Positions 1-64,000 of a DNA stretch of 64,000 nucleotides are shown piece by piece. A model generated the notes under the pieces. The model saw nothing but the letters and a program-made list of their open reading frames with translations, had not been told where the DNA came from and did no database searches. This DNA is from Deefgea piscis (lineage in GTDB: Bacteria; Pseudomonadota; Gammaproteobacteria; Burkholderiales; Chitinibacteraceae). Position numbers and translations under genes: made by a program. Each line of letters starts with the position of its first letter. Within the stretch, counting starts at the first letter, position 1. Location: the NCBI RefSeq assembly GCF_013284055.1, contig NZ_CP054143.1:1984001-2048000 (forward strand). The letters are read 5' to 3'.

Positions 1-2892
1 TTGTCAGAGAAATTAGTCGAGCAAGCCCAAGAGGCCGGTAATGAAACAATATTGGCTCAAGCGCTTTTTTTACGTGGCGAGGCATTTGAAAAAACAGGGA
101 ATTATATTTCCGCTAGACAAATATTAGAATCGGCTTTAAAAATTGCAGTGAATCTAAATTTGGATGCACTGTTGTTAGATATTTATGAATGTCTAGGTAA
201 AGTGTATTACATTTTAGGTGATTTAAATAATGCATTAAGTACTTGGGGGCAGTGTCTTGAGCTCGCACTTGATCAACATTCTATTGTTCATTATATAAAG
301 GCCTATGTAGGAATTGGCGGTGTTTATTTGTATTTTGACATGGCTGAAGAGTCTTTGCGGCACCATAAAATTGCCTATGATTATGTTCAAGAATTAAATG
401 ATGACCAATTACTCATGATGCTGCATTTATGGTTAGGTCATGATTATCAACGATTAGCACAGCATGAATTAGCCTTGCAGCATTTAGCCTCATGTCGCGC
501 ACTTTATCCGCAAACGAATGATGCAGGGATGATGAGTGAAGCAATCATGCATTCAGGTTATGCCCAACTAGGCTTGGGGCGATACAACGAAGCGAGGCAA
601 TGCTTTTTACAAACGATTACTTTGTCGCAACGCCATCATTATGCTTGGTCAACAGTGATGGGGCAGCTGGGAATTGCTGAAGTCGCCTTACTGCAAGGTG
701 ATATGCAGGTTGCTTTAGTTGAATCGCAACATGCACTTGATGCAGCCTATCAAGGAGGCTCACAACATCAAGAAATGAAAGCGAGTCGAATTCAATCTGC
801 GGTATATGAGCATATGGGGAAGTTTGAATTGGCGCTGACTTTGTATGAGCGCCATACTGAGTTAGCGATTAAATTAGCCAAAGAGAGAACTTTTACCCAA
901 ATAGAAAGCAGCACGATGCGCAAGATCTCTCGTATGGAAATGCGATTGAAATTATTAAAATCAGAGCAACAAAAACAAAATATCCTCAATGAGAGTATTC
1001 GGCAGCAAGCAGAACATCTTGCAGAGAAAAATACTTTAATTGCAATTAATCAGGCAAAAAGTGATTTTTTGGCGTTAATTAGTCATGAGATTAGAACCCC
1101 ATTGTCTGGGGTTATTGGCATGCTACGTTTGGCGGGCGGGCAAAAAGAATTGCGTTCTGCGACTCGTACTCAAGTTCGAATGGGTTTAGAAAATGCAGAG
1201 TTATTATTAGAAATCATCAATGATATTCTGGATGCATCAAAAATTGAGTCGGGGAAACTTTCGATTGAATCAATCCCATTTGATTTGATTAAATTATTGC
1301 ATCAAGTGGTTGATTTTTTTACTGCGCGCGCCGAAGAAAAAGGCATCACGTTTATTTTAAATATTTCTCGATTTAGTCCAGTGGGTTGTTTGGGGGATCC
1401 AACTCGGATTCGGCAAATATTATTTAATTTAATTGGTAATTCAATTAAATTTACCGAACAGGGCACAGTGACCATTACGGCGTATCGGGATCATGAACAA
1501 GTTAAAATATTAATTAGTGATACTGGCATTGGCATGGATGAAATGACGATTGGTCGTTTGTTTCAAAAATTTGAGCAGGCTGATACGTCAACAACTCGTA
1601 AATATGGTGGTACTGGCTTAGGGTTATCAATTTGTCGTGGTTTAATTGATTTGATGGATGGCTCTCTCGGGGTGACAAGTGCACCGAATGAGGGGAGCCA
1701 TTTTAGAGTTGAAATTCCATTGCCGATTGCAGATGTGCCTATGGAATTATCAAAATATGAAAGCCCATTGCTGCCGTTAAATTACAAAATAAAAGTATTG
1801 TATGCTGAAGACGTTGAAACGAATCAACTCATTGTGCGTGCATTGCTTGAAGAAATGAATCTTTCATTGACCGTTGTTGATAATGGTGAAGAGGCATTAC
1901 GGGCATTGTCTGAAATGAGTTTTGATGTTGTTTTTATGGACTGGCGTATGCCAATTATGGATGGAATGACCGCAACGCGTTTAATTCGCGAAGGGGGGAA
2001 TCTACAATACCGTGTTAAAGATCCTGATGTTTATATCGTTGCCTTAACAGCCAATGCCACCGCAAAAGAGCAAAATGAAGGTATGACTATTGGTATGAAT
2101 GATTATTTAACTAAACCTGTTTCAGTACGAGGTTTACATCAGGCATTAAACCAAGCGATTCATTATCAATTACAACGCGGTATTTCATTACCATTAATGA
2201 AAATAACGGCGGATCAAAATCTTGCTAATTTAAAAAAATCATTATCAGCGCCAGCCTTGCAATGGATAGAGCAGCTCACTGATTTGGGTGTTGCTGTTGA
2301 CGAGGCTTTAGATCGCTTGAATGGTAATTTATCTCGTTATCAGAGATGGTTACTGCATTTCTTTACAGAAAATCAGCAGTTTTTCACTGAAATCAATCAG
2401 CTGAAGCATATCGATCATTTGGATGATTATATTGAAAAAATCCATGCAATGCGTGGTGTCTCTGGCACATTAGGTTTAATGGATTTTTATCGTACCGCGA
2501 GTGAACTAGAACAAGCATTATTTCAGCAGCAGAAGGAGTCAATTAAAACGCTCCCTGATTTTTATAAGCTAGAACAAGCATGGGTCCGTGCGAAGAACAA
2601 AATATTGCCGCTCATCGAGGTTGAATCACTATCGAGTACTTTGATTCAGGCTGAGGGCCTTTTGCCAAAAAGTTGTTTAACTACCGCTTTAGGGTTGCAA
2701 ACAGCTTTGAAAAATAACAGTTTACGTGCTCGAAAAATACTTTTGGCCTTGTTGGCCGAATTACCAGAATCTAAATTTAATTTGCTGGTGGATGTAACTA
2801 GCGCTTTAGAAAAGTTAGATTATCCTGCTGCTTTAGCAGCATTGAATCAACGAATTCCTGTACCAGTGGAAGAGGTGATTGTGAATGGATGA
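1..2892 (+). CDS. TPR-containing hybrid sensor histidine kinase with receiver and Hpt domains (5' end probably outside window)
   Basis: The reading frame is open from the first base, where a TTG happens to lie, so the true start may be upstream. The first ~300 residues are tetratricopeptide-like helical repeats and no membrane segment is seen, so the sensor is probably cytoplasmic. A coiled stretch leads to the H-box SHEIRTP with the phospho-acceptor His362. The ATPase domain has the N-box (NLIGNSIKFTE), DTGIGM and GGTGLGL. A receiver follows with acceptor Asp647 (MDWRMP), then an Hpt-like domain with His815 (KIHAMRG). This is a full His-Asp-His relay in one protein. It overlaps the next gene by 8 nt, which suggests the relay feeds that GGDEF regulator. 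The gene looks more A/T-rich in its codons than its neighbours. The input signal is unknown. Confidence 0.9.
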   Translation: MSEKLVEQAQEAGNETILAQALFLRGEAFEKTGNYISARQILESALKIAVNLNLDALLLDIYECLGKVYYILGDLNNALSTWGQCLELALDQHSIVHYIKAYVGIGGVYLYFDMAEESLRHHKIAYDYVQELNDDQLLMMLHLWLGHDYQRLAQHELALQHLASCRALYPQTNDAGMMSEAIMHSGYAQLGLGRYNEARQCFLQTITLSQRHHYAWSTVMGQLGIAEVALLQGDMQVALVESQHALDAAYQGGSQHQEMKASRIQSAVYEHMGKFELALTLYERHTELAIKLAKERTFTQIESSTMRKISRMEMRLKLLKSEQQKQNILNESIRQQAEHLAEKNTLIAINQAKSDFLALISHEIRTPLSGVIGMLRLAGGQKELRSATRTQVRMGLENAELLLEIINDILDASKIESGKLSIESIPFDLIKLLHQVVDFFTARAEEKGITFILNISRFSPVGCLGDPTRIRQILFNLIGNSIKFTEQGTVTITAYRDHEQVKILISDTGIGMDEMTIGRLFQKFEQADTSTTRKYGGTGLGLSICRGLIDLMDGSLGVTSAPNEGSHFRVEIPLPIADVPMELSKYESPLLPLNYKIKVLYAEDVETNQLIVRALLEEMNLSLTVVDNGEEALRALSEMSFDVVFMDWRMPIMDGMTATRLIREGGNLQYRVKDPDVYIVALTANATAKEQNEGMTIGMNDYLTKPVSVRGLHQALNQAIHYQLQRGISLPLMKITADQNLANLKKSLSAPALQWIEQLTDLGVAVDEALDRLNGNLSRYQRWLLHFFTENQQFFTEINQLKHIDHLDDYIEKIHAMRGVSGTLGLMDFYRTASELEQALFQQQKESIKTLPDFYKLEQAWVRAKNKILPLIEVESLSSTLIQAEGLLPKSCLTTALGLQTALKNNSLRARKILLALLAELPESKFNLLVDVTSALEKLDYPAALAALNQRIPVPVEEVIVNG

Positions 2893-3796
2893 GGCTTTTA
2901 TTTTAGTAGTTGATGATCAGATGAATACGATCGAGACGCTGGGCGAGGTCTTGGGCGATGAGCACGATGTCCATTTTGCTTTGAGTGCTGAGCAGGCTTT
3001 AAGTCATATCGATCGCAAGCTCCCTGAGCTGATTTTGCTCGATATCATGATGCCAGAAGTGGATGGATTTAAATTTTGTGAGATTATCAAATCTAAGTTA
3101 GAGACTAGGGATATCCCAATTATTTTTATAAGCTCATTGTCGTCCCCTGAACAAGAAACTCGAGGTTTAGAGGCGGGGGCTGTTGATTATATTATTAAGC
3201 CATTTAATGCTTCAATTGTTCGGGCTCGAGTGCACAATCATTTAGAGTTAAAACGAACCAAAGATTTGCTGCGGGTGTTATCACAAACCGATGTTTTAAC
3301 CGGAATGGCCAATCGCCGTCGTTTGTTTGAATTACTCGATCAAGTGCAAGATCGCTCATTGCGGCTGACTCAGCCATTGTCGATTTTATTAATCGATGTG
3401 GATTCTTTTAAGCAATACAACGATTTATATGGCCATATTTCCGGCGATGTTTGTTTGCAGCGAGTTGCGGGGGTGATTCAATCTTCGTTACGCTCCGTGA
3501 CCGATGTCGCGGCTCGGTATGGCGGCGAAGAGTTTTGTTGTGTGCTGGAAAATGCAGATCAGGAATTGGCGATACAAATCGCCGAGCGAATTCGTAGCAG
3601 TATTGAGGCTTTGCAAATCCCGCATTTAAATAGTGCCGTCACAACGTGTGTGACGGCCAGTATTGGCGTTGCAACTTCGAGTGCTGCAAGCCGGATTCAG
3701 CATGCGCAATTATTAATGAATGCCGATAAAGCCTTATATGCGGCCAAAGATCAGGGCCGTAATCAAGTCCGTCATGCGAGTGTGAATTTACTCTAA
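2885..3796 (+). CDS. Response regulator with GGDEF diguanylate cyclase domain (PleD/WspR-like)
   Basis: 303 residues. The N-terminal receiver carries the acidic pair Asp10/Asp11, the phospho-acceptor Asp53 (LLDIMMP) and the conserved Lys of the IKPF motif. The C-terminal GGDEF domain begins with DVLTGMANRR and has the active-site motif GGEEF at residues 213-217, so cyclic-di-GMP synthesis is likely. The usual inhibitory I-site RxxD before the active site is not present: the residues in that register read SVTD. Product feedback may therefore be absent. The ATG lies inside the last codons of the upstream hybrid kinase, so translation is probably coupled and the kinase is the likely phosphodonor. 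No terminator is obvious before the convergent RND permease gene. Confidence 0.92.
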   Translation: MDEAFILVVDDQMNTIETLGEVLGDEHDVHFALSAEQALSHIDRKLPELILLDIMMPEVDGFKFCEIIKSKLETRDIPIIFISSLSSPEQETRGLEAGAVDYIIKPFNASIVRARVHNHLELKRTKDLLRVLSQTDVLTGMANRRRLFELLDQVQDRSLRLTQPLSILLIDVDSFKQYNDLYGHISGDVCLQRVAGVIQSSLRSVTDVAARYGGEEFCCVLENADQELAIQIAERIRSSIEALQIPHLNSAVTTCVTASIGVATSSAASRIQHAQLLMNADKALYAAKDQGRNQVRHASVNLL

Positions 3797-3913
3797 AGTG
3801 CTCATTTCAATTGCGCTATTGCCAAGCATGATCGCAATCAGTTCATATAAGCGAGTCGCTGATTGGCGCGCACCGTGCAAAGTTAAGTCGGGTATTGCTT
3901 TGCGCGCCATGAA

Positions 3914-6900
3914 TTATTTGTTTTCTAGTGATATACCTCGTGGTTTCTCTAGCTTTTCTAAGGTGAGATATAAAACTGGCGTGATGTAGAGCGTGATGAG
4001 TTGCGAGAAAATCAGCCCGCCGACAATACTCACCCCCAATGGCTGACGTAGTTCCGCGCCAGCACCTAAGCCCAGTGCCAGAGGCAATGCCCCCATCAGC
4101 GCCGCGAGCGTGGTCATCATAATGGGCCGAAAGCGTTTGGCGCTGGCCTCAGTAATGGCATCAATCGGGCGTAGGGCGTTTTTGCGCTGCGCTTCAAGGG
4201 CAAAGTCGATCATCATAATGGCGTTCTTTTTGACAATCCCGACCAACAGTAAAATCCCAATCATCGCAATAAACGTAAGCTCTAGTCCGGTGATTTGCAG
4301 GGCGAGTAGCGCACCAATCGCTGCCGATGGAATCCCCGCCAAAATGGTAATCGGGTGAATCCAGCTTTCGTATAACACCCCCAGCACCACATAAATGACG
4401 GCAACGGCGATCAAAATCAGCCAGAGCTGGCTCGATTGCGTTTGTTGATACAGCGCGGCATCCCCGGCAAATGCGCCAAAGATCGAACCGGGCAGGCCGA
4501 TTTGGCTTTCGCTGGCTTTAATTTCGCGTGCAGCATCCGACAGCGATGCGCCTTCGGCTAAGTTAAATGAAATCGTAATCGCCGGTAGCTGGCCTTGGTG
4601 ATTGATTGCCGTGGTAACGGCGGTTCTTTCGATGGTGGCAAAGCTACTTAAAGGCACTAAAGCGCCTGATTTACTGCGCACTTTAAGTAAATTGAGCGCG
4701 TTTTCATCTTGGCGTGCGCTGTCTTTGAGTTGCATCAGCACCGAGTAGCTGTCTTGCGGCGCATAAATAGTTGCCACTTCGCGTTCGCCATACGCGCCAT
4801 ACAGCGTATCGCGCAAGCTTTGCATATCAATGCCTAATTCGCTGGCGCGATCACGATTGACATTGATTTTGGCTTGCAGCGTTTTTTGTTCCGAATCAGA
4901 GGTCACGTCGCGGAATGTGGGGTTGGTGGCCAGCGTGTTTTTAAGCTGATCGGCCCATGATTCCAGCTGGTCGGAGCTCACGGCTTGCAAAGTATATTGA
5001 TAACTACTTTTACCGCTACGTCCACCAATCTGCAAATTTTGGGTAGGGCGATAAAACATGCTAATACCCGCAATTTTGCCGGTTGATTTGCGTAGGCTAT
5101 CGAGCGTTTTGGCCATATTTTGTCGCTCTTGGCGTGGCTTGAGCGTGATAAAGAAACGCCCGCCGCTGCCGCTGCTGCCTAGACTAGAGGCGACGGTAGC
5201 GACATTGGGGTTGTCGAGTAAAGCTTGTGCCGCTTTTTGCTGTAACGCCAACAGTGCCGGATAGCTAATATCCGGCGAGGCATCCATGCTCGCTTGCACT
5301 TGTCCGATGTCTTCTTGTGGGAAAAAGCCTTTGGGTGCTTGGATATACAGCGCGGCAGTGGCGGCAAAAGTAGCCAAGGTCAGCAACAGCATCCAGCGTT
5401 GATGGCGCAAAGCGACGGCTAAACTGCGCTGATATGCGGCCAGTAAGCGATTAAAACCGGCTTCAAAATAACGACTCCACGCCGGCTCGATTTTTTCTTC
5501 GTCGTGTGATTTTAAAAAGCGAGCAGCAAATAGTGGAATTAAGGTCAATGAGACTGCCATTGAAACCAATACCGCTAAAGACACGACGACGGCAAATTCG
5601 TGAAATAACAGGCCGATGGTGCCGGGCATAAAAAAGATCGGAATAAATACTGCAATCAGCGAAATCGAAATCGAGACCACGGTAAAACCAACTTCTCCTG
5701 CGCCGGTGATGGCCGCTTCCAATGGCGCCATGCCTTCTTCGATATGGCGAACGATGTTTTCCAGTACCACAATCGCATCGTCGACCACCAAGCCGAGCGC
5801 CACAGTTAGGCCCATTAATGAAATATTATCTAGGCTATACCCCAGCCAGTACATCAATGCAAACGTTGCCAGCATTGAGATCGGGAGCGATACCGATGGA
5901 ATTAACGTGGCGGCAGCGCGGCGTAAAAACAGCAATACCGACAACACCACCAAGCCCATGGTGAGTAGCAAGGTCAAACTCACGTCATGAATCGATTCGC
6001 GGATCGAGGTTGAACGGTCATTGAGTTTTTTAACTTCAACAGAGGCGGGCATTTGCGACGTCAGTCGCGGCAACATGGCGTTAATGGCATCCACGGTGGC
6101 GACGGTATTGGCGCCGGGCTGGCGCAAAATGGCCAGAATAATCGAGCGCTGACCGTCAATCCAGCTACCTGATTTGATGTTTTCAACGCTGTCTTCCACG
6201 GTGGCTACATCCGAGAGTCGAATCGGTAAACCATTTTTGGTGGCGACAACGAGACGGCTAAATTCAGCGGCATTTTTGAGCTGCGCATTGGCTTCAAGCA
6301 TTAAGGTTTGGCGCTCGCCCTCAAGCTGGCCGACGGGTGAGTTGGCATTGGCTGTTTTGAGCGCGCTGGCTAATTCAGGCAAAGATAAGTCGCGCGCAGC
6401 CAATAAATCAGGATCAACTGCCACGCGGACTGCAAAGCGTTTTTGCCCATAAATGGTCACTTGCGCCACGCCATCAATAGTAGATAAAGCCGGGCCAATC
6501 AGGTTGTCTGAGTAATCATTCAGCTGCGCTAGCGATAGTGATGGCGAGTTAATACTCAACATCAAAATCGGCGCATCCGATGGATTAACTTTGCGATAGC
6601 TCGGTGGGCTTTTCATATCGGTAGGCAGGCTACGATTGGCGCGATATAGCGCAGCTTGTACGTCGACCGCCGCTGATTCAATGTCCCGCGAAGGCGCAAA
6701 TTCCAAGGTAATACTGGTGCTACCGAGCTTGCTGGTCGATGTCATCATCGCCAAGCCCGGGATGGTTGAAAATTGCTTTTCGAGCGGCGTTGCTACGGCA
6801 TTGGCCATGGTTTCTGGCGACGCGCCGGTTAAGCTGGCTGACACGCTAATCGTTGGCGTATCGTAAGTCGGCAGTGCGGCAATGGGTAAATGAAACCAAG

Positions 6901-6988
6901 CAATCGTGCCGGCCACCATGACGGCAATCCACAGCAACAGCGTGGCCACAGGGCGATGAATCGCCCACCAAGAAATTCCGTGACTCAT
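3914..6988 (-). CDS. RND efflux pump permease subunit (HAE-1 family, AcrB/MdtB/MdtC-like)
   Basis: 1024 residues, the normal length for a proton-driven RND exporter of the inner membrane. The N-terminus has the usual first membrane helix followed by a large periplasmic porter domain. Around residue 400 the charged motif VVDDAIVVLEN of transmembrane helix 4 supplies the two proton-relay aspartates. A second set of helices and a second periplasmic loop follow. The start ATG overlaps the adaptor stop codon (TAATG), so the two are one transcription unit. No outer-membrane TolC-type channel gene is present in the window, so the pump probably recruits one encoded elsewhere. The substrate cannot be told from sequence. 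Sequence is closest in feel to the MdtB/MdtC/MuxB branch, which is a judgement by eye. Confidence 0.93.
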   Translation of the reverse strand: MSHGISWWAIHRPVATLLLWIAVMVAGTIAWFHLPIAALPTYDTPTISVSASLTGASPETMANAVATPLEKQFSTIPGLAMMTSTSKLGSTSITLEFAPSRDIESAAVDVQAALYRANRSLPTDMKSPPSYRKVNPSDAPILMLSINSPSLSLAQLNDYSDNLIGPALSTIDGVAQVTIYGQKRFAVRVAVDPDLLAARDLSLPELASALKTANANSPVGQLEGERQTLMLEANAQLKNAAEFSRLVVATKNGLPIRLSDVATVEDSVENIKSGSWIDGQRSIILAILRQPGANTVATVDAINAMLPRLTSQMPASVEVKKLNDRSTSIRESIHDVSLTLLLTMGLVVLSVLLFLRRAAATLIPSVSLPISMLATFALMYWLGYSLDNISLMGLTVALGLVVDDAIVVLENIVRHIEEGMAPLEAAITGAGEVGFTVVSISISLIAVFIPIFFMPGTIGLLFHEFAVVVSLAVLVSMAVSLTLIPLFAARFLKSHDEEKIEPAWSRYFEAGFNRLLAAYQRSLAVALRHQRWMLLLTLATFAATAALYIQAPKGFFPQEDIGQVQASMDASPDISYPALLALQQKAAQALLDNPNVATVASSLGSSGSGGRFFITLKPRQERQNMAKTLDSLRKSTGKIAGISMFYRPTQNLQIGGRSGKSSYQYTLQAVSSDQLESWADQLKNTLATNPTFRDVTSDSEQKTLQAKINVNRDRASELGIDMQSLRDTLYGAYGEREVATIYAPQDSYSVLMQLKDSARQDENALNLLKVRSKSGALVPLSSFATIERTAVTTAINHQGQLPAITISFNLAEGASLSDAAREIKASESQIGLPGSIFGAFAGDAALYQQTQSSQLWLILIAVAVIYVVLGVLYESWIHPITILAGIPSAAIGALLALQITGLELTFIAMIGILLLVGIVKKNAIMMIDFALEAQRKNALRPIDAITEASAKRFRPIMMTTLAALMGALPLALGLGAGAELRQPLGVSIVGGLIFSQLITLYITPVLYLTLEKLEKPRGISLENK

Positions 6989-8121
6989 TATTTTGACCCT
7001 TGCGCTGAAGCGGCACTGCTGGCGGCCACGGCCGGACGACTCGCTTCGATGACTTGAGCGCCAGGGCGCACATTTTGGCCGCCTTCTTTAATGATTTTGG
7101 TTTCGGCGGCAACCCCTTCAATCAGCGCTTGATTACCAACACTGCGGATGACTTGAATCGGCTTGACCTGTGCTTGTTTATTTTGGTCGATGACATACAC
7201 AAAGCGCTGCTCAGGACCGGTTTGAATCGCTTGAATCGGCACAACTAAACCTTTTTGTTCGGCCAATTCAATGGTGACGCTGCTGCTGAGGCCCGGCCAC
7301 AATTGCAAATCAGCGTTGGCAAATTGCGCTTTGGCCAATAGGGTGCCGCTGGCTTTGTCGACGGTATTGTCGAGAAACACCAATTCGCCAAGGCGAGTTT
7401 GGCCGTTCGGTAATTGTGTTTTTACAGGGACTTTGCCTTGGCTTTGCGCCGCAAGTAGGGCCGGTAAATCGCTTTGATTAATATTAAAACTGATTTGAAT
7501 CGGGTCGGTTTGCGAAATCGTCACCAAGGCTTGGGCGGCATTCGATTGCGCTAAGCTGCCTTGTTTTAAGGCAATGGCGCCAGTTCGGCCGGTAATTGGT
7601 GCATGAATTTGGGTGTAAGACAGATCGACTGCGTTGGCGCGCTCGTCGGCTTGGGCTGCTGCCACTTGGGCTTGCAAACTGCCCATTTTAGCGCGCGCGG
7701 TATCGACTGCCGATGGGGATAAAAATCCAGCTTGAGCGAGTTCTTCGCTACGTTTTAAATTGCGTTCGGCCTCGGCAAACTCGGCTTTGCTTTTTTCGGT
7801 GAGGGCTTTGCTGCGGCCCATTTGGCTTTGCACGCTGCGCGAATCGAGCGTAAATAGCAATTGCCCGGCTTTGACGATGTCGCCTTCTTTAAAATGAATT
7901 TGCGCGATTTGTGCATTCACTTGCGGGCGTACTTCAACGGTTTGCACCGCTTCGGCATGGCCAATGGCGCTAATCTGATGCGGTAGTGCGCCGTATTTGA
8001 CTTGCGTACTAATAATATTGACTGGGCGCTTCGCGCCATTTTTATTGTCCGGCGCTTTCTCGCAAGCACTCAATGCTAACAAACAACAGCAACTCAATGC
8101 TGCGAGGTTGAATCTATTCAT
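6988..8121 (-). CDS. RND efflux periplasmic adaptor lipoprotein (MdtA/AcrA-like membrane fusion protein)
   Basis: 377 residues. It begins with a lipoprotein signal peptide ending in LSAC, so Cys20 is the expected lipidated residue and the protein is anchored in the inner membrane facing the periplasm. The split biotinyl-lipoyl half motifs flank a coiled-coil hairpin (about residues 90-165) rich in Ala, Glu and Lys, as in AcrA-type adaptors. A beta-barrel and a membrane-proximal domain follow, including the typical segment VVPIQAIQTGPEQRFVYVID. It is the first gene of a two-gene operon with the RND permease (1-nt overlap). The adaptor bridges the permease to an outer-membrane channel. The C-terminal tail is Ala/Ser-rich and probably disordered. 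Confidence 0.92.
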   Translation of the reverse strand: MNRFNLAALSCCCLLALSACEKAPDNKNGAKRPVNIISTQVKYGALPHQISAIGHAEAVQTVEVRPQVNAQIAQIHFKEGDIVKAGQLLFTLDSRSVQSQMGRSKALTEKSKAEFAEAERNLKRSEELAQAGFLSPSAVDTARAKMGSLQAQVAAAQADERANAVDLSYTQIHAPITGRTGAIALKQGSLAQSNAAQALVTISQTDPIQISFNINQSDLPALLAAQSQGKVPVKTQLPNGQTRLGELVFLDNTVDKASGTLLAKAQFANADLQLWPGLSSSVTIELAEQKGLVVPIQAIQTGPEQRFVYVIDQNKQAQVKPIQVIRSVGNQALIEGVAAETKIIKEGGQNVRPGAQVIEASRPAVAASSAASAQGSK

Positions 8122-8143
8122 TTAACTCGCTCAATTCAATAGT

Positions 8144-9448
8144 TTAAAGCGCCGTTGGTGAACGACGGTGGATCAATGTTTGCCGCTGGTGATGCAGCAT
8201 AATCGTGGCCATGGCCAGCATGACCATGAGACCAAAGCTGATCAGTATCAGTTGCATCGGTGGCACGCCATGCGTGGCGTATTGTACTTGCAGTAGCGCA
8301 CTACTGTTAGGTGCAAGTGGCAAGCTGAGGTATTTAATCATTAAAGCGTGCAAGCCCACCATGATTAAGATGCCCAGATTTTCATTGAAGTTTTGTACCG
8401 CAATTGAATGCCCAGCCCCCATCAGTAGTTGGCCACGATGCTGCAATACTGCATTTAAAGGGACAACAAAAAATCCCGATAAAATCCCAATCAGCAGCAT
8501 CAATAACGCGGCTAGGGCAATTTGGTTGACCCACAACATACAAATAAGTAATGCCCCCATCAAAAGTCCAGCCGGCATAACGCGAAAAGCATGGGGTAAT
8601 GACACAAATCGTCCAGCCAATAAAGCGCCGATGGCAATACCTACGGCAACAATGGCTATTAAATGGGTGGCGGACTCTAAATTGATACCCAGCCACAGCA
8701 GTGCCCAGTTCAGCACCACCAAGCGCATGGTTGCGCCTGCGCCCCAAAATAAAGTGGTGATGGCCAGCGACACTTGACCTTGCGGATCACGCCACAGCCG
8801 TTTGAGGCAGTCGTAAAATTCTGCGATTTGATAGCGTGGACTGAGGTGGAGTGGCTTGAGAGCGATATTTGGACGGGCAATGGCCGCATTAATCAGCGCG
8901 GCAATACTATATAACCCGCCAATGATGACAATTGTAAACTGGCTATTGTTTAGGTATTGACCAAGGGTATTGCCCGATAACCATTGATTAACATTTGATC
9001 CAGATAAATACCCACCAATGAGGGTACCTAAAATTATCGCAAAGACGGTTGAGCTTTCGAGCCAGCCATTGGCAGCAACCAGTTGCTTAGGTGCTAAGCT
9101 CTCGGTGATTAAGCCGTATTTGGCGGGCGAGTAGGCCGCAGCGCCCAAGCCGACTAAGGCATAAGCCAATAATGGCGAGGCGCCCAAGCCCATTAATATG
9201 CAGCCGAGTAGTTTGATGCCATTGCAAAGCATCATCACTTGATTTTTAGGTCTGGCGTCGGCCAGTGCGCCAGCATAGGGCGCAATTAATACATAAGAAA
9301 CCGTAAAGCCCCACAGCAACATCGATAAATGCCACTCGGGCGCATGTTGTGATTTGAGTAAGGCCAAGGCGGCAAAAAACAGGGCGTTATCGGCTAAAGC
9401 TGAGAAAAACTGTGCTGCCAATATTTTATAAAATCCGCTTTGCATCAT
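8144..9448 (-). CDS. lplT: Lysophospholipid transporter, MFS family
   Basis: 434 residues with about twelve hydrophobic segments. The N-terminal sequence FYKILAAQFFSALADNALFF and the region around VGLGAAAYSPAKYG are typical of LplT, the inner-membrane carrier that flips lysophosphatidylethanolamine back into the cell for re-acylation. In many bacteria lplT is next to or fused to aas (acyltransferase/acyl-ACP synthetase), but no aas is visible here. The gene is 22 bp upstream of the RND adaptor on the same strand, so it might be co-transcribed with the efflux genes. It could start at either of two adjacent methionines. General MFS assignment is certain; the LplT label is by family resemblance. 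Confidence 0.85.
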   Translation of the reverse strand: MMQSGFYKILAAQFFSALADNALFFAALALLKSQHAPEWHLSMLLWGFTVSYVLIAPYAGALADARPKNQVMMLCNGIKLLGCILMGLGASPLLAYALVGLGAAAYSPAKYGLITESLAPKQLVAANGWLESSTVFAIILGTLIGGYLSGSNVNQWLSGNTLGQYLNNSQFTIVIIGGLYSIAALINAAIARPNIALKPLHLSPRYQIAEFYDCLKRLWRDPQGQVSLAITTLFWGAGATMRLVVLNWALLWLGINLESATHLIAIVAVGIAIGALLAGRFVSLPHAFRVMPAGLLMGALLICMLWVNQIALAALLMLLIGILSGFFVVPLNAVLQHRGQLLMGAGHSIAVQNFNENLGILIMVGLHALMIKYLSLPLAPNSSALLQVQYATHGVPPMQLILISFGLMVMLAMATIMLHHQRQTLIHRRSPTAL

Positions 9449-9593
9449 TTGTGCCTTGCACGGTGCTGAGATTGTGAATTTATATCAGCTAAATATGACA
9501 AAACTACCGCCTCTGACGGTGGTGTAAGATTAAAGTACGCTGTTTTGCGTGGTATGATCGCAGGCGTCACAATTTAAAAGCTTGGGCGCTGCA

Positions 9594-10202
9594 ATGGATA
9601 TTCTGCAGTTTTTAGTTACGATATTTACCGATTACGGCTATCTCGCTGTATTTACAGTGTTATTAATCTGTGGTTTTGGTGTGCCAATCCCAGAAGATGT
9701 GTCTTTGGTCGCCGGCGGCGTGATTTCGGGGCTGGGCTATGCGCATGTGCACACGATGTTTGCCGTGGGTATGCTGGGCGTATTGATCGGTGATAGTTGT
9801 ATGTTTTTAGCGGGCCGCCATTTTGGCGCGCGCTTATTACAACACCGCTATTTTGCGCGAATGATGACCCCCGAGCGATATGCTGCGGTACAAGATAAAT
9901 TTGAACGTTATGGCAATCGCGTGTTGTTTGTGGCCCGCTTTTTACCCGGATTACGTACGCCGATTTATCTGACCGCAGGGATGTCGGGTCGTATTTCTTA
10001 TTTCCGATTTTTACTACTTGATGGTTTTGCCGCCTTAATTAGCGTGCCGATCTGGGTGTATTTGGGGTATTACGGTGCTTCCAATCATGAATGGCTCATT
10101 AAATGGCTAGGTCGAGGCCAATCGGCGATTATGGTTTTTGTCGCGATTATTGCTGTGATTGTCGCTGTGTGGTATTTCCGCCATTGTCGTAAACCGAAGT
10201 AA
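9594..10202 (+). CDS. DedA-family membrane protein
   Basis: About 202 residues from the ATG at 9594. An in-frame TTG at 9582 would add four residues but has no better ribosome site. The protein has the DedA/SNARE-associated hallmarks: GFGVPIPEDV near the N-terminus and the conserved RFLPGLRTPIYLTAG block near residue 120, with several re-entrant or membrane-spanning hydrophobic segments and a basic C-terminus. DedA proteins act in the inner membrane; members have been linked to flipping of undecaprenyl phosphate or phospholipids and to proton-motive-force maintenance. The exact substrate here is unknown. A weak promoter-like TTAAAG-17-TATGAT lies at 9530-9558. Confidence 0.88.
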   Translation: MDILQFLVTIFTDYGYLAVFTVLLICGFGVPIPEDVSLVAGGVISGLGYAHVHTMFAVGMLGVLIGDSCMFLAGRHFGARLLQHRYFARMMTPERYAAVQDKFERYGNRVLFVARFLPGLRTPIYLTAGMSGRISYFRFLLLDGFAALISVPIWVYLGYYGASNHEWLIKWLGRGQSAIMVFVAIIAVIVAVWYFRHCRKPK

Positions 10203-10298
10203 TTCGAAGTCGTTCAACAAAAGTTTTTTTGCCGCGTGTTCTTGTCATTGAACTTTTGTACGAGTACTTATTTCTGAATTTCTAATTTTGAAGCCAAT

Positions 10299-11372
10299 AT
10301 GTCGCGCCCGATCCAAGCTCGCTTTAATTCACTCGCCTTAGCGCACAATTATCAATTGATTCGGCAAAGCGCACCGACGTCACGCGTTTTTGCGGTGATT
10401 AAGGCCAATGCCTATGGGCATGGTGTACAGCGAGTAGTCGAGGCATTACCCGATGCCGATGGTTTTGCGATTTTAGAAATCAATGCGGCGATGGATTTGC
10501 GGCGCTTTGGCGTTCAGCAGCCCATTTTGCTGTTGGAAGGGGTGTTTAGTGCGGCTGAATTAACGGCGTGCGCCGAATTTGATTTAGCCATTGCATTGCA
10601 TTTGCCATTGCATATTGAATGGTTAGAACAGGCACAATTATCGCGGCCGATTGCGGTTTTTCTCAAGCTCAATACCGGCATGAATCGCTTGGGATTTCCT
10701 GCCGAATCGGCGCCAGCTTGGGCAGAACGCTTGGCGCGCTGCCCCAATGTCGCCAGCGTGACGGTGATGACGCACTTTGCCTGCGCTGATGAGCCAAGCA
10801 AAGGCATTGAGCGCCAGTGGCTGCGATTTATTGCCGCAACGCAATCGTTGGCATTACCGACATCGTCGGCCAATTCGGCGGCGATATTTGCGTATCCGCA
10901 AACGCATGGCACGTGGGTGCGGCCTGGGCTGGCACTGTATGGTTCATCGCCATTTAGTGATCAATCGGCGGCGAGCTTAGGGTTACAAACGGTGATGTCG
11001 CTGTGCTCGGAAGTGATTGCCACGCAAACCGTCGCGGCAGGCGAATCGGTGGGTTATGGGGCGACCTTTATTGCGCCTGCGCCGATGAAAATCGGTATTG
11101 TGGCTTGCGGTTATGCCGATGGTTACCCACGGCATGCGCCGACAGGTACGCCAGTGTGGGTAGCCGGGCAAAAAACGCGTCTACTCGGACGCGTTTCTAT
11201 GGATATGCTGTGTATTGATTTAACGCCATGGCCTGAGCTTGATGTTGGTAGCTCAGTTGAGCTGTGGGGCGAGCATTTACCGATTGATGAGGTCGCGAGT
11301 GCTGCGGGGACTTTAAGTTATGAATTAATGTGCGCGATAGCTGCGCGCGTGCCAGTGCAGACGCAACGCTAA
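10299..11372 (+). CDS. alr: Alanine racemase, biosynthetic type
   Basis: 357 residues, the normal size for Alr, a PLP enzyme of the cytoplasm that makes D-alanine for peptidoglycan. The PLP lysine is Lys35 in the signature AVIKANAYGHG. The second catalytic residue, Tyr253, is in SVGYGATF. The substrate-binding segment ARCPNVASVTVMTHFACAD and the C-terminal beta-domain motif LGRVSMDMLCIDL are present. The gene follows the dedA gene after 96 bp and stands on its own. Nothing unusual was seen in the reading frame. Confidence 0.95.
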   Translation: MSRPIQARFNSLALAHNYQLIRQSAPTSRVFAVIKANAYGHGVQRVVEALPDADGFAILEINAAMDLRRFGVQQPILLLEGVFSAAELTACAEFDLAIALHLPLHIEWLEQAQLSRPIAVFLKLNTGMNRLGFPAESAPAWAERLARCPNVASVTVMTHFACADEPSKGIERQWLRFIAATQSLALPTSSANSAAIFAYPQTHGTWVRPGLALYGSSPFSDQSAASLGLQTVMSLCSEVIATQTVAAGESVGYGATFIAPAPMKIGIVACGYADGYPRHAPTGTPVWVAGQKTRLLGRVSMDMLCIDLTPWPELDVGSSVELWGEHLPIDEVASAAGTLSYELMCAIAARVPVQTQR

Positions 11373-11706
11373 GTGGAGTGTGGCATTGTGTATAGATCAT
11401 GTTGGGTTTGAATTGCGGCGCGATAATAAATCGGTATAAAAAACTGCGTATTTATCGGCGTGCATTCAAAAGTATTAACTCATTCCAGAAAGTTATAAAA
11501 CGCGATAGGCGCTACCGCGAATTTAATGTTTTTGCATTCTATTTTTAGCGACTGTTGTAATTAGAGCTATTTATATATTTTATTTCTGTCGCAGTTTCTC
11601 GTTTTAAATAAATTCTTCATAAATCAATTCAATTGCCACTCCCCAAGCAGGGGGGCTTCCTTTACAATTAGTCTGTTTCTTTTAATCCCGCCCTGCAGGT
11701 TGAATC
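11373..11706. other. Intergenic region upstream of lysC
   Basis: 334 bp without a gene. It is A/T-rich in the second half and holds a short G/C palindromic patch around 11640-11656 (CCCC..GGGG). A TACAAT hexamer at 11663-11668 could be a -10 element, but the nearest TTGCCA is 24 bp upstream, too far for a normal promoter. I looked for an L-box (lysine riboswitch) pattern and saw no convincing one. The ribosome site for lysC is the GCAGG just before the ATG. Confidence 0.4.
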
Positions 11707-12933
11707 ATGGCATTGATCGTCCAGAAATACGGTGGCACATCGGTGGGTACGACCGACCGAATTAAAAATGTGGCTCGCCGCGTCGCCAAACATAAAGCAC
11801 AAGGTCACGATATTGTTGTCGTGCTGTCTGCCATGTCTGGTGAAACCAATCGTTTGATTGGCCTCGCTAAAGAAATGCAAGTCAATCCTGATCCGCGTGA
11901 GCTCGATGTGATCGTCTCGACCGGTGAGCAGGTCACAATTGGCTTGCTGGTCATGGCTTTGAAAGACATCGGCATCGATGCGATTTCATATACTGGCGCC
12001 CAAGTGAAAATCTTGACCGATAGCGCGCACACCAAAGCACGTATTCAGCATATTGATGATGCCAATATGCGTGCTGATTTAAGTGCCGGTAAAGTGGTCG
12101 TGGTTGCAGGCTTTCAAGGTGTTGATCCTGATGGCAACATCACGACTTTGGGTCGTGGTGGTTCAGACACCACCGGTGTGGCTTTAGCTGCAGCATTAAA
12201 AGCCGATGAGTGCCAAATCTATACTGACGTGGATGGGGTTTACACCACCGACCCACGCGTGGTGCCAGAAGCGAAAAAACTAACAACGATTACTTTTGAA
12301 GAAATGCTGGAAATGGCCAGCCTGGGTTCAAAAGTATTGCAAATTCGCTCAGTTGAATTTGCTGGTAAATATAATGTGAAATTGCGCGTGTTGTCTTCCT
12401 TCCAAGAAGAAGGCGAGGGCACGCTGATTACCTTCGAGGAAGACTCTACCGTGGAAAAACCAGTCATCTCCGGCATCGCCTTTAATCGTGACGAAGCCCG
12501 TGTCAACGTTATTGGTGTTCCTGATAAGCCCGGTATCGCTTACCAAATTTTGGGCCCAGTGGCCGATGCTAATATTGATGTCGACATGATTATCCAAAAT
12601 GTCGGTCAAGACGGTACAACCGATTTCTCGTTCACGGTACCTAAAGGTGAGCTAGCGCGCACGATTAAGGTTCTGGAAGGCGTGCAAAGCCATATCGGTG
12701 GTAAATCGGTATCGGGCGACGACAAAATCTGTAAAGTGTCTATCGTTGGTGTGGGAATGCGCTCACACGTTGGTGTGGCCTCAACGATGTTCCGCACATT
12801 GGCTGAAGAAGGTATCAATATTCAAATGATTTCGACGTCTGAAATCAAAATTTCTGTCGTTTTAGACGAGAAATACTTGGAATTGGCCGTGCGTGTATTG
12901 CATAAAGCGTTTGGTTTAGACCGTACGGTGTAA
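11707..12933 (+). CDS. lysC: Aspartate kinase
   Basis: 408 residues, typical of the monofunctional class II aspartokinase that phosphorylates aspartate at the entry to lysine, threonine, methionine and diaminopimelate synthesis. The N-terminal kinase domain starts with KYGGTSVG (residues 7-14) and includes the glycine-rich [19 protein letters not shown] segment and [13 protein letters not shown]. Two ACT regulatory domains occupy roughly residues 265-405 ([21 protein letters not shown] and [19 protein letters not shown]), so feedback control by lysine and/or threonine is expected. An internal start giving a separate beta subunit, known in some bacteria, is possible but not shown by the sequence. 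Confidence 0.96.
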
Positions 12934-13068
12934 TTTAAGCGCTGATTGAGTGTTGCTTTTGGCTGCGCCATTTAAAAATGTCGTTTCAGGCTAAAAAATA
13001 CACTTGTTGTAAAATCAGTAGCTTACGTAGTTAATCGACATTTCATCAGAAATTTTCAAGTAGAAGTG

Positions 13069-13097
13069 TTGACGGAGGCCGATAGTGTGTATATTAT
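13069..13097 (+). promoter_or_regulatory. Predicted sigma-70 promoter of the tRNA cluster
   Basis: TTGACG at 13069-13074 and TATTAT at 13092-13097 are separated by exactly 17 bp. The expected transcription start near 13104 is only about 9 nt before the mature 5' end of tRNA-Ser. It is the only good promoter seen before the five tRNA genes. Confidence 0.7.
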
Positions 13098-13112
13098 TCG
13101 GTCTCCCTGAAC

Positions 13113-13204
13113 GGAGATGTGGATGAGTGGCTGAAATCACCGCCCTGCTAAGGCGACATACGGGGTAACCTGTATCGAGGGTTCGAATCCCTCCGTCTCC
13201 GCCA
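13113..13204 (+). tRNA. tRNA-Ser(GCU)
   Basis: The 92-nt gene folds as a class II tRNA with a long variable arm. The acceptor arm GGAGATG pairs with CGTCTCC, followed by the discriminator G and an encoded CCA. The anticodon GCT is at 13147-13149 in the loop CTGCTAA, and the T-loop GGTTCGAATCC is canonical. It is the first of five tRNA genes. Confidence 0.97.
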
Positions 13205-13224
13205 GGATCTTTAAGTTGTACAGT

Positions 13225-13301
13225 GCGCCCGTAGCTCAGTTGGATAGAGTATCTGGCTACGAACCAGAGGGTCGGGCGTTCGAATCGCTCCGGGCGCACC
13301 A
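13225..13301 (+). tRNA. tRNA-Arg(ACG)
   Basis: 77 nt including an encoded CCA. The acceptor arm GCGCCCG pairs with CGGGCGC, the D-loop has AGTTGGATAGA and the anticodon ACG is at 13259-13261. The wobble A is expected to be edited to inosine by TadA. The sequence is identical to the copy at 13438-13514. Confidence 0.97.
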
Positions 13302-13322
13302 ACACTTAAAGCGTTTTACCGA

Positions 13323-13398
13323 GTCTCCATCGTCTAGAGGCCTAGGACACTGCCCTTTCACGGCGGCGACCGGGGTTCGAATCCCCGTGGAGACGCCA
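13323..13398 (+). tRNA. tRNA-Glu(UUC)
   Basis: 76 nt with an encoded CCA. The acceptor arm GTCTCCA pairs with TGGAGAC, and the anticodon TTC lies at 13357-13359. It differs from the second tRNA-Glu gene at 13583 in the acceptor and D arms while the anticodon and T arms are nearly the same. Confidence 0.97.
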
Positions 13399-13437
13399 AC
13401 TGTCGAGTTGGTGAGTTTTAAAAGTTTGAAATACAGT

Positions 13438-13514
13438 GCGCCCGTAGCTCAGTTGGATAGAGTATCTGGCTACGAACCAGAGGGTCGGGCGTTCGAATCG
13501 CTCCGGGCGCACCA
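13438..13514 (+). tRNA. tRNA-Arg(ACG), second identical copy
   Basis: A base-for-base duplicate of 13225-13301, anticodon ACG at 13472-13474, CCA encoded. About 13 bases of 5' flank are partly shared as well (a short ACAGTGCGCCC-type leader), which points to tandem duplication of a tRNA-Arg/tRNA-Glu pair. Confidence 0.97.
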
Positions 13515-13582
13515 ATTTCTTACTATTGCATTAAATGCATTTTTGATCAAATTTTTTTATATTTGACCTTATTTGCAACACA

Positions 13583-13657
13583 GTCCCTATAGTTTAGCGG
13601 TTAGAACACTGCCCTTTCACGGCGGCGGCCGGGGTTCGATTCCCCGTGGGGACGCCA
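13583..13657 (+). tRNA. tRNA-Glu(UUC), second copy
   Basis: 75 nt with an encoded CCA. The acceptor arm GTCCCTA pairs with TGGGGAC, and the anticodon TTC is at 13616-13618. It is the last gene of the cluster and is followed within 13 bp by a strong hairpin terminator. Confidence 0.96.
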
Positions 13658-13669
13658 GAATTCGAATAG

Positions 13670-13704
13670 AAAACGACTTAAGCGCGAGCTAAGTCGTTTT
13701 TTAT
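13670..13704 (+). terminator. Rho-independent terminator of the tRNA cluster
   Basis: An 11-bp stem AAAACGACTTA / TAAGTCGTTTT with a nine-base loop is followed by further T residues. Confidence 0.88.
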
Positions 13705-13938
13705 TGCCTGTCACTTTCATCACCCGATGATTTCGCGCTCAGACAGGGTTAATCGATGTCTTTTGTCCGCTTTGCCTACCAATTCAATCAATTCAATCCA
13801 ATCAAGCCGTGTACTCGCAAGGCATGTCTTACAATTTGATGATTTTTTGCGACGCTACGCGCGAATTCAGTCTCGCTACGCTGTCAGCTGGGTTTAAATC
13901 AGGTACATTACGCTTAAATCAAGAATAAGGATGAGACA

Positions 13939-14262
13939 GTGAAAAAAAATAATCTAGTGCTGGCAGGTTTGCTGTGTTTGAGTTTGATGGCTTGTGGTGA
14001 AAAGCCTGCTGAGACGCCAATTGACGCCAATTCGGTTGATCCAAAATATCAAAATCCATTATTGAATATCGATCCCGCCCAATTTAGCGCGGTGCTGGGT
14101 GAGTGTGGCAAAGTGCTATACGCCGCTTCAGCGCCGACCGATGAGACTTGTCGCAACGACGTGAAAGCCAGAGCGGCTAAGCAAGGCATTATGCTCACCG
14201 ATACGCATTTGAATGAACCATTGGTGCATGACCGTTATCAATACAGCACGCGAGCGCAGTAA
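13939..14262 (+). CDS. Small putative lipoprotein of unknown function
   Basis: 107 residues starting with GTG, which has a good ribosome site (AAGGA, 8 nt upstream). A short basic start and hydrophobic core end in the lipobox LMAC, so Cys19 is probably lipidated and the protein sits in the cell envelope. The mature part contains two further cysteines (in LGECGK and ETCRND) that could form a disulfide. I recognise no known domain; small proteins of this kind occur beside many Neisseriales genes. It stands alone between the tRNA cluster and the haem locus, and is followed by a terminator. A/T-rich start codons include a run of eight A. Confidence 0.75.
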   Translation: MKKNNLVLAGLLCLSLMACGEKPAETPIDANSVDPKYQNPLLNIDPAQFSAVLGECGKVLYAASAPTDETCRNDVKARAAKQGIMLTDTHLNEPLVHDRYQYSTRAQ

Positions 14263-14291
14263 GTTTAGTGCGTGCATTATTTCTCGAATTG

Positions 14292-14330
14292 AAAAAAGGG
14301 TGCAGTTCTTGATGAACTACACCCTTTTTT
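14292..14330. terminator. Bidirectional rho-independent terminator
   Basis: A hairpin with an AAAAAAGGGTG / CACCCTTTTTT base and a GCAGTTC / GAACT upper stem lies between the convergent lipoprotein gene and the NAD(P)-binding protein gene. A-rich and T-rich arms allow it to serve both strands. Confidence 0.85.
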
Positions 14331-14388
14331 AATGCCTAAGCTCAACGCTGCGGCGAAAACGCTCGATCAACAGCCATCTGTTAGCGGT

Positions 14389-15033
14389 TTATTTTTTTCC
14401 TAAAACGGTGATGACTTTTCGGCGGTTATCTGTACGTAAAGCCAGCGCTAGCAAGGCTTGCGCCGCGTCGGCGCGTGGCAAATAATCGCAGCTGTCTTGC
14501 GCGTTTGTGGTTTCATCTTCAATCACATAGTGGCCAGTGGCCGCTTGATGCGTGAGCCCGCCGGGACGAACAATTAGCCAATCTAGCTGGCTGCGACGTA
14601 AATGCTGTTCGGCGCGGGTTTTCGCTTGCAGCGCTTCGCCCAATGCCGCTTGCGCTGCTGGTGATAAACGTGGCCATTGTTCATCGCAGCCCAAAGACGT
14701 CAGCAACACAAATCGACATGCATGACTGGCTTGCTGCGCGGCATTAATGGCATTGATATTGCCTATCTCGTCAACACGGCGGCCTTCTGCATTCTTGCCG
14801 CCAAGTAGACTAATTAATAAAGGCGCACCAGCCGCTGCAATGGCATTTTGGCAGTCATTCAAATTAAACGCATCGCCGTGCAAAATGGTCACGCCGGCAG
14901 CAGCCAGTGCTTGGGTGTCGCGACCAGCGCGCACCATGCAGGCAACGCGCAAGCCTTGGCGGCGGGCGTGTTGCACTAAATGCCAGCCAGTATTGGCCGC
15001 GCCTCCCAAAATCAATAGATCGTGTTGTTTCAT
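14389..15033 (-). CDS. NAD(P)-binding Rossmann-fold protein (atypical SDR, NmrA/YwnB-like) in the hut operon
   Basis: 214 residues. The N-terminus LLILGGAANTGWHLVQHARR is a Rossmann glycine motif, and later segments (VTILHGDAFN, LLTSLGCDE, DWLIVRPGGLT) match NAD(P)H-dependent isomerase/reductase-like atypical short-chain dehydrogenases. The usual catalytic YxxxK pair of classical SDRs is not evident. The gene overlaps hutX by 4 nt (ATGA), so it is translationally coupled to a haem-handling protein and lies downstream of hutW. In Vibrio-type loci the third gene is hutZ, which this protein does not resemble. A role as electron donor or flavin reductase in haem breakdown is inference from position only. 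Confidence 0.8.
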   Translation of the reverse strand: MKQHDLLILGGAANTGWHLVQHARRQGLRVACMVRAGRDTQALAAAGVTILHGDAFNLNDCQNAIAAAGAPLLISLLGGKNAEGRRVDEIGNINAINAAQQASHACRFVLLTSLGCDEQWPRLSPAAQAALGEALQAKTRAEQHLRRSQLDWLIVRPGGLTHQAATGHYVIEDETTNAQDSCDYLPRADAAQALLALALRTDNRRKVITVLGKK

Positions 15034-15554
15034 GCTAATTCACAATATTGCGCGGCAAATTGGCGTAATGCATCGAGCTGATCTTGGCGTAGTTCGCCAG
15101 CTTCATTACGACCAACAAAGATTTTAAACATTGGGTCGCCATTTAAATTGCAAAAAATAAGGCAAGCTGTTGGCTTATTCATAAATGGGCGCTCAATCCA
15201 ATAGATGGCGCTGCATTGGCTAAAGCGTAAATGGCCGTGTAAACCAGTGCTGTTTTTCCAGTTATAAAACCCGTGACTGACTTCGCCGTAGGGGAGCGGG
15301 CCGGTAAATTCTAAAATCGCATCATTGCTATTACTGATCACCGTCACGCTGCTGTGCCAAGCATGCATCATGTCCAATAGCGGGACAAACTGGCTGCCAG
15401 CCATTTTTTGCCACAGGGTGTTAGGCAGGCATTCGATCACGGTTTGTAGCGGGCACGCGAGGCTATCGGCCAATTGCTCTAAAACAATTCCTGGGTTTTT
15501 AGCTAGGCGGTTTTGTAGCGCTTCGATTTGTTCGGTATTTAAAGTTGGGTTCAT
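15030..15554 (-). CDS. hutX: Haem utilisation cytoplasmic carrier HutX/ChuX family
   Basis: 174 residues from the ATG at 15554, chosen because a GGAG ribosome site precedes it; the open frame extends further upstream into hutW without a better start. The region from LDMMHAWHSSVTVI to the end (GPLPYGEVSHGFYNW, LHGHLRFSQCSAIYWIERPF, CLIFCNLNGDPMFKIFVGR) is characteristic of the HutX/ChuX fold, which binds haem in the cytoplasm and passes it to a haem-degrading enzyme. It lies 17 bp downstream of hutW and overlaps the NAD(P)-binding protein gene, so the three form one operon. Fur control is expected from the box upstream of hutW. Confidence 0.9.
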   Translation of the reverse strand: MNPTLNTEQIEALQNRLAKNPGIVLEQLADSLACPLQTVIECLPNTLWQKMAGSQFVPLLDMMHAWHSSVTVISNSNDAILEFTGPLPYGEVSHGFYNWKNSTGLHGHLRFSQCSAIYWIERPFMNKPTACLIFCNLNGDPMFKIFVGRNEAGELRQDQLDALRQFAAQYCELA

Positions 15555-15571
15555 GGTGGCTCCAGACAGCA

Positions 15572-16837
15572 TTAAAGTAATACAGCAAGTTCGCGGGTGA
15601 GTGTTGGCGACCAGAATCGGCCAGCAATACTCAGTGCGGCGTGTTGGCCATCGATGTTGAGTAAGCCTGCGACTTGCCAATCATTGATTTTTTCTAGCGC
15701 AGCGGGGTAGGCGGCGAGTCGCTCGAGTGACAACACGCCGCGATCAAGTTCGCCCTGAATCTGGCCGAAAATGCGTTTTTTATCGCTCACGCCGGCGATA
15801 TAGCTCAAAGGTTTGCTGGTGCTGGCCAAATAAGCCGCTAATTCGCCCTGCACTTGATAGCTCAAACCCGAGTGGCAGCCGCCCGCGCCCGAGCCAAAGG
15901 CGAGGCAGTCGTGGCCGGTTTTAATCGCGCTGTTGTAGCGGTTGCGCTCGTTTTTTTGCGGATTGGCAAAATGACTATTACTCACTTGCACCCAACCGGC
16001 CGCTTGCATTTTATGCACGGCGTAGGCGTATTGACGTGCTTGTGTGGCCAAATCAGGCAAAGGCTTGAGCGCGCCTTTTGCTATCATGCGATTGATCGGC
16101 AAAGACGGAAAAGCGTTAAACGCATAAATATCCAGTCCTGAAAGCCCTAAAGACAAAGCCACATCCAGATCGTGCGTCCATTTCTCATCATCTTGGCCCG
16201 GTAGGCCAAGCATTAAATCGGCCACAATCACGGCATCACAGTCTTGGCATAAAGCGCGCAAATAATCCGCAGCCGCTTCACCGCTATGGTGGCGGCCTAA
16301 ACGGCGGCGCAGTTGGCTATCAAAACTTTGCACGCCAATCGAGATCCGATTGGCGCCCGCCGCGAGGCAAGCGTTGACTTTGTCGCGATCAAAATGCGAA
16401 ATCCGCCCTTCGATGGTGATTTCGCAATCATCTGTCAGTGGCAAATACTGGCGAGCGGCGCTCAATAGTCGCGTTAAATCGTTGGCGGATAATGCCGTTG
16501 GCGTGCCGCCGCCAAAATACAGCGCTTGAATACTACCGCCAGCAGGGCGAGTGCTGGCGTCTTGAGCGAGCTCGGCAATCAAGCGATCGACATAGGGCGT
16601 GCCGTGTTTTTCTTGCCATGCATTGCGATAAAAACCGCAGAACACACAATGATTGGCACAAAATGGGATATGAAAATAAGCCAAAGCGCCGTCGCTAATG
16701 GCCGCTTGCGTTAGCGTGGCTTGCATCTGCGGCCATTGCTCAGCAGGAATCGGATTGGCGCCCCACATCGGCATTAGTGCTTTGCGCTCTTGAAAAGCGT
16801 CGGGTAATACATCGTTGTTGCAGGTGAATGGCTTCAT
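15572..16837 (-). CDS. hutW: Haem anaerobic degradation radical SAM methyltransferase ChuW/HutW
   Basis: 421 residues. The radical SAM cluster motif CxxxCxxC is at Cys60, Cys64 and Cys67 (HIPFCANHCVFCGFY), with the SAM-binding GGGTPTAL segment downstream and a coproporphyrinogen-III-oxidase-like (HemN/HemW-related) body, including ISIGVQSFDSQLRRRLGR. ChuW-type enzymes open the haem ring without oxygen and release iron. Placement next to hutX and the hmu importer separates it from HemW, a close relative. The start ATG lies 17 bp downstream of a near-perfect Fur box, so repression by iron is expected. Confidence 0.9.
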   Translation of the reverse strand: MKPFTCNNDVLPDAFQERKALMPMWGANPIPAEQWPQMQATLTQAAISDGALAYFHIPFCANHCVFCGFYRNAWQEKHGTPYVDRLIAELAQDASTRPAGGSIQALYFGGGTPTALSANDLTRLLSAARQYLPLTDDCEITIEGRISHFDRDKVNACLAAGANRISIGVQSFDSQLRRRLGRHHSGEAAADYLRALCQDCDAVIVADLMLGLPGQDDEKWTHDLDVALSLGLSGLDIYAFNAFPSLPINRMIAKGALKPLPDLATQARQYAYAVHKMQAAGWVQVSNSHFANPQKNERNRYNSAIKTGHDCLAFGSGAGGCHSGLSYQVQGELAAYLASTSKPLSYIAGVSDKKRIFGQIQGELDRGVLSLERLAAYPAALEKINDWQVAGLLNIDGQHAALSIAGRFWSPTLTRELAVLL

Positions 16838-16853
16838 GGCTTTGGGTTTAAAT

Positions 16854-16872
16854 GTTAATGATATTCATTATC
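16854..16872. promoter_or_regulatory. Fur box upstream of hutW
   Basis: GTTAATGATATTCATTATC matches 17 of 19 positions of the consensus GATAATGATAATCATTATC. It lies 17-35 bp upstream of the hutW start on the minus strand, where it would block the promoter when iron is plentiful. Confidence 0.85.
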
Positions 16873-17063
16873 ATTTGAATTGCATTAAATTTTTTGATTT
16901 AAATCAATTCAAATCCGATCGAGGCTGAACAATAGTGATCAACTGACTTGCGATTGTGGCAGGGCACTACTTGCTGGTTACGCTGGGTTTGGCGATCCAA
17001 CGCGCTGGATGCTCCGCCTCAACGAGGCGTCACGCCGTCCTTAGCGGGTGGCGATAGGGTAGC

Positions 17064-17852
17064 TTAACCGTCAAATAACACCAAAGGCCGCTGTGGGTCT
17101 TGCGGATGGGTGATCACGGTGGCGGCGAGTTGATACGTTTGCTGTAAATGTTCAGGGGTTAAAACATCTTGGGGTATACCGCTGGCAATAATGTCACCCT
17201 TGGCCAGCATGGCAATACGGCTACAGTAGCGTGCGGCCAAATTCACATCATGTAACACCGCAACCACGGCAATGCCGGCCTCTCGTGTGAGTTTTTGCGC
17301 CGCAGCCAAGAGGCCATGTTGATGCAATGGATCTAAACTCGACGTTGGCTCATCCAGCAATACACAGCGATATTCTCCCACTTGTTGCGCTGCCAAGGCT
17401 TGCACCAACACACGGGCAAATTGCACGCGCTGCTGCTCGCCACCGGATAAAGTCGGGTAGCGCCGCCCAGTGAGGTGGCTAACATCCGCCCATTGCTGCG
17501 CCGCATGCGCCACCTCGGCCACCGTGCTGGGCGATAATTCGGCAAACGGATACGCGCCCATGGCAATCACTTCATCGACCGATAAATTAAACCCCAGCCC
17601 GGGATTTTGCGGCAAAACGGCACGAACACGCGCCAATTGCTGGCTGTCGAACTCACGGACATCTTGCCCAGCCCAGCGCACATGGCCGTGCTGGGGCGTC
17701 AGCTCGCCTGAAAGTAAAGACAGCAGTGTGGATTTGCCTGCGCCATTGGCGCCCAAAATCGCGGTGAATTCGCCAGCAGGAATCGCCAATGACACTTGAT
17801 TTAAAATCGGCCGATGGCAGCGTGCAAAAGAAACTTGATCGAGAGTTAACAT
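17064..17852 (-). CDS. hmuV: Haem ABC transporter ATP-binding protein
   Basis: 262 residues of a typical HmuV/BtuD-type ATPase: Walker A GANGAGKST near residue 35, Q-loop segment AVLPQNPGLGF, signature LSGGEQQRVQFAR, Walker B CVLLDEPTSSLDP, and the switch histidine in AVLHDVNLAARY. It powers haem import through HmuU. It is the last gene of the hmuTUV group and starts 8 bp after the permease stop. Between this gene and hutW there are 226 bp with no gene, containing the hutW Fur box and a short inverted G/C-rich patch near 17010-17045. Confidence 0.93.
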   Translation of the reverse strand: MLTLDQVSFARCHRPILNQVSLAIPAGEFTAILGANGAGKSTLLSLLSGELTPQHGHVRWAGQDVREFDSQQLARVRAVLPQNPGLGFNLSVDEVIAMGAYPFAELSPSTVAEVAHAAQQWADVSHLTGRRYPTLSGGEQQRVQFARVLVQALAAQQVGEYRCVLLDEPTSSLDPLHQHGLLAAAQKLTREAGIAVVAVLHDVNLAARYCSRIAMLAKGDIIASGIPQDVLTPEHLQQTYQLAATVITHPQDPQRPLVLFDG

Positions 17853-17860
17853 AAATCAGC

Positions 17861-18868
17861 TTAAGACTTGCGGCTAAGTAATAGCCAAAGAAAAAACGGC
17901 CCGCCAATCAAGCTAGTGACGACGCCAATGGGGAGCTCGGCCGGTGCCACAGCGATGCGGGCGATATAGTCGGCGAGCACTAAAGCGATAGCACCGAGTA
18001 ACAATGAAGCCGGTAATAAGCGCCGATGATCGGCACCCAACAGCATGCGCGCGCAATGCGGCACCACCAAACCAACAAAACCAATGCCACCGGTGGCGGC
18101 GACTAAGGGGCCAATTAATAGCGCCACTAATACAATTAATTTGCGGCGTAAGCCTTTAATCGCAAAACCCAGATGCAAGGCTTCGCGCTCACCGAGCAGT
18201 AGCGCATTCATGGCGCGCCAATAGCGCATAATCCAGATTGAAATCAGCAATAAAAAGGGCGCAAGCATCGCCAAGCGTTGCCAGCTGGCGCCAGCTAAAC
18301 TACCCATATTCCAAAAAGTCAGGCTACGTAATTGATTGTCATCGGCCAGATAAGTAAATAGCCCCATCAAGCTGCCACAAATGGCGTTAATCGCAATACC
18401 CGCGAGTAATAAACCGGCCATGCCGGCGTAACGCCGACCAAGGTGATACGCCAAAGCGGTGGCTAAAATACTGCCTAAAAATGCCGCAGGCGCTAAAATC
18501 GCAAAACTACCCCCTCCCAGTACAATCGCACAGACCGCACCCAGAGAAGCGCCGGACGATATACCTATGAGTCCGGGTTCAGCCAATGGATTGCGAAACA
18601 GCGCTTGCATTGTCGCCCCCGCTAACGCCAAAACGCCGCCGGCTAAAGCGGCAAACAGCACGCGGGGCAAACGGATTTCTAGCAAAACATCGCGCCAAAA
18701 CTGCTGCTCATCGTTCAATTTTTGCGCCGTGTTGAACAACAAACTCGGGATGGCATTGAGGGGAATTTGCACCGTACCGTGGCTAGCGGTAAAGATGAGC
18801 AAGGCGAGTAACACGCCGACGGCCAACAGCCAGTTAATTGAATGGGTAAACTGAAGTCGACAGCACAT
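17861..18868 (-). CDS. hmuU: Haem ABC transporter permease (FecCD family)
   Basis: 335 residues with about ten transmembrane helices. The FecCD hallmarks are present: LPRVLFAALAGGVLALAGATMQALFRNPLAEPGLIG, the AGIAINAICGSLMG helix, and the C-terminal FVGLVVPHCARMLLGADHRRLLP coupling loop. It forms the inner-membrane channel for haem together with HmuV. The start overlaps the hmuT stop by one base (TAATG). No defect was seen. Confidence 0.93.
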   Translation of the reverse strand: MCCRLQFTHSINWLLAVGVLLALLIFTASHGTVQIPLNAIPSLLFNTAQKLNDEQQFWRDVLLEIRLPRVLFAALAGGVLALAGATMQALFRNPLAEPGLIGISSGASLGAVCAIVLGGGSFAILAPAAFLGSILATALAYHLGRRYAGMAGLLLAGIAINAICGSLMGLFTYLADDNQLRSLTFWNMGSLAGASWQRLAMLAPFLLLISIWIMRYWRAMNALLLGEREALHLGFAIKGLRRKLIVLVALLIGPLVAATGGIGFVGLVVPHCARMLLGADHRRLLPASLLLGAIALVLADYIARIAVAPAELPIGVVTSLIGGPFFLWLLLSRKS

Positions 18869-19713
18869 TAATATTTCGCCGTGTTAATGAGTTGACGTAA
18901 CGCTTCTGGCAGGCGCGGGCCAAAGCCAAGCAGTAATAAATCATCCATCACAATCACGCGTTTATTTTTGGCTGCGGGCGATTGCGCCAAGCCCGGGCGC
19001 GCCAATAAACCGGCCATCCCACCCATGCTGCTTAAGGTGCTGGTGGTGGTGATAATCACGTCGGGGCGCAGCGCCGCCATGCCTTCGCGTGACAATGGCT
19101 TATAGCCTTGTTGCTGCGCTAACACATTGTGTAAACCGGCCAATTGCATCATTGCATCGGCGCTGGTGTTTTTGCCGGCGCCTTCAGGCTCGCCACTGCG
19201 ACTCATCAGCATTAACGCGCTGCTGGTGCTGGTGATTGTTCTGGCCGTCGGCTGCAATGCTTTGACTTCTTGGCTGATTTTATTGGCCAATTGCTCGCCT
19301 TGTTGCGGCTGATTGAGTGCCGTGGCGACACCGCGAATGCGTTGCGATAAGGCCGACAGATTGGCTTGGCCGGGCAAAATAATCACTTTGATGCCCATCT
19401 TGCGTAGCTGGGCTAAGGCTTGTGGTGGCCCAGCTTGATCAGTCGCCAACACCATATCGGCCTTGCTGGCCAATATGCCTTCAACCGAAAACTGCCGGTA
19501 ATAACCGACTTTAGGCAGTTGATTGGCCGCAGCTGGATACACACTGGATTGATCGACTGCGACCAAATGTTGCTCGGCGTTCAGTGCGTAAATAATTTCA
19601 GTCAGCGGGCCACCTAAACTCACCACGCGGGGGGGGGTAGCCAGAGCCAGCGCGCTGAAACTCGCAATAAAAAAGAGCAGCAAAAGGGAGGTCAAAGAAT
19701 AATAAATACGCAT
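18868..19713 (-). CDS. hmuT: Haem ABC transporter periplasmic substrate-binding protein
   Basis: 281 residues with an N-terminal hydrophobic signal peptide. The mature protein is a class III (BtuF/TroA-type) binding protein, with RVVSLGGPLTEIIYAL at the start and the typical Tyr of VGYYRQFSVEGILASKAD, known in HmuT-type proteins as a haem ligand region. It hands haem to HmuUV. A run of nine C on the coding strand (19629-19637 as G on the plus strand) lies in codons about 26-28, just after the signal peptide. Slippage there would shift the frame. In this sequence the gene is in frame. It follows hmuS after 93 bp containing a hairpin. Confidence 0.9.
   Translation of the reverse strand: MRIYYSLTSLLLLFFIASFSALALATPPRVVSLGGPLTEIIYALNAEQHLVAVDQSSVYPAAANQLPKVGYYRQFSVEGILASKADMVLATDQAGPPQALAQLRKMGIKVIILPGQANLSALSQRIRGVATALNQPQQGEQLANKISQEVKALQPTARTITSTSSALMLMSRSGEPEGAGKNTSADAMMQLAGLHNVLAQQQGYKPLSREGMAALRPDVIITTTSTLSSMGGMAGLLARPGLAQSPAAKNKRVIVMDDLLLLGFGPRLPEALRQLINTAKY
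19629..19637. repeat. Mononucleotide tract (G9 / C9) inside hmuT
   Basis: Nine consecutive G on the plus strand, reading as C9 in the coding direction (ACC CCC CCC CGC, Thr-Pro-Pro-Arg). Tracts of this kind in Neisseriaceae haem receptor genes mediate phase variation by slipped-strand mispairing. That is family knowledge; variation here is not shown. Confidence 0.8.
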
Positions 19714-19753
19714 GATATATCCAGCAGTAAACGAGTTATGGACTCAAGCTCGC

Positions 19754-19790
19754 TGGGTTTGGCTTGCCATAGCGTGGCAGCTCAAACCCA
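19754..19790. other. Intergenic hairpin between hmuS and hmuT
   Basis: TGGGTTTGGCTTGCCA and TGGCAGCTCAAACCCA can pair around a TAGCG loop with one mismatch region. There is no T tract, so it is more likely an RNA-processing or stabilising element, or a dispersed repeat, than a terminator. Confidence 0.55.
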
Positions 19791-19806
19791 AGTTCAGAAC
19801 AGCAAT

Positions 19807-20853
19807 TTATTGCGCCAAAGGCGTGTGGCATAAGTTTTCTAGCAAGGTGCGCCAAGCCGCCAGCTCCGGCACGCCGGGTTTTCGCACACCAAAGAACTGC
19901 ACGATTAATTCTTCGCTTTCGCTATACACCTCAAGCGAAGTGACCCAACCATCGACGGTGGGTTTATTCACTACCCAGCACGAAGCAATGGCGGTGGTAT
20001 TGAGGTGCAGATTAAATTTCTCATCCAAAATATTGAACCAAGGGCCGGTGCGAACCAGCTTTTTAACTGGACCAGAGTGAATCTGCACCATGCCGCGATT
20101 GCCAACGAAGCACATAATCGCCAATTCTGAATCCGCCGCTTGTTGCAGCATGGTTTCAACGGCATCCATTTGCACTGCTTGGGCTAAATCAGCACCCGCT
20201 GCACGTAAAGCACCTAAACGGCTCACTTGGTTTTTGCGCAGCATTGGGAAAAAGCCGTGCGTATCGGTCAATGCCAACCATGCGGCACGCAGCGCTGCAG
20301 GATCAGCGGCATCGCGTGGCATTTCGTCAGCTGGGTAGGGCGCAATACTAGGCCAAGCGGGGGCGGCATCAGCAAATTTAGCAACCAAAGCTTGGTAAGC
20401 TGCGAGATTGCTGTTGGCAGTCATAAAGATTTTATGTACGGCCACACCGGCGCCATCAAAAAATTGCAGGCTGAGGCGATCGCCATCTTGAACGGCGTAA
20501 TGGCTTTGCCATGCATTAAAAAACATCCGCAAATCTAAATCTGTACCCAAAACCAAACCGATGGCTTTTTCAGCTTCGATGTGTTCGTATTCACCATGAC
20601 GCTCGTGCACGCACCATTCATTACGGCTCAAAACCATCACTTCGCCCAAAGGGGCTAAGTCGCGGAAAATGGCTTGGGCTGTGCCTTTGAGTGGGGTAGC
20701 GGTGACGCCACATTCGGCGGCAACCAGCTCCGCTTCAGTCACTTGCAGGCGCAGTGCACGATCTCTGATGCGTAATTTGGGCTCGGTTTGGCGTAATGCT
20801 TGGTCTGCGGCTTGCAGGCTGGCGGCGCGTTCGGAATAAGTCATCGCGTTCAT
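19807..20853 (-). CDS. hmuS: Haemin-degrading factor / cytoplasmic haem-binding protein HmuS (ChuS, HemS family)
   Basis: 348 residues, the normal size for the two-repeat HemS/ChuS fold. The two homologous halves are visible as FRDLAPLGEVMVLSRNEWCVHERHGEYE and MLQQAADSELAIMCFVGNRGMVQIHSGPVKKL, with the matching DLDLRMFFNAWQSHY and FNLHLNTTAIASCWVVNKP strands. The protein receives haem in the cytoplasm; some members degrade it. The gene is between the receptor and hmuT on the same strand, 78 bp after the receptor stop, so it is expected to be iron-repressed with them. The start could be the first Met or the nearby third residue-cluster Met; 20853 is used. Confidence 0.92.
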   Translation of the reverse strand: MNAMTYSERAASLQAADQALRQTEPKLRIRDRALRLQVTEAELVAAECGVTATPLKGTAQAIFRDLAPLGEVMVLSRNEWCVHERHGEYEHIEAEKAIGLVLGTDLDLRMFFNAWQSHYAVQDGDRLSLQFFDGAGVAVHKIFMTANSNLAAYQALVAKFADAAPAWPSIAPYPADEMPRDAADPAALRAAWLALTDTHGFFPMLRKNQVSRLGALRAAGADLAQAVQMDAVETMLQQAADSELAIMCFVGNRGMVQIHSGPVKKLVRTGPWFNILDEKFNLHLNTTAIASCWVVNKPTVDGWVTSLEVYSESEELIVQFFGVRKPGVPELAAWRTLLENLCHTPLAQ

Positions 20854-20931
20854 TGGTTTTCCTTATCTATAAGCTCGAGAGCAAAATATGTTTACAACGT
20901 GAGGTTCAAAGTGGACGGTTTTGGCGGATGA

Positions 20932-23082
20932 TTAGAATTTCCAATCGGCGCTCACACGTACATTGCGGCCGGGTTGAGTGAGCCTATCCATGTGTTCGGT
21001 GTTGGCCGCTAAACCACGGACATCGCTATCAACCCAATATTTGCGATCACCCAGATTGAAAACACCACCGGTAATCTTCAGATCTTTGCGTGGGCTCCAC
21101 CAAGCGATTAAGTCCACTAAGCCATAACCCGGCGCTTGAAAGTCTGCTTCACCTGCGACTTTGTCTTGGCCTTTTACTGCGGTGAATAAGATTTGCCCGC
21201 CCCATTGCGCTTGCTGATAACCCAAGCCGGTAACGGCTTTTAAGGGGGCCACACTGCCCAATGGCCTATCGTTGGTCTCATTCACGCCAACAGCCCAAGC
21301 GGCGTTAGCCCATGTATGCCAACCTTGACCGATCTGCCAGTTCATTCGCACTTCAGCCCCGTAAATACGCGCTTGGCTGATGTTTTGGTTTTGATAGGTG
21401 GTGGTGGTGCCAGGCACACATTGCGCGCTACCTGGGCAAGACAAGCTCACTTGCTCAATAAAATTGTCGTATTGATTGTGGAAGGTCGCGATGCTGGCGC
21501 CTAAATCATGGTCGCCAAAGCGGCCACCCACCTCAACACCATGGCTGGTTTCGGGTTTTAAGTTTGGATTGGCAATGGCGGCATAACCCATTGGTGAGAC
21601 GTAACTTCCGTTGAGCTCCATCGCGTTCGGCGCACGGAAACCCGCGCTGTATTGGGCAAATAAACGGCTGTTGTCGTTCACTTGCCATGCCGCAGCCAGC
21701 TTGGGCGATAGCGCTGAATCGCTCAGCGCCACGGCTTTACCGCCGCCATTACTAAATGCGGCATCCACGTCGGGATTGAGTTGATAATTGTCGTAACGTA
21801 AACCGGGGGTGAGGGTGAATTGGCCTTGGGCAAAGCTCAATTCATTTTGCGCGTAGATACCCCATTGCGTGGTTTTTGTTTTGGGCACATCGCGCACATT
21901 GAGTGAGCTTGAGCTTGGCGTGCCGTCACGCAATTCGGTCAAATGGGTTTGGAACCATTCCGCGCCCACAGTCCAGTGTTGGCCAATATCACCAGCGATT
22001 TTTTTCTCCACCAAGCCGTTAACACCAACAGTGTCTTGGTCGTAGCTGGAAATACGGCTCCAGTTTGGGGTGTAAGTTTTGCCTTGCTGGCGCACTTGAT
22101 ACGATTTTTGTGTGGTGTCCATATCTTGGCGGTACACCATCGCTTGTGCCGCATCGATCCAGCCATTTTGGTTTGGTGCGGTGTATGCATAATCGACTGA
22201 TACGCGGCGGCGATTTTGTTGGTCTTCAGCGTGGCTCGATTTCACCGAGCTCATCATGGGGGCGCCGATGTCGGTATACATCAAGGTATCGACCGACTTT
22301 TGATTGGTTTCGGCGGTAAAGCCTAATTGATGACCACCATCGAGATAATGCTGCAATTTCACTAAGGCGCTGCGTTGTTCCGTATCTTGTGGGTTGGCGG
22401 TGGTGCGGCCATATTTTTGCGTATCAACAGTGCCCATGGTGGCTAATTCATGGCCACGGCGCCCCGCCACTTGCACTAAACCCAAAGTATTTTCACCCAT
22501 GGCAAACGCCACCGCCGCTTGCGCGCCGTAGCTTTGGTCGGCACTGGCGTAATCGGCTTTCACTTGGCCGGCAACATCGCCTCTGCCTTGTAATAAATCG
22601 GCGGGATTGGTAGTGCGCATGCCGACCACGCCGCCTAAGGCATCCGAACCATACAACGTTGACGCAGGGCCACGTAAGACTTCAATTGCCGATAACTGAG
22701 AAAAATCGACTTGGTCGCGGCCGCTATTAAGGTAAGAGCCAAAAGAGAACGCATCCGGTAGGCGAATGCCATCGACCATCATCAATACGCGGTTACTATC
22801 CAAACCGCGGATGCTGACGCTAGATAAACCATAGCGGCCATTTTGCCGGATATTCACCCCCGGCTCGGCTCGCGAAAAATCACGAAAATCATCAATCATA
22901 TCGTCGTCGAGCACCGTTCTGGTGGTGGTGGTAATCGATGGTGGCAGCTCGCTGAGCTCTTTCTCGGTGCGGGTGCCAATCACCACGATTGGGTCAAGAG
23001 CTGGAAATACCGGCTCTGCTGCGGCAAACGCGTGCTGCATCGCGGCAGAAAGTAGCGTCAAAGTCAAAACCGTGGCTTTCAT
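20932..23082 (-). CDS. hmuR: TonB-dependent haem/haemoglobin outer-membrane receptor
   Basis: About 716 residues from the ATG at 23082, which has an AAAGGA ribosome site; a longer frame upstream lacks one. A signal peptide (ending near AFAAAE) precedes the plug domain, with the TonB-box-like DPIVVIGTRTEKEL, the plug core VNIRQNGRYGLSSVSIRGLDSNRVLMMVDGIRLPDA and EVLRGPASTLYGSDALGGVV. The barrel includes the haem-receptor motif FRAPNAMELNGSY and NPNLKPETSHGVEVG, and ends in an aromatic residue (Phe). It imports haem across the outer membrane using TonB, which is not encoded here. Symbol hmuR is by analogy; hutA or shuA would be equally fair. Confidence 0.9.
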   Translation of the reverse strand: MKATVLTLTLLSAAMQHAFAAAEPVFPALDPIVVIGTRTEKELSELPPSITTTTRTVLDDDMIDDFRDFSRAEPGVNIRQNGRYGLSSVSIRGLDSNRVLMMVDGIRLPDAFSFGSYLNSGRDQVDFSQLSAIEVLRGPASTLYGSDALGGVVGMRTTNPADLLQGRGDVAGQVKADYASADQSYGAQAAVAFAMGENTLGLVQVAGRRGHELATMGTVDTQKYGRTTANPQDTEQRSALVKLQHYLDGGHQLGFTAETNQKSVDTLMYTDIGAPMMSSVKSSHAEDQQNRRRVSVDYAYTAPNQNGWIDAAQAMVYRQDMDTTQKSYQVRQQGKTYTPNWSRISSYDQDTVGVNGLVEKKIAGDIGQHWTVGAEWFQTHLTELRDGTPSSSSLNVRDVPKTKTTQWGIYAQNELSFAQGQFTLTPGLRYDNYQLNPDVDAAFSNGGGKAVALSDSALSPKLAAAWQVNDNSRLFAQYSAGFRAPNAMELNGSYVSPMGYAAIANPNLKPETSHGVEVGGRFGDHDLGASIATFHNQYDNFIEQVSLSCPGSAQCVPGTTTTYQNQNISQARIYGAEVRMNWQIGQGWHTWANAAWAVGVNETNDRPLGSVAPLKAVTGLGYQQAQWGGQILFTAVKGQDKVAGEADFQAPGYGLVDLIAWWSPRKDLKITGGVFNLGDRKYWVDSDVRGLAANTEHMDRLTQPGRNVRVSADWKF

Positions 23083-23153
23083 TTTTTGTCCTTTAGCGGC
23101 CCGCAGTGCAGCGCGAATGATGCGTTTGCAAATCAGCAGAGACCAAACCAAAC

Positions 23154-23172
23154 GTAAATAAGAATCGTTATC
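23154..23172. promoter_or_regulatory. Second, weaker Fur-box-like site before the haem receptor gene
   Basis: GTAAATAAGAATCGTTATC matches 13 of 19 consensus positions. It is 17 bp from the stronger box at 23189, in the divergent region between the receptor and chaN genes. Confidence 0.5.
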
Positions 23173-23188
23173 AATTTGTGGTCTGCAT

Positions 23189-23207
23189 GTTAATGATATT
23201 TATTCTC
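23189..23207. promoter_or_regulatory. Fur box in the divergent hmuR / chaN promoter region
   Basis: GTTAATGATATTTATTCTC matches 15 of 19 positions of the Fur consensus and shares its first eleven bases with the box at hutW. It lies 107 bp upstream of the receptor start and 63 bp upstream of the ChaN start, so it may serve both. Confidence 0.75.
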
Positions 23208-23269
23208 ATTTGCAAGTTATAATCTTTACCCCTAAAATTAACCCCTCCCTTCAATGGCACAATCAGCGA

Positions 23270-24058
23270 ATGAAACGAATCTATCCCTTATTACTACTGA
23301 GCTTATTGGCCGCCTGTCAGTCGCCTAGTTCTTTGCAATCCATTGCGCCGACAGCTCAGCCCGTGGTGTTATTGGGCGAAGTACACGACAATGCGCTGGG
23401 CCATCAGCAGCGCTATGCATGGCTCAAAGCCCGAATTAAAGCGGGTTGGCGGCCAGCGATTGCCATGGAACAATTTGACGTTGAACGGCAAGCCGATATT
23501 GATCAAGCGCGCGCCAAACGCCCGAAAGACGTTGATTTTCTAATTAAAAAAGCCGGTGGTGCGCGCTGGGATTGGCCTTTATATCGACCGATTATTCAAT
23601 TGGCAATGCAATATGATTTGCCCTTGTTGGCGGCCAATTTATCGCGCCAAGACGCGGCGGCTTTGATGAAAAACCCGCAAGCGAGTTTAACTAGTTTGGC
23701 GGGAATGGATTTAAATGCGGCTATTGCGCCCGCCGTTTTAGCTGGGCAGCGGCAAGCAGTGCAAGCAGGGCATTGTGGAAAACTACCGCTGGCGATGGAA
23801 GAACCGATGGCGCGGGCGCAAATTGCCCGTGATCGCTTAATGGCGCAAGTGATGACACCGTATTTGTCGCAAGGCGTTGTATTGATTGCAGGTAACGGAC
23901 ATACCCGTCGTGATATCGGCGTAGCCCAATGGCTACCGCAAGCGTATTCGGTGGGATTTGTTGAATCAGAGCAAGAACATTATTTTGATGAAGTGCACTC
24001 AATTCCTGCAGCGCAACGCCCAGATCCTTGCGCGACATTGCAGTTAAATAAGTCGTAA
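23270..24058 (+). CDS. ChaN-family iron-regulated lipoprotein
   Basis: 262 residues from the ATG at 23270, which begins the lipoprotein signal (LLSLLAAC, Cys about residue 16). An in-frame TTG at 23210 falls next to the Fur box and would spoil the signal peptide. The ChaN motifs are LLGEVHDNALGHQQRYAWL near the start and the C-terminal AGNGHTRRDIGVAQWL. ChaN and Pseudomonas PhuW-type proteins bind haem and are anchored to the outer membrane. It is divergent from the haem receptor and shares its regulatory region, so iron repression is likely. Two cysteines remain in the mature part (HCGK and DPCATL). Confidence 0.88.
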   Translation: MKRIYPLLLLSLLAACQSPSSLQSIAPTAQPVVLLGEVHDNALGHQQRYAWLKARIKAGWRPAIAMEQFDVERQADIDQARAKRPKDVDFLIKKAGGARWDWPLYRPIIQLAMQYDLPLLAANLSRQDAAALMKNPQASLTSLAGMDLNAAIAPAVLAGQRQAVQAGHCGKLPLAMEEPMARAQIARDRLMAQVMTPYLSQGVVLIAGNGHTRRDIGVAQWLPQAYSVGFVESEQEHYFDEVHSIPAAQRPDPCATLQLNKS

Positions 24059-24087
24059 ATTGCCAGATTGAGCATCAGGCGTAATTA

Positions 24088-24115
24088 GGGCGCGAAAGAT
24101 TCGCGCCCATTTTTT
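24088..24115 (+). terminator. Rho-independent terminator of the chaN-like gene
   Basis: A 9-bp stem GGGCGCGAA / TTCGCGCCC with a three-base loop is followed by ATTTTTT, 30 bp after the stop codon. Confidence 0.9.
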
Positions 24116-24156
24116 ATGGCTGCTCGACGCGTGCTGAATGCTGCTCGAGTTGGGAT

Positions 24157-24480
24157 TTAAATCAAGCCTTCATCATTGTCGACTAAAATATTCAGCGAAT
24201 TTTTTAAGGTGTTACGTACCTTTTTGCGCGACAGCAATTTCGATTGTGCCGGCAACGGTAAGTCAGTGAGCCGAAGGACGTTTTTATCAATCAATACATC
24301 GACCAAGTCTTCAATCACGCGAATTAAATCGGTATCGAGCGAATAAAAAACCTCGTCCGATTTCACTAAAAAATTGACCACATCGGGATGATTGCTATCG
24401 AGCCTTTCTTGGTTTTCAGCCGAAGCTTCCACCGAAAGGGTAATGATTTCGCCTTGGGCATTTCGACGGGCATAAAACAT
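24157..24480 (-). CDS. Small conserved protein often misnamed 'tryptophan synthase subunit beta-like'
   Basis: 107 residues from the Met at 24480 (MFYARRNAQGEI). The open frame extends to 24576 but would then overlap msrB and lose the family's standard start. The C-terminal half, DLIRVIEDLVDVLIDKNVLRLTDLPLPAQSKLLSR..DNDEGLI, matches a short family found across Beta- and Gammaproteobacteria that carries the misleading label of tryptophan synthase beta-like protein; it has no resemblance to the enzyme. All residues look soluble and acidic. The gene is divergent from msrB with a short gap. Function unknown; I place it by recall of the family pattern. Confidence 0.8.
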   Translation of the reverse strand: MFYARRNAQGEIITLSVEASAENQERLDSNHPDVVNFLVKSDEVFYSLDTDLIRVIEDLVDVLIDKNVLRLTDLPLPAQSKLLSRKKVRNTLKNSLNILVDNDEGLI

Positions 24481-24559
24481 AATGGTAGGCTCATAAGAAA
24501 CATTTAAGTTTGATGTTAGCAGTTTAACCGTAGGCTGTAGATGATCTAAGGAGTAATCA

Positions 24560-24952
24560 ATGGAAAAAGTCAGCAAAACCGATGCCCAGTGGCAGGCTCA
24601 GCTCAGTCCTGCCGCGTATTACGTGACGCGGCAAAGTGGCACCGAGCGCCCATTTAGCGGTCAATACGAAAAAAATCGTGCCGCAGGGCAATACCATTGC
24701 ATCTGCTGTGGCGCGCTGTTGTTTGATTCAGTTGATCAATTTGATGCCGGTTGCGGTTGGCCAAGTTTCTCGCTGGCGGCCGACGAATCTGGCGTCACAC
24801 GTATCGTTGATCGCAGTCATGGCATGGAGCGGATTGAAGTGCGCTGCACACAATGCGACGCGCACTTAGGCCACGTCTTCCCCGACGGCCCAGCACCCAC
24901 TGGCGAGCGGTATTGTATTAATTCGGTGGCGCTGGATTTTGAGGCTAAGTAA
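24560..24952 (+). CDS. msrB: Peptide-methionine (R)-S-oxide reductase
   Basis: 130 residues, the normal single-domain MsrB length. Zinc-binding CxxC pairs are at Cys47/Cys50 and Cys96/Cys99. The substrate pocket motifs GCGWPSF and [21 protein letters not shown] are present, with catalytic Cys119 in RYCINS. The enzyme repairs methionine-R-sulfoxide in oxidised proteins, in the cytoplasm since there is no signal peptide. An AAGGAG ribosome site precedes the ATG. It is a single gene ended by the bidirectional terminator at 25025. Confidence 0.96.
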
Positions 24953-25024
24953 GGGGCAGTATTTAATTGTAGCTCTTTAAATTCATTGCCTACATGGCAA
25001 TACCTCAATGTAAAAAACAAAAAA

Positions 25025-25048
25025 CCGCACTAAACAGTGCGGCTTTTT
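25025..25048. terminator. Bidirectional terminator between msrB and aroA
   Basis: Stem CCGCACT / AGTGCGG with an AAAC loop, with a T tract on the plus side (CTTTTTG) and an A tract on the other, serving the convergent genes msrB and aroA. Confidence 0.88.
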
Positions 25049-25066
25049 GTTTGGTTTTCGCGGGCT

Positions 25067-26359
25067 TTAATTTGCGATCCGTGCCAATTCTTCAAAATAC
25101 GTTGGGAAGGTTTTGGCGGTGCATTTAGGGTCGTTAATGCGAACCGGTACCCCTTTGATCGCCACCAGTGAGAAGCACATCGCCATGCGGTGATCGTCGT
25201 AGGTGTCGATTTCGGCGTTGGCGGTGAGTGCTTCGGGTGGCGTTACCGAGATCCAATCTTGTCCTTCAACCACGGTGGCACCGACTTTACGCAGCTCGGT
25301 GGCCATGGCCGAAAGGCGGTCGGTTTCTTTCACGCGCCAGCTTTCGATATTGCGGATGGTAGTGGTGCCTTTGGCGTAGAGCGCGGCAATGGCGATGGTC
25401 ATCGCGGCGTCAGGGATGTGGTTGAGATCCACGTCAATTGCGGTGAGCTGGCCGCTCGCCGGTGGTGCCGCTTCAATCCAGTTAGGACCCCAAGTAATCA
25501 CCGCGCCCATTTCGGCCAAGGTATCGGCAAAACGTTTGTCGCCTTGAATACTGTCAGAACCCACGCCTTCCACGCGCACTACGCCGCCACCGATGGCACC
25601 GGCAGCGAGGAAGTAAGACGCGCTGGATGCGTCGCCTTCAACGTGGATTTCGCCGGGGCTGGTATAACTTTGGCCGCCGGGGATGAAAAATTCGTTCCAG
25701 CTTTTACGCTCGACTTTCAGGCCAAATTTGGCCATTAAATTCAGTGTGATTTCGATATACGGTTTAGAGATCAATTCGCCGATTACATCAATGGTCATAT
25801 CGCGTTGGGTAAGGGGTATCGCCATCAACAGCCCAGTCAGAAACTGGCTGGAGACATTACCCTTCACGGCAATGCGATTGCTCGTCACGCTGCCGGGGCG
25901 AATTTGTAGCGGCGGAAAGCCTTCGTTGCCCAAATATTCGATATTGCAGCCCGCTTGCTGTAAGCCAGTTACTAAGTCGCCAATTGGGCGCTCGTGCATG
26001 CGCGGCACGCCAGACAGACGGTAATCGCCGCCAGCAAAGGCTAGCGCCGCAGTCAATGGGCGAAACGCCGTGCCCGCGTTACCAAGGAATAAATCGGCTT
26101 GTTTAACCGGGAATTCACCGCCACAGCCATGCACGATAAAATCACGGCTGTTGCCGATTTGCTCGATCTTGATGCCAAGCGCCGTGAGGGCTTCGAGCAT
26201 GCGTTCGGTATCGTCCGAAGCGAGTAAACCCAAGACACGGGTGCTGCCTTGGCACAGTGCTGCCAGTAACAACGTGCGATTTGAAATGCTTTTTGAGCCG
26301 GGCAGGGCAACGCTGCCATTCACGCCCGCAATCGGGGCAAGATCCAGAAATTCCATCAT
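25067..26359 (-). CDS. aroA: 3-phosphoshikimate 1-carboxyvinyltransferase (EPSP synthase)
   Basis: 430 residues. It catalyses the sixth step of the shikimate pathway. The N-terminal [17 protein letters not shown] has the phosphate-binding Lys and Ser, [17 protein letters not shown] is the second EPSP signature, and [20 protein letters not shown] is the C-terminal one. The run of conserved [13 protein letters not shown] and [13 protein letters not shown] segments is intact. Two adjacent Met codons could serve as start. In many betaproteobacteria aroA is followed by cmk and rpsA; here it is followed instead by the terminator and msrB, and it stands apart from waaF by a 185-bp gap with a repeat hairpin. 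Confidence 0.96.
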
Positions 26360-26489
26360 GGTTTCCTAAAAATAACACGGTGTTAAATGGGCAGCGCTGA
26401 TCGATTCGCTGGCGAGCTCAATCAGTGGCGCTGTTGTTGAAGCATCGATTTAGACTGGCTCGGTGCGCCGCGATTGAGCGCCAACTGGT

Positions 26490-26535
26490 CAAAAGTTTTC
26501 GCGCAAGGCCAAGTAACGATGCACGGAAACTTTTG
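26490..26535. repeat. Dispersed hairpin repeat, copy 1 (between waaF and aroA)
   Basis: CAAAAGTTTTC and GGAAACTTTTG form an 11-bp stem (one G-U) around a G/C-rich loop. The right half is the reverse complement of 32510-32534 with one mismatch, so this is a repeated element and not a private terminator. It sits 10 bp past the waaF stop. Confidence 0.7.
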
Positions 26536-26544
26536 CCGAGCTAA

Positions 26545-27552
26545 TTATGTTTTTAATTTATTGAGCGCGGTATACACCAGATCCGCTTCAAGTTGATTGA
26601 GGCAGTTCATATGCCCTAGTGGGCAAACGCGGGCAAAGCAGGGGCTGCATTCTAAATCAAGGGTCACAATCTTGGCCTTAATCGCCAACGGTGGGGTAAA
26701 GCTCGGTGAGCTCGAACCAAACACCGCCACTAAAGGGCGCTGCAATGCGGCGGCCACATGCATTAAACCCGAGTCATTACACACCACACTGCTGGCGAGC
26801 GACATTAAATCAATTGCTTCGGCCAGACTGGTTTTGCCGGCTAAATCGAGTACTTGCGGTGCCAGCTGGCGAATTTCGCTGCAAATTTCTTGGTCTTTAT
26901 TCGAGCCCAATAGCCAAACTTGCTGACCTTCGGCGATCAATCGATTGGCCAATGCTGCGGCGTGTACCGCAGGCCAGCGTTTGGCTGGGCCATATTCTGC
27001 ACCGGGGCAAATGGCGACGATGGGCGTATCCAAACTTAAACCGAGTTTACGCACCGTGGCATCGCGCGCGTCGGCGTTGATGGTGAGCACCGGAAACGGC
27101 ATGGCTTCAGTGAGCGGTACGCCCGCATCGGCACCTAGGGCGTAAAAGCGCTGCGCCATTTGTGGTAGCAAAATCGGGTCTAGCTCGCGCGCATCATTGA
27201 GTAAGCCATAGCGCATTTCACCCAGCCAACCGGTGCGCTTGGCAATGCCAGCAAAAAACGGCACTAAGGCCGATTTGAGTGAGTTCGGCAGCACAATCGC
27301 TTGATGATAGCCGCGTGCTTTGATTTGTCGGGCTAAGGCCCAGCGTTCACGTAATTTGAGTTCGCCATGGGTAAATGGCGCGTCGATCAAATCGTTAATT
27401 TCGGCCATCCGCGCATGCAGCGGTCGCGTCCATGCAGGCGCGAGCACGTCGATTAGCGCATCAGGGTGGCGCGCTTTGATTCGTGCATACAGGGGCTGGG
27501 CCATAATGGCATCGCCCACCCAAGCGGGAGCGACGATGAGAATTCGTTTCAA
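26545..27552 (-). CDS. waaF: Lipopolysaccharide heptosyltransferase II (glycosyltransferase family 9)
   Basis: 335 residues from the TTG at 27552, which is preceded by AGGAAAA and begins KRILIVAPAWVGDAIMAQPL, the exact N-terminal pattern of WaaF. An upstream in-frame start would add about 30 residues without a ribosome site. Conserved features are CPGAEYGPAKRWP, the WLLGSNKD strand and CNDSGLMHVAAALQRPLVAVFGSSSPSFTPP. The enzyme adds the second heptose to the inner core of LPS at the cytoplasmic face of the inner membrane. The order ilvE - zinc-finger protein - waaF, all on one strand, is common in Neisseriales and related groups. Confidence 0.93.
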   Translation of the reverse strand: MKRILIVAPAWVGDAIMAQPLYARIKARHPDALIDVLAPAWTRPLHARMAEINDLIDAPFTHGELKLRERWALARQIKARGYHQAIVLPNSLKSALVPFFAGIAKRTGWLGEMRYGLLNDARELDPILLPQMAQRFYALGADAGVPLTEAMPFPVLTINADARDATVRKLGLSLDTPIVAICPGAEYGPAKRWPAVHAAALANRLIAEGQQVWLLGSNKDQEICSEIRQLAPQVLDLAGKTSLAEAIDLMSLASSVVCNDSGLMHVAAALQRPLVAVFGSSSPSFTPPLAIKAKIVTLDLECSPCFARVCPLGHMNCLNQLEADLVYTALNKLKT

Positions 27553-27641
27553 AATTAATTTTCCTAAATACTGCGCTAGCAAGGTGTTAACGCGTGTCGC
27601 CGCAGCGTGGCAAAGCCCTATTTTACGACTTATCAACGACA

Positions 27642-27664
27642 AAAGCGGCGTATTAAGCCGCTTT
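27642..27664 (-). terminator. Possible weak hairpin terminator between the zinc-finger gene and waaF
   Basis: AAAGCGGC / GCCGCTTT stem with a seven-base loop, 130 bp past the zinc-finger protein stop. No long T tract on either side, so its role is uncertain. Confidence 0.35.
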
Positions 27665-27795
27665 ATTGATCAATCTGGCTGCGGGCGGCTGCGGTTGGCG
27701 ATTTGGGCTTGCTGCTTGCCGCGAGCATCGCTGTTTCACTTTGAGCGTTGCCAGTGGCTTAGACGCCTTGCCATACAACTTTTATACGGGGTATA

Positions 27796-27993
27796 TCAAT
27801 GACCCTTAACAACTTCACCAGCTTTAAGGCGATACGTCGTGCCACAGTATGGGCATTGGGCGGCGCCAGTTTTGCTAACATCGAGAAACACGCGAGGATG
27901 CGAATTCCAGCTGCTCATTTCTGGCATTGGGCAATGCAGTGGCAAGTCTTTAGCCAGTACTTCGATGTCTTTTTGCGATTCTTTAACGCTCAT
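27796..27993 (-). CDS. Small zinc-finger (CHCC type) protein
   Basis: 65 residues from the ATG at 27993, which has a CGGAG ribosome site; the open frame continues upstream without support. Metal ligands fit the zf-CHCC pattern: Cys21, His32, Cys47 and Cys50 (HCPMPEMSSWNSHPRVFLDV...QCPYCGTTYRL). The family is related to the small NDUFS6-type zinc proteins and is common in betaproteobacteria, where the gene typically lies between ilvE and waaF as it does here. The molecular role is not established. Confidence 0.9.
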   Translation of the reverse strand: MSVKESQKDIEVLAKDLPLHCPMPEMSSWNSHPRVFLDVSKTGAAQCPYCGTTYRLKAGEVVKGH

Positions 27994-28044
27994 AGTTGAA
28001 CTCCGAATGAGGATTTTGTAGGGGTTAGCTCGCTGCATTGTATC

Positions 28045-28108
28045 TAAAAAAACGCCGAGACTCATCGGCTGTCAGCCATCGTGCAGCTGATGCGGTTAGA
28101 TCGGCGTT
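28045..28108 (-). terminator. Probable terminator of ilvE
   Basis: On the minus strand AACGCCGA pairs with TCGGCGTT, followed by a run of T. The loop is 42 nt long and contains a smaller stem, which is unusual for an intrinsic terminator. Confidence 0.5.
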
Positions 28109-28162
28109 GTTCTTAGCGGTGGGTCTGCGGCAAAAAACCGTCAACCCACCCAACGGTGTTTA

Positions 28163-29083
28163 TCAGCAGGCAGTGAGCCAATCGGCATGGTGGCTGTTAC
28201 GGCCTTGAACGATATCAAAATAACGCTTTTGGATTTCAGTAGTGATCGGGCCACGGCTACCGCAACCAATGGTGCGGTTATCCAGTTCGCGAATCGGCGT
28301 GACTTCAGCGGCAGTGCCGGTAAAGAATGCTTCGTCACAGATATACACTTCATCACGGGTGATGCGTTTTTCGATGACTTGCAGGCCCATCTCAGTGGCG
28401 ATTTGGAAAATCGTATTGCGGGTAATCCCGTCCAAGCACGAGGTCAAATCTGGGGTGTACAGCTTGCCAGCACGCACGACGAAAATATTTTCGCCCGAGC
28501 CTTCAGCGACAAAACCATCCACGTCCAGCAGCAGCGCTTCGTCGTAACCATCGGCGGCAGCTTCATCGTGCGCCATGATTGAATTCATGTAATTGCCGTT
28601 GGCTTTGGCTTTACACATCGTCACATTCACGTGGTGGCGCGAAAAGCTCGACGTTTTAACGCGAATGCCTTTGGCCAAACCATCTTCACCCAAATACGCA
28701 CCCCAAGGCCAAGCGGCAACGATAATGTGCACGTCTTTTTTTGGTGGCGCGATGCCGAGTTTTTCTGAACCGTAAAACGCCATTGGGCGCATATAGCCCG
28801 ATTTTAAGCCGTTTTCTTTAATCACCGCGATGTGCGCGGCGTTAATTTCTTCGCGAGTAAACGGCAAAGTCATATTCAGAATTTTGGCCGAATTAAACAG
28901 GCGATTGGTGTGATCTTGCAGGCGGAAGATCGCAGGGCCGGTACTGGTTTCGTAAGCGCGAACGCCTTCAAAAACGCCCATGCCGTAATGCAAAGTGTGG
29001 GTCAGCACATGGGTCGTGGCTTCGCGCCAAGGTACCATTTTGCCGTCATACCAAATAACGCCGTCGCGATCTGCCATTGACAT
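28163..29083 (-). CDS. ilvE: Branched-chain amino acid aminotransferase
   Basis: 306 residues of a class IV PLP aminotransferase, the usual bacterial IlvE length. The N-terminal ADRDGVIWYDGKMVPWREATTHVLTHTLHYGMGVFEGVRAY is diagnostic. The PLP lysine is in KAKANGNYMNSIMAHDEA, and EGSGENIFVVRAGKLYTPDLTSCLDGITRN and FFTGTAAEVTPIRELDNR complete the active site. It performs the last step of valine, leucine and isoleucine synthesis. A GGAG ribosome site supports the first of two close Met codons. It probably leads a unit with the small zinc-finger gene and waaF, although the hairpin at 28045 would reduce read-through. Confidence 0.96.
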   Translation of the reverse strand: MSMADRDGVIWYDGKMVPWREATTHVLTHTLHYGMGVFEGVRAYETSTGPAIFRLQDHTNRLFNSAKILNMTLPFTREEINAAHIAVIKENGLKSGYMRPMAFYGSEKLGIAPPKKDVHIIVAAWPWGAYLGEDGLAKGIRVKTSSFSRHHVNVTMCKAKANGNYMNSIMAHDEAAADGYDEALLLDVDGFVAEGSGENIFVVRAGKLYTPDLTSCLDGITRNTIFQIATEMGLQVIEKRITRDEVYICDEAFFTGTAAEVTPIRELDNRTIGCGSRGPITTEIQKRYFDIVQGRNSHHADWLTAC

Positions 29084-29371
29084 CGATGCTCTCCTGCCTG
29101 AGTTCTGGGTTTCTAATAAAGACGGTGATTGTAACTTAAAAATAGGGGATTCTGCGTAGCGCCGTACACAGAGTTACATGTGGCTGGTCGTGCTGTAAGA
29201 CTTGTGGTGTAAACCCCACGTTGCAGCGGATTTGCGGGGATTAAATCAATGCTTCGGCGCTTATTTTTTTGGCAGTATGGGCGGCGTATTGCCGCTCATA
29301 AAATCACGACGCGCGGTGAATACGCGCGCGTCGTTGATGGCTTGGCTGCGGCTACACCGCTGGTAGGGGGA
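29084..29371. other. Intergenic region between ilvE and rnk
   Basis: 288 bp. It contains several short inverted G/C stretches (for example GACGCGCGGTGAATACGCGCGCGTCG near 29310-29334). It carries the ilvE ribosome site. No gene, tRNA or clear terminator was recognised. Confidence 0.3.
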
Positions 29372-29782
29372 TTAACGATGAAACTTACCCATCGCCTCTG
29401 GCTGTTTGACGACGTCTAAAATTCGTAGTTCAAGTTCTCGCCCGCCCGGCACTTGCCAATGAATCGATTGACCAACCGAGAGCCCCAAAAGCGCACTGCC
29501 GACGGGCGCCAAAATTGAAACCGATCCCGCTGCGCCGCCTTCATCGGGGTAAACCAGCGTGAGTTCAGACAAAGCACCGCTGGCGTCTTCAATAAAGCGC
29601 ACGGTTGAATTCATTGTGACTAAGCCCGGAGGAATTTGCGTTGGCTCAAGCACATTGGCCCGATCCAGTTCATTTTGCAGAGCGGCTAAGCCTGGGCTAT
29701 TTTTCGCCGCTGCTGAATGCATTAATTTTTCGATTCGCGCTAAATCAAGGCTTGAAATAGTAATTGAGGGTTGCTGATCCAT
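29372..29782 (-). CDS. rnk: Nucleoside diphosphate kinase regulator (Rnk, GreA/GreB-related)
   Basis: 136 residues from the ATG at 29782, supported by AAGGAAA; the frame continues upstream without a better site. The N-terminal half (ISSLDLARIEKLMHSA) is the short Rnk coiled segment. The C-terminal half is the GreA/GreB FKBP-like domain: VTMNSTVRFIEDASGALSELTLVYPDEGGAAGSVSILAPVGSALLGLSVGQSIHWQVPGG. Rnk binds RNA polymerase in competition with Gre factors and was first noted as a regulator of nucleoside diphosphate kinase. It is a single gene. The 288 bp before ilvE hold G/C-rich inverted stretches but no recognisable gene. Confidence 0.9.
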   Translation of the reverse strand: MDQQPSITISSLDLARIEKLMHSAAAKNSPGLAALQNELDRANVLEPTQIPPGLVTMNSTVRFIEDASGALSELTLVYPDEGGAAGSVSILAPVGSALLGLSVGQSIHWQVPGGRELELRILDVVKQPEAMGKFHR

Positions 29783-30112
29783 GACGATTTCCTTAAGAAA
29801 ATAATTCAAAAAAAAAGCCAAGCATCGCTCGGCATTGATTTGGCTATTCTCTCAAAGCCTGACAAAAAGTCATTGTTAATAATCGGCTTGAATTAAAAAT
29901 TAAAGTTAGATTTTTATTGTTTTTCTTATTTAAAAATAACTGCATTAGTAATTTATTTTTGTTGGCGGGTTTTATGCCAAAAAGCCAACAACCAGCAAGA
30001 CGATGAATCAAGCAGCAGCCGGCTTGCTAGGGTCTGTTGACGTTTGGTTTGCCTAGAAGTGTTATTGGCACTCTGGTCAAGTCGGCTGCAGATCAATTGG
30101 CTGTAGATCGAC
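29783..30112. other. Intergenic region downstream of the small envelope genes and upstream of rnk
   Basis: 330 bp, A/T-rich around 29870-29960 where the rnk promoter should lie. The right part contains the 22-bp repeat at 30029-30050. No gene was recognised. Confidence 0.35.
30029..30050. repeat. 22-bp inverted repeat, left copy
   Basis: AGGGTCTGTTGACGTTTGGT and the next two T match, in inverted orientation, 31416-31437 at 21 of 22 positions. The pair encloses 1.4 kb with two small secreted-protein genes and a short palindromic element. It resembles terminal repeats of an insertion element, but no transposase lies between the copies. Confidence 0.75.
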
Positions 30113-30490
30113 CTACTGTAGTGTTAGCCGCGCTTGTTCTAATTTTTGCCCAGCAAGCGTGTATTGAATAATGGCGACGCTGCCAGCGAGTGCCGCAAAA
30201 TCGCCCTGAGTACTGAGTTGATTGCCCCCGCTCGGTGTAAGTGCAACTCGGCGTTGTTGTTGCTGGTTTTGTAAAATCACCACCGCACTGGCGCCGCTGG
30301 TTTTGATTGGGCGGCCGTCATGATCTTTGAGATACAGCGTGAGTGAATCAGGGCGGTAACTGAGTTCCAGTTGATGGCCTGCGGCAGATTCTTTGACTGT
30401 GCCGCCGTGTTCGGCTTGAATCGGGATATCGCTGTGTGCATAGAGATTGCTGCAAGCTAACAGCAGGGTAAAAAGCAGGGATTTATTCAT
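30113..30490 (-). CDS. Small periplasmic protein of unknown function
   Basis: About 125 residues from the Met at 30490 (a second Met lies two codons upstream). A typical signal peptide (KSLLFTLLLACSNLYAHS) is followed by a mature region with AEHGGTVKESAAGHQLELSYRPDSLTLYLKDHDGRPI, a pattern seen in small periplasmic proteins encoded beside metal-efflux genes. It may be a beta-sandwich with the two early histidines near the mature N-terminus as possible metal ligands. The long upstream open frame overlaps the neighbouring gene and is not used. The gene lies 79 bp downstream of the cysteine-rich secreted protein gene on the same strand. Function not known. Confidence 0.65.
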   Translation of the reverse strand: MNKSLLFTLLLACSNLYAHSDIPIQAEHGGTVKESAAGHQLELSYRPDSLTLYLKDHDGRPIKTSGASAVVILQNQQQQRRVALTPSGGNQLSTQGDFAALAGSVAIIQYTLAGQKLEQARLTLQ

Positions 30491-30569
30491 GGTCATGATT
30501 CTTGTTGGTGGTGGCGAAGAAGGCATGCTTGAGATGAAGCAACATGCCCAAGTCTCGCGGTGGTGAAGT

Positions 30570-30818
30570 TTAACGATTGTTTTCGCAAAAATTATGGAAG
30601 TTTTCCGCGGTGAGCTCGAGATCATTGTCGATTAATACTTTGCTGGGGCGTACACATTGTTTTTGTTTTACGCACCATGAATAGCCTTCTTCACCCACGC
30701 AGCCATGATTGTCTTTGGCCAGTTGGGTGCGCTCGGTTGTCGCGCTGGCGCTGGCTAAACCGGCAACAAGCAGGAATCCCAAACCGAGGAGTCCGTATTT
30801 TTTAGTAGTAAATTTCAT
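30570..30818 (-). CDS. Small secreted cysteine-containing protein with a GYxWC motif
   Basis: 82 residues. A signal peptide (YGLLGLGFLLVAGLASASA) precedes a mature protein of about 57 residues with four cysteines. The sequence CVGEEGYSWCVKQKQCVRP fits a short domain, C..GYxWC.....C.RP, that I have seen in small exported bacterial proteins; two disulfides are plausible. A GAGG ribosome site precedes the ATG. It is the first gene of a pair with the periplasmic protein downstream and lies inside the 22-bp inverted repeats. The function is not known; a peptidase-inhibitor-like fold is only a guess. Confidence 0.7.
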   Translation of the reverse strand: MKFTTKKYGLLGLGFLLVAGLASASATTERTQLAKDNHGCVGEEGYSWCVKQKQCVRPSKVLIDNDLELTAENFHNFCENNR

Positions 30819-30877
30819 GGGTATACCTCGCTATGCGTTTATTTATAGTGTTTAAAGCTAGATACCTAATTATTTAG

Positions 30878-31156
30878 GGCAGTGTTCAGATTACGTGTTG
30901 ATGGTTTTAAGTGCCTGCGGCACGGCTGTTTACAGTCGCAGTCAGTGGCGGCACCCTCTTTCTTTGACTCGCCAAAGAAAGAGGGGGAAAGAAAGGCGAC
31001 CCGAGCGCGCCCAGCTCCGCTGTGCCCTCGATCGTCGTGAGCCAAACGATATAGCTGTTTGTCTCTGACTCACTCGGTGCGCTTAGACGGGTTTTTAAGC
31101 CCCAGCTCGACGTGCGCGGCACAACATCAACATCAACACCAAACCTGAACATTGCC
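30878..31156. mobile_element. MITE-like element 1 with ~25-bp terminal inverted repeats
   Basis: The left end (30878-30902, starting GGCAGTGTTCAGATTACG) and the right end (31132-31156, reverse complement GGCAATGTTCAGGTTTGG...) are imperfect inverted repeats. The same ends bound the element at 51801-52009. Inside is a 13-bp perfect palindromic stem CCCTCTTTCTTTG / CAAAGAAAGAGGG (30954-30966 / 30973-30985). No transposase and no clear target duplication are visible. Confidence 0.65.
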
Positions 31157-31415
31157 TGACTGAGTTGTTAATTGCTACTGGAATTGTCGGTGTGGAATTA
31201 CCTTTTGGGTTTAGCTTATTTTGTCAGCGATTGCCAGCCTAGGGGAGGTCAATACGGGTAATAGCTTAGCGAATAAGCCGAGCCAGCGATAAAATTTGTG
31301 ATTGGGCTTTGCGCTTTGCGCGGTGCATCGTACCTTGTCGCAAGCTGACTTAGAATGACGATGTGGCGCTGACTACGCTTTGCTTCACCGCGAAAATTGC
31401 GTAAGCCGCAGCGGA

Positions 31416-31437
31416 AAACCAAACGTCAACAAACCCT
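31416..31437. repeat. 22-bp inverted repeat, right copy
   Basis: Reverse complement of 30029-30050 with one mismatch (T for C). It lies 110 bp upstream of the usg start. Confidence 0.75.
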
Positions 31438-31546
31438 CGGTGATCTTTACTCGTTTTATCGGGCCAGACCGAGTAAAATGCGGCCTTCACCGCCCATACG
31501 ATGATGTGTATGTGGCGGTTGTTTTTTTGATACTTGGAGTGGGTCT

Positions 31547-32470
31547 ATGTCTGAAGCTATTGCAGTTGCTCTTGTTGGGGCTGATACCCCTGCATCTCAA
31601 GCATTTTTAGATGTATTGGGTGAAATGCCATTGGCTTTGACCGCACTGTATCCTTTGTCGGATGATGAAGACGCTGTCTCGGTTGAGTTGCGCCATCAAA
31701 GCTTGCCGATGATTGATGTTGCTAGTTTTGATTGGAAAAAAGCCGACGCGGTGGTGTTTATTGGCGCGCCGGAATTAGCTAAACGTTATGCCCAAGCGGC
31801 GTGTGATGCCGGTGCGGCGGTGATTGATTTAACAGGTGCCACCGCCAGCAAATCGGGTAAGCCACAGCGCGGCCAAATTGTGGGTTTGCCGCATGTGTTG
31901 ACGTCAATGATGTCAGCGCCATTGGCGGCATTGCAAGCCGTGGGGGCGATTGATTTTGCTGGCGCAACAGCGATGTTGTCGGTGTCCGAAGACGGCCAAG
32001 CAGCGATTGAAGCGCTGTCGATGCAAACGCGGCAATTGTTTGCGCAGCAAGAAGTGGAGCTAGCCGGTTACCCTAAGCGTTTGGCGTTTAATTTATTACC
32101 AACGGCCGATTGTGGTGAAGAAGCGCGAATTAGTGCCGAACTGATTGCCGTAGGTACGCCAGTAAACTGCATTACCGTGAGCCGTGTACCGGTGTTTTTT
32201 GGTCATGCAGTCAGCATCAATGTGTTGATGCATGACGTGGTAACGCTGGCGCAAGTTGAGGCGGCAATCCAAGCCTCACCGGCGCTGTATTACCTGAAAG
32301 CCGACGGCGCCGCCGGCATTGCGACGCCACAAGACGCGATTGGTGGCGACAAAGTGTGGCTCAATCAATTGCAAGTGGCGGCTGATGGTCGTTCAGTACA
32401 AATGTGGTTGGTGGCCGATAATGCGCGCTTGCCAGCGCGTGCGGCAGTGTTGCTATTGGCTTTGCTGTAA
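31547..32470 (+). CDS. usg: Aspartate-semialdehyde dehydrogenase-like protein without the catalytic cysteine (USG-1 family)
   Basis: 307 residues, with the Rossmann start AVALVGADTPASQAFLDVLGE and the Asd-type C-terminal block VSRVPVFFGHAVSINV. In true Asd the second domain opens with a cysteine nucleophile in a NxNC motif; here the equivalent stretch reads GLPHVLTSMMSAPLAAL and has no cysteine, as in the USG-1 proteins usually encoded between leuB/asd and truA. It is therefore predicted not to reduce aspartyl phosphate. Here it is isolated from other biosynthetic genes and follows a repeat-rich region. A GGAG ribosome site supports the start. Function unknown. Confidence 0.85.
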   Translation: MSEAIAVALVGADTPASQAFLDVLGEMPLALTALYPLSDDEDAVSVELRHQSLPMIDVASFDWKKADAVVFIGAPELAKRYAQAACDAGAAVIDLTGATASKSGKPQRGQIVGLPHVLTSMMSAPLAALQAVGAIDFAGATAMLSVSEDGQAAIEALSMQTRQLFAQQEVELAGYPKRLAFNLLPTADCGEEARISAELIAVGTPVNCITVSRVPVFFGHAVSINVLMHDVVTLAQVEAAIQASPALYYLKADGAAGIATPQDAIGGDKVWLNQLQVAADGRSVQMWLVADNARLPARAAVLLLALL

Positions 32471-32509
32471 CGCGGTTTTGCGGCTTGGCCGTGAAGCGAT
32501 AAGTGCAGG

Positions 32510-32590
32510 CAAAAGTTTCCGTGCATCGTTGCTTCGCCTTGTCGTACGTGTGTACTGTCTGCGGCCTTGCGCCTTGCGTGAAAAATTTTG
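32510..32590. repeat. Dispersed hairpin repeat, copy 2 (between usg and rlmD)
   Basis: The left end CAAAAGTTTCCGTGCATCGT is the reverse complement of the right half of the repeat at 26490-26535. The right end GCCTTGCGTGAAAAATTTTG resembles its left half, but a stretch of about 30 bases is inserted between them. Confidence 0.65.
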
Positions 32591-32617
32591 CTCAGTTACT
32601 TAGCCGCTGACTTGCCG

Positions 32618-32657
32618 AAAAAATGCCGTTCATCTTACGATTGAACGGCATTTTTTT
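32618..32657. terminator. Bidirectional terminator between usg and rlmD
   Basis: AAAAAATGCCGTTCA and TGAACGGCATTTTTTT form a long stem with a nine-base loop. A tract and T tract allow use by both convergent genes. Confidence 0.9.
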
Positions 32658-32686
32658 ATGGCTTCAATACTGCGCTTGCGGTGGGC

Positions 32687-34012
32687 TTATTCTTTTTCGA
32701 ACCAAGCAATACTTTCCACATGCGCGGTATGTGGGAACATATTAATCACGCCAGCGTTTTTGAGTGTGTAGCCTTTTACATTGACCAAAATATCCGCGTC
32801 GCGCGCCAAGGTAGCTGGGCTGCATGAGACATAAACAATGCGTTTAGGGCCGTGCTCAATACTGATTGATTGGCATAAAGCCATGGCGCCATCGCGTGGT
32901 GGATCGATCAGCATTTTGTCAAAACGACCGAGCTTATCGAGCCATTCTTCGGTCATTTCAAATAAGTTGGCGATTTCATAGCTAGTGAGGTGATCGAGCT
33001 GATTGTGAATCGCTCCTTCTAGCGCGCGTTCAACCAATTGCTTGCTGCCTTCCATACCCAGTACTTTGGCACCGCTACGCGCAATTGGTAGCGTGAAATT
33101 GCCCAAACCACAGAACATATCGGCAATGATTTCACCCGGTTGCGGATCGAGTAAACTCATTGCGCGCGCCACCATAACGCGATTAATTGCATAATTGACT
33201 TGGGTAAATTCAGTCGGTTTGAACGGCATTTCGATGCCAAATTCAGGCAGTGAATACGTCAGTGCTGGCGCATCGAGCGGGTAGAGTGGGTAGGCTGAAT
33301 CGGGGCCTTTGGGTTGCAACCAGATTTGCACTTGCCAGCGGTCGGCATAGGCTTTAAATAAGGCCAAGTCCGCGTCGTTAATGTCGGTCATCACGCGAAA
33401 CACCAGCACGGTGACGTTCTCGCCGACGGCCAGCTCGATTTGCGGCATGTCGTTGACAATCGATAGCGCGCTGATTAATTCACGCAGCGGCAATAATTGA
33501 TCGGACATGGATTTGGGTAACACATGGCATTCACGCATATCGGCGATAAAGCCAGAGCGGCGCTCATGAAAGCCAACTAAGACTTGTTCTTTTTTTGCCA
33601 CATAGCGCGCTGAGAGTCGACCGCGCGAGCGATAACCCCAAGCTTGACCATAAATGGCGGGCAGCATCGATTCGGCGCTGACCTTGCCAATACGGCGTAA
33701 ATTGTCTTCGAGAATGCGCTGTTTGGCAGCCACCTGTGCGCCAAATTCCATATGTTGCATCGAACACCCACCGCAAACACCAAAGTGTGGACATTTGGGC
33801 TTAACGCGCATAAAGCTGTCATTATGAATGGTAATTGCTTGCGCGTTTTCAAAGCTTGGCTTTTTGCGATAGCTACTAAACGTAATCGTTTCAAAAGGTA
33901 AGCCACCATCAATAAAAATGGTTTTACCTTCGTAGCGCGCTACGCCGTGGCCTTCATGGTCAAGCGATTCAACTGTGGCAATGGGGTTGGTTTTGGGTGC
34001 AGATGGATTCAT
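32687..34012 (-). CDS. rlmD: 23S rRNA (uracil-1939-C5)-methyltransferase
   Basis: 441 residues. An N-terminal TRAM domain is followed by the iron-sulfur cysteines Cys74, Cys80 and Cys83 ([16 protein letters not shown]), with a fourth in MRECHVLP. The SAM-binding motif [17 protein letters not shown] and the catalytic Cys397 in [12 protein letters not shown] show a full RlmD/TrmA-type methyltransferase that modifies U1939 of 23S rRNA. No frame problems. It is divergent from the GAF hybrid kinase gene. RlmC and RumB-like relatives lack the full N-terminal TRAM domain, so RlmD is preferred. Confidence 0.95.
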
Positions 34013-34116
34013 GACGAACTAATTCAATTAGACAGTTGCATAGTATAACGCAGTCAATGCTGCGCTTGGTGCTGAGTCATACTCGGCGTGATTTTTGCTC
34101 AATATTTAGGTTGGCA

Positions 34117-36699
34117 ATGCAATTGACGCAACTCGAATCCGTATTAAATTTACCCGCTTTATTAGAAGCTGAATCTTGGGATCAATTTGCCGCGACGCTG
34201 GTTGGCGCGGTGCGAGATTCTTTTTCAGCCAAACGTGCGTATTTGATTTTGCCCAGTGACGGCGCTGAGACCGTGGCGATCTATGCCGAGGCGGTGATCG
34301 GCCAGCGGCCTTTGGCATTTTCTGAGCCACAGCAAGCGAAGGGCTTTTTTGGCGTGCCAGTCGATGAGTTGACTTGGCAAATGCGCGAACCGGCGGTGTC
34401 GATTCGTCCGGTTAGCTATCAAATGCAAGAAATTTGGGACGTGGCTGATGAAGAAGCCGTTGCATTATCGCGCTTGATCTTGCCATTAATGAGTGGCAAT
34501 AAGCTGCAAGCATTGCTTTATGTTGAGCTAAGTGATGTGGGCTTATTACAAACGTATTTAGATACCGCCTCATTTCGCATTGAATGCGAGGCTTTGGCCG
34601 AGATGCTGCAAGGGCGGGTGGCGGCATTATTGTATGGTCACAATTTAGAGCGTGACGAAATGACGCAGCGTTTGCAGCAAAGCTTGCAACGCGCCGAAGA
34701 ATATCGTGAGTTATTGCAAAAACTGCATCAAGTCACGCTGCGCCTCACTCAAACCACACATTTAGATGATTTGTATCGGGAGGTGGTCATCGCCGCCATT
34801 GGTGATTTGGGGATTGATCGTGCGGCTTTATTTACCGCTGATTTGCAAACCAATGAAATGTGCGGCACCTATGGCACTGATAATAATGGTGAGCTGTGTA
34901 ATGAAGCGTGGTATCGCAGTCCAACGCCGCAGCATCAGTTTTTTCGGGATGCATTAGCGCAGCCGGGCGAAGTGATGGTGAAAGAAGACGCGGCGATTTA
35001 TTACAATAAAGTCGTCGTTGGCCGAGGTTGGAATTCTTTAGTGGCACTGTATGCCGACAACACTTTACTTGGTTGGATCGCGGCGGATAATTTTTTGCAT
35101 CGTCGCAGCTTGATGCCGTACCAGCGCGAAGTGATGAAGTTGTTTGCGGCGATTGTGTCGCTATTGATTCGCGCCAAACAAGTACAAGAAGAGCTGCGTC
35201 AAGCCAATGAGCGGCTGTTATTACAAAGTGATTCTTTGGCTGTGGCGCGCGATGCGGCTGAAGCGGCCAACCGCGCCAAGTCGAATTTTTTGGCGACGAT
35301 GAGTCATGAAATTCGCACGCCGCTCAATGGGATTTTGGGCTTTGTGCAATTACTCGGTAATACCCCACTGAATGCCGAGCAGGCCGAATATGTGACCAAT
35401 GTGCATAAATCGGGCGATTCATTGGTGTTGCTGGTGAATGATTTACTCGATTTTTCTAAAATTGAAGCCGGTAAACTCGAGCTGATCAAAGCACCATTTG
35501 AATTGGCGCTGGTCATCGAAGAAGCGGCTGCCGTTTTGGCATCGCGCGCCGTTGAGGCGCGACTCGATGTGCTGCTCGATATTGATCCTCAGCTGCCCGC
35601 TTGGTATTTTGGCGATGCTTTACGCTTAAAGCAGGTGTTGATTAATTTAATCTCCAATGCGATTAAATTCACCGAGCATGGTTTTGTGCGCATTGCGGCG
35701 TATTGCGATCAACAGCAAATCTGCATCGCAGTGCAAGACAGCGGCATTGGCATCGACACCGCCAGCGCCAATCAATTATTTCAACGTTTTTACCAAGCCG
35801 AATCGGGCTCAACCCGGCGCTTTAGTGGTACGGGCTTGGGATTGGCGATTTCTAAATCGTTGCTGGCCTTGATGGATGGCGATATTCAGTTGCGCTCGGT
35901 GTTGGGGCAGGGCTCTGAATTTATCGTTAGCTTGCCGCAGCAGCACTTGGCCAAACCGCGTGAGTTCGCCAACTATCATTTACAAGGCAAAACGGTGCTC
36001 TGGTTGGGCAAGGCCGACGGTGTGGCGCGTACGGTATTGCCATGCTTGGCGCGAGCTGGGGTTCGTTTACTTACCACGCCGCCAGAATCGATGGCGCGCG
36101 TTGATTTATTGATGGTTGAAGAGGCGCAACTGCTGCAGTTGTGGCCTGAGTTGCCGAGTTTATTACTGGGTTGGCAAATGCCCGATGTCGCGCTACGTCC
36201 GCAACAGGCTTTTTTGTGCAAAGTGGCATTGGCCGAGCACACGGTATTGCGAGCGGTGGCGGAATTATTGCATTGTGTAGAGGTATCTACTGCCAGCCCA
36301 ATAAATACACTTGCTACGGTGCAATACCGAGGCAAAGTGCTAGTGGCAGAAGACAATAAAATTAATCAGCGCGTCGTGCAGGCTTTTTTAGCCAAATTGG
36401 GCTGCAGTGTGGTGCTGGCCGAAAATGGCCGTGAAGCGCTATTGGCTGCCGATGCTGAAAACTTTGATTTGGTGTTAATGGATTGGCAAATGCCGGAAAT
36501 GGATGGCTTGGCAGCAACACGGATTTTACGCAGCCAAGCGCATACTCGTGCTTTGCCGATTATTGCGCTCACTGCCAATGCCTTTGAGCACAGTGAAAAC
36601 GAATGTTTGGCGGCCGGCATGGATGGCTTTTTAGCCAAGCCGCTGAACTTAGTTAAATTACAACATATTGTGGCGCAATATTTGCCTGCATCGGAGTGA
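34117..36699 (+). CDS. GAF-domain hybrid sensor histidine kinase with a degenerate and a true receiver
   Basis: About 860 residues from the ATG at 34117 (TTTAGG upstream). The open frame starts earlier at a TTG (34036), which I consider less likely. There is no membrane segment. Two GAF-like domains occupy roughly residues 10-180 and 215-365. The kinase core has H-box SHEIRTPLNGILG with His397, N-box NLISNAIKFTE, DSGIGID and GTGLGLAISKSL. About residues 625-720 form a receiver-like domain that lacks the phospho-acceptor (a degenerate receiver). A true receiver follows with Asp789 in MDWQMPEMDG and lysine in AKPLN. No Hpt domain or partner regulator is nearby. The signal is probably a soluble ligand bound by the GAF domains. 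Confidence 0.9.
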   Translation: MQLTQLESVLNLPALLEAESWDQFAATLVGAVRDSFSAKRAYLILPSDGAETVAIYAEAVIGQRPLAFSEPQQAKGFFGVPVDELTWQMREPAVSIRPVSYQMQEIWDVADEEAVALSRLILPLMSGNKLQALLYVELSDVGLLQTYLDTASFRIECEALAEMLQGRVAALLYGHNLERDEMTQRLQQSLQRAEEYRELLQKLHQVTLRLTQTTHLDDLYREVVIAAIGDLGIDRAALFTADLQTNEMCGTYGTDNNGELCNEAWYRSPTPQHQFFRDALAQPGEVMVKEDAAIYYNKVVVGRGWNSLVALYADNTLLGWIAADNFLHRRSLMPYQREVMKLFAAIVSLLIRAKQVQEELRQANERLLLQSDSLAVARDAAEAANRAKSNFLATMSHEIRTPLNGILGFVQLLGNTPLNAEQAEYVTNVHKSGDSLVLLVNDLLDFSKIEAGKLELIKAPFELALVIEEAAAVLASRAVEARLDVLLDIDPQLPAWYFGDALRLKQVLINLISNAIKFTEHGFVRIAAYCDQQQICIAVQDSGIGIDTASANQLFQRFYQAESGSTRRFSGTGLGLAISKSLLALMDGDIQLRSVLGQGSEFIVSLPQQHLAKPREFANYHLQGKTVLWLGKADGVARTVLPCLARAGVRLLTTPPESMARVDLLMVEEAQLLQLWPELPSLLLGWQMPDVALRPQQAFLCKVALAEHTVLRAVAELLHCVEVSTASPINTLATVQYRGKVLVAEDNKINQRVVQAFLAKLGCSVVLAENGREALLAADAENFDLVLMDWQMPEMDGLAATRILRSQAHTRALPIIALTANAFEHSENECLAAGMDGFLAKPLNLVKLQHIVAQYLPASE

Positions 36700-36708
36700 T
36701 GCGCTGGC

Positions 36709-36743
36709 AAAAAAACTCGTGGATTGTGCGATCAATCCACGAG
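36709..36743 (-). terminator. Terminator of cysB
   Basis: An 11-bp perfect stem CTCGTGGATTG / CAATCCACGAG with a six-base loop. On the minus strand it is followed by seven T. It may also stop the convergent kinase gene, though without a T tract on that side. Confidence 0.85.
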
Positions 36744-36756
36744 AGGCTTGCTTCGT

Positions 36757-37695
36757 TTAATCCTCTTCGGCTTCACACAATAATGCCGCTTGCACCACTT
36801 GGCGGTTCAGGTGCGGGGCAAACAGCTCAATGAAATCGTAGCCATAGCCACGTAAATAAGCGTCTTTGCGCACGCCAATATGGGTGGTCGAGGGCTCAAA
36901 TAAATGGCTCACATCGATCGACGTGAGTTGGGTATCTCGCTCTGGCTCATACGCCATGCTGGCCAAAATGCCGATACCCAAGCCTAAAGCCACATATGTT
37001 TTAATCACATCCGAATCAATCGCAGTCAGCACAATATTTGGAATCAGGTGTTTTAATTCAAATGCGCGGTTAATTTTAGAGCGCCCGGCAAAGGCAAAGT
37101 CATACGTAATTAAAGGCCAAGCGGCAATATCCTCTAGCGTGACTGGCCGCTGCAGTGTCGTTAAAGGATGGCCATTGGGCACGACGACAATGCGATTCCA
37201 CGAATAGCAATCGAGCGTGGCCAGCTCTGGGTAATGATCAATCCCTTCGGTGGCAATCGCAATATCGGCACTGCCATCGACCACCATTTCTGAAATTTGG
37301 GTAGGATTGCCTTGCTTGAGCGAGAGGCGCACTTTGGGGTAACGCTGCATAAAGGTTTGAATGGTTTTAGGTAGTGCGTAGCGCGCTTGGGTGTGCGTGG
37401 TGGCAATAATTAAGCTACCGCCTTCAACGTTAACAAACTCTTCGCCAATGCGCTTTAGATTGCGCGACTGCATCAGAATACGCTCAGCAATCCGCAAAAT
37501 TTCACGCCCCGGTGCCGTGATGTCGACCACGCGTTTGCCGTTGCGAATAAAAATCTGCACGCCAAGCTCGTCTTCCAGTAAACGGATTTGCTTGGAAATC
37601 CCCGGTTGCGAGGTATGCAGTTTTTCCGCCGCTTCTGAAACATTGAGCCCTTGCTTTGCGACTTCGACCAAATAACGGAGTTGTTGTAATTTCAT
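36757..37695 (-). CDS. cysB: LysR-type sulfur regulator CysB
   Basis: 312 residues. The N-terminal winged helix reads MKLQQLRYLVEVAKQGLNVSEAAEKLHTSQPGISKQIRLLEDELGVQIF, the typical CysB/Cbl start. The effector domain includes ATTHTQARYALP and the QGNPTQISEMV ligand loop shared by CysB/Cbl. CysB activates sulfate uptake and reduction genes in response to O- or N-acetylserine and repression by sulfide. It is divergent from a TauE/SafE permease and cysH, so the 138-bp gap probably holds its own and target operators; A/T-rich stretches are seen at 37735-37790 but no exact site is claimed. Confidence 0.93.
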   Translation of the reverse strand: MKLQQLRYLVEVAKQGLNVSEAAEKLHTSQPGISKQIRLLEDELGVQIFIRNGKRVVDITAPGREILRIAERILMQSRNLKRIGEEFVNVEGGSLIIATTHTQARYALPKTIQTFMQRYPKVRLSLKQGNPTQISEMVVDGSADIAIATEGIDHYPELATLDCYSWNRIVVVPNGHPLTTLQRPVTLEDIAAWPLITYDFAFAGRSKINRAFELKHLIPNIVLTAIDSDVIKTYVALGLGIGILASMAYEPERDTQLTSIDVSHLFEPSTTHIGVRKDAYLRGYGYDFIELFAPHLNRQVVQAALLCEAEED

Positions 37696-37833
37696 AGCGT
37701 GGACTCGTGAAAGAATTGACTGAGAATTTTTGGTTCTAAAATCCTAACATATTTGTCTAAGGTGTTATAAGTATAATTGCTATGATGCAAGGCTAAATCA
37801 ATACCGCCAAGCCTGTTGGCCTTAGGATGCAAG

Positions 37834-38619
37834 ATGGATGTTGGAGTTTTAGGCTTTGTCATTGCGGGTTTAGTCGTCGGTTTTATTGTGGGGATGACTG
37901 GCGTTGGCGGTGGTTCTTTAATGACGCCGATATTGTTATGGTTTGGTATTCCTCCCGCTGCGGCGGTAGGCACTGATTTGCTTTATGCCTCGATCACCAA
38001 GGCTGGTGGTGTTTATGTGCATCAAAAAAATAACAATATTGATTGGTCGATTACCGGTTATTTGTCTTTAGGTAGCGTACCCGCCGCGGCTTTGACTTTG
38101 CTGGTGCTGCATTATCTTCATACCGACACCAAAACATTAAATGCCGTCATTAAGCATGGCTTGGGCTTTGCTTTATTGTTTACTGCCGTGGCGATTGTGT
38201 TTAAGCAGCAAATTATCGCCTTGGCGCAGCGCCATGCCGGTGATCGATTCAAAATGAGCGGTGCTCGTTTAAATTTATTGACGGTGCTGACAGGGGTGAT
38301 GCTAGGGGCGATTGTGACCCTAACCTCGATTGGCGCTGGTGCATTAGGCACGGTGGCTTTATTTTTGCTGTATCCCTTGATGACCACTAAACGCTTAGTC
38401 GGCACTGAAATCGCCCATGCGGTACCGCTGACTTTAGTCGCAGGCTTAGGGCATGCCAGTATGGGCAATATGGATTGGGGTTTATTGGCGTATTTATTAA
38501 TGGGCTCTTTGCCGGGTATTTATTTTGGCAGTCATTTATCTGGCGTTATTTCTGATCGTGTTTTGCGGCCTTGCTTGGCCACCATGCTGGTATTCATTGG
38601 CTACAAACTGATTTTTTAA
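37834..38619 (+). CDS. TauE/SafE-family membrane permease (putative sulfur-compound exporter)
   Basis: 261 residues from the ATG at 37834, which is preceded by TAGGA; a TTG at 37816 would add six residues. About eight membrane segments are visible, with the two conserved repeats VGMTGVGGGSLMTPILLW.GIPPAAAVGTDLLY and LTSIGAGALGTVALFLLYPLMTTKRLVGTEIAHA typical of TauE/SafE. Such proteins move small sulfonates, sulfite or organic anions. The location between cysB and cysH points to sulfur metabolism, for example sulfite export, which is inference. CysH begins 14 bp after the stop, so the two genes are likely co-transcribed. Confidence 0.88.
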   Translation: MDVGVLGFVIAGLVVGFIVGMTGVGGGSLMTPILLWFGIPPAAAVGTDLLYASITKAGGVYVHQKNNNIDWSITGYLSLGSVPAAALTLLVLHYLHTDTKTLNAVIKHGLGFALLFTAVAIVFKQQIIALAQRHAGDRFKMSGARLNLLTVLTGVMLGAIVTLTSIGAGALGTVALFLLYPLMTTKRLVGTEIAHAVPLTLVAGLGHASMGNMDWGLLAYLLMGSLPGIYFGSHLSGVISDRVLRPCLATMLVFIGYKLIF

Positions 38620-38633
38620 TTTTGGGGTTTATT

Positions 38634-39338
38634 ATGGATTTTTCGCAAAAATTAGCCGAGACCATCGCGCTATTAGAACGAATCGCGGCTGAATATAGTC
38701 CAGCTACATTTGCCAATTCTTTTGGCGCTGAAGATATGGTGATTACGCATTTATTAGCCAAGCAGCAAATTGCTGTGAGTATCTTTAGTCTTGATACCGG
38801 CCGTTTACCCAGCGAAACGTATACCTTGATGCAAAAAGTGGCTGAGCAATATCCATCGCATCCCATTACGGTGTATTTCCCACAAACAGCGGCGGTTGAG
38901 CAGTATGTGAATAGCAATGGCATCAATGCATTTTATAACTCGGTTGAGCTAAGAAAATCGTGCTGCCATATTCGCAAAATTGAGCCTTTACAACGCGCTT
39001 TGCAAGGCAAAAAAGCCTGGATTACCGGTTTACGCCGCGAGCAATCGCCAACACGCACGGATTTAGCGCAGCAAGAGTTTGATGCGGGTAATGGATTGGA
39101 GAAGTTTAATCCTTTACTTGAATGGACCGAAAAAGAAGTCTGGGCTTTTATTCGCGACAATCAAATCCCTTATAACGCGCTACACGATCAGCACGTGCCT
39201 TCAATTGGCTGTGCGCCTTGTACTCGGCCGATTGCAATGGGTGAAGATGTTCGAGCCGGACGCTGGTGGTGGGAAAACCCAGAAAATAAAGAATGTGGTT
39301 TACATGTTAAAGACAATGCCGTGAGCCTGCTCAAATAA
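38634..39338 (+). CDS. cysH: Adenylyl-sulfate / phosphoadenylyl-sulfate reductase (thioredoxin-dependent)
   Basis: 234 residues from the ATG at 38634; the open frame begins earlier inside the upstream permease gene. The nucleotide-binding SFGAEDM and SLDTGRLPSETY segments and the C-terminal catalytic motif KECGLH (Cys221) are present. Cysteine pairs Cys110-Cys111 (KSCCHIRK) and Cys193/Cys196 (CAPCTRP) match the 4Fe-4S cluster ligands of APS reductases, so adenylyl sulfate rather than PAPS is the likely substrate. The enzyme makes sulfite for cysteine synthesis. It probably belongs to the CysB regulon encoded upstream. The rest of the reductive branch (cysI, cysDN) is not in this window. Confidence 0.95.
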   Translation: MDFSQKLAETIALLERIAAEYSPATFANSFGAEDMVITHLLAKQQIAVSIFSLDTGRLPSETYTLMQKVAEQYPSHPITVYFPQTAAVEQYVNSNGINAFYNSVELRKSCCHIRKIEPLQRALQGKKAWITGLRREQSPTRTDLAQQEFDAGNGLEKFNPLLEWTEKEVWAFIRDNQIPYNALHDQHVPSIGCAPCTRPIAMGEDVRAGRWWWENPENKECGLHVKDNAVSLLK

Positions 39339-39407
39339 GGGGTTGCAGATCAACCTATAAAGTCGGGCTTAATTTTTTTACAGGCCTATTTATTTGTTTG
39401 AAAACAA

Positions 39408-39432
39408 ACGCCCGACTTATCGGGCGTTTTTC
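39408..39432 (+). terminator. Rho-independent terminator after cysH
   Basis: Stem ACGCCCGA / TCGGGCGT with a CTTA loop and a T-rich tail. Confidence 0.9.
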
Positions 39433-39445
39433 TTGTCTGGTGTAA

Positions 39446-39474
39446 TTGACAAGTTAGGCCGCTCTCACTAAATT
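39446..39474 (+). promoter_or_regulatory. Predicted promoter of the amino-sugar kinase/GntR operon
   Basis: A perfect TTGACA at 39446-39451 and TAAATT at 39469-39474 with a 17-bp spacer. It implies an untranslated leader of about 165 nt before the kinase start. The 309-bp gap between cysH and the kinase also holds the cysH terminator and, at 39571, a TGGTCT half-site of the kind bound by NagR/DasR-type GntR proteins; only one half is seen. Confidence 0.5.
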
Positions 39475-39647
39475 GGTATGCTTAATTCGGCGTGTTCGTA
39501 AATTAAATGTAATGCTAAAGACGCAATTTAATTGATGTGCTGAACGAGTTTAATTGAAAAAAATATCAAGTGGTCTGCAAGTTCTAAGCTAATTCGCTCT
39601 TTTGGGGAGGGCGGCTTAGTTAATTCAACTCATATAGGATAAGAAAA

Positions 39648-40526
39648 ATGAGCTCTATTCAGTATTTAATCGGCGTGGATGGCGGTGGTACGGGAACACG
39701 GATTTGTATCGCAGGTTTGGATGGCGTGGAAAAAGTTCGGGCACAAGCTGGTCCTTCTGCGTTAGGGCAGGGCATCGAGAAAGCTTGGCACAATATTACC
39801 CAAGCGATTGTAGAAGGCTTTAAAGCCATCGGCGTGAATGAGCCAGACTTTGCGCAGTGTGCGGTTGGTTTTGGTTTGTCAGGGGTTACAGTTAAAGCAT
39901 GGGCCGACGCGTTTGCCAGTCAAAACCCAGGCTTTGCCAAAGTGGTGATTGAAACTGATGGCTACTCTACATTATTGGGGGCACATAATGGCCAGCATGG
40001 CGGCATTATTGCGATTGGAACTGGCTCGATTGGTGAGGCTTGGCTCAGTGATGGCACCCGTTTAGAAGTGGGCGGTTGGGGCTTTCCAACTTCAGACGAA
40101 GGCTCTGGCGCTTACTTGGGTTTAAAAGCGATTAACCATGTGCAGCGCCTCATGGATGGTCGTCGTCCGATGACGGCATTTGGCGAAAAATTGTTGTCGA
40201 TTACTGGCAACACCCGTGAGCAAGTATTCGCCTGGATGGGCACAATGAAGCAAAGCGAATGCGCTTCTTTGTCACCGATTGTGCTGGAGTTTGCCGATAG
40301 TGATGAATTTGCCAAAGCATTTGTCTTGGATGCAGGTCGCGAAATTGAAAATATCGCCAGTGCATTGCGTGCTACGGCACCTCAATTACCGATTGCGATT
40401 TGTGGCGGTGGTTTATCTGAAGCATTACGCCCGTATATGCCGAGTGAGTTTTTAGCCAGCACATCGCGCGCGCAAAAAGACTCATGTGCCGGTGCTTTAA
40501 TCTTAATTGCGCGTGAATTTAAGTAA
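39648..40526 (+). CDS. BadF/BadG-type ATPase, probable N-acetylglucosamine kinase
   Basis: 292 residues of an ASKHA-fold kinase. The phosphate-1 loop is IGVDGGGTGTRICIAG, the phosphate-2/adenosine motifs are GIIAIGTGSIGEAW and GGWGFPTSDEGSGAYLGLKAI, and GGGLSEALRPY is the late nucleotide motif. This size and pattern match the single-domain N-acetylglucosamine/glucosamine kinases of the BadF/BadG/BcrA/BcrD group found in chitin-degrading betaproteobacteria. The neighbouring GntR-UTRA regulator and sugar ABC genes support an amino-sugar substrate. No nagA or nagB gene is present here. Benzoyl-CoA reductase activation is unlikely because no iron-sulfur cysteines are present. Confidence 0.85.
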   Translation: MSSIQYLIGVDGGGTGTRICIAGLDGVEKVRAQAGPSALGQGIEKAWHNITQAIVEGFKAIGVNEPDFAQCAVGFGLSGVTVKAWADAFASQNPGFAKVVIETDGYSTLLGAHNGQHGGIIAIGTGSIGEAWLSDGTRLEVGGWGFPTSDEGSGAYLGLKAINHVQRLMDGRRPMTAFGEKLLSITGNTREQVFAWMGTMKQSECASLSPIVLEFADSDEFAKAFVLDAGREIENIASALRATAPQLPIAICGGGLSEALRPYMPSEFLASTSRAQKDSCAGALILIAREFK

Positions 40527-40540
40527 TTCAGGAGTAGGGG

Positions 40541-41281
40541 ATGCAAAATCAGAACAAGCTTTTGGTGCTCAAGCCCGATAGTGATAGTGCAACACCATTA
40601 TATTTGCAGTTTGGGCATAAGCTTGCCGCCGCGATTCATGCTGGATTTTGGAAAGCGGATGATCCCCTGCCTTCAGAGCGTACCTTTTGTGATGTGCTGG
40701 GTATTTCACGCGTCACAGCCCGTAAAGCACTCGATTTATTACTCGAGCAAGGCTTAATTATTCGTCGCCAAGGTTCTGGCACCTATATCACGCCTAAATT
40801 AGAGCAACCACTCACTCGGTTGACTAATTTGTCGGAAATGCTCAAGCAGCGTGGCTTTCGTCCATCATCCAAATGGCTCAAGCGTGAGCTGGCTTTAGCT
40901 GGATCAGAAGAATTGCTCAGGCTTAATCTCACGCCCAATAGTCGTGTGGTGCATTTGGAGCGTTTACGCTTTGCCAATGATGTGGTGATGGCGGTGGAAT
41001 ACACCGCTTTACCTTATCACTTCGTACCTGAGCCAGAGAAAATAGGCGAGTCTTTATATGAATACATGCGAGACGCGAATTTAACCGTGGTGCGCGCTAT
41101 TCAAAATATTGGCGCAGTGAATGCCACTGAAGCATTGGCGCAACTCACCGGCGTACCTACCGGCACCGCGATGTTGCATCTCACGCGAGTTGGCTATTTA
41201 GAAGACGGCACAGCGATTGAGCTCACGCATTCATGGTTTCGTAGTGATTATTATGATTTTGTCGTGGAGTTATATCGTTAA
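40541..41281 (+). CDS. GntR-family regulator (HutC/NagR type with UTRA domain)
   Basis: 246 residues. The N-terminal winged helix (LYLQFGHKLAAAIHAGFWKADDPLPSERTFCDVLGISRVTARKALDLLLEQGLIIRRQGSGTYI) is a textbook GntR DNA-binding domain. The C-terminal UTRA domain (VVHLERLRFANDVVMAVEYTALPYHFVP and TGTAMLHLTRVGYLEDGTAIELTHSWFRSDYYDFVVEL) binds a small effector, in NagR/DasR-type members a phosphorylated amino sugar. It follows the kinase by 14 bp, so they share an operon. It probably represses the kinase operon and the ABC transporter downstream, with GlcN-6-P or GlcNAc-6-P as likely inducer (inference). Confidence 0.88.
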   Translation: MQNQNKLLVLKPDSDSATPLYLQFGHKLAAAIHAGFWKADDPLPSERTFCDVLGISRVTARKALDLLLEQGLIIRRQGSGTYITPKLEQPLTRLTNLSEMLKQRGFRPSSKWLKRELALAGSEELLRLNLTPNSRVVHLERLRFANDVVMAVEYTALPYHFVPEPEKIGESLYEYMRDANLTVVRAIQNIGAVNATEALAQLTGVPTGTAMLHLTRVGYLEDGTAIELTHSWFRSDYYDFVVELYR

Positions 41282-41979
41282 AAAACGAGCGACTTCAGTT
41301 TTCTAATGGCGTACGGCGAAGGTCGATACGCCATTTTTATTGCAGGGTGTTGCGCTAATGGTACAAAAATTACATTGGTTAATTTACACACCCTGTCCTA
41401 AATTGGGCCGAACTTTGGGTGGAGAAATGTAATTTCTCTCGCAATTTGTCAGTAAGAATGTATTTTTTTACTCAAAAATACCCAAAACATAAGGGATTTC
41501 CTACATTTTTAGTCTTTGCTTACACGATATTTCCTTGTTTTGTAGTGCTTTTTCGAAAAACGAATATCGGCTAAATGTAGTCTTTAAAAAGCATTAGGGC
41601 TTTTGCCTACAGATTTTTCTTATTGTGTTGATCTCATCAATCTTGCGGTTTGATCCGTATCGATCCGTCAAGCGCAAGGGGGCGCTGACGCACTGTTGGT
41701 GAGAATGTTCACTCATCTTGCGAATTACGGTAATCTAGATTCCGTAGTGTGATCGCAGTGGCTTACGAAACTAATTCGAGTCACCGAGTGATCAAGATGG
41801 CTTGATGAAATTAAAAGTACTAAAAGCGTTCATTTTGGAACGTAATGCGTGAAAAGAAATTCATTGATGCACTTGACTTGAGATTGCCCTGAAATTTTTT
41901 GGTTTACTTGTTGTTGATTTGCGCCCTTTTCCTGCGACCTTGTGTTGCTCGTATTCAATGTTAAATGTTAGGAGTTGTT
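41282..41979. other. Long non-coding leader region upstream of the sugar-binding protein gene
   Basis: 698 bp with no supportable gene. It starts with the gntR terminator (41305-41339). The rest is A/T-rich, with TTTTTCGAAAAA near 41549-41561, repeated TGTAG/CTACA motifs near 41495-41620, a 10-bp perfect palindrome AATCTAGATT (41732-41741) and ATCAAG-ATGG-CTTGAT (41791-41806). Such a long leader suggests extensive control, an unannotated small RNA, or both. Confidence 0.4.
41305..41339 (+). terminator. Rho-independent terminator after the GntR regulator gene
   Basis: Stem AATGGCGTA / TACGCCATT with a 13-base loop followed by TTTAT, starting 24 bp past the stop. Confidence 0.75.
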
Positions 41980-43224
41980 ATGAACTTTAAACGTTCCGTT
42001 CTTGTTGGTGCTGCACTTTTCGCTGCTTCTGTTGTTACAGCTCAAGCTGCTACTAAAGTTGAGTTCTGGTCTCACTCTTTGGCTCCAACTTACGATGCAT
42101 ATCACAAAGAAGTTGTTGCCAAATTCAACAGCTTGAATAATGGCATCGTATTGACTCAAAAAGATTTGGGTTGGGGCGCAATGAAGCCAGCTATCGTTGC
42201 TGCTGTTGCTGAAGGTAACGTGCCAGCTTTGGCATTGGTGCCAACCGACTGGATGAATGAAATGTCGGGCAAATTGTTGACGCCAGTTGATGGCATCATC
42301 AACAAAGCGCAATACACTAACGCTGCTTTGTCTAACGCGACTGTTGACGGCAAAATCTACGGCTTCCCATCTTATCAAGTTACTGCCGTAATGGTATTTA
42401 ACAAAGACATGTTGGCTAAAGCTGGTGTTAAGCCAGAATTCAAGTCTTTGGACGACGTATTTGCTGCAGCTAAGAAAATCAAAGCTACAACTGGCAAACC
42501 AGGTTGGGCTTCTAAACTTCAAGACGGCTTCACTGGCTGGTTCATGTTTGAAGGTTTGCCTTTGATGGCTAACGGCAAAGCGGCATTCAATAGCCCTAAA
42601 CACGTCGCTTTGGTACAAAAATTTGCTGATGCATACAAAGAAGGCACCATCGTTAAAGATGTGAACCTTGACTTTGACAAGCAAATTGCTGGTTTCGCTA
42701 ATGGCAACTTCGCAATGTTCGCTGAAGGCGGCCACGCAGTTAAGAAAATTAAAGATGCTAACCCAGCAGCTTACAAAGCAGCTGACGTAACTAGCTTCCC
42801 ATTGGGCGATAACGGCAAATTGGCATTTGGTGGTTGGACTACTATGTACGTAGTGCCAAAAGGCCAAAAAGACATGAAGTCTGTTGGTGTTGTGGGTAAC
42901 TTCATCACTGGCGAATGGGCTCAAGAGCAATTTGCTAAAGCATCTTACACTTTTGCATCAACTAAGTTGGCGAATGCTGCAGCTTCTAAAGATCCAGCTT
43001 TGAATGACATGACTGACCCAGGCAAGAAAGCATTCAAGATGGGTGGCATGGTAATCGATAAAACACGTCATTTCATGGTAAAAGACTTGCCAGCAGGTGC
43101 TGACGAAGCTGCTTTGACCAAAGTAATGAACGACAAGATCGATGCTGCGATCCAAGGTCGTATCCCAGCTAAGCAAGCTTTGGATGAGGCTGTTGCTGCT
43201 TGGAATGCTCAATTCGCTAAATAA
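41980..43224 (+). CDS. Sugar ABC transporter periplasmic substrate-binding protein (CUT1 family)
   Basis: 414 residues from the ATG at 41980 with a strong TTAGGAG ribosome site. A signal peptide (SVLVGAALFAASVVTAQAA) is followed by a class I-type sugar-binding protein of the UgpB/MalE kind: TKVEFWSHSLAPTYDAYHKEVVAKFN at the N-terminus, then YGFPSYQVTAVMVFNKDMLAKAG and FAMFAEGGHAVKKI. Codons are uniform and biased, which fits high expression. A strong terminator follows directly, with a new promoter for the permease genes, so the binding protein can be made in excess. The ligand is not shown by the sequence; a GlcNAc oligomer or other amino sugar is suggested by the kinase and regulator upstream. 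Confidence 0.9.
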   Translation: MNFKRSVLVGAALFAASVVTAQAATKVEFWSHSLAPTYDAYHKEVVAKFNSLNNGIVLTQKDLGWGAMKPAIVAAVAEGNVPALALVPTDWMNEMSGKLLTPVDGIINKAQYTNAALSNATVDGKIYGFPSYQVTAVMVFNKDMLAKAGVKPEFKSLDDVFAAAKKIKATTGKPGWASKLQDGFTGWFMFEGLPLMANGKAAFNSPKHVALVQKFADAYKEGTIVKDVNLDFDKQIAGFANGNFAMFAEGGHAVKKIKDANPAAYKAADVTSFPLGDNGKLAFGGWTTMYVVPKGQKDMKSVGVVGNFITGEWAQEQFAKASYTFASTKLANAAASKDPALNDMTDPGKKAFKMGGMVIDKTRHFMVKDLPAGADEAALTKVMNDKIDAAIQGRIPAKQALDEAVAAWNAQFAK

Positions 43225-43240
43225 TATTTAGTTAATTAAA

Positions 43241-43277
43241 AAAAAGCGGTAATGCATTATGCATTACCGCTTTTTTT
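43241..43277 (+). terminator. Terminator after the sugar-binding protein gene
   Basis: A nearly perfect palindrome AAAAAGCGGTAATGC / GCATTACCGCTTTTT with a five-base loop, 16 bp past the stop. Read-through would give lower expression of the permease genes than of the binding protein. Confidence 0.92.
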
Positions 43278-43449
43278 GTGCGCTGCAGAAATTAAATTGA
43301 AGTGGTTAATTAGTCTTTACTAATGAAGTAAATAATCGTGCACCAAAATGCTGCATCATTATAAAAAAATGCACTGTTGTTGCAATGTCTATTTTTTTAT
43401 ATTTTGTACTATAGATTTTCTAGTTACATTTGACTTGTTTAAAAAACAC

Positions 43450-43488
43450 AATGCAAATGTGCAAAATTTGCATTGCTTAAGTTATAAT
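43450..43488 (+). promoter_or_regulatory. Operator-like palindrome with a -10 element before the permease genes
   Basis: AATGCAAAT (43450-43458) and ATTTGCATT (43466-43474) are perfect inverted repeats around a seven-base centre. A consensus TATAAT (43483-43488) begins eight bases later. No good -35 hexamer lies at the normal distance, so the palindrome may be bound by a regulator, as repressor or activator. Confidence 0.5.
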
Positions 43489-43589
43489 CTCTTCTCTGAA
43501 TATCACATGGGTTTGGTTAATATCAAGTCACAATTACAGTGGTTTGGGTTATTATCTACCTTGTCTGTAACGCACTGAAGAGTCGAAAC

Positions 43590-44468
43590 GTGAAAAACTC
43601 CAATTTGTTAGCCTATTTCTTCTTGGCACCTGCCTTGATCTTGATGGGTGTATTTGTTTTTTGGCCTGTGGGTTTTAACACCTATTTGGCTTTTCATGAC
43701 TATGAGATTGCAGGGGGAGCAACAACTTGGAATAACTTTGCCAATTTCAAGCATATCTGGGACGATGAATTATTTCGTCAGGCAGTAAAAAATTCTTTGT
43801 TTTTCTTATTAGTTGTACCGCCAATTCAATTGTTTTCTTTGCTGATTGCTAAATTAGTAAACAATAAATTACCAGGTATGACATTCTTTCGTGCGGTTTA
43901 CTACATTCCTGTAATTACTGCGATTTCGATTGCTGGTGTGGTTTGGTCTTTTGTACTGAATTACGCAGGTATGTTGAATGCGATTACATCATCAGTTGCA
44001 CATTTTCTCCATATCATACCTTCGACAGAAATGATTCAAACCGATTGGTTGGGTAATCCAGCAATCGCAATGTATTCAATTATGTTATTCACTTTCTGGA
44101 AAGGTTTGGGCTACTACATGGTGCTTTACCTTGCTGGTTTGCAAGGCATTCCAAGTGAAGTAGAAGAAGCCGCTATTTTGGATGGTGCAAATGCGTGGGA
44201 TCGATTCTGGAAGATTACAGTGCCAATGATGAAACCAACGATCTTGCTGTGTACGATGCTGTCTACGATTGGTGCACTTAAAGTGTTCCAAGAAGTGGTG
44301 GTTTTGACGTCGGGTAAGGCTGAAACATATACCGCCCTGTTTTATGTTTATGATCAGGCGTTTAAAAACTTCAACTTCGGCGTATCGGCTGCTGCTGGCT
44401 TGGTTGTTACATTCTTTTGTGTATTGCTGGCCGCTCTTCAATTCCGCTTCTTTGGCGAAAAACAATAA
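43590..44468 (+). CDS. Sugar ABC transporter permease 1 (UgpA/MalF-like)
   Basis: 292 residues from the GTG at 43590, which gives the family's standard start NSNLLAYFFLAPALILMGVFVFWP and has GAAGAG upstream. An upstream in-frame GTG at 43539 would add 17 residues. Six membrane segments are visible, and the coupling loop EEAAILDGANAWDRFWKITVPMMKP docks on the ATPase. It pairs with the second permease 20 bp downstream to form the inner-membrane channel. Conserved GLGYYMVLYLAGLQGIP precedes the loop. Confidence 0.9.
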   Translation: MKNSNLLAYFFLAPALILMGVFVFWPVGFNTYLAFHDYEIAGGATTWNNFANFKHIWDDELFRQAVKNSLFFLLVVPPIQLFSLLIAKLVNNKLPGMTFFRAVYYIPVITAISIAGVVWSFVLNYAGMLNAITSSVAHFLHIIPSTEMIQTDWLGNPAIAMYSIMLFTFWKGLGYYMVLYLAGLQGIPSEVEEAAILDGANAWDRFWKITVPMMKPTILLCTMLSTIGALKVFQEVVVLTSGKAETYTALFYVYDQAFKNFNFGVSAAAGLVVTFFCVLLAALQFRFFGEKQ

Positions 44469-44488
44469 GAACATAGAGGAGAGTTGTT

Positions 44489-45421
44489 ATGTTTAAAAAT
44501 AAAGCCGTTCGCAAAGCATTAGGCCTAACTGCACATTACAGTGGCTTAATATTATTTGCCTTTTTTACTGTGTTTCCTTTGTTGTGGGCATTGGCATTTG
44601 CGCTTTCACAAGATGGTACAACAGCCTATCGATTCCCTACTGGCTTTATGCCAACCACGGATGATGGTAGTGGAAACTATTCATTTGGCATGACGCTGAT
44701 TTGGTTCCAGCGCGTCTTTACTGAAATCCCATTTGGAACATACTTCTTTAATTCGGTCGTTATTTCTGGCTTTTCAGTGATCTTTACTGCAATTATTTCA
44801 TTATTGGCCGCATATCCATTAGCTCGAATGAAGTTTTTCGGTCGCAATGTGATTTTTATGGCAATTATTGGCACCTTGATGTTGCCTGGTGAAGCTGCTT
44901 TTGTGACGAACTTCATCACCGTTTCTAAGTTCGGTAATTGGATGAATGAAGTGCAAGCGTTGCTTGGCAGCCCTGATGAAACCTGGAAACGCTTAGTTGG
45001 TGTTAATAGCTACTTTGCCGTTATTGCTCCTGGTGTTGCTGGTGCATTTGGTATCTTCTTGATGAAACAAGCATTTGAAGCGGTTCCGCAAGATTTGATC
45101 GATGCCGCACGTGTTGACGGTGCAACGGAGATGCAAATTTTGTGGCGCGTAATGTTGCCTGTAACTGTACCGTCGCTTGCCGCGCTGAGTATTTTCACTT
45201 TGGTGAATTCATGGAATGACTTCATTTGGCCGTCGATTATTATGCGCTCGAAAGAAATGCAGCCATTGGCAGTTGGTGTATTTAATGATTTGACCGGTCC
45301 ATTAGCGGGTTCGCAAAATACCCTGATGGCAGCCATTGTATTGACTGTTATCCCTGTATTGATTTTCTTTGCCTTCACGCAGCGCTACTTTATCTCTGGT
45401 ATGGATGGCGCAGTTAAATAA
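44489..45421 (+). CDS. Sugar ABC transporter permease 2 (UgpE/MalG-like)
   Basis: 310 residues with six membrane segments. The start ATG has an AGAGGAGAG ribosome site. The EAA loop is IDAARVDGATEMQILWRVMLPVTVP. The C-terminus QRYFISGMDGAVK is the usual ending of this subunit in CUT1 importers. Between the first and second helices lies a longer-than-usual periplasmic loop (FPTGFMPTTDDGSGNYSFGM). It works as a heterodimer with the upstream permease. Confidence 0.92.
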   Translation: MFKNKAVRKALGLTAHYSGLILFAFFTVFPLLWALAFALSQDGTTAYRFPTGFMPTTDDGSGNYSFGMTLIWFQRVFTEIPFGTYFFNSVVISGFSVIFTAIISLLAAYPLARMKFFGRNVIFMAIIGTLMLPGEAAFVTNFITVSKFGNWMNEVQALLGSPDETWKRLVGVNSYFAVIAPGVAGAFGIFLMKQAFEAVPQDLIDAARVDGATEMQILWRVMLPVTVPSLAALSIFTLVNSWNDFIWPSIIMRSKEMQPLAVGVFNDLTGPLAGSQNTLMAAIVLTVIPVLIFFAFTQRYFISGMDGAVK

Positions 45422-45479
45422 GATGCTCTTGTATTGGCGCTTTACAAAATACCCAATTCAGAATTAAGGAATATTAAAA

Positions 45480-46583
45480 ATGGCTAGCATTACTCTTAAA
45501 AATATTAAAAAGAACTACACCAAAGACGTTTGTGTGATCAAGGGTGTTGATTTAGAGATTAAAGACGGCGAATTCGTAGTATTTGTTGGTCCATCAGGCT
45601 GCGGTAAGTCAACCATGATGCGTATGATTGCAGGCTTGGAAGAGATCACTGCAGGCGAGTTGTATATCGGTGACACATTGGCGAATGACTTGCACGCATC
45701 AAAACGCGGTATCGCGATGGTGTTCCAGTCTTACGCTTTGTATCCGCACATGAGCGTGTATGACAATATGGCTTTTGCTTTGAAGCTAGCTGGCACGCCG
45801 AAACCAGAAATCGATCAACGCGTTAAAAAAGCCGCAGACATTTTGCAAATGACACATTTGCTGGAACGTAAGCCAAAAGCTTTGTCAGGTGGTCAGCGTC
45901 AGCGTGTGGCAATTGGTCGGGCGATTGTGCGTAATCCAAAAGTATTCTTGTTGGATGAGCCATTGTCGAACTTGGATGCTTCATTGCGTTTGAATATGCG
46001 GGTTGAATTGTCAAAACTGCACCAAGAACTCAAAACCACCATGCTGTATGTAACGCATGACCAAGTGGAAGCGATGACTTTGGCTGACCGCATTGTGGTG
46101 TTTAATGCCGGTATCATTCAGCAAGTGGGTAGCCCGCTTGAAATGTATGAAAACCCATCGAACTTGTTTGTGGCTAGCTTCTTGGGTTCACCAAAAATGA
46201 ACTTGTTTGAAGCGCAACTGGTTGGCGTTGAGCAAGATGCCGCTGTAGTTCGCTTGCCAAAAGGCATTACTGCTCGCGCAGCGGTACATCCAGGTAGCGC
46301 CAAAGTGGGCGATAAAGTGACTTTGGGGATTCGTCCAGAGCACATTGAATTGGCCGACGAAAGCGTTGCCGGTTCAATCCCAGCTAAAGTGGATTTGGTT
46401 GAACATTTGGGCGATACCGTTTTGGCTTATATTGAAATTCCAGGCGTGAATGAAATCATTTGCATCAAATTGCCAGCACATATGACCGGCCTGAAGTTTG
46501 GCGATATGGTGCGCATTGTGTTCCCAGAGAAACACAGCATGTTGTTTGATGCTGAAGGTTTGGCATTTAAACGCAATCGCTAA
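45480..46583 (+). CDS. Sugar ABC transporter ATP-binding protein (UgpC/MsmK/MalK-like)
   Basis: 367 residues. Walker A GPSGCGKSTMMR, Q-loop MVFQSYALYPHMSVYDNMAFALKL, signature [14 protein letters not shown], Walker B VFLLDEPLSNLD and H-loop YVTHDQVEAMTLADRI are intact. The C-terminal OB-fold (TOBE) domain (LGIRPEHIELA) is typical of sugar importers and often the site of inducer exclusion. It starts 58 bp after the permease gene and ends the unit, with a strong terminator. Because such ATPases can serve several importers, it may also energise systems elsewhere. Confidence 0.93.
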   Translation: MASITLKNIKKNYTKDVCVIKGVDLEIKDGEFVVFVGPSGCGKSTMMRMIAGLEEITAGELYIGDTLANDLHASKRGIAMVFQSYALYPHMSVYDNMAFALKLAGTPKPEIDQRVKKAADILQMTHLLERKPKALSGGQRQRVAIGRAIVRNPKVFLLDEPLSNLDASLRLNMRVELSKLHQELKTTMLYVTHDQVEAMTLADRIVVFNAGIIQQVGSPLEMYENPSNLFVASFLGSPKMNLFEAQLVGVEQDAAVVRLPKGITARAAVHPGSAKVGDKVTLGIRPEHIELADESVAGSIPAKVDLVEHLGDTVLAYIEIPGVNEIICIKLPAHMTGLKFGDMVRIVFPEKHSMLFDAEGLAFKRNR

Positions 46584-46598
46584 GCTTACCTGTATAAA

Positions 46599-46630
46599 AA
46601 AACCCGCAATGTAGATTGCGGGTTTTTTTT
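46599..46630. terminator. Bidirectional terminator between the sugar ABC operon and tas
   Basis: Twelve-bp stem AAAACCCGCAAT / ATTGCGGGTTTT with a GTAG loop, with T tract on the plus side and A tract upstream. Confidence 0.9.
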
Positions 46631-46658
46631 ATGCTGCTTGATACCGGTCTGCAAATAA

Positions 46659-47696
46659 TTACTGCGCAGGGCTCGGTGACAAACGATGAATCGCTTCAAT
46701 TTCGGCCAATAAGCTGTCACTTAATGTGAGTTGCGTGCTGGCAATATTTTCCGCGAGCTGCGCCATCGTGGTAGCACCAATAATGGTACTGGCCACATAC
46801 CAACGGCTTTGCAGCCAAGCCAAGGCCATTTGCGCGGGACTGATTTGATGACGCTCGGCCAAAGCGGTAAAGGCCGCAATCGCGGCGGGCACTTGTGGTT
46901 TTAAATAGCGCTGACCAAAATTGGCAAAGCGCGTCATTCGACCATCAGCCTTCGCGTCGTGCAGATATTTACCACTGAGTAAACCAAAAGCCAGTGGGCT
47001 GTACGCCAACAAACTCACTTGTTCACGATGGCAAACTTCTGCCAAACCATAGTCATACGTTCGGTTGATCAGATTGTAAACATTCTGAATCGTCGCAATC
47101 CGCGGTAATTGATATTGTTCGGCCAGACGGGTAAAGGCCATGACGCCCCACGGCGTTTCATTAGAAACGCCGACATAACGAACCTTGCCCTGATCGACTA
47201 ATTCTTTGAGCGCGGCTAATTGCGCGTGTAACTCAGGTGCATCGGTATATTCTTGGCTAGGCTCGTAATAGGTTTGCCCAAACATTGGCACATGCCGTGC
47301 CGGCCAATGCAATTGATACAGGTCGATATAGTCGGTATTGAGCCGCAGCAGGCTGGCGTCGCAGGCTGCAAGGATATGCCCCCGTGTGAGTTGTGGGCCA
47401 CCGCGTATCCACTCCATGCCGCGATTGGGACCGGCCACTTTGGTGGCGACAATCAATTGATCGCGGCGCTGCTGTTTTAGCCAGCTGCCAACATAAGACT
47501 CGGTTAAGCCTTGGGTTTTGGCATTGGCTGGCACCGGATACATCTCGGCGGTATCAATAAAATTAATCCCGTGCGCAACCGCGAAATCCAGCTGAGCATG
47601 CGCTTGGCTTTCGGTATTTTGCTCACCAAACGTCATCGTACCTAAGCATAGGCTCGACACGGTTAAATCCGTGCCGGGTAAAGTTTTCATCTGCAT
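46659..47696 (-). CDS. tas: NADP(H)-dependent aldo-keto reductase, Tas family
   Basis: 345 residues. The N-terminus LGTMTFGEQNTESQAHAQLDFAVAHGINFIDTAEMYPVP and later YIDLYQLHWPARHVPMFGQ, VRYVGVSNETPWGVMAF, IQNVYNLINRTYDYGLAEV and LLAYSPLAFGLLSGKYL follow the E. coli Tas protein closely. The aldo-keto tetrad Asp-Tyr-Lys-His appears as D..AEMYP, TKVAG and LHWP. Its physiological substrate is not established. It is followed upstream by the GumN-like gene on the same strand with a 4-bp gap, so they are probably co-transcribed. The start could be either of two close Met codons. Confidence 0.9.
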   Translation of the reverse strand: MQMKTLPGTDLTVSSLCLGTMTFGEQNTESQAHAQLDFAVAHGINFIDTAEMYPVPANAKTQGLTESYVGSWLKQQRRDQLIVATKVAGPNRGMEWIRGGPQLTRGHILAACDASLLRLNTDYIDLYQLHWPARHVPMFGQTYYEPSQEYTDAPELHAQLAALKELVDQGKVRYVGVSNETPWGVMAFTRLAEQYQLPRIATIQNVYNLINRTYDYGLAEVCHREQVSLLAYSPLAFGLLSGKYLHDAKADGRMTRFANFGQRYLKPQVPAAIAAFTALAERHQISPAQMALAWLQSRWYVASTIIGATTMAQLAENIASTQLTLSDSLLAEIEAIHRLSPSPAQ

Positions 47697-47700
47697 AGGA

Positions 47701-48603
47701 TTATTTCGCTGCCGAAAAAGCGCTAACGCTATAACCTGCGGCGCGTAATTTGGCGATTAAACCGTCTTTGCCAGGTAATTGGCCGGCGTTAATACCGACA
47801 AAAGAATCGCCTTTCTCAAACGGAATTTTTAAGCGCTCAACAATGATTTTATTGCGTTGATTTAATGTCTCGTTGCGCCATTGACGATACCAAGCACGGT
47901 CAGCTTCGGGGAGCGCTAATGCTTCGATTTGCAATAGTTTTTGGATTTGATTTAAATCTTGCTTTAAATAAGCCGCAACAATTTGTTTGTAATTTTGCTC
48001 CAGCTTGGCTTCATTTTTAATCAGCGTTTTTAACAAAGGAATTTGTTTTGCTGCTGGAATCGCTTGAAATGGCGCTAATTGCTGTTCAACGCTTTCAACC
48101 CCAAAATATTTACGGCCATTTTCCATTGAATATTTGAGTAAACGATCATCCATTGGAATTAAATCTTTGGCCGGACGCGGCGAAAGCAACATCATAATCG
48201 CGGCCCAAGGTTTTAATTTGGCAGTGACCGACGCAGGATAGCCACGGCTTTCAATCAACGGTAATAACTTGGCATAATCCGCCGCGCCTAAGGTTTGCGC
48301 TAAGCTCGGTTTTTCATCCAGCATGGTGCGCGCCATATCGACGACTGAATTAATATCATTATGAAATTCAGTGCCAATGTATTTTGCACCGCCGAGTGCC
48401 GCTAAGGTTGCAGGCGTAAATTCGGCAGTTTGACCATCGGTAGTTTGAATTGTGGCTAATAACCAAGAAGAGGGCGTATTGGCTTTGTCAATTTTCCATA
48501 AAATGGCTTGTTTTTCGCCTTGGTCGGCCAATGCCGGTGGTGCCACAGTAAAACTAAGTGCGGTCATTGCGGCAAATAATGATGAGCTGAATCGAGCAAG
48601 CAT
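47701..48603 (-). CDS. TraB/GumN-family periplasmic protein with altered GxxH motifs
   Basis: 300 residues with an N-terminal signal peptide (LFAAMTALSFTVAPPALA). The body matches the TraB/GumN family: AILWKIDKANTPSSWLLATIQTTDG near the start, LAQTLGAADYAKLLPLIESRGYPASVTAKLKPWAAIMMLLSP, and GVESVEQQLAPFQAIPAAKQIPLLKTLI. In this family two GxxH motifs (GTIH and a later GAAH-type) are thought to be metal-protease residues, as in the related Tiki proteins. Here both histidines are replaced: ATIQ and NAGQ, so activity would be lost or altered. The glutamate in GTEFHND remains. Four bp separate it from tas. Confidence 0.82.
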   Translation of the reverse strand: MLARFSSSLFAAMTALSFTVAPPALADQGEKQAILWKIDKANTPSSWLLATIQTTDGQTAEFTPATLAALGGAKYIGTEFHNDINSVVDMARTMLDEKPSLAQTLGAADYAKLLPLIESRGYPASVTAKLKPWAAIMMLLSPRPAKDLIPMDDRLLKYSMENGRKYFGVESVEQQLAPFQAIPAAKQIPLLKTLIKNEAKLEQNYKQIVAAYLKQDLNQIQKLLQIEALALPEADRAWYRQWRNETLNQRNKIIVERLKIPFEKGDSFVGINAGQLPGKDGLIAKLRAAGYSVSAFSAAK

Positions 48604-48662
48604 TAGAGCGAACCTAGTAAAAAAAGATAGATTCTTAGTATATCGCCGTGCTGCTTATTACG

Positions 48663-49199
48663 CTATTTCATCAGTGATTTAATGGCTTCTAAGTATTGTT
48701 CGGCATGTAATTGGCCATTTTTTGATTCGCGCAGGCTTAGGTTCCATTGCGCAATCGCGGGGCTGAGTTGTGCTGCATCTTCAATAGATTTAATTTTTTC
48801 GATCAAGGTGTTGGCAAAAATCCCCAGTAATGTTTTTGAACTATCAATCATCAATTGCTTAATCGCATTTAAACGCTCGATGTCTAACGGTATTGCTGTG
48901 GCTTTAGCACTGCTTTCAGTAATGCAAATGACATGGTTGGCGGCAGGGTTTTGCGGAGCCAATAAAGGGGTGGCATTTGCGTCGCGAATTAAATCTAATT
49001 GAAGTAATTGGTGAATCAATTGATCAAGTTCAATTGTTGGTAGTAATTGATTGAGTTGGGCGTAGCTTTTTTTGCCATCGATCAGTATCAGCGCTTGTCT
49101 TTGTTTGCTCAATAATCCGTGCTGACGCGTCGCAATTTCATTTTCGCCTGTCGCTGTTTTGCAGTAAATGGCATTAAGTTTAGTGGCGCTGCACGGCAT
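48663..49199 (-). CDS. Conserved protein of unknown function
   Basis: 178 residues from the Met at 49199; the open frame extends to 49244 with a less likely start. The first part (IYCKTATGENEIATRQHGLLSKQRQALILIDGKKSYAQLNQLLPTIELDQLIHQLLQLDLI) looks like a small winged-helix-type domain seen at the start of several Neisseriales hypothetical proteins. The second half is predicted helical. No signal peptide, membrane segment or catalytic motif was seen. It lies 59 bp upstream of the GumN-like gene on the same strand. Its role is not known; a regulatory or adaptor role is a guess. Confidence 0.65.
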   Translation of the reverse strand: MPCSATKLNAIYCKTATGENEIATRQHGLLSKQRQALILIDGKKSYAQLNQLLPTIELDQLIHQLLQLDLIRDANATPLLAPQNPAANHVICITESSAKATAIPLDIERLNAIKQLMIDSSKTLLGIFANTLIEKIKSIEDAAQLSPAIAQWNLSLRESKNGQLHAEQYLEAIKSLMK

Positions 49200-49499
49200 G
49201 GTCGTCAACTTGTTTGGCGATAAATGCTCGCAGCATAATAACAATGTGTTTCATCAATAAGACGATTTGCTTTTTGTTGGTGTCAGTTTTGTTGGGTGAG
49301 CTGCGCTATGGTTGCATTAGCAGATCGTGGATTTCGATCTGAAGTAGGGTGTTTTATTATTTCACCATAATATCAAATACTTACAAGCAATTTTCATTTA
49401 ATATTCCTATTTGTTATTTACAATCAACAATAAGGTATTAATGATTATATTAAAAATATGACATGATAATTTCATCTTTCCTTCGGTGGTGAATTTATC
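49200..49499. promoter_or_regulatory. A/T-rich control region upstream of the first sulfate-binding protein gene
   Basis: 300 bp between the divergent unknown gene and sbp. From about 49350 to 49485 it is almost only A and T, as expected for a CysB-bound promoter. No single site can be defined by eye. The ribosome site for sbp is not strong. Confidence 0.4.
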
Positions 49500-50501
49500 A
49501 TGCAAATCAAAAAAATAGCCTTAGTTATCTTGACCTTGGCGATTGCTGCGCCAAGTTATTCCGCGAGTGTTGAGCTACTCAATGTGTCTTATGATCCAAC
49601 ACGAGAGCTTTATCAAGATTACAACAAAGCATTTTCTGCTTACTACAAAAAGAAAACCGGCGATGATGTGACGATTAAACAATCGCACGGTGGCTCGGGT
49701 AAACAGGCGCGATCAGTGCTCGATGGCTTGGATGCCGATATTGTGACCTTGGCTTTAGCGTCTGACATTGATGTCTTGGCCTTGCATGGCAAGCTACTCA
49801 AAGCGGATTGGCAAAAGCAGTTTCCTGACAACGCATCTCCCTATACATCGACGATTTTATTTTTAGTGAAAAAGGGCAATCCCAAAGGCATTAAAGATTG
49901 GAATGATTTAATTCGGGCCGATGTGAAAGTGATTACCCCAAATCCAAAAACTTCGGGCGGGGCACGCTGGAATTATTTGGCAGCGTGGGGCTGGGCGAAA
50001 AAGAATTATGGCTCGGATGAAAAAGCGCGCGAATTTGTGCAAAAACTATTTAAAAACGTACCGGTTTTAGATACTGGCGCACGGGGCTCAACCGTGACCT
50101 TTACACAGCGTGGAATTGGCGATGTTTTGGTGACGTGGGAAAACGAGGCTGAATTGGTATTTCGTGAATTAGGTCGAGATAAATTTGAAATTATTGCGCC
50201 GTCATTGTCGATTAAAGCGGAGCCGCCGGTAGCGATTGTCGATAAAAATGTGGATCGAAAAGGCAGTCGTAAAGTCGCGACTGAATACCTCAATTATTTG
50301 TATTCCAAAGAGGGCCAAGAAATCGCCGCGCAAAATTATTATCGACCGATTGATAAAGAGGTTGCGGCAAAATATGCCAAGCAATTTCCGGTGATTCAAC
50401 GCTTTGATATTGATGATGTTTTTGGCGGTTGGCACAAAGCGCAAAAGCTGCATTTTGCCGATGGCGGCATCTTTGATCAAATGATCAATGCCAATAAATA
50501 A
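49500..50501 (+). CDS. sbp: Sulfate ABC transporter substrate-binding protein (copy 1)
   Basis: 333 residues. A signal peptide ([18 protein letters not shown]) precedes the standard Sbp start [19 protein letters not shown], followed by the sulfate-ligand segment [31 protein letters not shown] and [20 protein letters not shown]. It binds sulfate or thiosulfate in the periplasm for CysTWA. A second, related gene follows after 210 bp. The two differ through most of their length outside the ligand loops, so they are an old duplication or separate acquisitions, possibly with different affinity or ligand. Its own A/T-rich upstream region suggests separate control. Confidence 0.92.
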
Positions 50502-50711
50502 ACCAATTGGTATTTGAGCCGCAGTGCTTTGGCGATGCAATGTTGCCAAGCTACTGTGGCGGATTGCTGGTGGTGATATTGAGTAAGTCGTTGTTTTTAT
50601 TTAAATAAAAATTTAATTTTATTAAATGGAATATAGAAATAGATTTATATTCTTTGTCGCGCTATTGCCGAGTTGTTACAGTCGCCAGTATTCAAATTAA
50701 GGAAGCGCATC

Positions 50712-51722
50712 ATGTCTAAATTTAAAAAAATAGTGCTGGCGATTTCGCTCAGTGGTTTCAGCGCTTTGAGCTGGGCCGATACCACTTTATTGAATGTTTC
50801 TTATGACGTAATGCGTGATTTTTATAAAGACTATAACCCGGTTTTCCAAAAATATTACGAAGCGAAATACAAAGATAAATTAACCATTCAACAATCGCAC
50901 GGTGGTTCAAGTAAACAAGCGCGCTCGGTCATTGATGGGCTAGAAGCGGATGTGGTGACGATGAATCAAAGCACCGATATTGATGCCATTGTGGAAAAAG
51001 GCCGACAAATTAATCCGGGCTGGGAAAAGAAATACGCTGATGAAGCGGCACCTTTTTCGAGTATGCAAGTTTTAATCGTGCGTAAAGGTAATCCCAAGGG
51101 CATTAAAGATTGGGCAGACTTGATTAAACCGAATGTGCAAGTGGTGGTGCCAAATCCGAAAACCAGTGGCAATGGTCGCTATACCTTCTTAGCCGCATGG
51201 GGCGCAGCCCTCAAGCAAAATGGCGGCAATGAAGCCAAGGCGCGTGATTTTACCCGCGCGGTATTTGCCAATGTGCCGTTGCTTGATGCCGGTGGTCGCG
51301 CAGCAACGACGACATTTATGCAGCGCCAAATGGGCGATGTATTGGTGACGTTTGAAAACGAAGCCGAAATGATTGCGCGTGAGTTTGGCCGGGGTAATTT
51401 TGAAGTGATTTATCCATCGGTGTCGATTGATGCTGATTTGCCGGTGGCTTTGGTGGATAAAGTGGTTGATAAACGCGGCACGCGCAAAGTGGCGGATGAA
51501 TATTTGCGCTATCTGTGGAGCCCAGAAGGGCAAGAAGTCGCAGCGCAAAATTATCTACGTCCACGTAATGCGGCTGTGGCAGCTAAATATGCCAAGCAGT
51601 TTCCAGCGATTAAATTATTTGGGGTGGCTGAATTTGGTGGCATGAAAGCTGCGCAGAAAAAATTCTTTGACGACGGCGCAATTTACGACCAAATCTCAGC
51701 GGAAATCGCCAAAAAACGTTAA
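50712..51722 (+). CDS. sbp: Sulfate ABC transporter substrate-binding protein (copy 2)
   Basis: 336 residues from the ATG at 50712 with GGAAG upstream. Signal peptide KIVLAISLSGFSALSWA, then TTLLNVSYDVMRDFYKDYN, the ligand loop QSHGGSSKQARSVIDGLEADVVTMNQSTDID and PNPKTSGNGRYTFLAAWGAAL. It differs from copy 1 near the binding site (MNQSTDID against LALASDID), which might alter ligand choice. The 210 bp before it are again A/T-rich. The transport genes cysTWA follow after a gap of 300 bp that contains a mobile-element-like insertion. Confidence 0.92.
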   Translation: MSKFKKIVLAISLSGFSALSWADTTLLNVSYDVMRDFYKDYNPVFQKYYEAKYKDKLTIQQSHGGSSKQARSVIDGLEADVVTMNQSTDIDAIVEKGRQINPGWEKKYADEAAPFSSMQVLIVRKGNPKGIKDWADLIKPNVQVVVPNPKTSGNGRYTFLAAWGAALKQNGGNEAKARDFTRAVFANVPLLDAGGRAATTTFMQRQMGDVLVTFENEAEMIAREFGRGNFEVIYPSVSIDADLPVALVDKVVDKRGTRKVADEYLRYLWSPEGQEVAAQNYLRPRNAAVAAKYAKQFPAIKLFGVAEFGGMKAAQKKFFDDGAIYDQISAEIAKKR

Positions 51723-52022
51723 TGCAGTTTGATGGAAAACTTGGGTATATCCGTCTAGCCTTTGCTAGTCATTGATTAGATAGATATACCCTAATAAGGT
51801 GGCAATGTTCAGATTTGGTGTTGATTGCTTAAATCACCAGCGCTTGAGCGGATCGACTGCAGCCCCTTCCCCCTCGATGGGGGAAGGTTGGGATGGGGGT
51901 GTTGAGCTTACAAAACACGCCGGCGGATCACCCTCACCCTACGCCCTCTCCCATCAAGGGAGAGGGAATGCCGCGACGCTAACCATCAGCACCTAATCTG
52001 CACATTCCCATAAGGAATCACT
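51723..52022. other. Intergenic region between sbp copy 2 and cysT carrying an inserted element
   Basis: 300 bp. Most is occupied by the 209-bp element at 51801-52009. No other gene or terminator was recognised. It separates the binding-protein genes from the permease genes. Confidence 0.6.
51801..52009. mobile_element. MITE-like element 2 with ~25-bp terminal inverted repeats, next to cysT
   Basis: The left end (51801-51825, GGCAATGTTCAGATTTGGTG...) and the right end (51985-52009, inverted) are imperfect inverted repeats of the same family as element 1. Inside are two strong hairpins: CCTTCCCCC / GGGGGAAGG (51865-51887) and CCCTCTCCC / GGGAGAGGG (51944-51966). A direct repeat ATAAGG flanks it (51794-51799 and 52010-52015), although the right copy is also the cysT ribosome site. 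The element is about 13 bp upstream of cysT. Confidence 0.7.
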
Positions 52023-52847
52023 ATGAAATGGAAACAAAGTAGCGTTTTACCCGGGTTTAATTTAGCGCTCGGCTATAGCGTGCTGTATTTATCGTTGATT
52101 GTATTGCTGCCATTGGCCGCTTTGATTAGTAAATCGATGGGTTTGGATTGGGCGTCGTTTTGGGCCATTGTCACCGAGCCGCGAGTGGTGGCCAGTTATA
52201 AAGTCACTTTTGGCGCTTCATTGATCGCGGCGCTGATTAATCTATTTGTCGGCTTGCTGATTGCTTGGGTGTTGGTGCGATATTCCTTTCCCGGCAAACG
52301 CTTTATCGACGCCTTGGTGGATTTGCCTTTTGCGTTGCCAACGGCGGTGGCGGGGATTGCTTTAGCCACGCTGTATGCGCCCAATGGTTTGTTGGGGGCG
52401 CCTTTAGATCAGCTCGGCATCAAGATTGCGTTTACTCCCGCCGGCATTGTGTTGGCGCTGACCTTTATTACCTTACCGTTTGTGGTGCGCACGGTGCAGC
52501 CAGTGCTCGAGGACATGGAAAAAGAGCTGGAAGAGGCGGCATCTAGCTTGGGGGCCACTCGCTGGCAGATTTTTTGCAAAGTGATTTTACCGACGATTTT
52601 TCCGGCGCTGCTGACTGGTTTTACGCTGGCCTTTGCTCGCGCGATTGGTGAGTTTGGTTCGGTGATTTTTATTGCGGGCAATATGCCGTTTAAATCCGAA
52701 ATCACCCCTTTGATGATTATCTCCAAATTGGAGCAATACGATTATTTGGGCGCGACAGCGATTGCGGTGGTGATGCTGGTGGTTTCATTTGCATTATTAC
52801 TACTGATTAATGGTTTGCAGTGGTGGGTGACACGGCATCGTCGCTAG
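52023..52847 (+). CDS. cysT: Sulfate ABC transporter permease CysT (CysU)
   Basis: 274 residues with six membrane segments. The family start GFNLALGYSVLYLSLIVLLPLAALI is present and the coupling loop is EEAASSLGATRWQIFCKVILPTIFPALLTGF. It partners CysW in the inner membrane. An ATAAGGA ribosome site lies directly at the edge of the inserted element. The gene is followed after 15 bp by cysW. Confidence 0.94.
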   Translation: MKWKQSSVLPGFNLALGYSVLYLSLIVLLPLAALISKSMGLDWASFWAIVTEPRVVASYKVTFGASLIAALINLFVGLLIAWVLVRYSFPGKRFIDALVDLPFALPTAVAGIALATLYAPNGLLGAPLDQLGIKIAFTPAGIVLALTFITLPFVVRTVQPVLEDMEKELEEAASSLGATRWQIFCKVILPTIFPALLTGFTLAFARAIGEFGSVIFIAGNMPFKSEITPLMIISKLEQYDYLGATAIAVVMLVVSFALLLLINGLQWWVTRHRR

Positions 52848-52862
52848 TTCTAGGAGAATAAA

Positions 52863-53732
52863 ATGGCAACACAGATTGCAAAAAGAGTAGTCACCACTGA
52901 AGCGCCTTGGGTGCGCTATACGCTGACCGGTTTGGCCTTGGTATTGATCGGCGTTATGCTGATTATCCCGTTGTTTTCAGTGTTTTTTGAAGCTTTGCAT
53001 CAAGGCTGGGGCTTGTATCAAGCATCCTTGGTTGAAAGCGATGCGCTGGCGGCGATAAAACTGACGTTGATTGTGGCGGCGATTGCGCTGCCGTTAAATT
53101 TAACCTTTGGTGTGGCTGCCGCTTGGGCGATAGCGAAGTTTGAATTTAAAGGTAAAAGCCTGTTGATTACCTTAATTGACTTGCCGTTTGCCGTGTCGCC
53201 GGTGGTGGCTGGCTTGATTTATGTGCTGCTGTTTGGCGCACATGGCTGGTGGGGCGAGTGGCTGGCGGAACACAATATTAAGGTTATTTTTGCCGTTCCC
53301 GGCATTGTCTTGGCAACGGTGTTTGTGACGTTTCCGTTTGTGGCGCGAGAGTTGATTCCACTGATGCAAGCGCAAGGCACAGATGAAGAGCAAGCGGCGT
53401 TGGTGCTTGGCGCAAGCGGTTGGCAAACGTTTTGGTATGTCACCTTACCCAATATTAAATGGGGCTTGCTGTACGGCGTGATTTTGGCCAATGCCCGGGC
53501 GATGGGGGAGTTTGGCGCGGTATCGGTGGTGTCGGGGCATATTCGCGGCATGACCAATACGATTCCCTTGCACGTTGAGATTTTGTACAACGAATACAAT
53601 TTTGTCGGTGCTTTTGCTTGCGCGTCGATTCTGGCTTTATTGGCGTTACTGACTCTGGCAATCAAAAGCTATATCGAGTGGCGTACCGAGCAGCAAGAAA
53701 TCGCCGATCGTCGTTCGGCAATGCAAGCCTAA
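52863..53732 (+). CDS. cysW: Sulfate ABC transporter permease CysW
   Basis: 289 residues with six membrane segments. Characteristic CysW segments are LIDLPFAVSPVVAGLIYVLLFGAHGWWGEWL, the coupling loop EEQAALVLGASGWQTFWYVTLPNIKWGLLYG and ANARAMGEFGAVSVVSGHIRGMTNTIPLHVEILYNEYNF. The ATG has a TAGGAG ribosome site. It forms the channel with CysT for sulfate delivered by the Sbp proteins. Confidence 0.95.
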   Translation: MATQIAKRVVTTEAPWVRYTLTGLALVLIGVMLIIPLFSVFFEALHQGWGLYQASLVESDALAAIKLTLIVAAIALPLNLTFGVAAAWAIAKFEFKGKSLLITLIDLPFAVSPVVAGLIYVLLFGAHGWWGEWLAEHNIKVIFAVPGIVLATVFVTFPFVARELIPLMQAQGTDEEQAALVLGASGWQTFWYVTLPNIKWGLLYGVILANARAMGEFGAVSVVSGHIRGMTNTIPLHVEILYNEYNFVGAFACASILALLALLTLAIKSYIEWRTEQQEIADRRSAMQA

Positions 53733-53817
53733 ATGCAGCACCGTGTCGCCCAATTGAACCCAATTGAAAGTCGCGGCACGGCGACGCAGCAATCGATCAA
53801 AAACCGAATAGATCAGT

Positions 53818-53857
53818 CACCGTATTGGTGGTCTTAGCATATCACCCTGATACGGTG
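53818..53857 (+). promoter_or_regulatory. Nested hairpin in the leader of cysA
   Basis: CACCGTAT / ATACGGTG forms the outer stem and TGGTG / TCACC an inner one in the 141-bp gap between cysW and cysA. It ends 16 bp before the cysA start and has no T tract. An effect on cysA translation or mRNA stability is possible. Confidence 0.45.
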
Positions 53858-53873
53858 GCACGAGGAATAAACC

Positions 53874-54914
53874 ATGAGCATCGAAATTCGCAATATCGTT
53901 AAAACATTTGGCGACTTTAAAGCGCTTAATGACTTGAGCTTGAATGTTGAATCTGGAGAATTAATTGCGCTGCTTGGGCCGTCAGGCTGCGGCAAAACGT
54001 CTTTGCTGCGGGTGATTGCCGGGCTAGAAACGCCAGACTCTGGGCAAATTTTATTTCACGGCGAAGATACCACCGATACGCATGTGCGTGAACGCCAAGT
54101 GGGTTTTGTCTTTCAGCACTATGCCCTGTTTCGCCATATGACGGTATTTGAAAACGTGGCGTTTGGCTTACGCGTGCGCCCGAAATCCACCCGACCGAGC
54201 GACGCGGAAATTAAACGTAAAGTGCATGAATTACTCAATCTGGTGCAACTCGATTGGTTGGCCGATCGCTATCCTGCGCAACTGTCTGGCGGGCAAAGAC
54301 AGCGCATTGCATTAGCGCGGGCTTTGGCGGTTGAACCGAAAGTCTTGCTGCTCGATGAGCCATTTGGTGCGCTCGACACCAAGGTGCGTAAAGAGTTACG
54401 CCGTTGGTTGCGCCGCCTACACGATGAAATCAACGTTACTTCAGTGTTTGTGACCCACGATCAAGAAGAAGCGCTAGAAGTAGCAGATCGCGTAGTGGTG
54501 ATGAATCAAGGCCAAATTGAGCAAATTGGTACGCCAAGCGAAGTTTACGACACGCCAGCCAGCCCGTTTGTGTACCAGTTTTTGGGTGATGTGAATTTAT
54601 TTCACTCTCGGGTACACGAAGGCTGGGCCAAGGTGGGCAGCGGTCAATTTGCCGCCGAGCCAGGCGAGCACGCCACCGTGTATGTGCGCCCGCATGAAAT
54701 TGATTTGAGCCGTATTGCCAGCTTGCATGCGATTGAAGGCACCATCACCCATATTCGTTTATTGGGCGCGACGGTGAGGCTTGAAGTGGAAGTGGCAGAT
54801 CATGAAGTCGTTGAAGTCGAACTCACCCGCGAGCGACAGCTCGAAGGCGCATGGCAAGTCGCCGAAACCGTTTACCTCGTGCCACGCGAAATCAAAATTA
54901 GCACCGCAGCCTAA
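53874..54914 (+). CDS. cysA: Sulfate ABC transporter ATP-binding protein
   Basis: 346 residues. Walker [13 protein letters not shown], signature [14 protein letters not shown], Walker [13 protein letters not shown] and the switch segment [22 protein letters not shown] are intact. The C-terminal TOBE-like domain ([12 protein letters not shown]...[20 protein letters not shown]) is typical of CysA. It energises CysT/CysW. A terminator follows at 54984. Confidence 0.95.
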
Positions 54915-54983
54915 TGCGTTTAGCTCAGCCCAATATCAAGGTGGATATTGGGTGAGCGATGAACCTACACCCTTGCCATTAAC

Positions 54984-55018
54984 GAAGTCATTGTCATTAG
55001 GCAATGACTTCTATTTTT
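54984..55018 (+). terminator. Rho-independent terminator after cysA
   Basis: Ten-bp perfect stem GAAGTCATTG / CAATGACTTC with an eight-base loop, followed by TATTTTTG. Confidence 0.85.
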
Positions 55019-55142
55019 GGGCTGCTCATTACGGTTAATGCAACGATACATACAGCTAAGTCGTGTGATTTTCGTAGGCAAGTTAAACTGGCTATCAGTG
55101 GCCGTTGTCGGCCCAGAAAGGAAGGTGTTTGTAGCTTGGTGC

Positions 55143-55201
55143 TGAGCTTGCGAAGCCCAACAATCGCGGTAAACGTTGGGCTGCATTTCATTTAGCCCAA
55201 C
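55143..55201. repeat. 59-bp inverted repeat, left copy
   Basis: Perfect reverse complement of 57797-57855 over 59 bases. The unit itself contains smaller palindromes (GCCCAAC..GTTGGGC and GTTGGGCT..AGCCCAAC), of a type common as dispersed repeats in Proteobacteria. It ends 20 bp before the HTH gene start. Confidence 0.9.
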
Positions 55202-55221
55202 CTATACACTGGCCATTTTAT

Positions 55222-56106
55222 TTGCATTTAAAAGAGCTTCACTTGGATTATTTTTGTTTTGAATCAGTTGAATGTATAGGCAAACCAATTTCCGTAGATT
55301 TTGAAAAATACGAGAACAATATTGCTTATGCAATTGGGCACAGTCTTGCGGATTACCGCAAATGTGTAAAAAACGGGCAGCAAGAAATGGCCAATTGCTT
55401 TGGCGTTTCTATTGGGCAATATCGTAAATATGAAGCTGGAATTGATGTGCCTAAAATGCATTCAGCGGCTAGATGGTCTGCGACAACAGGGGCACCATTA
55501 CCGCTGTTGTTCAAATATACCGAATACGCTAAATTTTTCCCGCCGGAAGAATTGATATGTCGCTCCTATTTCAATTTAATTGCCAAATCGAATGATAAGA
55601 ATTTTTATTCGCTACTCAGTTTGCTGTCCGGCAAGCCTGAGTGGAGTAATTGTGTTGCTGCAGATGATGAGGCACTAAATTTTCAACAGGCTCTTGATGA
55701 TGTACTGACCAATTACTATTTCAGAGTTATGAAAAACTTTGAGGCAATGCGTCACTTTCACAATTTATCTCGCGGTGAAATGGCGCATTTGTTGGGCGTA
55801 TCTGCGGCTACCTACGCTAAATATGCCAGCCAAGCAGAAAAAATCAGTATCTCACTGCTCTTATATGCGCGAGCTCATGTCGCACTCAGCATTGATACAA
55901 ATTGGGCTGAAACAGGAAGTACGTTTTATTCCCTGATTAATAAAAGACGAAAAGACCGAACCTCTGTTATTGAAGGGCTTTTGCAAAATCTTAACAAGAG
56001 AAATGCCGATAATTTCCAGTCTATGTTAAGTCTATTTGGTGAGCAGCATGCGCGTATCCAACAATTGCAAGGCGCTCTGAGTAATGTGCCCGAGCGCATT
56101 AATTAA
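55222..56106 (+). CDS. Protein with two helix-turn-helix (XRE-like) domains, unknown role
   Basis: 294 residues from a TTG; no upstream start exists in the frame and the next Met is about 55 residues in, so the start is uncertain. Two related HTH regions can be seen: EMANCFGVSIGQYRKYEAGIDVP (about residues 56-80) and EMAHLLGVSAATYAKYASQ (about residues 188-206), joined by a helical linker. The second half (LLYARAHVALSIDTNWAETGS, then a basic KRRKDR and a helical tail) is unlike known toxins. The gene is A/T-rich and sits inside the 59-bp inverted repeats, just before a convergent sugar-efflux gene, so recent acquisition is likely. It may regulate the neighbouring transporter; that is inference. 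Confidence 0.65.
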   Translation: MHLKELHLDYFCFESVECIGKPISVDFEKYENNIAYAIGHSLADYRKCVKNGQQEMANCFGVSIGQYRKYEAGIDVPKMHSAARWSATTGAPLPLLFKYTEYAKFFPPEELICRSYFNLIAKSNDKNFYSLLSLLSGKPEWSNCVAADDEALNFQQALDDVLTNYYFRVMKNFEAMRHFHNLSRGEMAHLLGVSAATYAKYASQAEKISISLLLYARAHVALSIDTNWAETGSTFYSLINKRRKDRTSVIEGLLQNLNKRNADNFQSMLSLFGEQHARIQQLQGALSNVPERIN

Positions 56107-56156
56107 CAATTAAGGCAACTGTACTGGGATTAAATTTAGTCATTGCAGCTATGCAA

Positions 56157-57341
56157 TTACGCACATGTAGGCGCTGTAATGGCAATGCAATTAGTATCGG
56201 CTTGCCGCGCAAGATGAAAGCAAATCAAGGAAAGAATGCACATAATGACATTGCTCGCCAAAGCAAGGTGATAACCCCAGCTACTTGCCAATAAGCCGCC
56301 AACAAAAGCCCCCAGCGCCATGCCACCTACGATTGAATTTGCATATAAGGTCGATGCATAACCCAATCGATTTTTGGCTTGATGTTGAAAAAATTGTAAG
56401 CCTGCTGTTGCACTCAGGGCGATACTTGCCGCACCTATCATTTGTATTGCCAGTAAAAATACCATGGATGCTGCAGTTACAAACAATAGGTAATAAATTG
56501 AGCCTAAGGCTGCAGCAAGAAGTAATTGTTTTTGATGACTAATTCTTTTGCTGATTCTTCCTGATAGCAACATTAAAGGAATTTCAAATGCTGCAGTCAA
56601 TCCAAAAAAAACACCGGGCAGCCACTCGGGATGTTTTGCCATTTTCATAATATACAAAGGCATGGCCATCGTATAATTGGTTCCCGCTGCAAATAAAAAC
56701 ACCATCCCCGCTATCGCGAATAATAGTTTGAGATTTAATTTTGTATTTTCAGAACCGGTTTCTAATTTTTGCTGCTCAGGCTTTACCGCGAGCGGCATAT
56801 GCAGCTTTAACGCGGCAAAGGCAATGCAAGCATATGAAACAATCAGAATTGCGAACGTAATATTAAAACTGAATAAACTAACTAGGCTAAAGGCCATTGG
56901 TGGGCCAATTACCCATGCCATAGATACTACTGCACGCATTGTTCCCATTAAAGACTCATTTTCATCACCGAACACTTCAGCGGCAAGAGCAAAAAGCTGC
57001 GGAGCGCCAATTGACACGCAGGCCAGTAAAGTCAGGCCAATAAATGCGAGCGCGTAGATATTCTTGATAAAGATAAAACCGATGAAGGCCAATATGCCAC
57101 ATGCAGCTGAAAATATAATTAATTTATGCCGAGCGATACCACGGTCTGAATACATGGCAACTAGCTGTGATACCAAAATCGTAGCAAAACTAGATATAGC
57201 AAGATAAGTGCCAACGAGAGATGGCGTAGCGCCCAGCTCATTCACAAAAAAATAGCTTTGCAATGGCCCAAAAATTGATGAACAAATCCCCATAAGAAAA
57301 GTGACTCCAAGGAATATGAATTGACTTGAATTTATTTTTGG
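56157..57341 (-). CDS. MFS transporter, sugar efflux (SetA/SetB-like)
   Basis: 394 residues from the ATG at 57341; a TTG at 57383 would add 14. Twelve membrane segments. The N-terminus FIFLGVTFLMGICSSIFGPLQSYFFVNELGATPSLVGTYLAISSFATILVSQLVAMYSDRGIARHKLIIF is typical of the SET family, which pumps glucosides, lactose or glucose analogues out of the cell. The gene is convergent with the HTH gene (51-bp gap) and is A/T-rich. Both lie between the inverted 59-bp repeats. A drug-transport role is also possible. Confidence 0.82.
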   Translation of the reverse strand, partial: PKINSSQFIFLGVTFLMGICSSIFGPLQSYFFVNELGATPSLVGTYLAISSFATILVSQLVAMYSDRGIARHKLIIFSAACGILAFIGFIFIKNIYALAFIGLTLLACVSIGAPQLFALAAEVFGDENESLMGTMRAVVSMAWVIGPPMAFSLVSLFSFNITFAILIVSYACIAFAALKLHMPLAVKPEQQKLETGSENTKLNLKLLFAIAGMVFLFAAGTNYTMAMPLYIMKMAKHPEWLPGVFFGLTAAFEIPLMLLSGRISKRISHQKQLLLAAALGSIYYLLFVTAASMVFLLAIQMIGAASIALSATAGLQFFQHQAKNRLGYASTLYANSIVGGMALGAFVGGLLASSWGYHLALASNVIMCILSLICFHLARQADTNCIAITAPTCA

Positions 57342-57653
57342 CATTGATGAGCCCAGAGAATGATTTGCATAAATAAATGCCAATCTCTCTTTATCAATAG
57401 AGTGGCATTTGAATTTTAAATTGCAGAAAAAAGCAATTTGGATGGCAAATCATACATAAGCCAGTAGCGACACAAAATCCGCCAAGATATATCTTTTAGT
57501 TCGCAAAAATATACCTTTGCGACTTGAGGCCACCTGAGAAGTATGAGCAACCCTACGGTTGGATACAACGCATAGGTTAGTGGATATACGGTTTGAGGAT
57601 TTGTCCGAAACTACTGAAGCTCATTTATGACATGCGAAATGGCAGCTTCATTT

Positions 57654-57790
57654 ACCACGTACGGCACAATACTGTAGGGTGCTGATGAGCGTAGCGAATC
57701 GCGCCGTTGCGATGTTTATTTACGGCTAATGCGGCGCAATTCGCTGCGCTCATTGTCGCCCTACGGCAGATTTAACTCGGCGGACATCCG
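57654..57790. repeat. 136-bp direct repeat, copy A (long imperfect hairpin)
   Basis: Matches 57855-57990 with few differences and one indel. Each copy can fold as a long imperfect stem: GTAGGGTGCTGATGAGCG.. pairs with ..CGCTCATTGTCGCCCTAC around an A/T-rich loop. This pattern is similar to dispersed palindromic repeats known in many Proteobacteria. Confidence 0.85.
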
Positions 57791-57796
57791 CAGTGC

Positions 57797-57855
57797 GTTG
57801 GGCTAAATGAAATGCAGCCCAACGTTTACCGCGATTGTTGGGCTTCGCAAGCTCA
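57797..57855. repeat. 59-bp inverted repeat, right copy
   Basis: Perfect reverse complement of 55143-55201. It is sandwiched exactly between the two 136-bp direct repeats. Confidence 0.9.
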
Positions 57856-57990
57856 CCACGTACGGCGCAATACTGTAGGGTGCTGAAAGCTACGCAAATC
57901 GCGCCGTTGCGATGTTTATTTACGGCTAATGCGGCGCAATTCGCTGCGCTCATTGTCGCCCTACGGCAGCTTTAACTCGGCGGACATCTG
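57855..57990. repeat. 136-bp direct repeat, copy B (long imperfect hairpin)
   Basis: Second copy of the element at 57654-57790, in the same orientation; the central 90 bases are almost identical. Confidence 0.85.
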
Positions 57991-58119
57991 CCACCCACCA
58001 AACCATTTAAGCGGTGACTTTGGCGGTGCAGCATTCGCCCCGTGCCGATTTCATGCCCAAGCAAACAACTCGTTTTCTGCATGAAAGAGGCCGGATCTGG
58101 TTTTTTACTGAGTCAAAGC

Positions 58120-59316
58120 TTACCAATTGGTCTCGCGTTCGGGGCTGGCTGAGGTTTGGTGGATGCTTAAGTCGGCGCCGTTAAATTCTTCTTCGTCAGT
58201 CAGACGAATGCCGACGGTTTTTTTCAATACGCCATACACCAGATAGCCACCAGCAAAAGCAATCACCACGCCGAGTAGGGTGCCGACCACTTGCGCTAGG
58301 ATACTCACCCCACCTATACCGCCCAAGTAGGTGCTGCCAAAAATTCCTGCAGCAATACCCCCCCATGCACCGCAAATACCATGCAGTGGCCAGACGCCAA
58401 GTACGTCGTCGATTTTCCAGCGGTTTTGCGTCAGGGTAAATAGCCATACAAACAGCCCACCAGCAATGCCGCCAACAACCAGCGCGCCCAAGGGATGCAT
58501 GATGTCGGAGCCAGCACACACTGCGACTAAGCCAGCGAGTGGGCCGTTATGAATAAAGCCGGGGTCGTTTTTGCCGACGACGGTGGCAACTAATGTACCG
58601 CCCACCATCGCCATGAGTGAATTCATGGCCACTAGGCCGGAAATACCTGCGATTTTTTGCGCGCTCATCACGTTAAAGCCAAACCAGCCGACGATCAAAA
58701 TCCAGGCGCCTAAGGCTAAAAATGGGATGCTAGATGGTGGATGCGCGGCGATACGACCTTCTTTACTGTAGCGCCCACGGCGCGCGCCCAGATGCAGTAC
58801 CGCAGCTAGGCCAATCCAACCGCCGACCGCATGCACCACCACTGAGCCGGCAAAGTCATGAAAGGGCGCGCCAAACCAAGCTTTAAATAGATCTTGCATG
58901 CCGAAATTATTATTCCACACCATGCCTTCAAAAAAGGGATAGATAAAGCCGACCAGTAAAAAAGTCGCCGCCGATTGTGGATGAAACTTGGCGCGCTCAG
59001 CAATACCGCCAGAAACAATGGCTGGAATGGCGGCAGCAAAAGTGAGTAAAAAGAAAAACTTAACCAGCTCAAAACCATGGTTTTGTAGCATATCGCTGGC
59101 GGGGCCAAAAAAATGCACGCCGTAGGCGATACCGTAGCCAATAAAAAAATAAGCGATGGCGGATACGGCAAAGTCGGTCAAAATTTTAACTAAGGCATTG
59201 ACCTGATTTTTTTTGCGTACCGTGCCTAATTCTAAAAAAGCAAAGCCGGCATGCATCGCCAAAATCATAATGGCGCCTAATAAAATAAATAAAACGTCGA
59301 CACTACTCGCACTCAT
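58120..59316 (-). CDS. amtB: Ammonium transporter
   Basis: 398 residues and about eleven membrane helices. Conserved Amt features are the N-terminal FLELGTVRKKNQVNALVKILTDFAVSAIAYFFIGYG, the two pore histidines in AGSVVVHAVGGW and WPLHGICGAWGG, and the phenylalanine-gate region EGMVWNNNFGMQDLF. No signal peptide is evident. The gene has a GGGAG ribosome site and a sigma-54 promoter upstream, so expression under nitrogen limitation is expected. glnK, which usually accompanies amtB, is not adjacent. The C-terminal tail (TDEEEFNGADLSIHQ) has the conserved E-E-F-N-G-A-D-L-S motif that contacts PII. Confidence 0.95.
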   Translation of the reverse strand: MSASSVDVLFILLGAIMILAMHAGFAFLELGTVRKKNQVNALVKILTDFAVSAIAYFFIGYGIAYGVHFFGPASDMLQNHGFELVKFFFLLTFAAAIPAIVSGGIAERAKFHPQSAATFLLVGFIYPFFEGMVWNNNFGMQDLFKAWFGAPFHDFAGSVVVHAVGGWIGLAAVLHLGARRGRYSKEGRIAAHPPSSIPFLALGAWILIVGWFGFNVMSAQKIAGISGLVAMNSLMAMVGGTLVATVVGKNDPGFIHNGPLAGLVAVCAGSDIMHPLGALVVGGIAGGLFVWLFTLTQNRWKIDDVLGVWPLHGICGAWGGIAAGIFGSTYLGGIGGVSILAQVVGTLLGVVIAFAGGYLVYGVLKKTVGIRLTDEEEFNGADLSIHQTSASPERETNW

Positions 59317-59361
59317 TGCTTGCTCCCTTAGTGATCAGCTTGAAAACGGATCGGCACTAAA

Positions 59362-59377
59362 AGCAAGCATTATGCCA
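59362..59377 (-). promoter_or_regulatory. Sigma-54 promoter of amtB
   Basis: On the minus strand the sequence is TGGCATAATGCTTGCT, which fits the TGGCAyr-N4-TTGCw consensus exactly, with the GG and GC at -24/-12. The transcript would start near 59352, giving a leader of about 36 nt before the ATG. Confidence 0.88.
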
Positions 59378-59487
59378 TTGCCATTAAGTGATTGATTTGA
59401 TGGGCTTATGGCGCTAGGCGCAGCAGAATGGTGCTCGATTGCGGGCACTGCAGGGGCAATCAGCGTGCCGCAATGGTGCGTACGGAT

Positions 59488-60273
59488 TTATTTTGGTGCG
59501 CTTTTTTGCCGTGCATGGCGAAAATAGCGGGTATTGGCATAAAAGTCGGCGTCTTGCTCGGGCCACCATTGTGGAATGCCCAAATACGGCAGTGGCGGCA
59601 GTTGGCGTGGGGTTTGTAATGCGTGTTGCTCGATTTGTTCGGCAATTCGGCGATCAAGTTCTTGGCGTTGCAGGATTAAATCAAGCGCAAAAAAATCCGT
59701 ATCTACTTGAATCGGCCAGCATTTACCGGTTAGGCCAATAAAAGGTTGTAATAGGTTTTCCAGCGTGGCGTGGCCAAAAACAAAGGCGCTGATTTCTTGG
59801 CCCCATGCTTTGGCCTCGTCAACAAATAAGGCTTGCCATTGATGCGCGACCATCAGCTCAAGTAGCGCCGGGCGGCTATACGGCAAAATTAAGCCGCATT
59901 CATCAAACAAGGTGGCCGCATCACGCACTGGCCCACGGATTTTGCTGTCGGGATCGGCTTGCATCGCTTTAAAGTGCAGCGCATTAAGTGCCACTTTGCT
60001 TTTGGGGTAGGCTTGCCAAATGGTGGCGTTAAACGTGTCATGCCAGTTTAAGCGGGTAGCGACACGGCCTTTTTGGTAGATTTCAAGTTCGTAATATTCA
60101 GTGATGCTATCGGGATCGACAAACTGAATGTTTGCGCCGCCTTGGGTTTGGATACGCTCACTCACCGTTAACCAATCGGCGTGCAATGGGGCTTGGGAAA
60201 AGCGCTTTAGATAGGGTAAAACCGGTGCAAAGGCAGGGGTGCTCGAGAAAAAATCAAGGGGCCATGAGGTCAT
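59488..60273 (-). CDS. DUF3025 domain protein
   Basis: 261 residues from the ATG at 60273. The open frame begins three codons earlier at a TTG. The sequence includes the DUF3025 patterns YYELEIYQKGRVATRLNWHDTFNATIWQAYPKSKVALNALHF and AFVFGHATLENLLQPFIGLTGKCWPI. This family is common in Beta- and Gammaproteobacteria and its function is not established. No signal peptide or membrane segment. It begins about 57 bp after the tpx stop, past a hairpin terminator, so it may be expressed with or separately from tpx. Confidence 0.85.
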   Translation of the reverse strand: MTSWPLDFFSSTPAFAPVLPYLKRFSQAPLHADWLTVSERIQTQGGANIQFVDPDSITEYYELEIYQKGRVATRLNWHDTFNATIWQAYPKSKVALNALHFKAMQADPDSKIRGPVRDAATLFDECGLILPYSRPALLELMVAHQWQALFVDEAKAWGQEISAFVFGHATLENLLQPFIGLTGKCWPIQVDTDFFALDLILQRQELDRRIAEQIEQHALQTPRQLPPLPYLGIPQWWPEQDADFYANTRYFRHARQKSAPK

Positions 60274-60281
60274 AAAATTCA

Positions 60282-60320
60282 AAAATTAAACAGGGTTAAA
60301 CAGTGCGAAGTTTAACCCTG
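60282..60320 (-). terminator. Rho-independent terminator of tpx
   Basis: Eleven-bp stem CAGGGTTAAAC / GTTTAACCCTG (60291-60301 / 60310-60320) followed on the minus strand by TTTAATTTTT. Confidence 0.85.
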
Positions 60321-60329
60321 ATCTGGCGC

Positions 60330-60830
60330 TTAAGCTAAAACTTTCAATGCCGCTTCATAGTTAGGCTCGTCTTTAATATCGGCAACGAGTTCAGCATGGA
60401 TGATTTGATCATTCTCATCCAAAACTAGCACTGCACGCGCAGCGACGCCAGCCAGTGGCGCGCTGGTGATTTCAACACCATAATTGGCCAAAAATTCACG
60501 GCCGCGCATGGTCGATAAATTCACCACGTTTTCAATGCCTTCGGCACCGCAAAAGCGGCTTTGTGCGAATGGCAAATCAGCAGAAATGCACAATACCACG
60601 GTGTTTTCGAGTTTGGCGGCTGACTCGTTGAAATGACGCACTGACATCGCGCAAGTTGGCGTGTCAACGCTAGGGAAAATATTCAAAACTTTACGTTTAC
60701 CAGCAAAGCTAGCCAAACTCACGTCTGAAAGATCTTTCGCCACCAAACTAAATGCTGGGGCGGTGCTGCCCACTGCTGGGAACGTGCCATTGAGGGTGAC
60801 TGGATTGCCGCCAAGAGTAACTGATGCCAT
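60330..60830 (-). CDS. tpx: Thiol peroxidase
   Basis: 166 residues, the standard Tpx size. Peroxidatic Cys60 lies in [13 protein letters not shown] with Thr57, resolving Cys94 in SRFCGAEG, and Arg132 completes the active site. The family start [18 protein letters not shown] is intact. It reduces hydrogen and lipid peroxides with thioredoxin. It is 193 bp downstream of a cysteine-free paralogue on the same strand. Confidence 0.96.
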
Positions 60831-60974
60831 GTAATGCTCCTTAGTTTTTATATTGAATGCTGCATGAAAGTAAGTGGGGTTGTTTTAGTAAATCAAAAGT
60901 GATTATTTGCTTAAGTGCCGTAATTTTTATTCCATCGCTGGCGTGTTTGCAAAAGATGGGTGTTGCAGACGCAA

Positions 60975-61011
60975 AAACGCCAAGATGGATCGTTGCTCCA
61001 ATCTTGGCGTT
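60975..61011 (-). terminator. Terminator of the cysteine-free tpx paralogue
   Basis: On the minus strand AACGCCAAGAT pairs with ATCTTGGCGTT around a loop of about 14 bases, followed by TTTTTG. Confidence 0.85.
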
Positions 61012-61023
61012 TAGCTTTGGGTG

Positions 61024-61575
61024 TTATTCGATACTGAGTACTTCGACTTCCGTTACGGCGGCAGTAGCGGCAGGCGGGTCGAGTAAATCTAGCGCCGATG
61101 TATAGTTGGGCTCGGCATTGAGATCACTCACCAGCTCGGAATACAAAATGGTATCGTCAACATCGAGCGCAAATAAGGCGGTGGTCATCAGGCCAGACAG
61201 CGGAACATCGGTAATCATCACGCCGTAGTCTTTATGAAAGTCACGCCCACGCAAGGTCGACATTAATTGGATTTTGCGAAAACCTTCAGAATCAACAATC
61301 CGTGATAGTGCATAGGGGGTATCGACCGAAACCGTCATAATCACGGCGTTTTTGAGTTCATACCCTATGGTTTCGAGTTTTCTGGCAATGGTTAAACCAA
61401 TCGCCGCATCTAAGCTAGGCACTACGGCAATGAGTTTTCTTTGTCCCCAAAATTTGGACAGCGGCACATCTTGTAATTGAATGTCGACCAGCATAAAGCT
61501 ATGTGCCGTTTCACCTGCACGAGGAAAACGGCCACCAATACTGACAGGGGTGCTATTGAGCATAACGGTCGACAT
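61024..61575 (-). CDS. Tpx-like protein lacking all catalytic residues
   Basis: 183 residues. It aligns without gaps to the neighbouring Tpx over the first ~150 residues (STVMLNSTPVSIGGRFPRAGETA, STLRGRDFHKDYGVMITDVPLSGL, ILYSELVSDLNAEPNYTSAL), but the residues equal to Thr57, Cys60, Cys94 and Arg132 are Ala, Gly, Val and Thr. There is no cysteine anywhere. It therefore cannot act as a thiol peroxidase. An acidic, alanine-rich tail of about 20 residues is added. The preserved fold and clean open frame with its own terminator argue against a pseudogene. A binding or regulatory role is possible but not shown. Confidence 0.85.
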   Translation of the reverse strand: MSTVMLNSTPVSIGGRFPRAGETAHSFMLVDIQLQDVPLSKFWGQRKLIAVVPSLDAAIGLTIARKLETIGYELKNAVIMTVSVDTPYALSRIVDSEGFRKIQLMSTLRGRDFHKDYGVMITDVPLSGLMTTALFALDVDDTILYSELVSDLNAEPNYTSALDLLDPPAATAAVTEVEVLSIE

Positions 61576-61635
61576 TGATGATCTCCTGAGTTTATCTTGT
61601 CAGTATGACTTCAATTGTCAGAAAAACAAGATTTC

Positions 61636-62763
61636 TTAGTAGAACCAGAGCAGGGAATAACCAGTTGAATGTAAATCGCCCAAGTCTAATTGTAAGAATG
61701 CAGGAATTTCTTCGTTGGCTTCGATGCGATCTTGTTGGCGCTCGTTTTGCAGCAAATATTGTTTGGCGGTGAATACTTTGCGAACGATGACGCGTTCATT
61801 GTCATCAGTCAGCGTGAGCTCTAGCTTGGGCAGTGCTTGGGCAAAGGGCGCTAGATTACGCAAGGTGGCATTCAGTTGAATTAACTGCGGATTATTGGGA
61901 ATAAAACTGAGTTCTGAATATTCCGAGCGCAGCAATGGTGATTTTTGTGGCAGCGGCATGGCGCAATCGAGTTTGGCGCACAGTGCTAGGTATTTGGGGC
62001 GTAAAGCAGGAAAGTCTTGGCTGAGCTCAAGCCGGAATTGATACAACAATTGCAGTACCAAGATCATCACTGCCAATAGACTGGCTAGCGCCCACCAACC
62101 GGTGTGTTGCGCGGTTTTTTTGTGTGGTACAAATAAATCGTCATCGCTGAGAATCGGCTGATATTCAGCATTGCTATCAATTTCAACGTGGTTTTGGTTT
62201 GGCGCGCTCATCACCGGCTGGCTGGTGTCTTCAGTCGCTGCAGCAGCGGCCAAAGCCAGTTCAATTTCCATTGCCAGTGTCGGGTCTTGTGCTGCGCTTG
62301 GTGAAGCGGCCGTTTCAACTTGGCTTTGAGGTTCGCTTTCAGTCTCCAATGCCGGCTCAACATTGCTGCTGTTGTTGCGGGCGAGGACTTCAAATTGGAG
62401 TAAATCGATTTCTTGAGCAATATCATCGGGTATATTGCTGTCACCTTTATTGATTAAAGGCTCTGCGTCTATACCTTGTTGATCAGCTTGCGTGTCCAGC
62501 GGTTCAAAGACGGTTGCGATGGTCTCTGTTTGATTGAGTTGCTGCTCAGGTTCCACTGGGGGCGCTTGGGCAGGGATACTGCTGATTTCGGCATCGTCGG
62601 ACTGGCTTGGCCCATTGCTGGCAATGGGCGCTTGCATAAAATCAGGCGCATGAAACACAAATGCACAGCGACCACAGCGCACTTTGCCTTGATGTGCGCT
62701 GAGCTGCTGATCGGTCACCCGAAAGGCGGTGCTGCAATTGGGGCAGCAGGTAATTTGGTTCAT
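61636..62763 (-). CDS. Zinc-ribbon protein of the DUF3426 family
   Basis: 375 residues. An N-terminal zinc ribbon (MJ0042-type) has Cys7/Cys10 and Cys30/Cys33 (CCPNCSTAF... VRCGRCAFVF). A long acidic, Gln/Ala-rich low-complexity linker spans about residues 45-215. One membrane helix (WWALASLLAVMILVLQLLY) follows, then the periplasmic DUF3426 domain ending with GYSLLWFY. The usual partner prmA is next to it here (16-bp gap), which matches the conserved order prmA - DUF3426 in betaproteobacteria. The function is unknown. Confidence 0.9.
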   Translation of the reverse strand: MNQITCCPNCSTAFRVTDQQLSAHQGKVRCGRCAFVFHAPDFMQAPIASNGPSQSDDAEISSIPAQAPPVEPEQQLNQTETIATVFEPLDTQADQQGIDAEPLINKGDSNIPDDIAQEIDLLQFEVLARNNSSNVEPALETESEPQSQVETAASPSAAQDPTLAMEIELALAAAAATEDTSQPVMSAPNQNHVEIDSNAEYQPILSDDDLFVPHKKTAQHTGWWALASLLAVMILVLQLLYQFRLELSQDFPALRPKYLALCAKLDCAMPLPQKSPLLRSEYSELSFIPNNPQLIQLNATLRNLAPFAQALPKLELTLTDDNERVIVRKVFTAKQYLLQNERQQDRIEANEEIPAFLQLDLGDLHSTGYSLLWFY

Positions 62764-62779
62764 GCGCTGACTTCACTCA

Positions 62780-63673
62780 TTAAGCGGATTTGCGGATACC
62801 GGAGAGGCAAACCCAACCTTCGTGCTCGGCGGCTGGCGAAAAATCAAACCATTGGCTGTAAATGGCGATAATTTCATGCGCTTGTTCGGCCAAAATACCC
62901 GATAGCACAATCTTGCCACCGATACGGCAACGGCTGGCCAGTAATGGTGCTAATGCTTTGAGTGGATTGGTCAGGATATTGGCAACGACCACGTCGTAGC
63001 TTTTGCTCGGCGCAGCATCAGGCAAATAAAATTGGGCGACAACGTTGTTTTGCTCGGCATTTTGGCGGCTGGCAATCATCGCTTGGGCGTCGATATCCAC
63101 GCCGTCGGTTTCGCCTGCGCCGAGTTTGAGCGCTGAAATCGCCAAAATCCCACTGCCGCAACCGTAATCGAGGACGTTTTCACCGCCAGCAAGGTTGGAA
63201 TCTAGCCATTGCAAACACAGGCGAGTTGTTGGGTGGCTACCGGTACCAAAGGCTAAACCGGGGTCCAGCTGGATGCTTACTGCCGCAGGATCGGGGCATT
63301 CGTGCCATGTTGGGGTAATCCATAGGCGCGGAGAGATTGGGATTGGATCAAATTGCGATTGGGTTAAGCGCACCCAGTCTTGATCGGCTACGTTGATGAT
63401 CTCGAAACTTGGCGCTGGCAGTTGCAGGATTTGCGCTGCGTGCTCAACAATGGTGGCGACATCCATCTCAACATCAAACAGCGCCACCACAATGCTGGTT
63501 TCCCACAATTGATCGACCGGCTCGCCCGGTTCGCCAAAAATAGGCTTTTCAGCATCGGTGCCTGCAGCTGCGTCTTCAATCGACACGGAAAGCGCGCCCA
63601 AATCAAATAAGGTGTCCGAATAGCCTTCTGCTTGTGCAGAATCGGTTGTTAGGCGGAGTTCTTGCCATGCCAT
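62780..63673 (-). CDS. prmA: Ribosomal protein L11 methyltransferase
   Basis: 297 residues from the ATG at 63673, which has AAGGAAC upstream; the frame extends 16 codons further without support. The N-terminal PrmA substrate-recognition domain (MAWQELRLTTDSAQAEGYSDTLFDLGALSVSIEDA) and the SAM motif VLDYGCGSGILAISALKLGA are intact, with PGLAFGTGSHPTTRLCLQWL before it. The enzyme trimethylates lysines and the N-terminus of L11. Upstream, accB/accC often occur in related genomes; here 125 bp separate it from a LysE-family gene. Confidence 0.95.
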   Translation of the reverse strand: MAWQELRLTTDSAQAEGYSDTLFDLGALSVSIEDAAAGTDAEKPIFGEPGEPVDQLWETSIVVALFDVEMDVATIVEHAAQILQLPAPSFEIINVADQDWVRLTQSQFDPIPISPRLWITPTWHECPDPAAVSIQLDPGLAFGTGSHPTTRLCLQWLDSNLAGGENVLDYGCGSGILAISALKLGAGETDGVDIDAQAMIASRQNAEQNNVVAQFYLPDAAPSKSYDVVVANILTNPLKALAPLLASRCRIGGKIVLSGILAEQAHEIIAIYSQWFDFSPAAEHEGWVCLSGIRKSA

Positions 63674-63798
63674 GATGCTGTTCCTAAGTTCTGTAGGGAC
63701 GTATTTTGCCACGAACCGCACCCTATCGACGAAAAAGCTTTTTGTGCTTGTTTACTTTGCGTCGCAAAAATGTTTAGTTTCAGGAACTAAGGGCATGA

Positions 63799-64000
63799 TT
63801 AAACCAGTACGATGAGTTCGCCATACAGCAAATAAAATGCCGTGAGCGCCATCAATGAAGCCATAGTGCCGTTAAACAATTTGAGGTTTTTTGGCACCAG
63901 CAAATGGTGGCGTAATGCGTCGCCCAGCCAAGCCCATATGGCAATACAGGGTAAATTGATCAAAGCGCAAATCAGCGCCAAACTCAGCACTGCGCCCAGA
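63799..64000 (-). CDS. LysE/RhtB-family exporter, C-terminal part (cut by the window end)
   Basis: Only the last ~67 residues are present and the start is beyond the window. The segment LALICALINLPCIAIWAWLGDALRHHLLVPKNLKLFNGTMASLMALTAFYLL matches the C-terminal two helices of LysE/RhtB amino-acid exporters. Substrate cannot be judged. Confidence 0.75.
   Translation of the reverse strand, partial: LGAVLSLALICALINLPCIAIWAWLGDALRHHLLVPKNLKLFNGTMASLMALTAFYLLYGELIVLV

Follow-up and report, generated by a model that had tools for sequence, protein, structure and literature searches.

The stretch of Deefgea piscis DNA analysed in this study (64,000 nt of contig NZ_CP054143.1, referred to below as the window) contains, on its reverse strand, a gene encoding a cysteine-free relative of the thiol peroxidases (Tpx), which we designated pse. 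It is located between a gene for a zinc-ribbon/DUF3426 protein and an intact tpx gene (Table 1). The prmA-like gene found further upstream presumably encodes the ribosomal protein L11 methyltransferase; an internal ATG at position 63673 is a likelier start than that of the listed ORF. An ordinary member of the ammonium transporter family is encoded at 58120-59316 (minus strand; 296.5 bits with the Pfam model Ammonium_transp).

Table 1. Coordinates of the genes and features of the pse locus (numbering of the window)
Feature	Position	Strand	Basis or remark
pse: cysteine-free pseudo-Tpx, 183 aa	61024..61575	-	ATG start
Peroxidatic-loop remnant, residues 53-60, PSLDAAIG, Cys60 replaced by Gly	61396..61419	-	counted from the start at 61575
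Segment with the highest conservation, residues 105-131; positions of the Tpx dimer contacts R109 and P125; motif TLRGRDFHKDYGVMITD	61183..61263	-	
Hairpin and subsequent T run in the pse-tpx interval, probably an intrinsic terminator	60975..61012	-	RNA fold
tpx: intact atypical 2-Cys thiol peroxidase, second Tpx type (T2), 166 aa	60330..60830	-	
Zinc-ribbon/DUF3426 protein, conserved neighbour upstream of pse	61636..62763	-	family match and synteny
prmA-like gene, conserved neighbour upstream of pse	62780..63721 (ORF as listed)	-	synteny
DUF3025 protein, frequent neighbour downstream	59488..60282	-	family match and synteny

The original prediction described the reading frame, ribosome site and terminator of pse as clean, and inspection of the sequence agrees with this: the frame opens with ATG, a Shine-Dalgarno-like AGGAG is located 5′ of it, and the stop codon is followed by the hairpin and T run. 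Folding of the segment 60960-61023 gave -23.5 kcal/mol (z -4.48; equalled by 0 of 200 shuffled sequences), although the hairpin was absent from the output of a simple terminator scan of the window. A promoter scan returned two sites, i.e. fewer than the 3.1 obtained with shuffled sequences. Apart from pse itself, a search of the genome of origin of the window yielded tpx and a single weak match (E 0.14).

Relation of the pse protein to thiol peroxidases

The pse protein shares 67 of 165 residues (41%) with the neighbouring Tpx in a BLASTP alignment with 0 gaps. It exceeds the thresholds of the Pfam Redoxin model (39.9 bits, cut-off 26.6) and of the NCBIfam equivalog NF001808 "thiol peroxidase" (145.9 bits, cut-off 123); together with its best Tpx match in the PDB (E 1.2e-39), the latter score indicates Tpx-subfamily homology over the full domain. 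Compared with the atypical 2-Cys Tpx of Yersinia (2XPD) and Escherichia coli (3HVV), it has the same fold, length and dimer-contact residues; it differs in the lack of the peroxidatic Cys, resolving Cys, catalytic Thr and catalytic Arg.

The peroxidatic motif of Tpx is PxxxTxxC. In the pse protein it is not kept and reads PSLDAAIG, with Thr57 replaced by Ala and Cys60 by Gly with respect to the neighbouring Tpx. The resolving Cys94 is replaced by Val, and the active-site Arg132 by Thr. These are the four catalytic changes that the original prediction had listed, and its statement that the protein aligns gap-free to the adjacent Tpx and contains no cysteine (0 Cys in 183 aa) is also correct.

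The NCBIfam cut-off was passed by three of four pse proteins tested, and the fourth (L031, entered as a truncated sequence) scored 120.7 bits against the required 123. One protein from each of two groups of more divergent forms described below (families f27 and f51) remained under the cut-off (82.5 and 79.8 bits, respectively). The thiol peroxidase model therefore admits proteins without the catalytic residues.

Distribution and conservation of pse

A scan of contigs for relatives of pse, in which the loci were sorted by the residues at the catalytic positions, identified 66 loci: (i) 30 pse genes, assigned to this group by the absence of Cys60, Cys94, Arg132 and stop codons, (ii) 35 active-type Tpx, mostly from betaproteobacterial records, of which 34 have all four catalytic residues, and (iii) one 48-residue fragment. 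The exception within the second group (L066:539-1033, from a betaproteobacterial MAG) retains the Thr, the peroxidatic Cys and the Arg, with its resolving Cys replaced by Arg. The pse genes originate from Deefgea, Chitinibacter, Chitinilyticum, Chitiniphilus, Chitinolyticbacter, Chitinimonas, Andreprevotia, Amantichitinum, Iodobacter, Formivibrio and MAGs; among the named records, the closest to that of the window are found in four of Deefgea (86-93% protein identity). A tpx gene is located downstream of pse in 28 of the 30 loci, and the gene order prmA-DUF3426-pse-tpx, often with DUF3025 next, is present in 26. The order is not found in the remaining four, namely L021 and L030 (no prmA match), L029 (no tpx) and L034 (no such neighbours).

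In an order-wide sample, 20 of 300 genomes contained a match of at least 59% identity, all of them in the families designated f1 (that of the window), f21 and f32. Within these three related families pse was found in 50 of 58 genomes (36/43, 10/10 and 4/5, respectively), counted as matches of at least 56% identity, with the catalytic residues checked in the fetched loci only. The single f32 genome lacking pse (G195) is 86% complete. Of the 50 pse-bearing genomes, 49 also yielded a tpx gene, which adjoins pse in 48. A distance of 52 kb separates the two genes in Formivibrio citricus, whereas in three f32 loci and in genome G340 they are separated by an operon-like gap of 16-33 nt. The one pse-bearing genome in which tpx was not found (G159) was set aside as evidence for pse without tpx, since it is a fragmented MAG of 680 contigs and its congener G195 has tpx elsewhere.

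The seven f1 genomes without pse (genera g6 and g7) all keep tpx, and pse is thus dispensable in some lineages. The interval between DUF3426 and tpx is occupied in three of them by a gcvH-like gene and comprises approximately 180-220 nt in the other four. The gcvH-like gene stands at the place of pse in the g6 loci L099, L238 and L239 (Pfam GCV_H match for the L099 copy). A decayed copy of pse was rejected in g6, where the weak matches within the gap are on the opposite strand and lie over the gcvH-like gene; the weak matches in the gap of L104 (g7) are short and scattered.

The residue-level comparison covered 46 pse and 109 active Tpx sequences from the loci, all of them distinct; identical copies and one truncated frame were left out. 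Position 60 is Gly in 46/46 pse proteins vs Cys in 109/109 active Tpx, and position 132 is Thr in 45 pse proteins and Ser in one vs Arg in all active Tpx. Position 57 is Ala in 38 pse proteins and Ser in six, and Thr is retained in two; none of the 46 has Cys at position 94. No cysteine at all is present in 33 of the 46. In the others there are between one and three, located at 77, 79, 106, 131 or 164 and in no case at 60 or 94. The Iodobacter-type proteins (L028, L030, L031, L139), which form a long branch, carry two or three, at 77, 106 and 164, i.e. outside the former active site. The residues that set pse apart from the enzymes and are kept in 96-100% of its sequences cluster at the old pocket: A50, G60, L61, I63, L67, V84, T86, Y88 and T132; the changes from enzyme to pse at these positions include S63I, F67L, A84V, L86T and F88Y.

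The mean share of the commonest residue in pse is 0.84 in residues 53-68, 0.92 in residues 83-92 and 0.94 in residues 105-131, and falls to 0.50-0.60 in residues 69-82, 93-104 and 150-165. The first two segments are about equally conserved in pse and tpx. The segment 105-131 is more conserved in pse (0.94) than in the neighbouring tpx (0.85) or in all active Tpx (0.76).

The dN/dS values of pse (Nei-Gojobori) range from 0.02 to 0.14 in 19 chosen pairs, without stop codons; several of these pairs have dS above 1, and the seven with a pse dS below 0.6 likewise give 0.02-0.14. For tpx the values are 0.03-0.15 in 18 of the pairs, one pair being saturated. The constraint on pse is weaker than that on tpx in the four closest Deefgea pairs (0.08-0.13 vs 0.03-0.07), and pse evolves at about 1.8 times the rate of tpx in a set of 23 taxa (tree length 4.69 vs 2.55). 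The orthologues are thus conserved and under purifying selection, with no sign of neutral drift. The original prediction that pse encodes a pseudoenzyme is strongly supported by these comparisons, in which the same catalytic losses recur in conserved and selected orthologues.

Phylogenetic origin and divergent relatives

In a tree of 49 sequences pse is sister to active Tpx of family f13 (support 100/95), and a quick version of the analysis with 155 sequences agrees with this. A constraint joining pse with the neighbouring tpx was worse by 74.5 lnL units (p-AU 0.0006, a somewhat generous value, as the groups were named after a first view of the tree), and an origin of pse as a tandem duplicate of the adjacent gene is rejected accordingly. 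When the active-site columns were removed, the tie to f13 was no longer resolved; the neighbouring-tpx group was still separate (100/99). The original prediction had presented pse as a paralogue beside an intact tpx; the latter is indeed adjacent and intact, but pse is no tandem copy of it and is nearer to another Tpx lineage.

The closest active relatives of pse are the f13 Tpx (L089-L091) and Tpx of the Thiobacillus/Sulfuricella type, which share with it the sequence RGRDF(H/Y/F)KDYGVMI and differ from it in keeping the Thr, both Cys and the Arg. All three f13 loci have the order DUF3426-tpx-DUF3025; prmA is present in one, and the other two loci end before it. Given the placement in the trees, it seems that catalysis disappeared from a resident Tpx and that a second Tpx type is at work alongside it. 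Within the latter group, the Tpx of L162 (genome G111, family f20) is placed inside the Chitinibacteraceae second-type Tpx, which suggests horizontal transfer.

A more divergent form was identified in family f27. In the alignment it has Ala or Glu at position 57, Gly near 60, Arg at 94 and Pro at 132. It is located at prmA-DUF3426 in all 11 loci read, with no Tpx within 3.5 kb. All 11 genomes carrying it also contain a second Tpx-type match, which has intact catalytic residues in three, is 66-71% identical to the Tpx of the window in four and is known from the genome count in four; in the seven genomes where its place was seen, it lies away from the locus of the divergent form. One further f27 genome (G074) contained only ordinary Tpx among the matches listed. 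Three forms from family f51 (L218-L220) are still more divergent, with Ser near position 60 and Pro at 132, and neither prmA nor DUF3426 adjoins them within the stretches read. An ordinary Tpx was not found in two of the three f51 genomes, G134 (100% complete) and G265 (87%).

The motif T(L/M)RGRDFH is present in 46/46 pse proteins, in 14/14 f27 and f51 forms and in 35/109 active Tpx. The best tree joins pse, f27 and f51 with a support of 54/99.9 and long branches; a grouping of pse with f27 to the exclusion of f51 gave a p-AU of 0.029.

A solved structure from Chromobacterium violaceum, filed as a "probable thiol peroxidase" (3KEB), matches an f27 protein at E 3.9e-51, and this likeness suggests that f27 is the Chromobacterium family. 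Like pse, 3KEB has no Cys in its aligned residues 5-172 and lacks the catalytic Arg, which is Pro in this protein; it carries the motif STLRGRDFHK, and its nearest relatives among the loci (f27) sit at prmA-DUF3426. The predicted structure of pse matches it with Z 25.9 and an rmsd of 1.9 Å over 172 residues. The two proteins are approximately 34% identical, and 3KEB differs in an active-site loop about two residues longer and in a longer chain. A search of the open-licence literature for 3KEB with the species name found no paper.

Possible role of the pse protein

Excerpts of a study of Yersinia Tpx (PMC3288085) describe several residues relevant to the dimer: R110 makes contacts across the subunit interface with G125, P126 and A128, the oxidised form has a D57-R93 pair, the pocket of each subunit is shaped by the β4-α2 loop of its partner, and the partner residues F89′ and L35′ are near a compound docked in this pocket. 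The numbering of pse equals that of Yersinia minus one, and the loop corresponds approximately to residues 83-88. The dimer-contact residues D56, R92, R109 and P125 (contact roles as given in those excerpts) are kept in 46/46 pse proteins. At the positions of the partner residues, Y88 is present in all 46, and position 34 is Leu in 40 and Met in six. This retention of the dimer apparatus, together with the uniform remodelling of the pocket, favours a binding role over decay.

An AlphaFold model of pse (pLDDT 89.8, alignment of 65 sequences) is nearest to the reduced Tpx 2xpd (Z 30.4, rmsd 0.8 Å, 166 residues aligned) and farther from the oxidised 3zrd (Z 24.7, 1.9 Å, 163 residues); the reduced, Tpx-like shape is partly built in, because the alignment contained Tpx sequences. 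An earlier model based on pse sequences alone had a pLDDT of 78.4, with low confidence at residues 112-118.

As its catalytic parts are lost and the protein is nevertheless strongly preserved, pse probably now has a job different from that of a peroxidase. We lean towards the view that it is a functional pseudoenzyme derived from the former Tpx of the locus, a non-catalytic homodimeric binding protein, and that the second Tpx performs the peroxidase work. According to this model, (i) the ancestor of pse would be an earlier Tpx of the prmA-DUF3426-tpx locus, (ii) the peroxidase work would now be done by the second-type Tpx next to it, (iii) the pse protein would retain a Tpx-like homodimeric fold with the shape of the reduced form, (iv) its former peroxide pocket would be a chemically inert site, and (v) its action would consist in binding, the target being a small ligand in the pocket between the subunits or else a protein that docks on the surface made up of residues 83-92 and 105-131. 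Indirect sensing of peroxide, which had also been proposed, finds no support, all peroxide-reactive and peroxide-activating residues being lost from the pse of the window.

The original prediction further considered a heterodimer with Tpx. In this case pse would be a regulatory subunit, whose loop with Val84, Thr86 and Tyr88, together with Leu34, enters the pocket of the active Tpx and alters its substrate range or rate. The adjacency of the two genes in 48 of 50 genomes (with tpx in 49, the exception being the fragmented G159), the operon-like gap in the four cases described above and the identity of D56, R92, R109 and P125 in pse and Tpx are in agreement with such a role. Mixed oligomers of the peroxiredoxin isoforms Tsa1 and Tsa2, mentioned in excerpts of PMC13038412, provide a precedent for the sharing of an oligomer, although these proteins belong to another subfamily and both natural partners are active. 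Against this, pse comes from a different lineage than the adjacent Tpx, and so does its interface segment: DFHKDYGVMITD is present in 46/46 pse proteins and 12/109 active Tpx, and the neighbouring Tpx differs. The two genes are distant in F. citricus and separated by the terminator-like hairpin in the window, the f27 form is unlinked to Tpx (in 11 loci within 3.5 kb, and in the seven genomes where Tpx was seen elsewhere), and no ordinary Tpx was found in the f51 genomes G134 and G265. Covariation of branch rates was calculated for the window and 22 loci (43 branches); 23 of the 29 loci L004-L032 gave matches for all five genes, and one of these, L029, which has no tpx of its own, was dropped. 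The pair pse-tpx gave r 0.24 (p 0.12), i.e. no special signal of coevolution in these 23 taxa, similar to pse-prmA (0.27) and pse-DUF3426 (0.22), with 0.01 for pse-DUF3025; the strongest pair, DUF3426-DUF3025 (r 0.53), has no bearing on pse. The support from the shared interface residues and the adjacency is not specific to a partnership with Tpx, and we consider the heterodimer unlikely.

A role as a stress chaperone (holdase), or another moonlighting function of the peroxiredoxin fold with no need of an active site, is rather improbable. Tpx form dimers and not the large assemblies associated with chaperone activity, and the constraint on pse is concentrated in the old pocket and the dimer segment and not spread over the sequence, which argues against a function of this kind. 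Its precedent is the chaperone action attributed to peroxiredoxins of other subfamilies (PMC13038412, PMC5719442).

Finally, the faster evolution of pse than of tpx on the same branches and its absence from two genera might point to a pseudogene that was inactivated recently and is drifting, or to an artefact of sequencing, but the open frame, the synteny, the uniform replacements in 46 distinct sequences and the low dN/dS refute this explanation and leave it next to no probability.

Among the matches listed in a search of the open-licence literature (titles and abstract openings), there was no natural peroxiredoxin pseudoenzyme; the inactive peroxiredoxin of PMC6617597 is, according to excerpts of that paper, an engineered mutant. 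In the same literature we found no paper on Deefgea or Chitinibacteraceae with these enzymes or on a prmA-accC-tpx neighbourhood, and no report of a natural pseudoenzyme among the matches listed for thiol peroxidase in C. violaceum.

On the basis of these comparisons, pse is a real, conserved and misannotated pseudo-peroxidase with a traceable origin and a probable binding role. It is of interest to specialists in redox biology and pseudoenzymes, and is not a new kind of system. A broader interpretation, which we put forward tentatively, is that in several families, i.e. the Chitinibacteraceae and their relatives and, through one loss or parallel losses, the 3KEB group, a second Tpx took over the peroxidase function of the resident one, which persisted as a binding protein without catalysis. 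These proteins may then constitute a pseudo-peroxiredoxin family filed as active enzymes, whose remodelled pocket and TLRGRDFH surface would serve a new function. If this is true, it would provide a pseudo-peroxiredoxin that has numerous orthologues, a distant relative of solved structure (3KEB) and, within the same genome, an intact enzyme to serve as a control.
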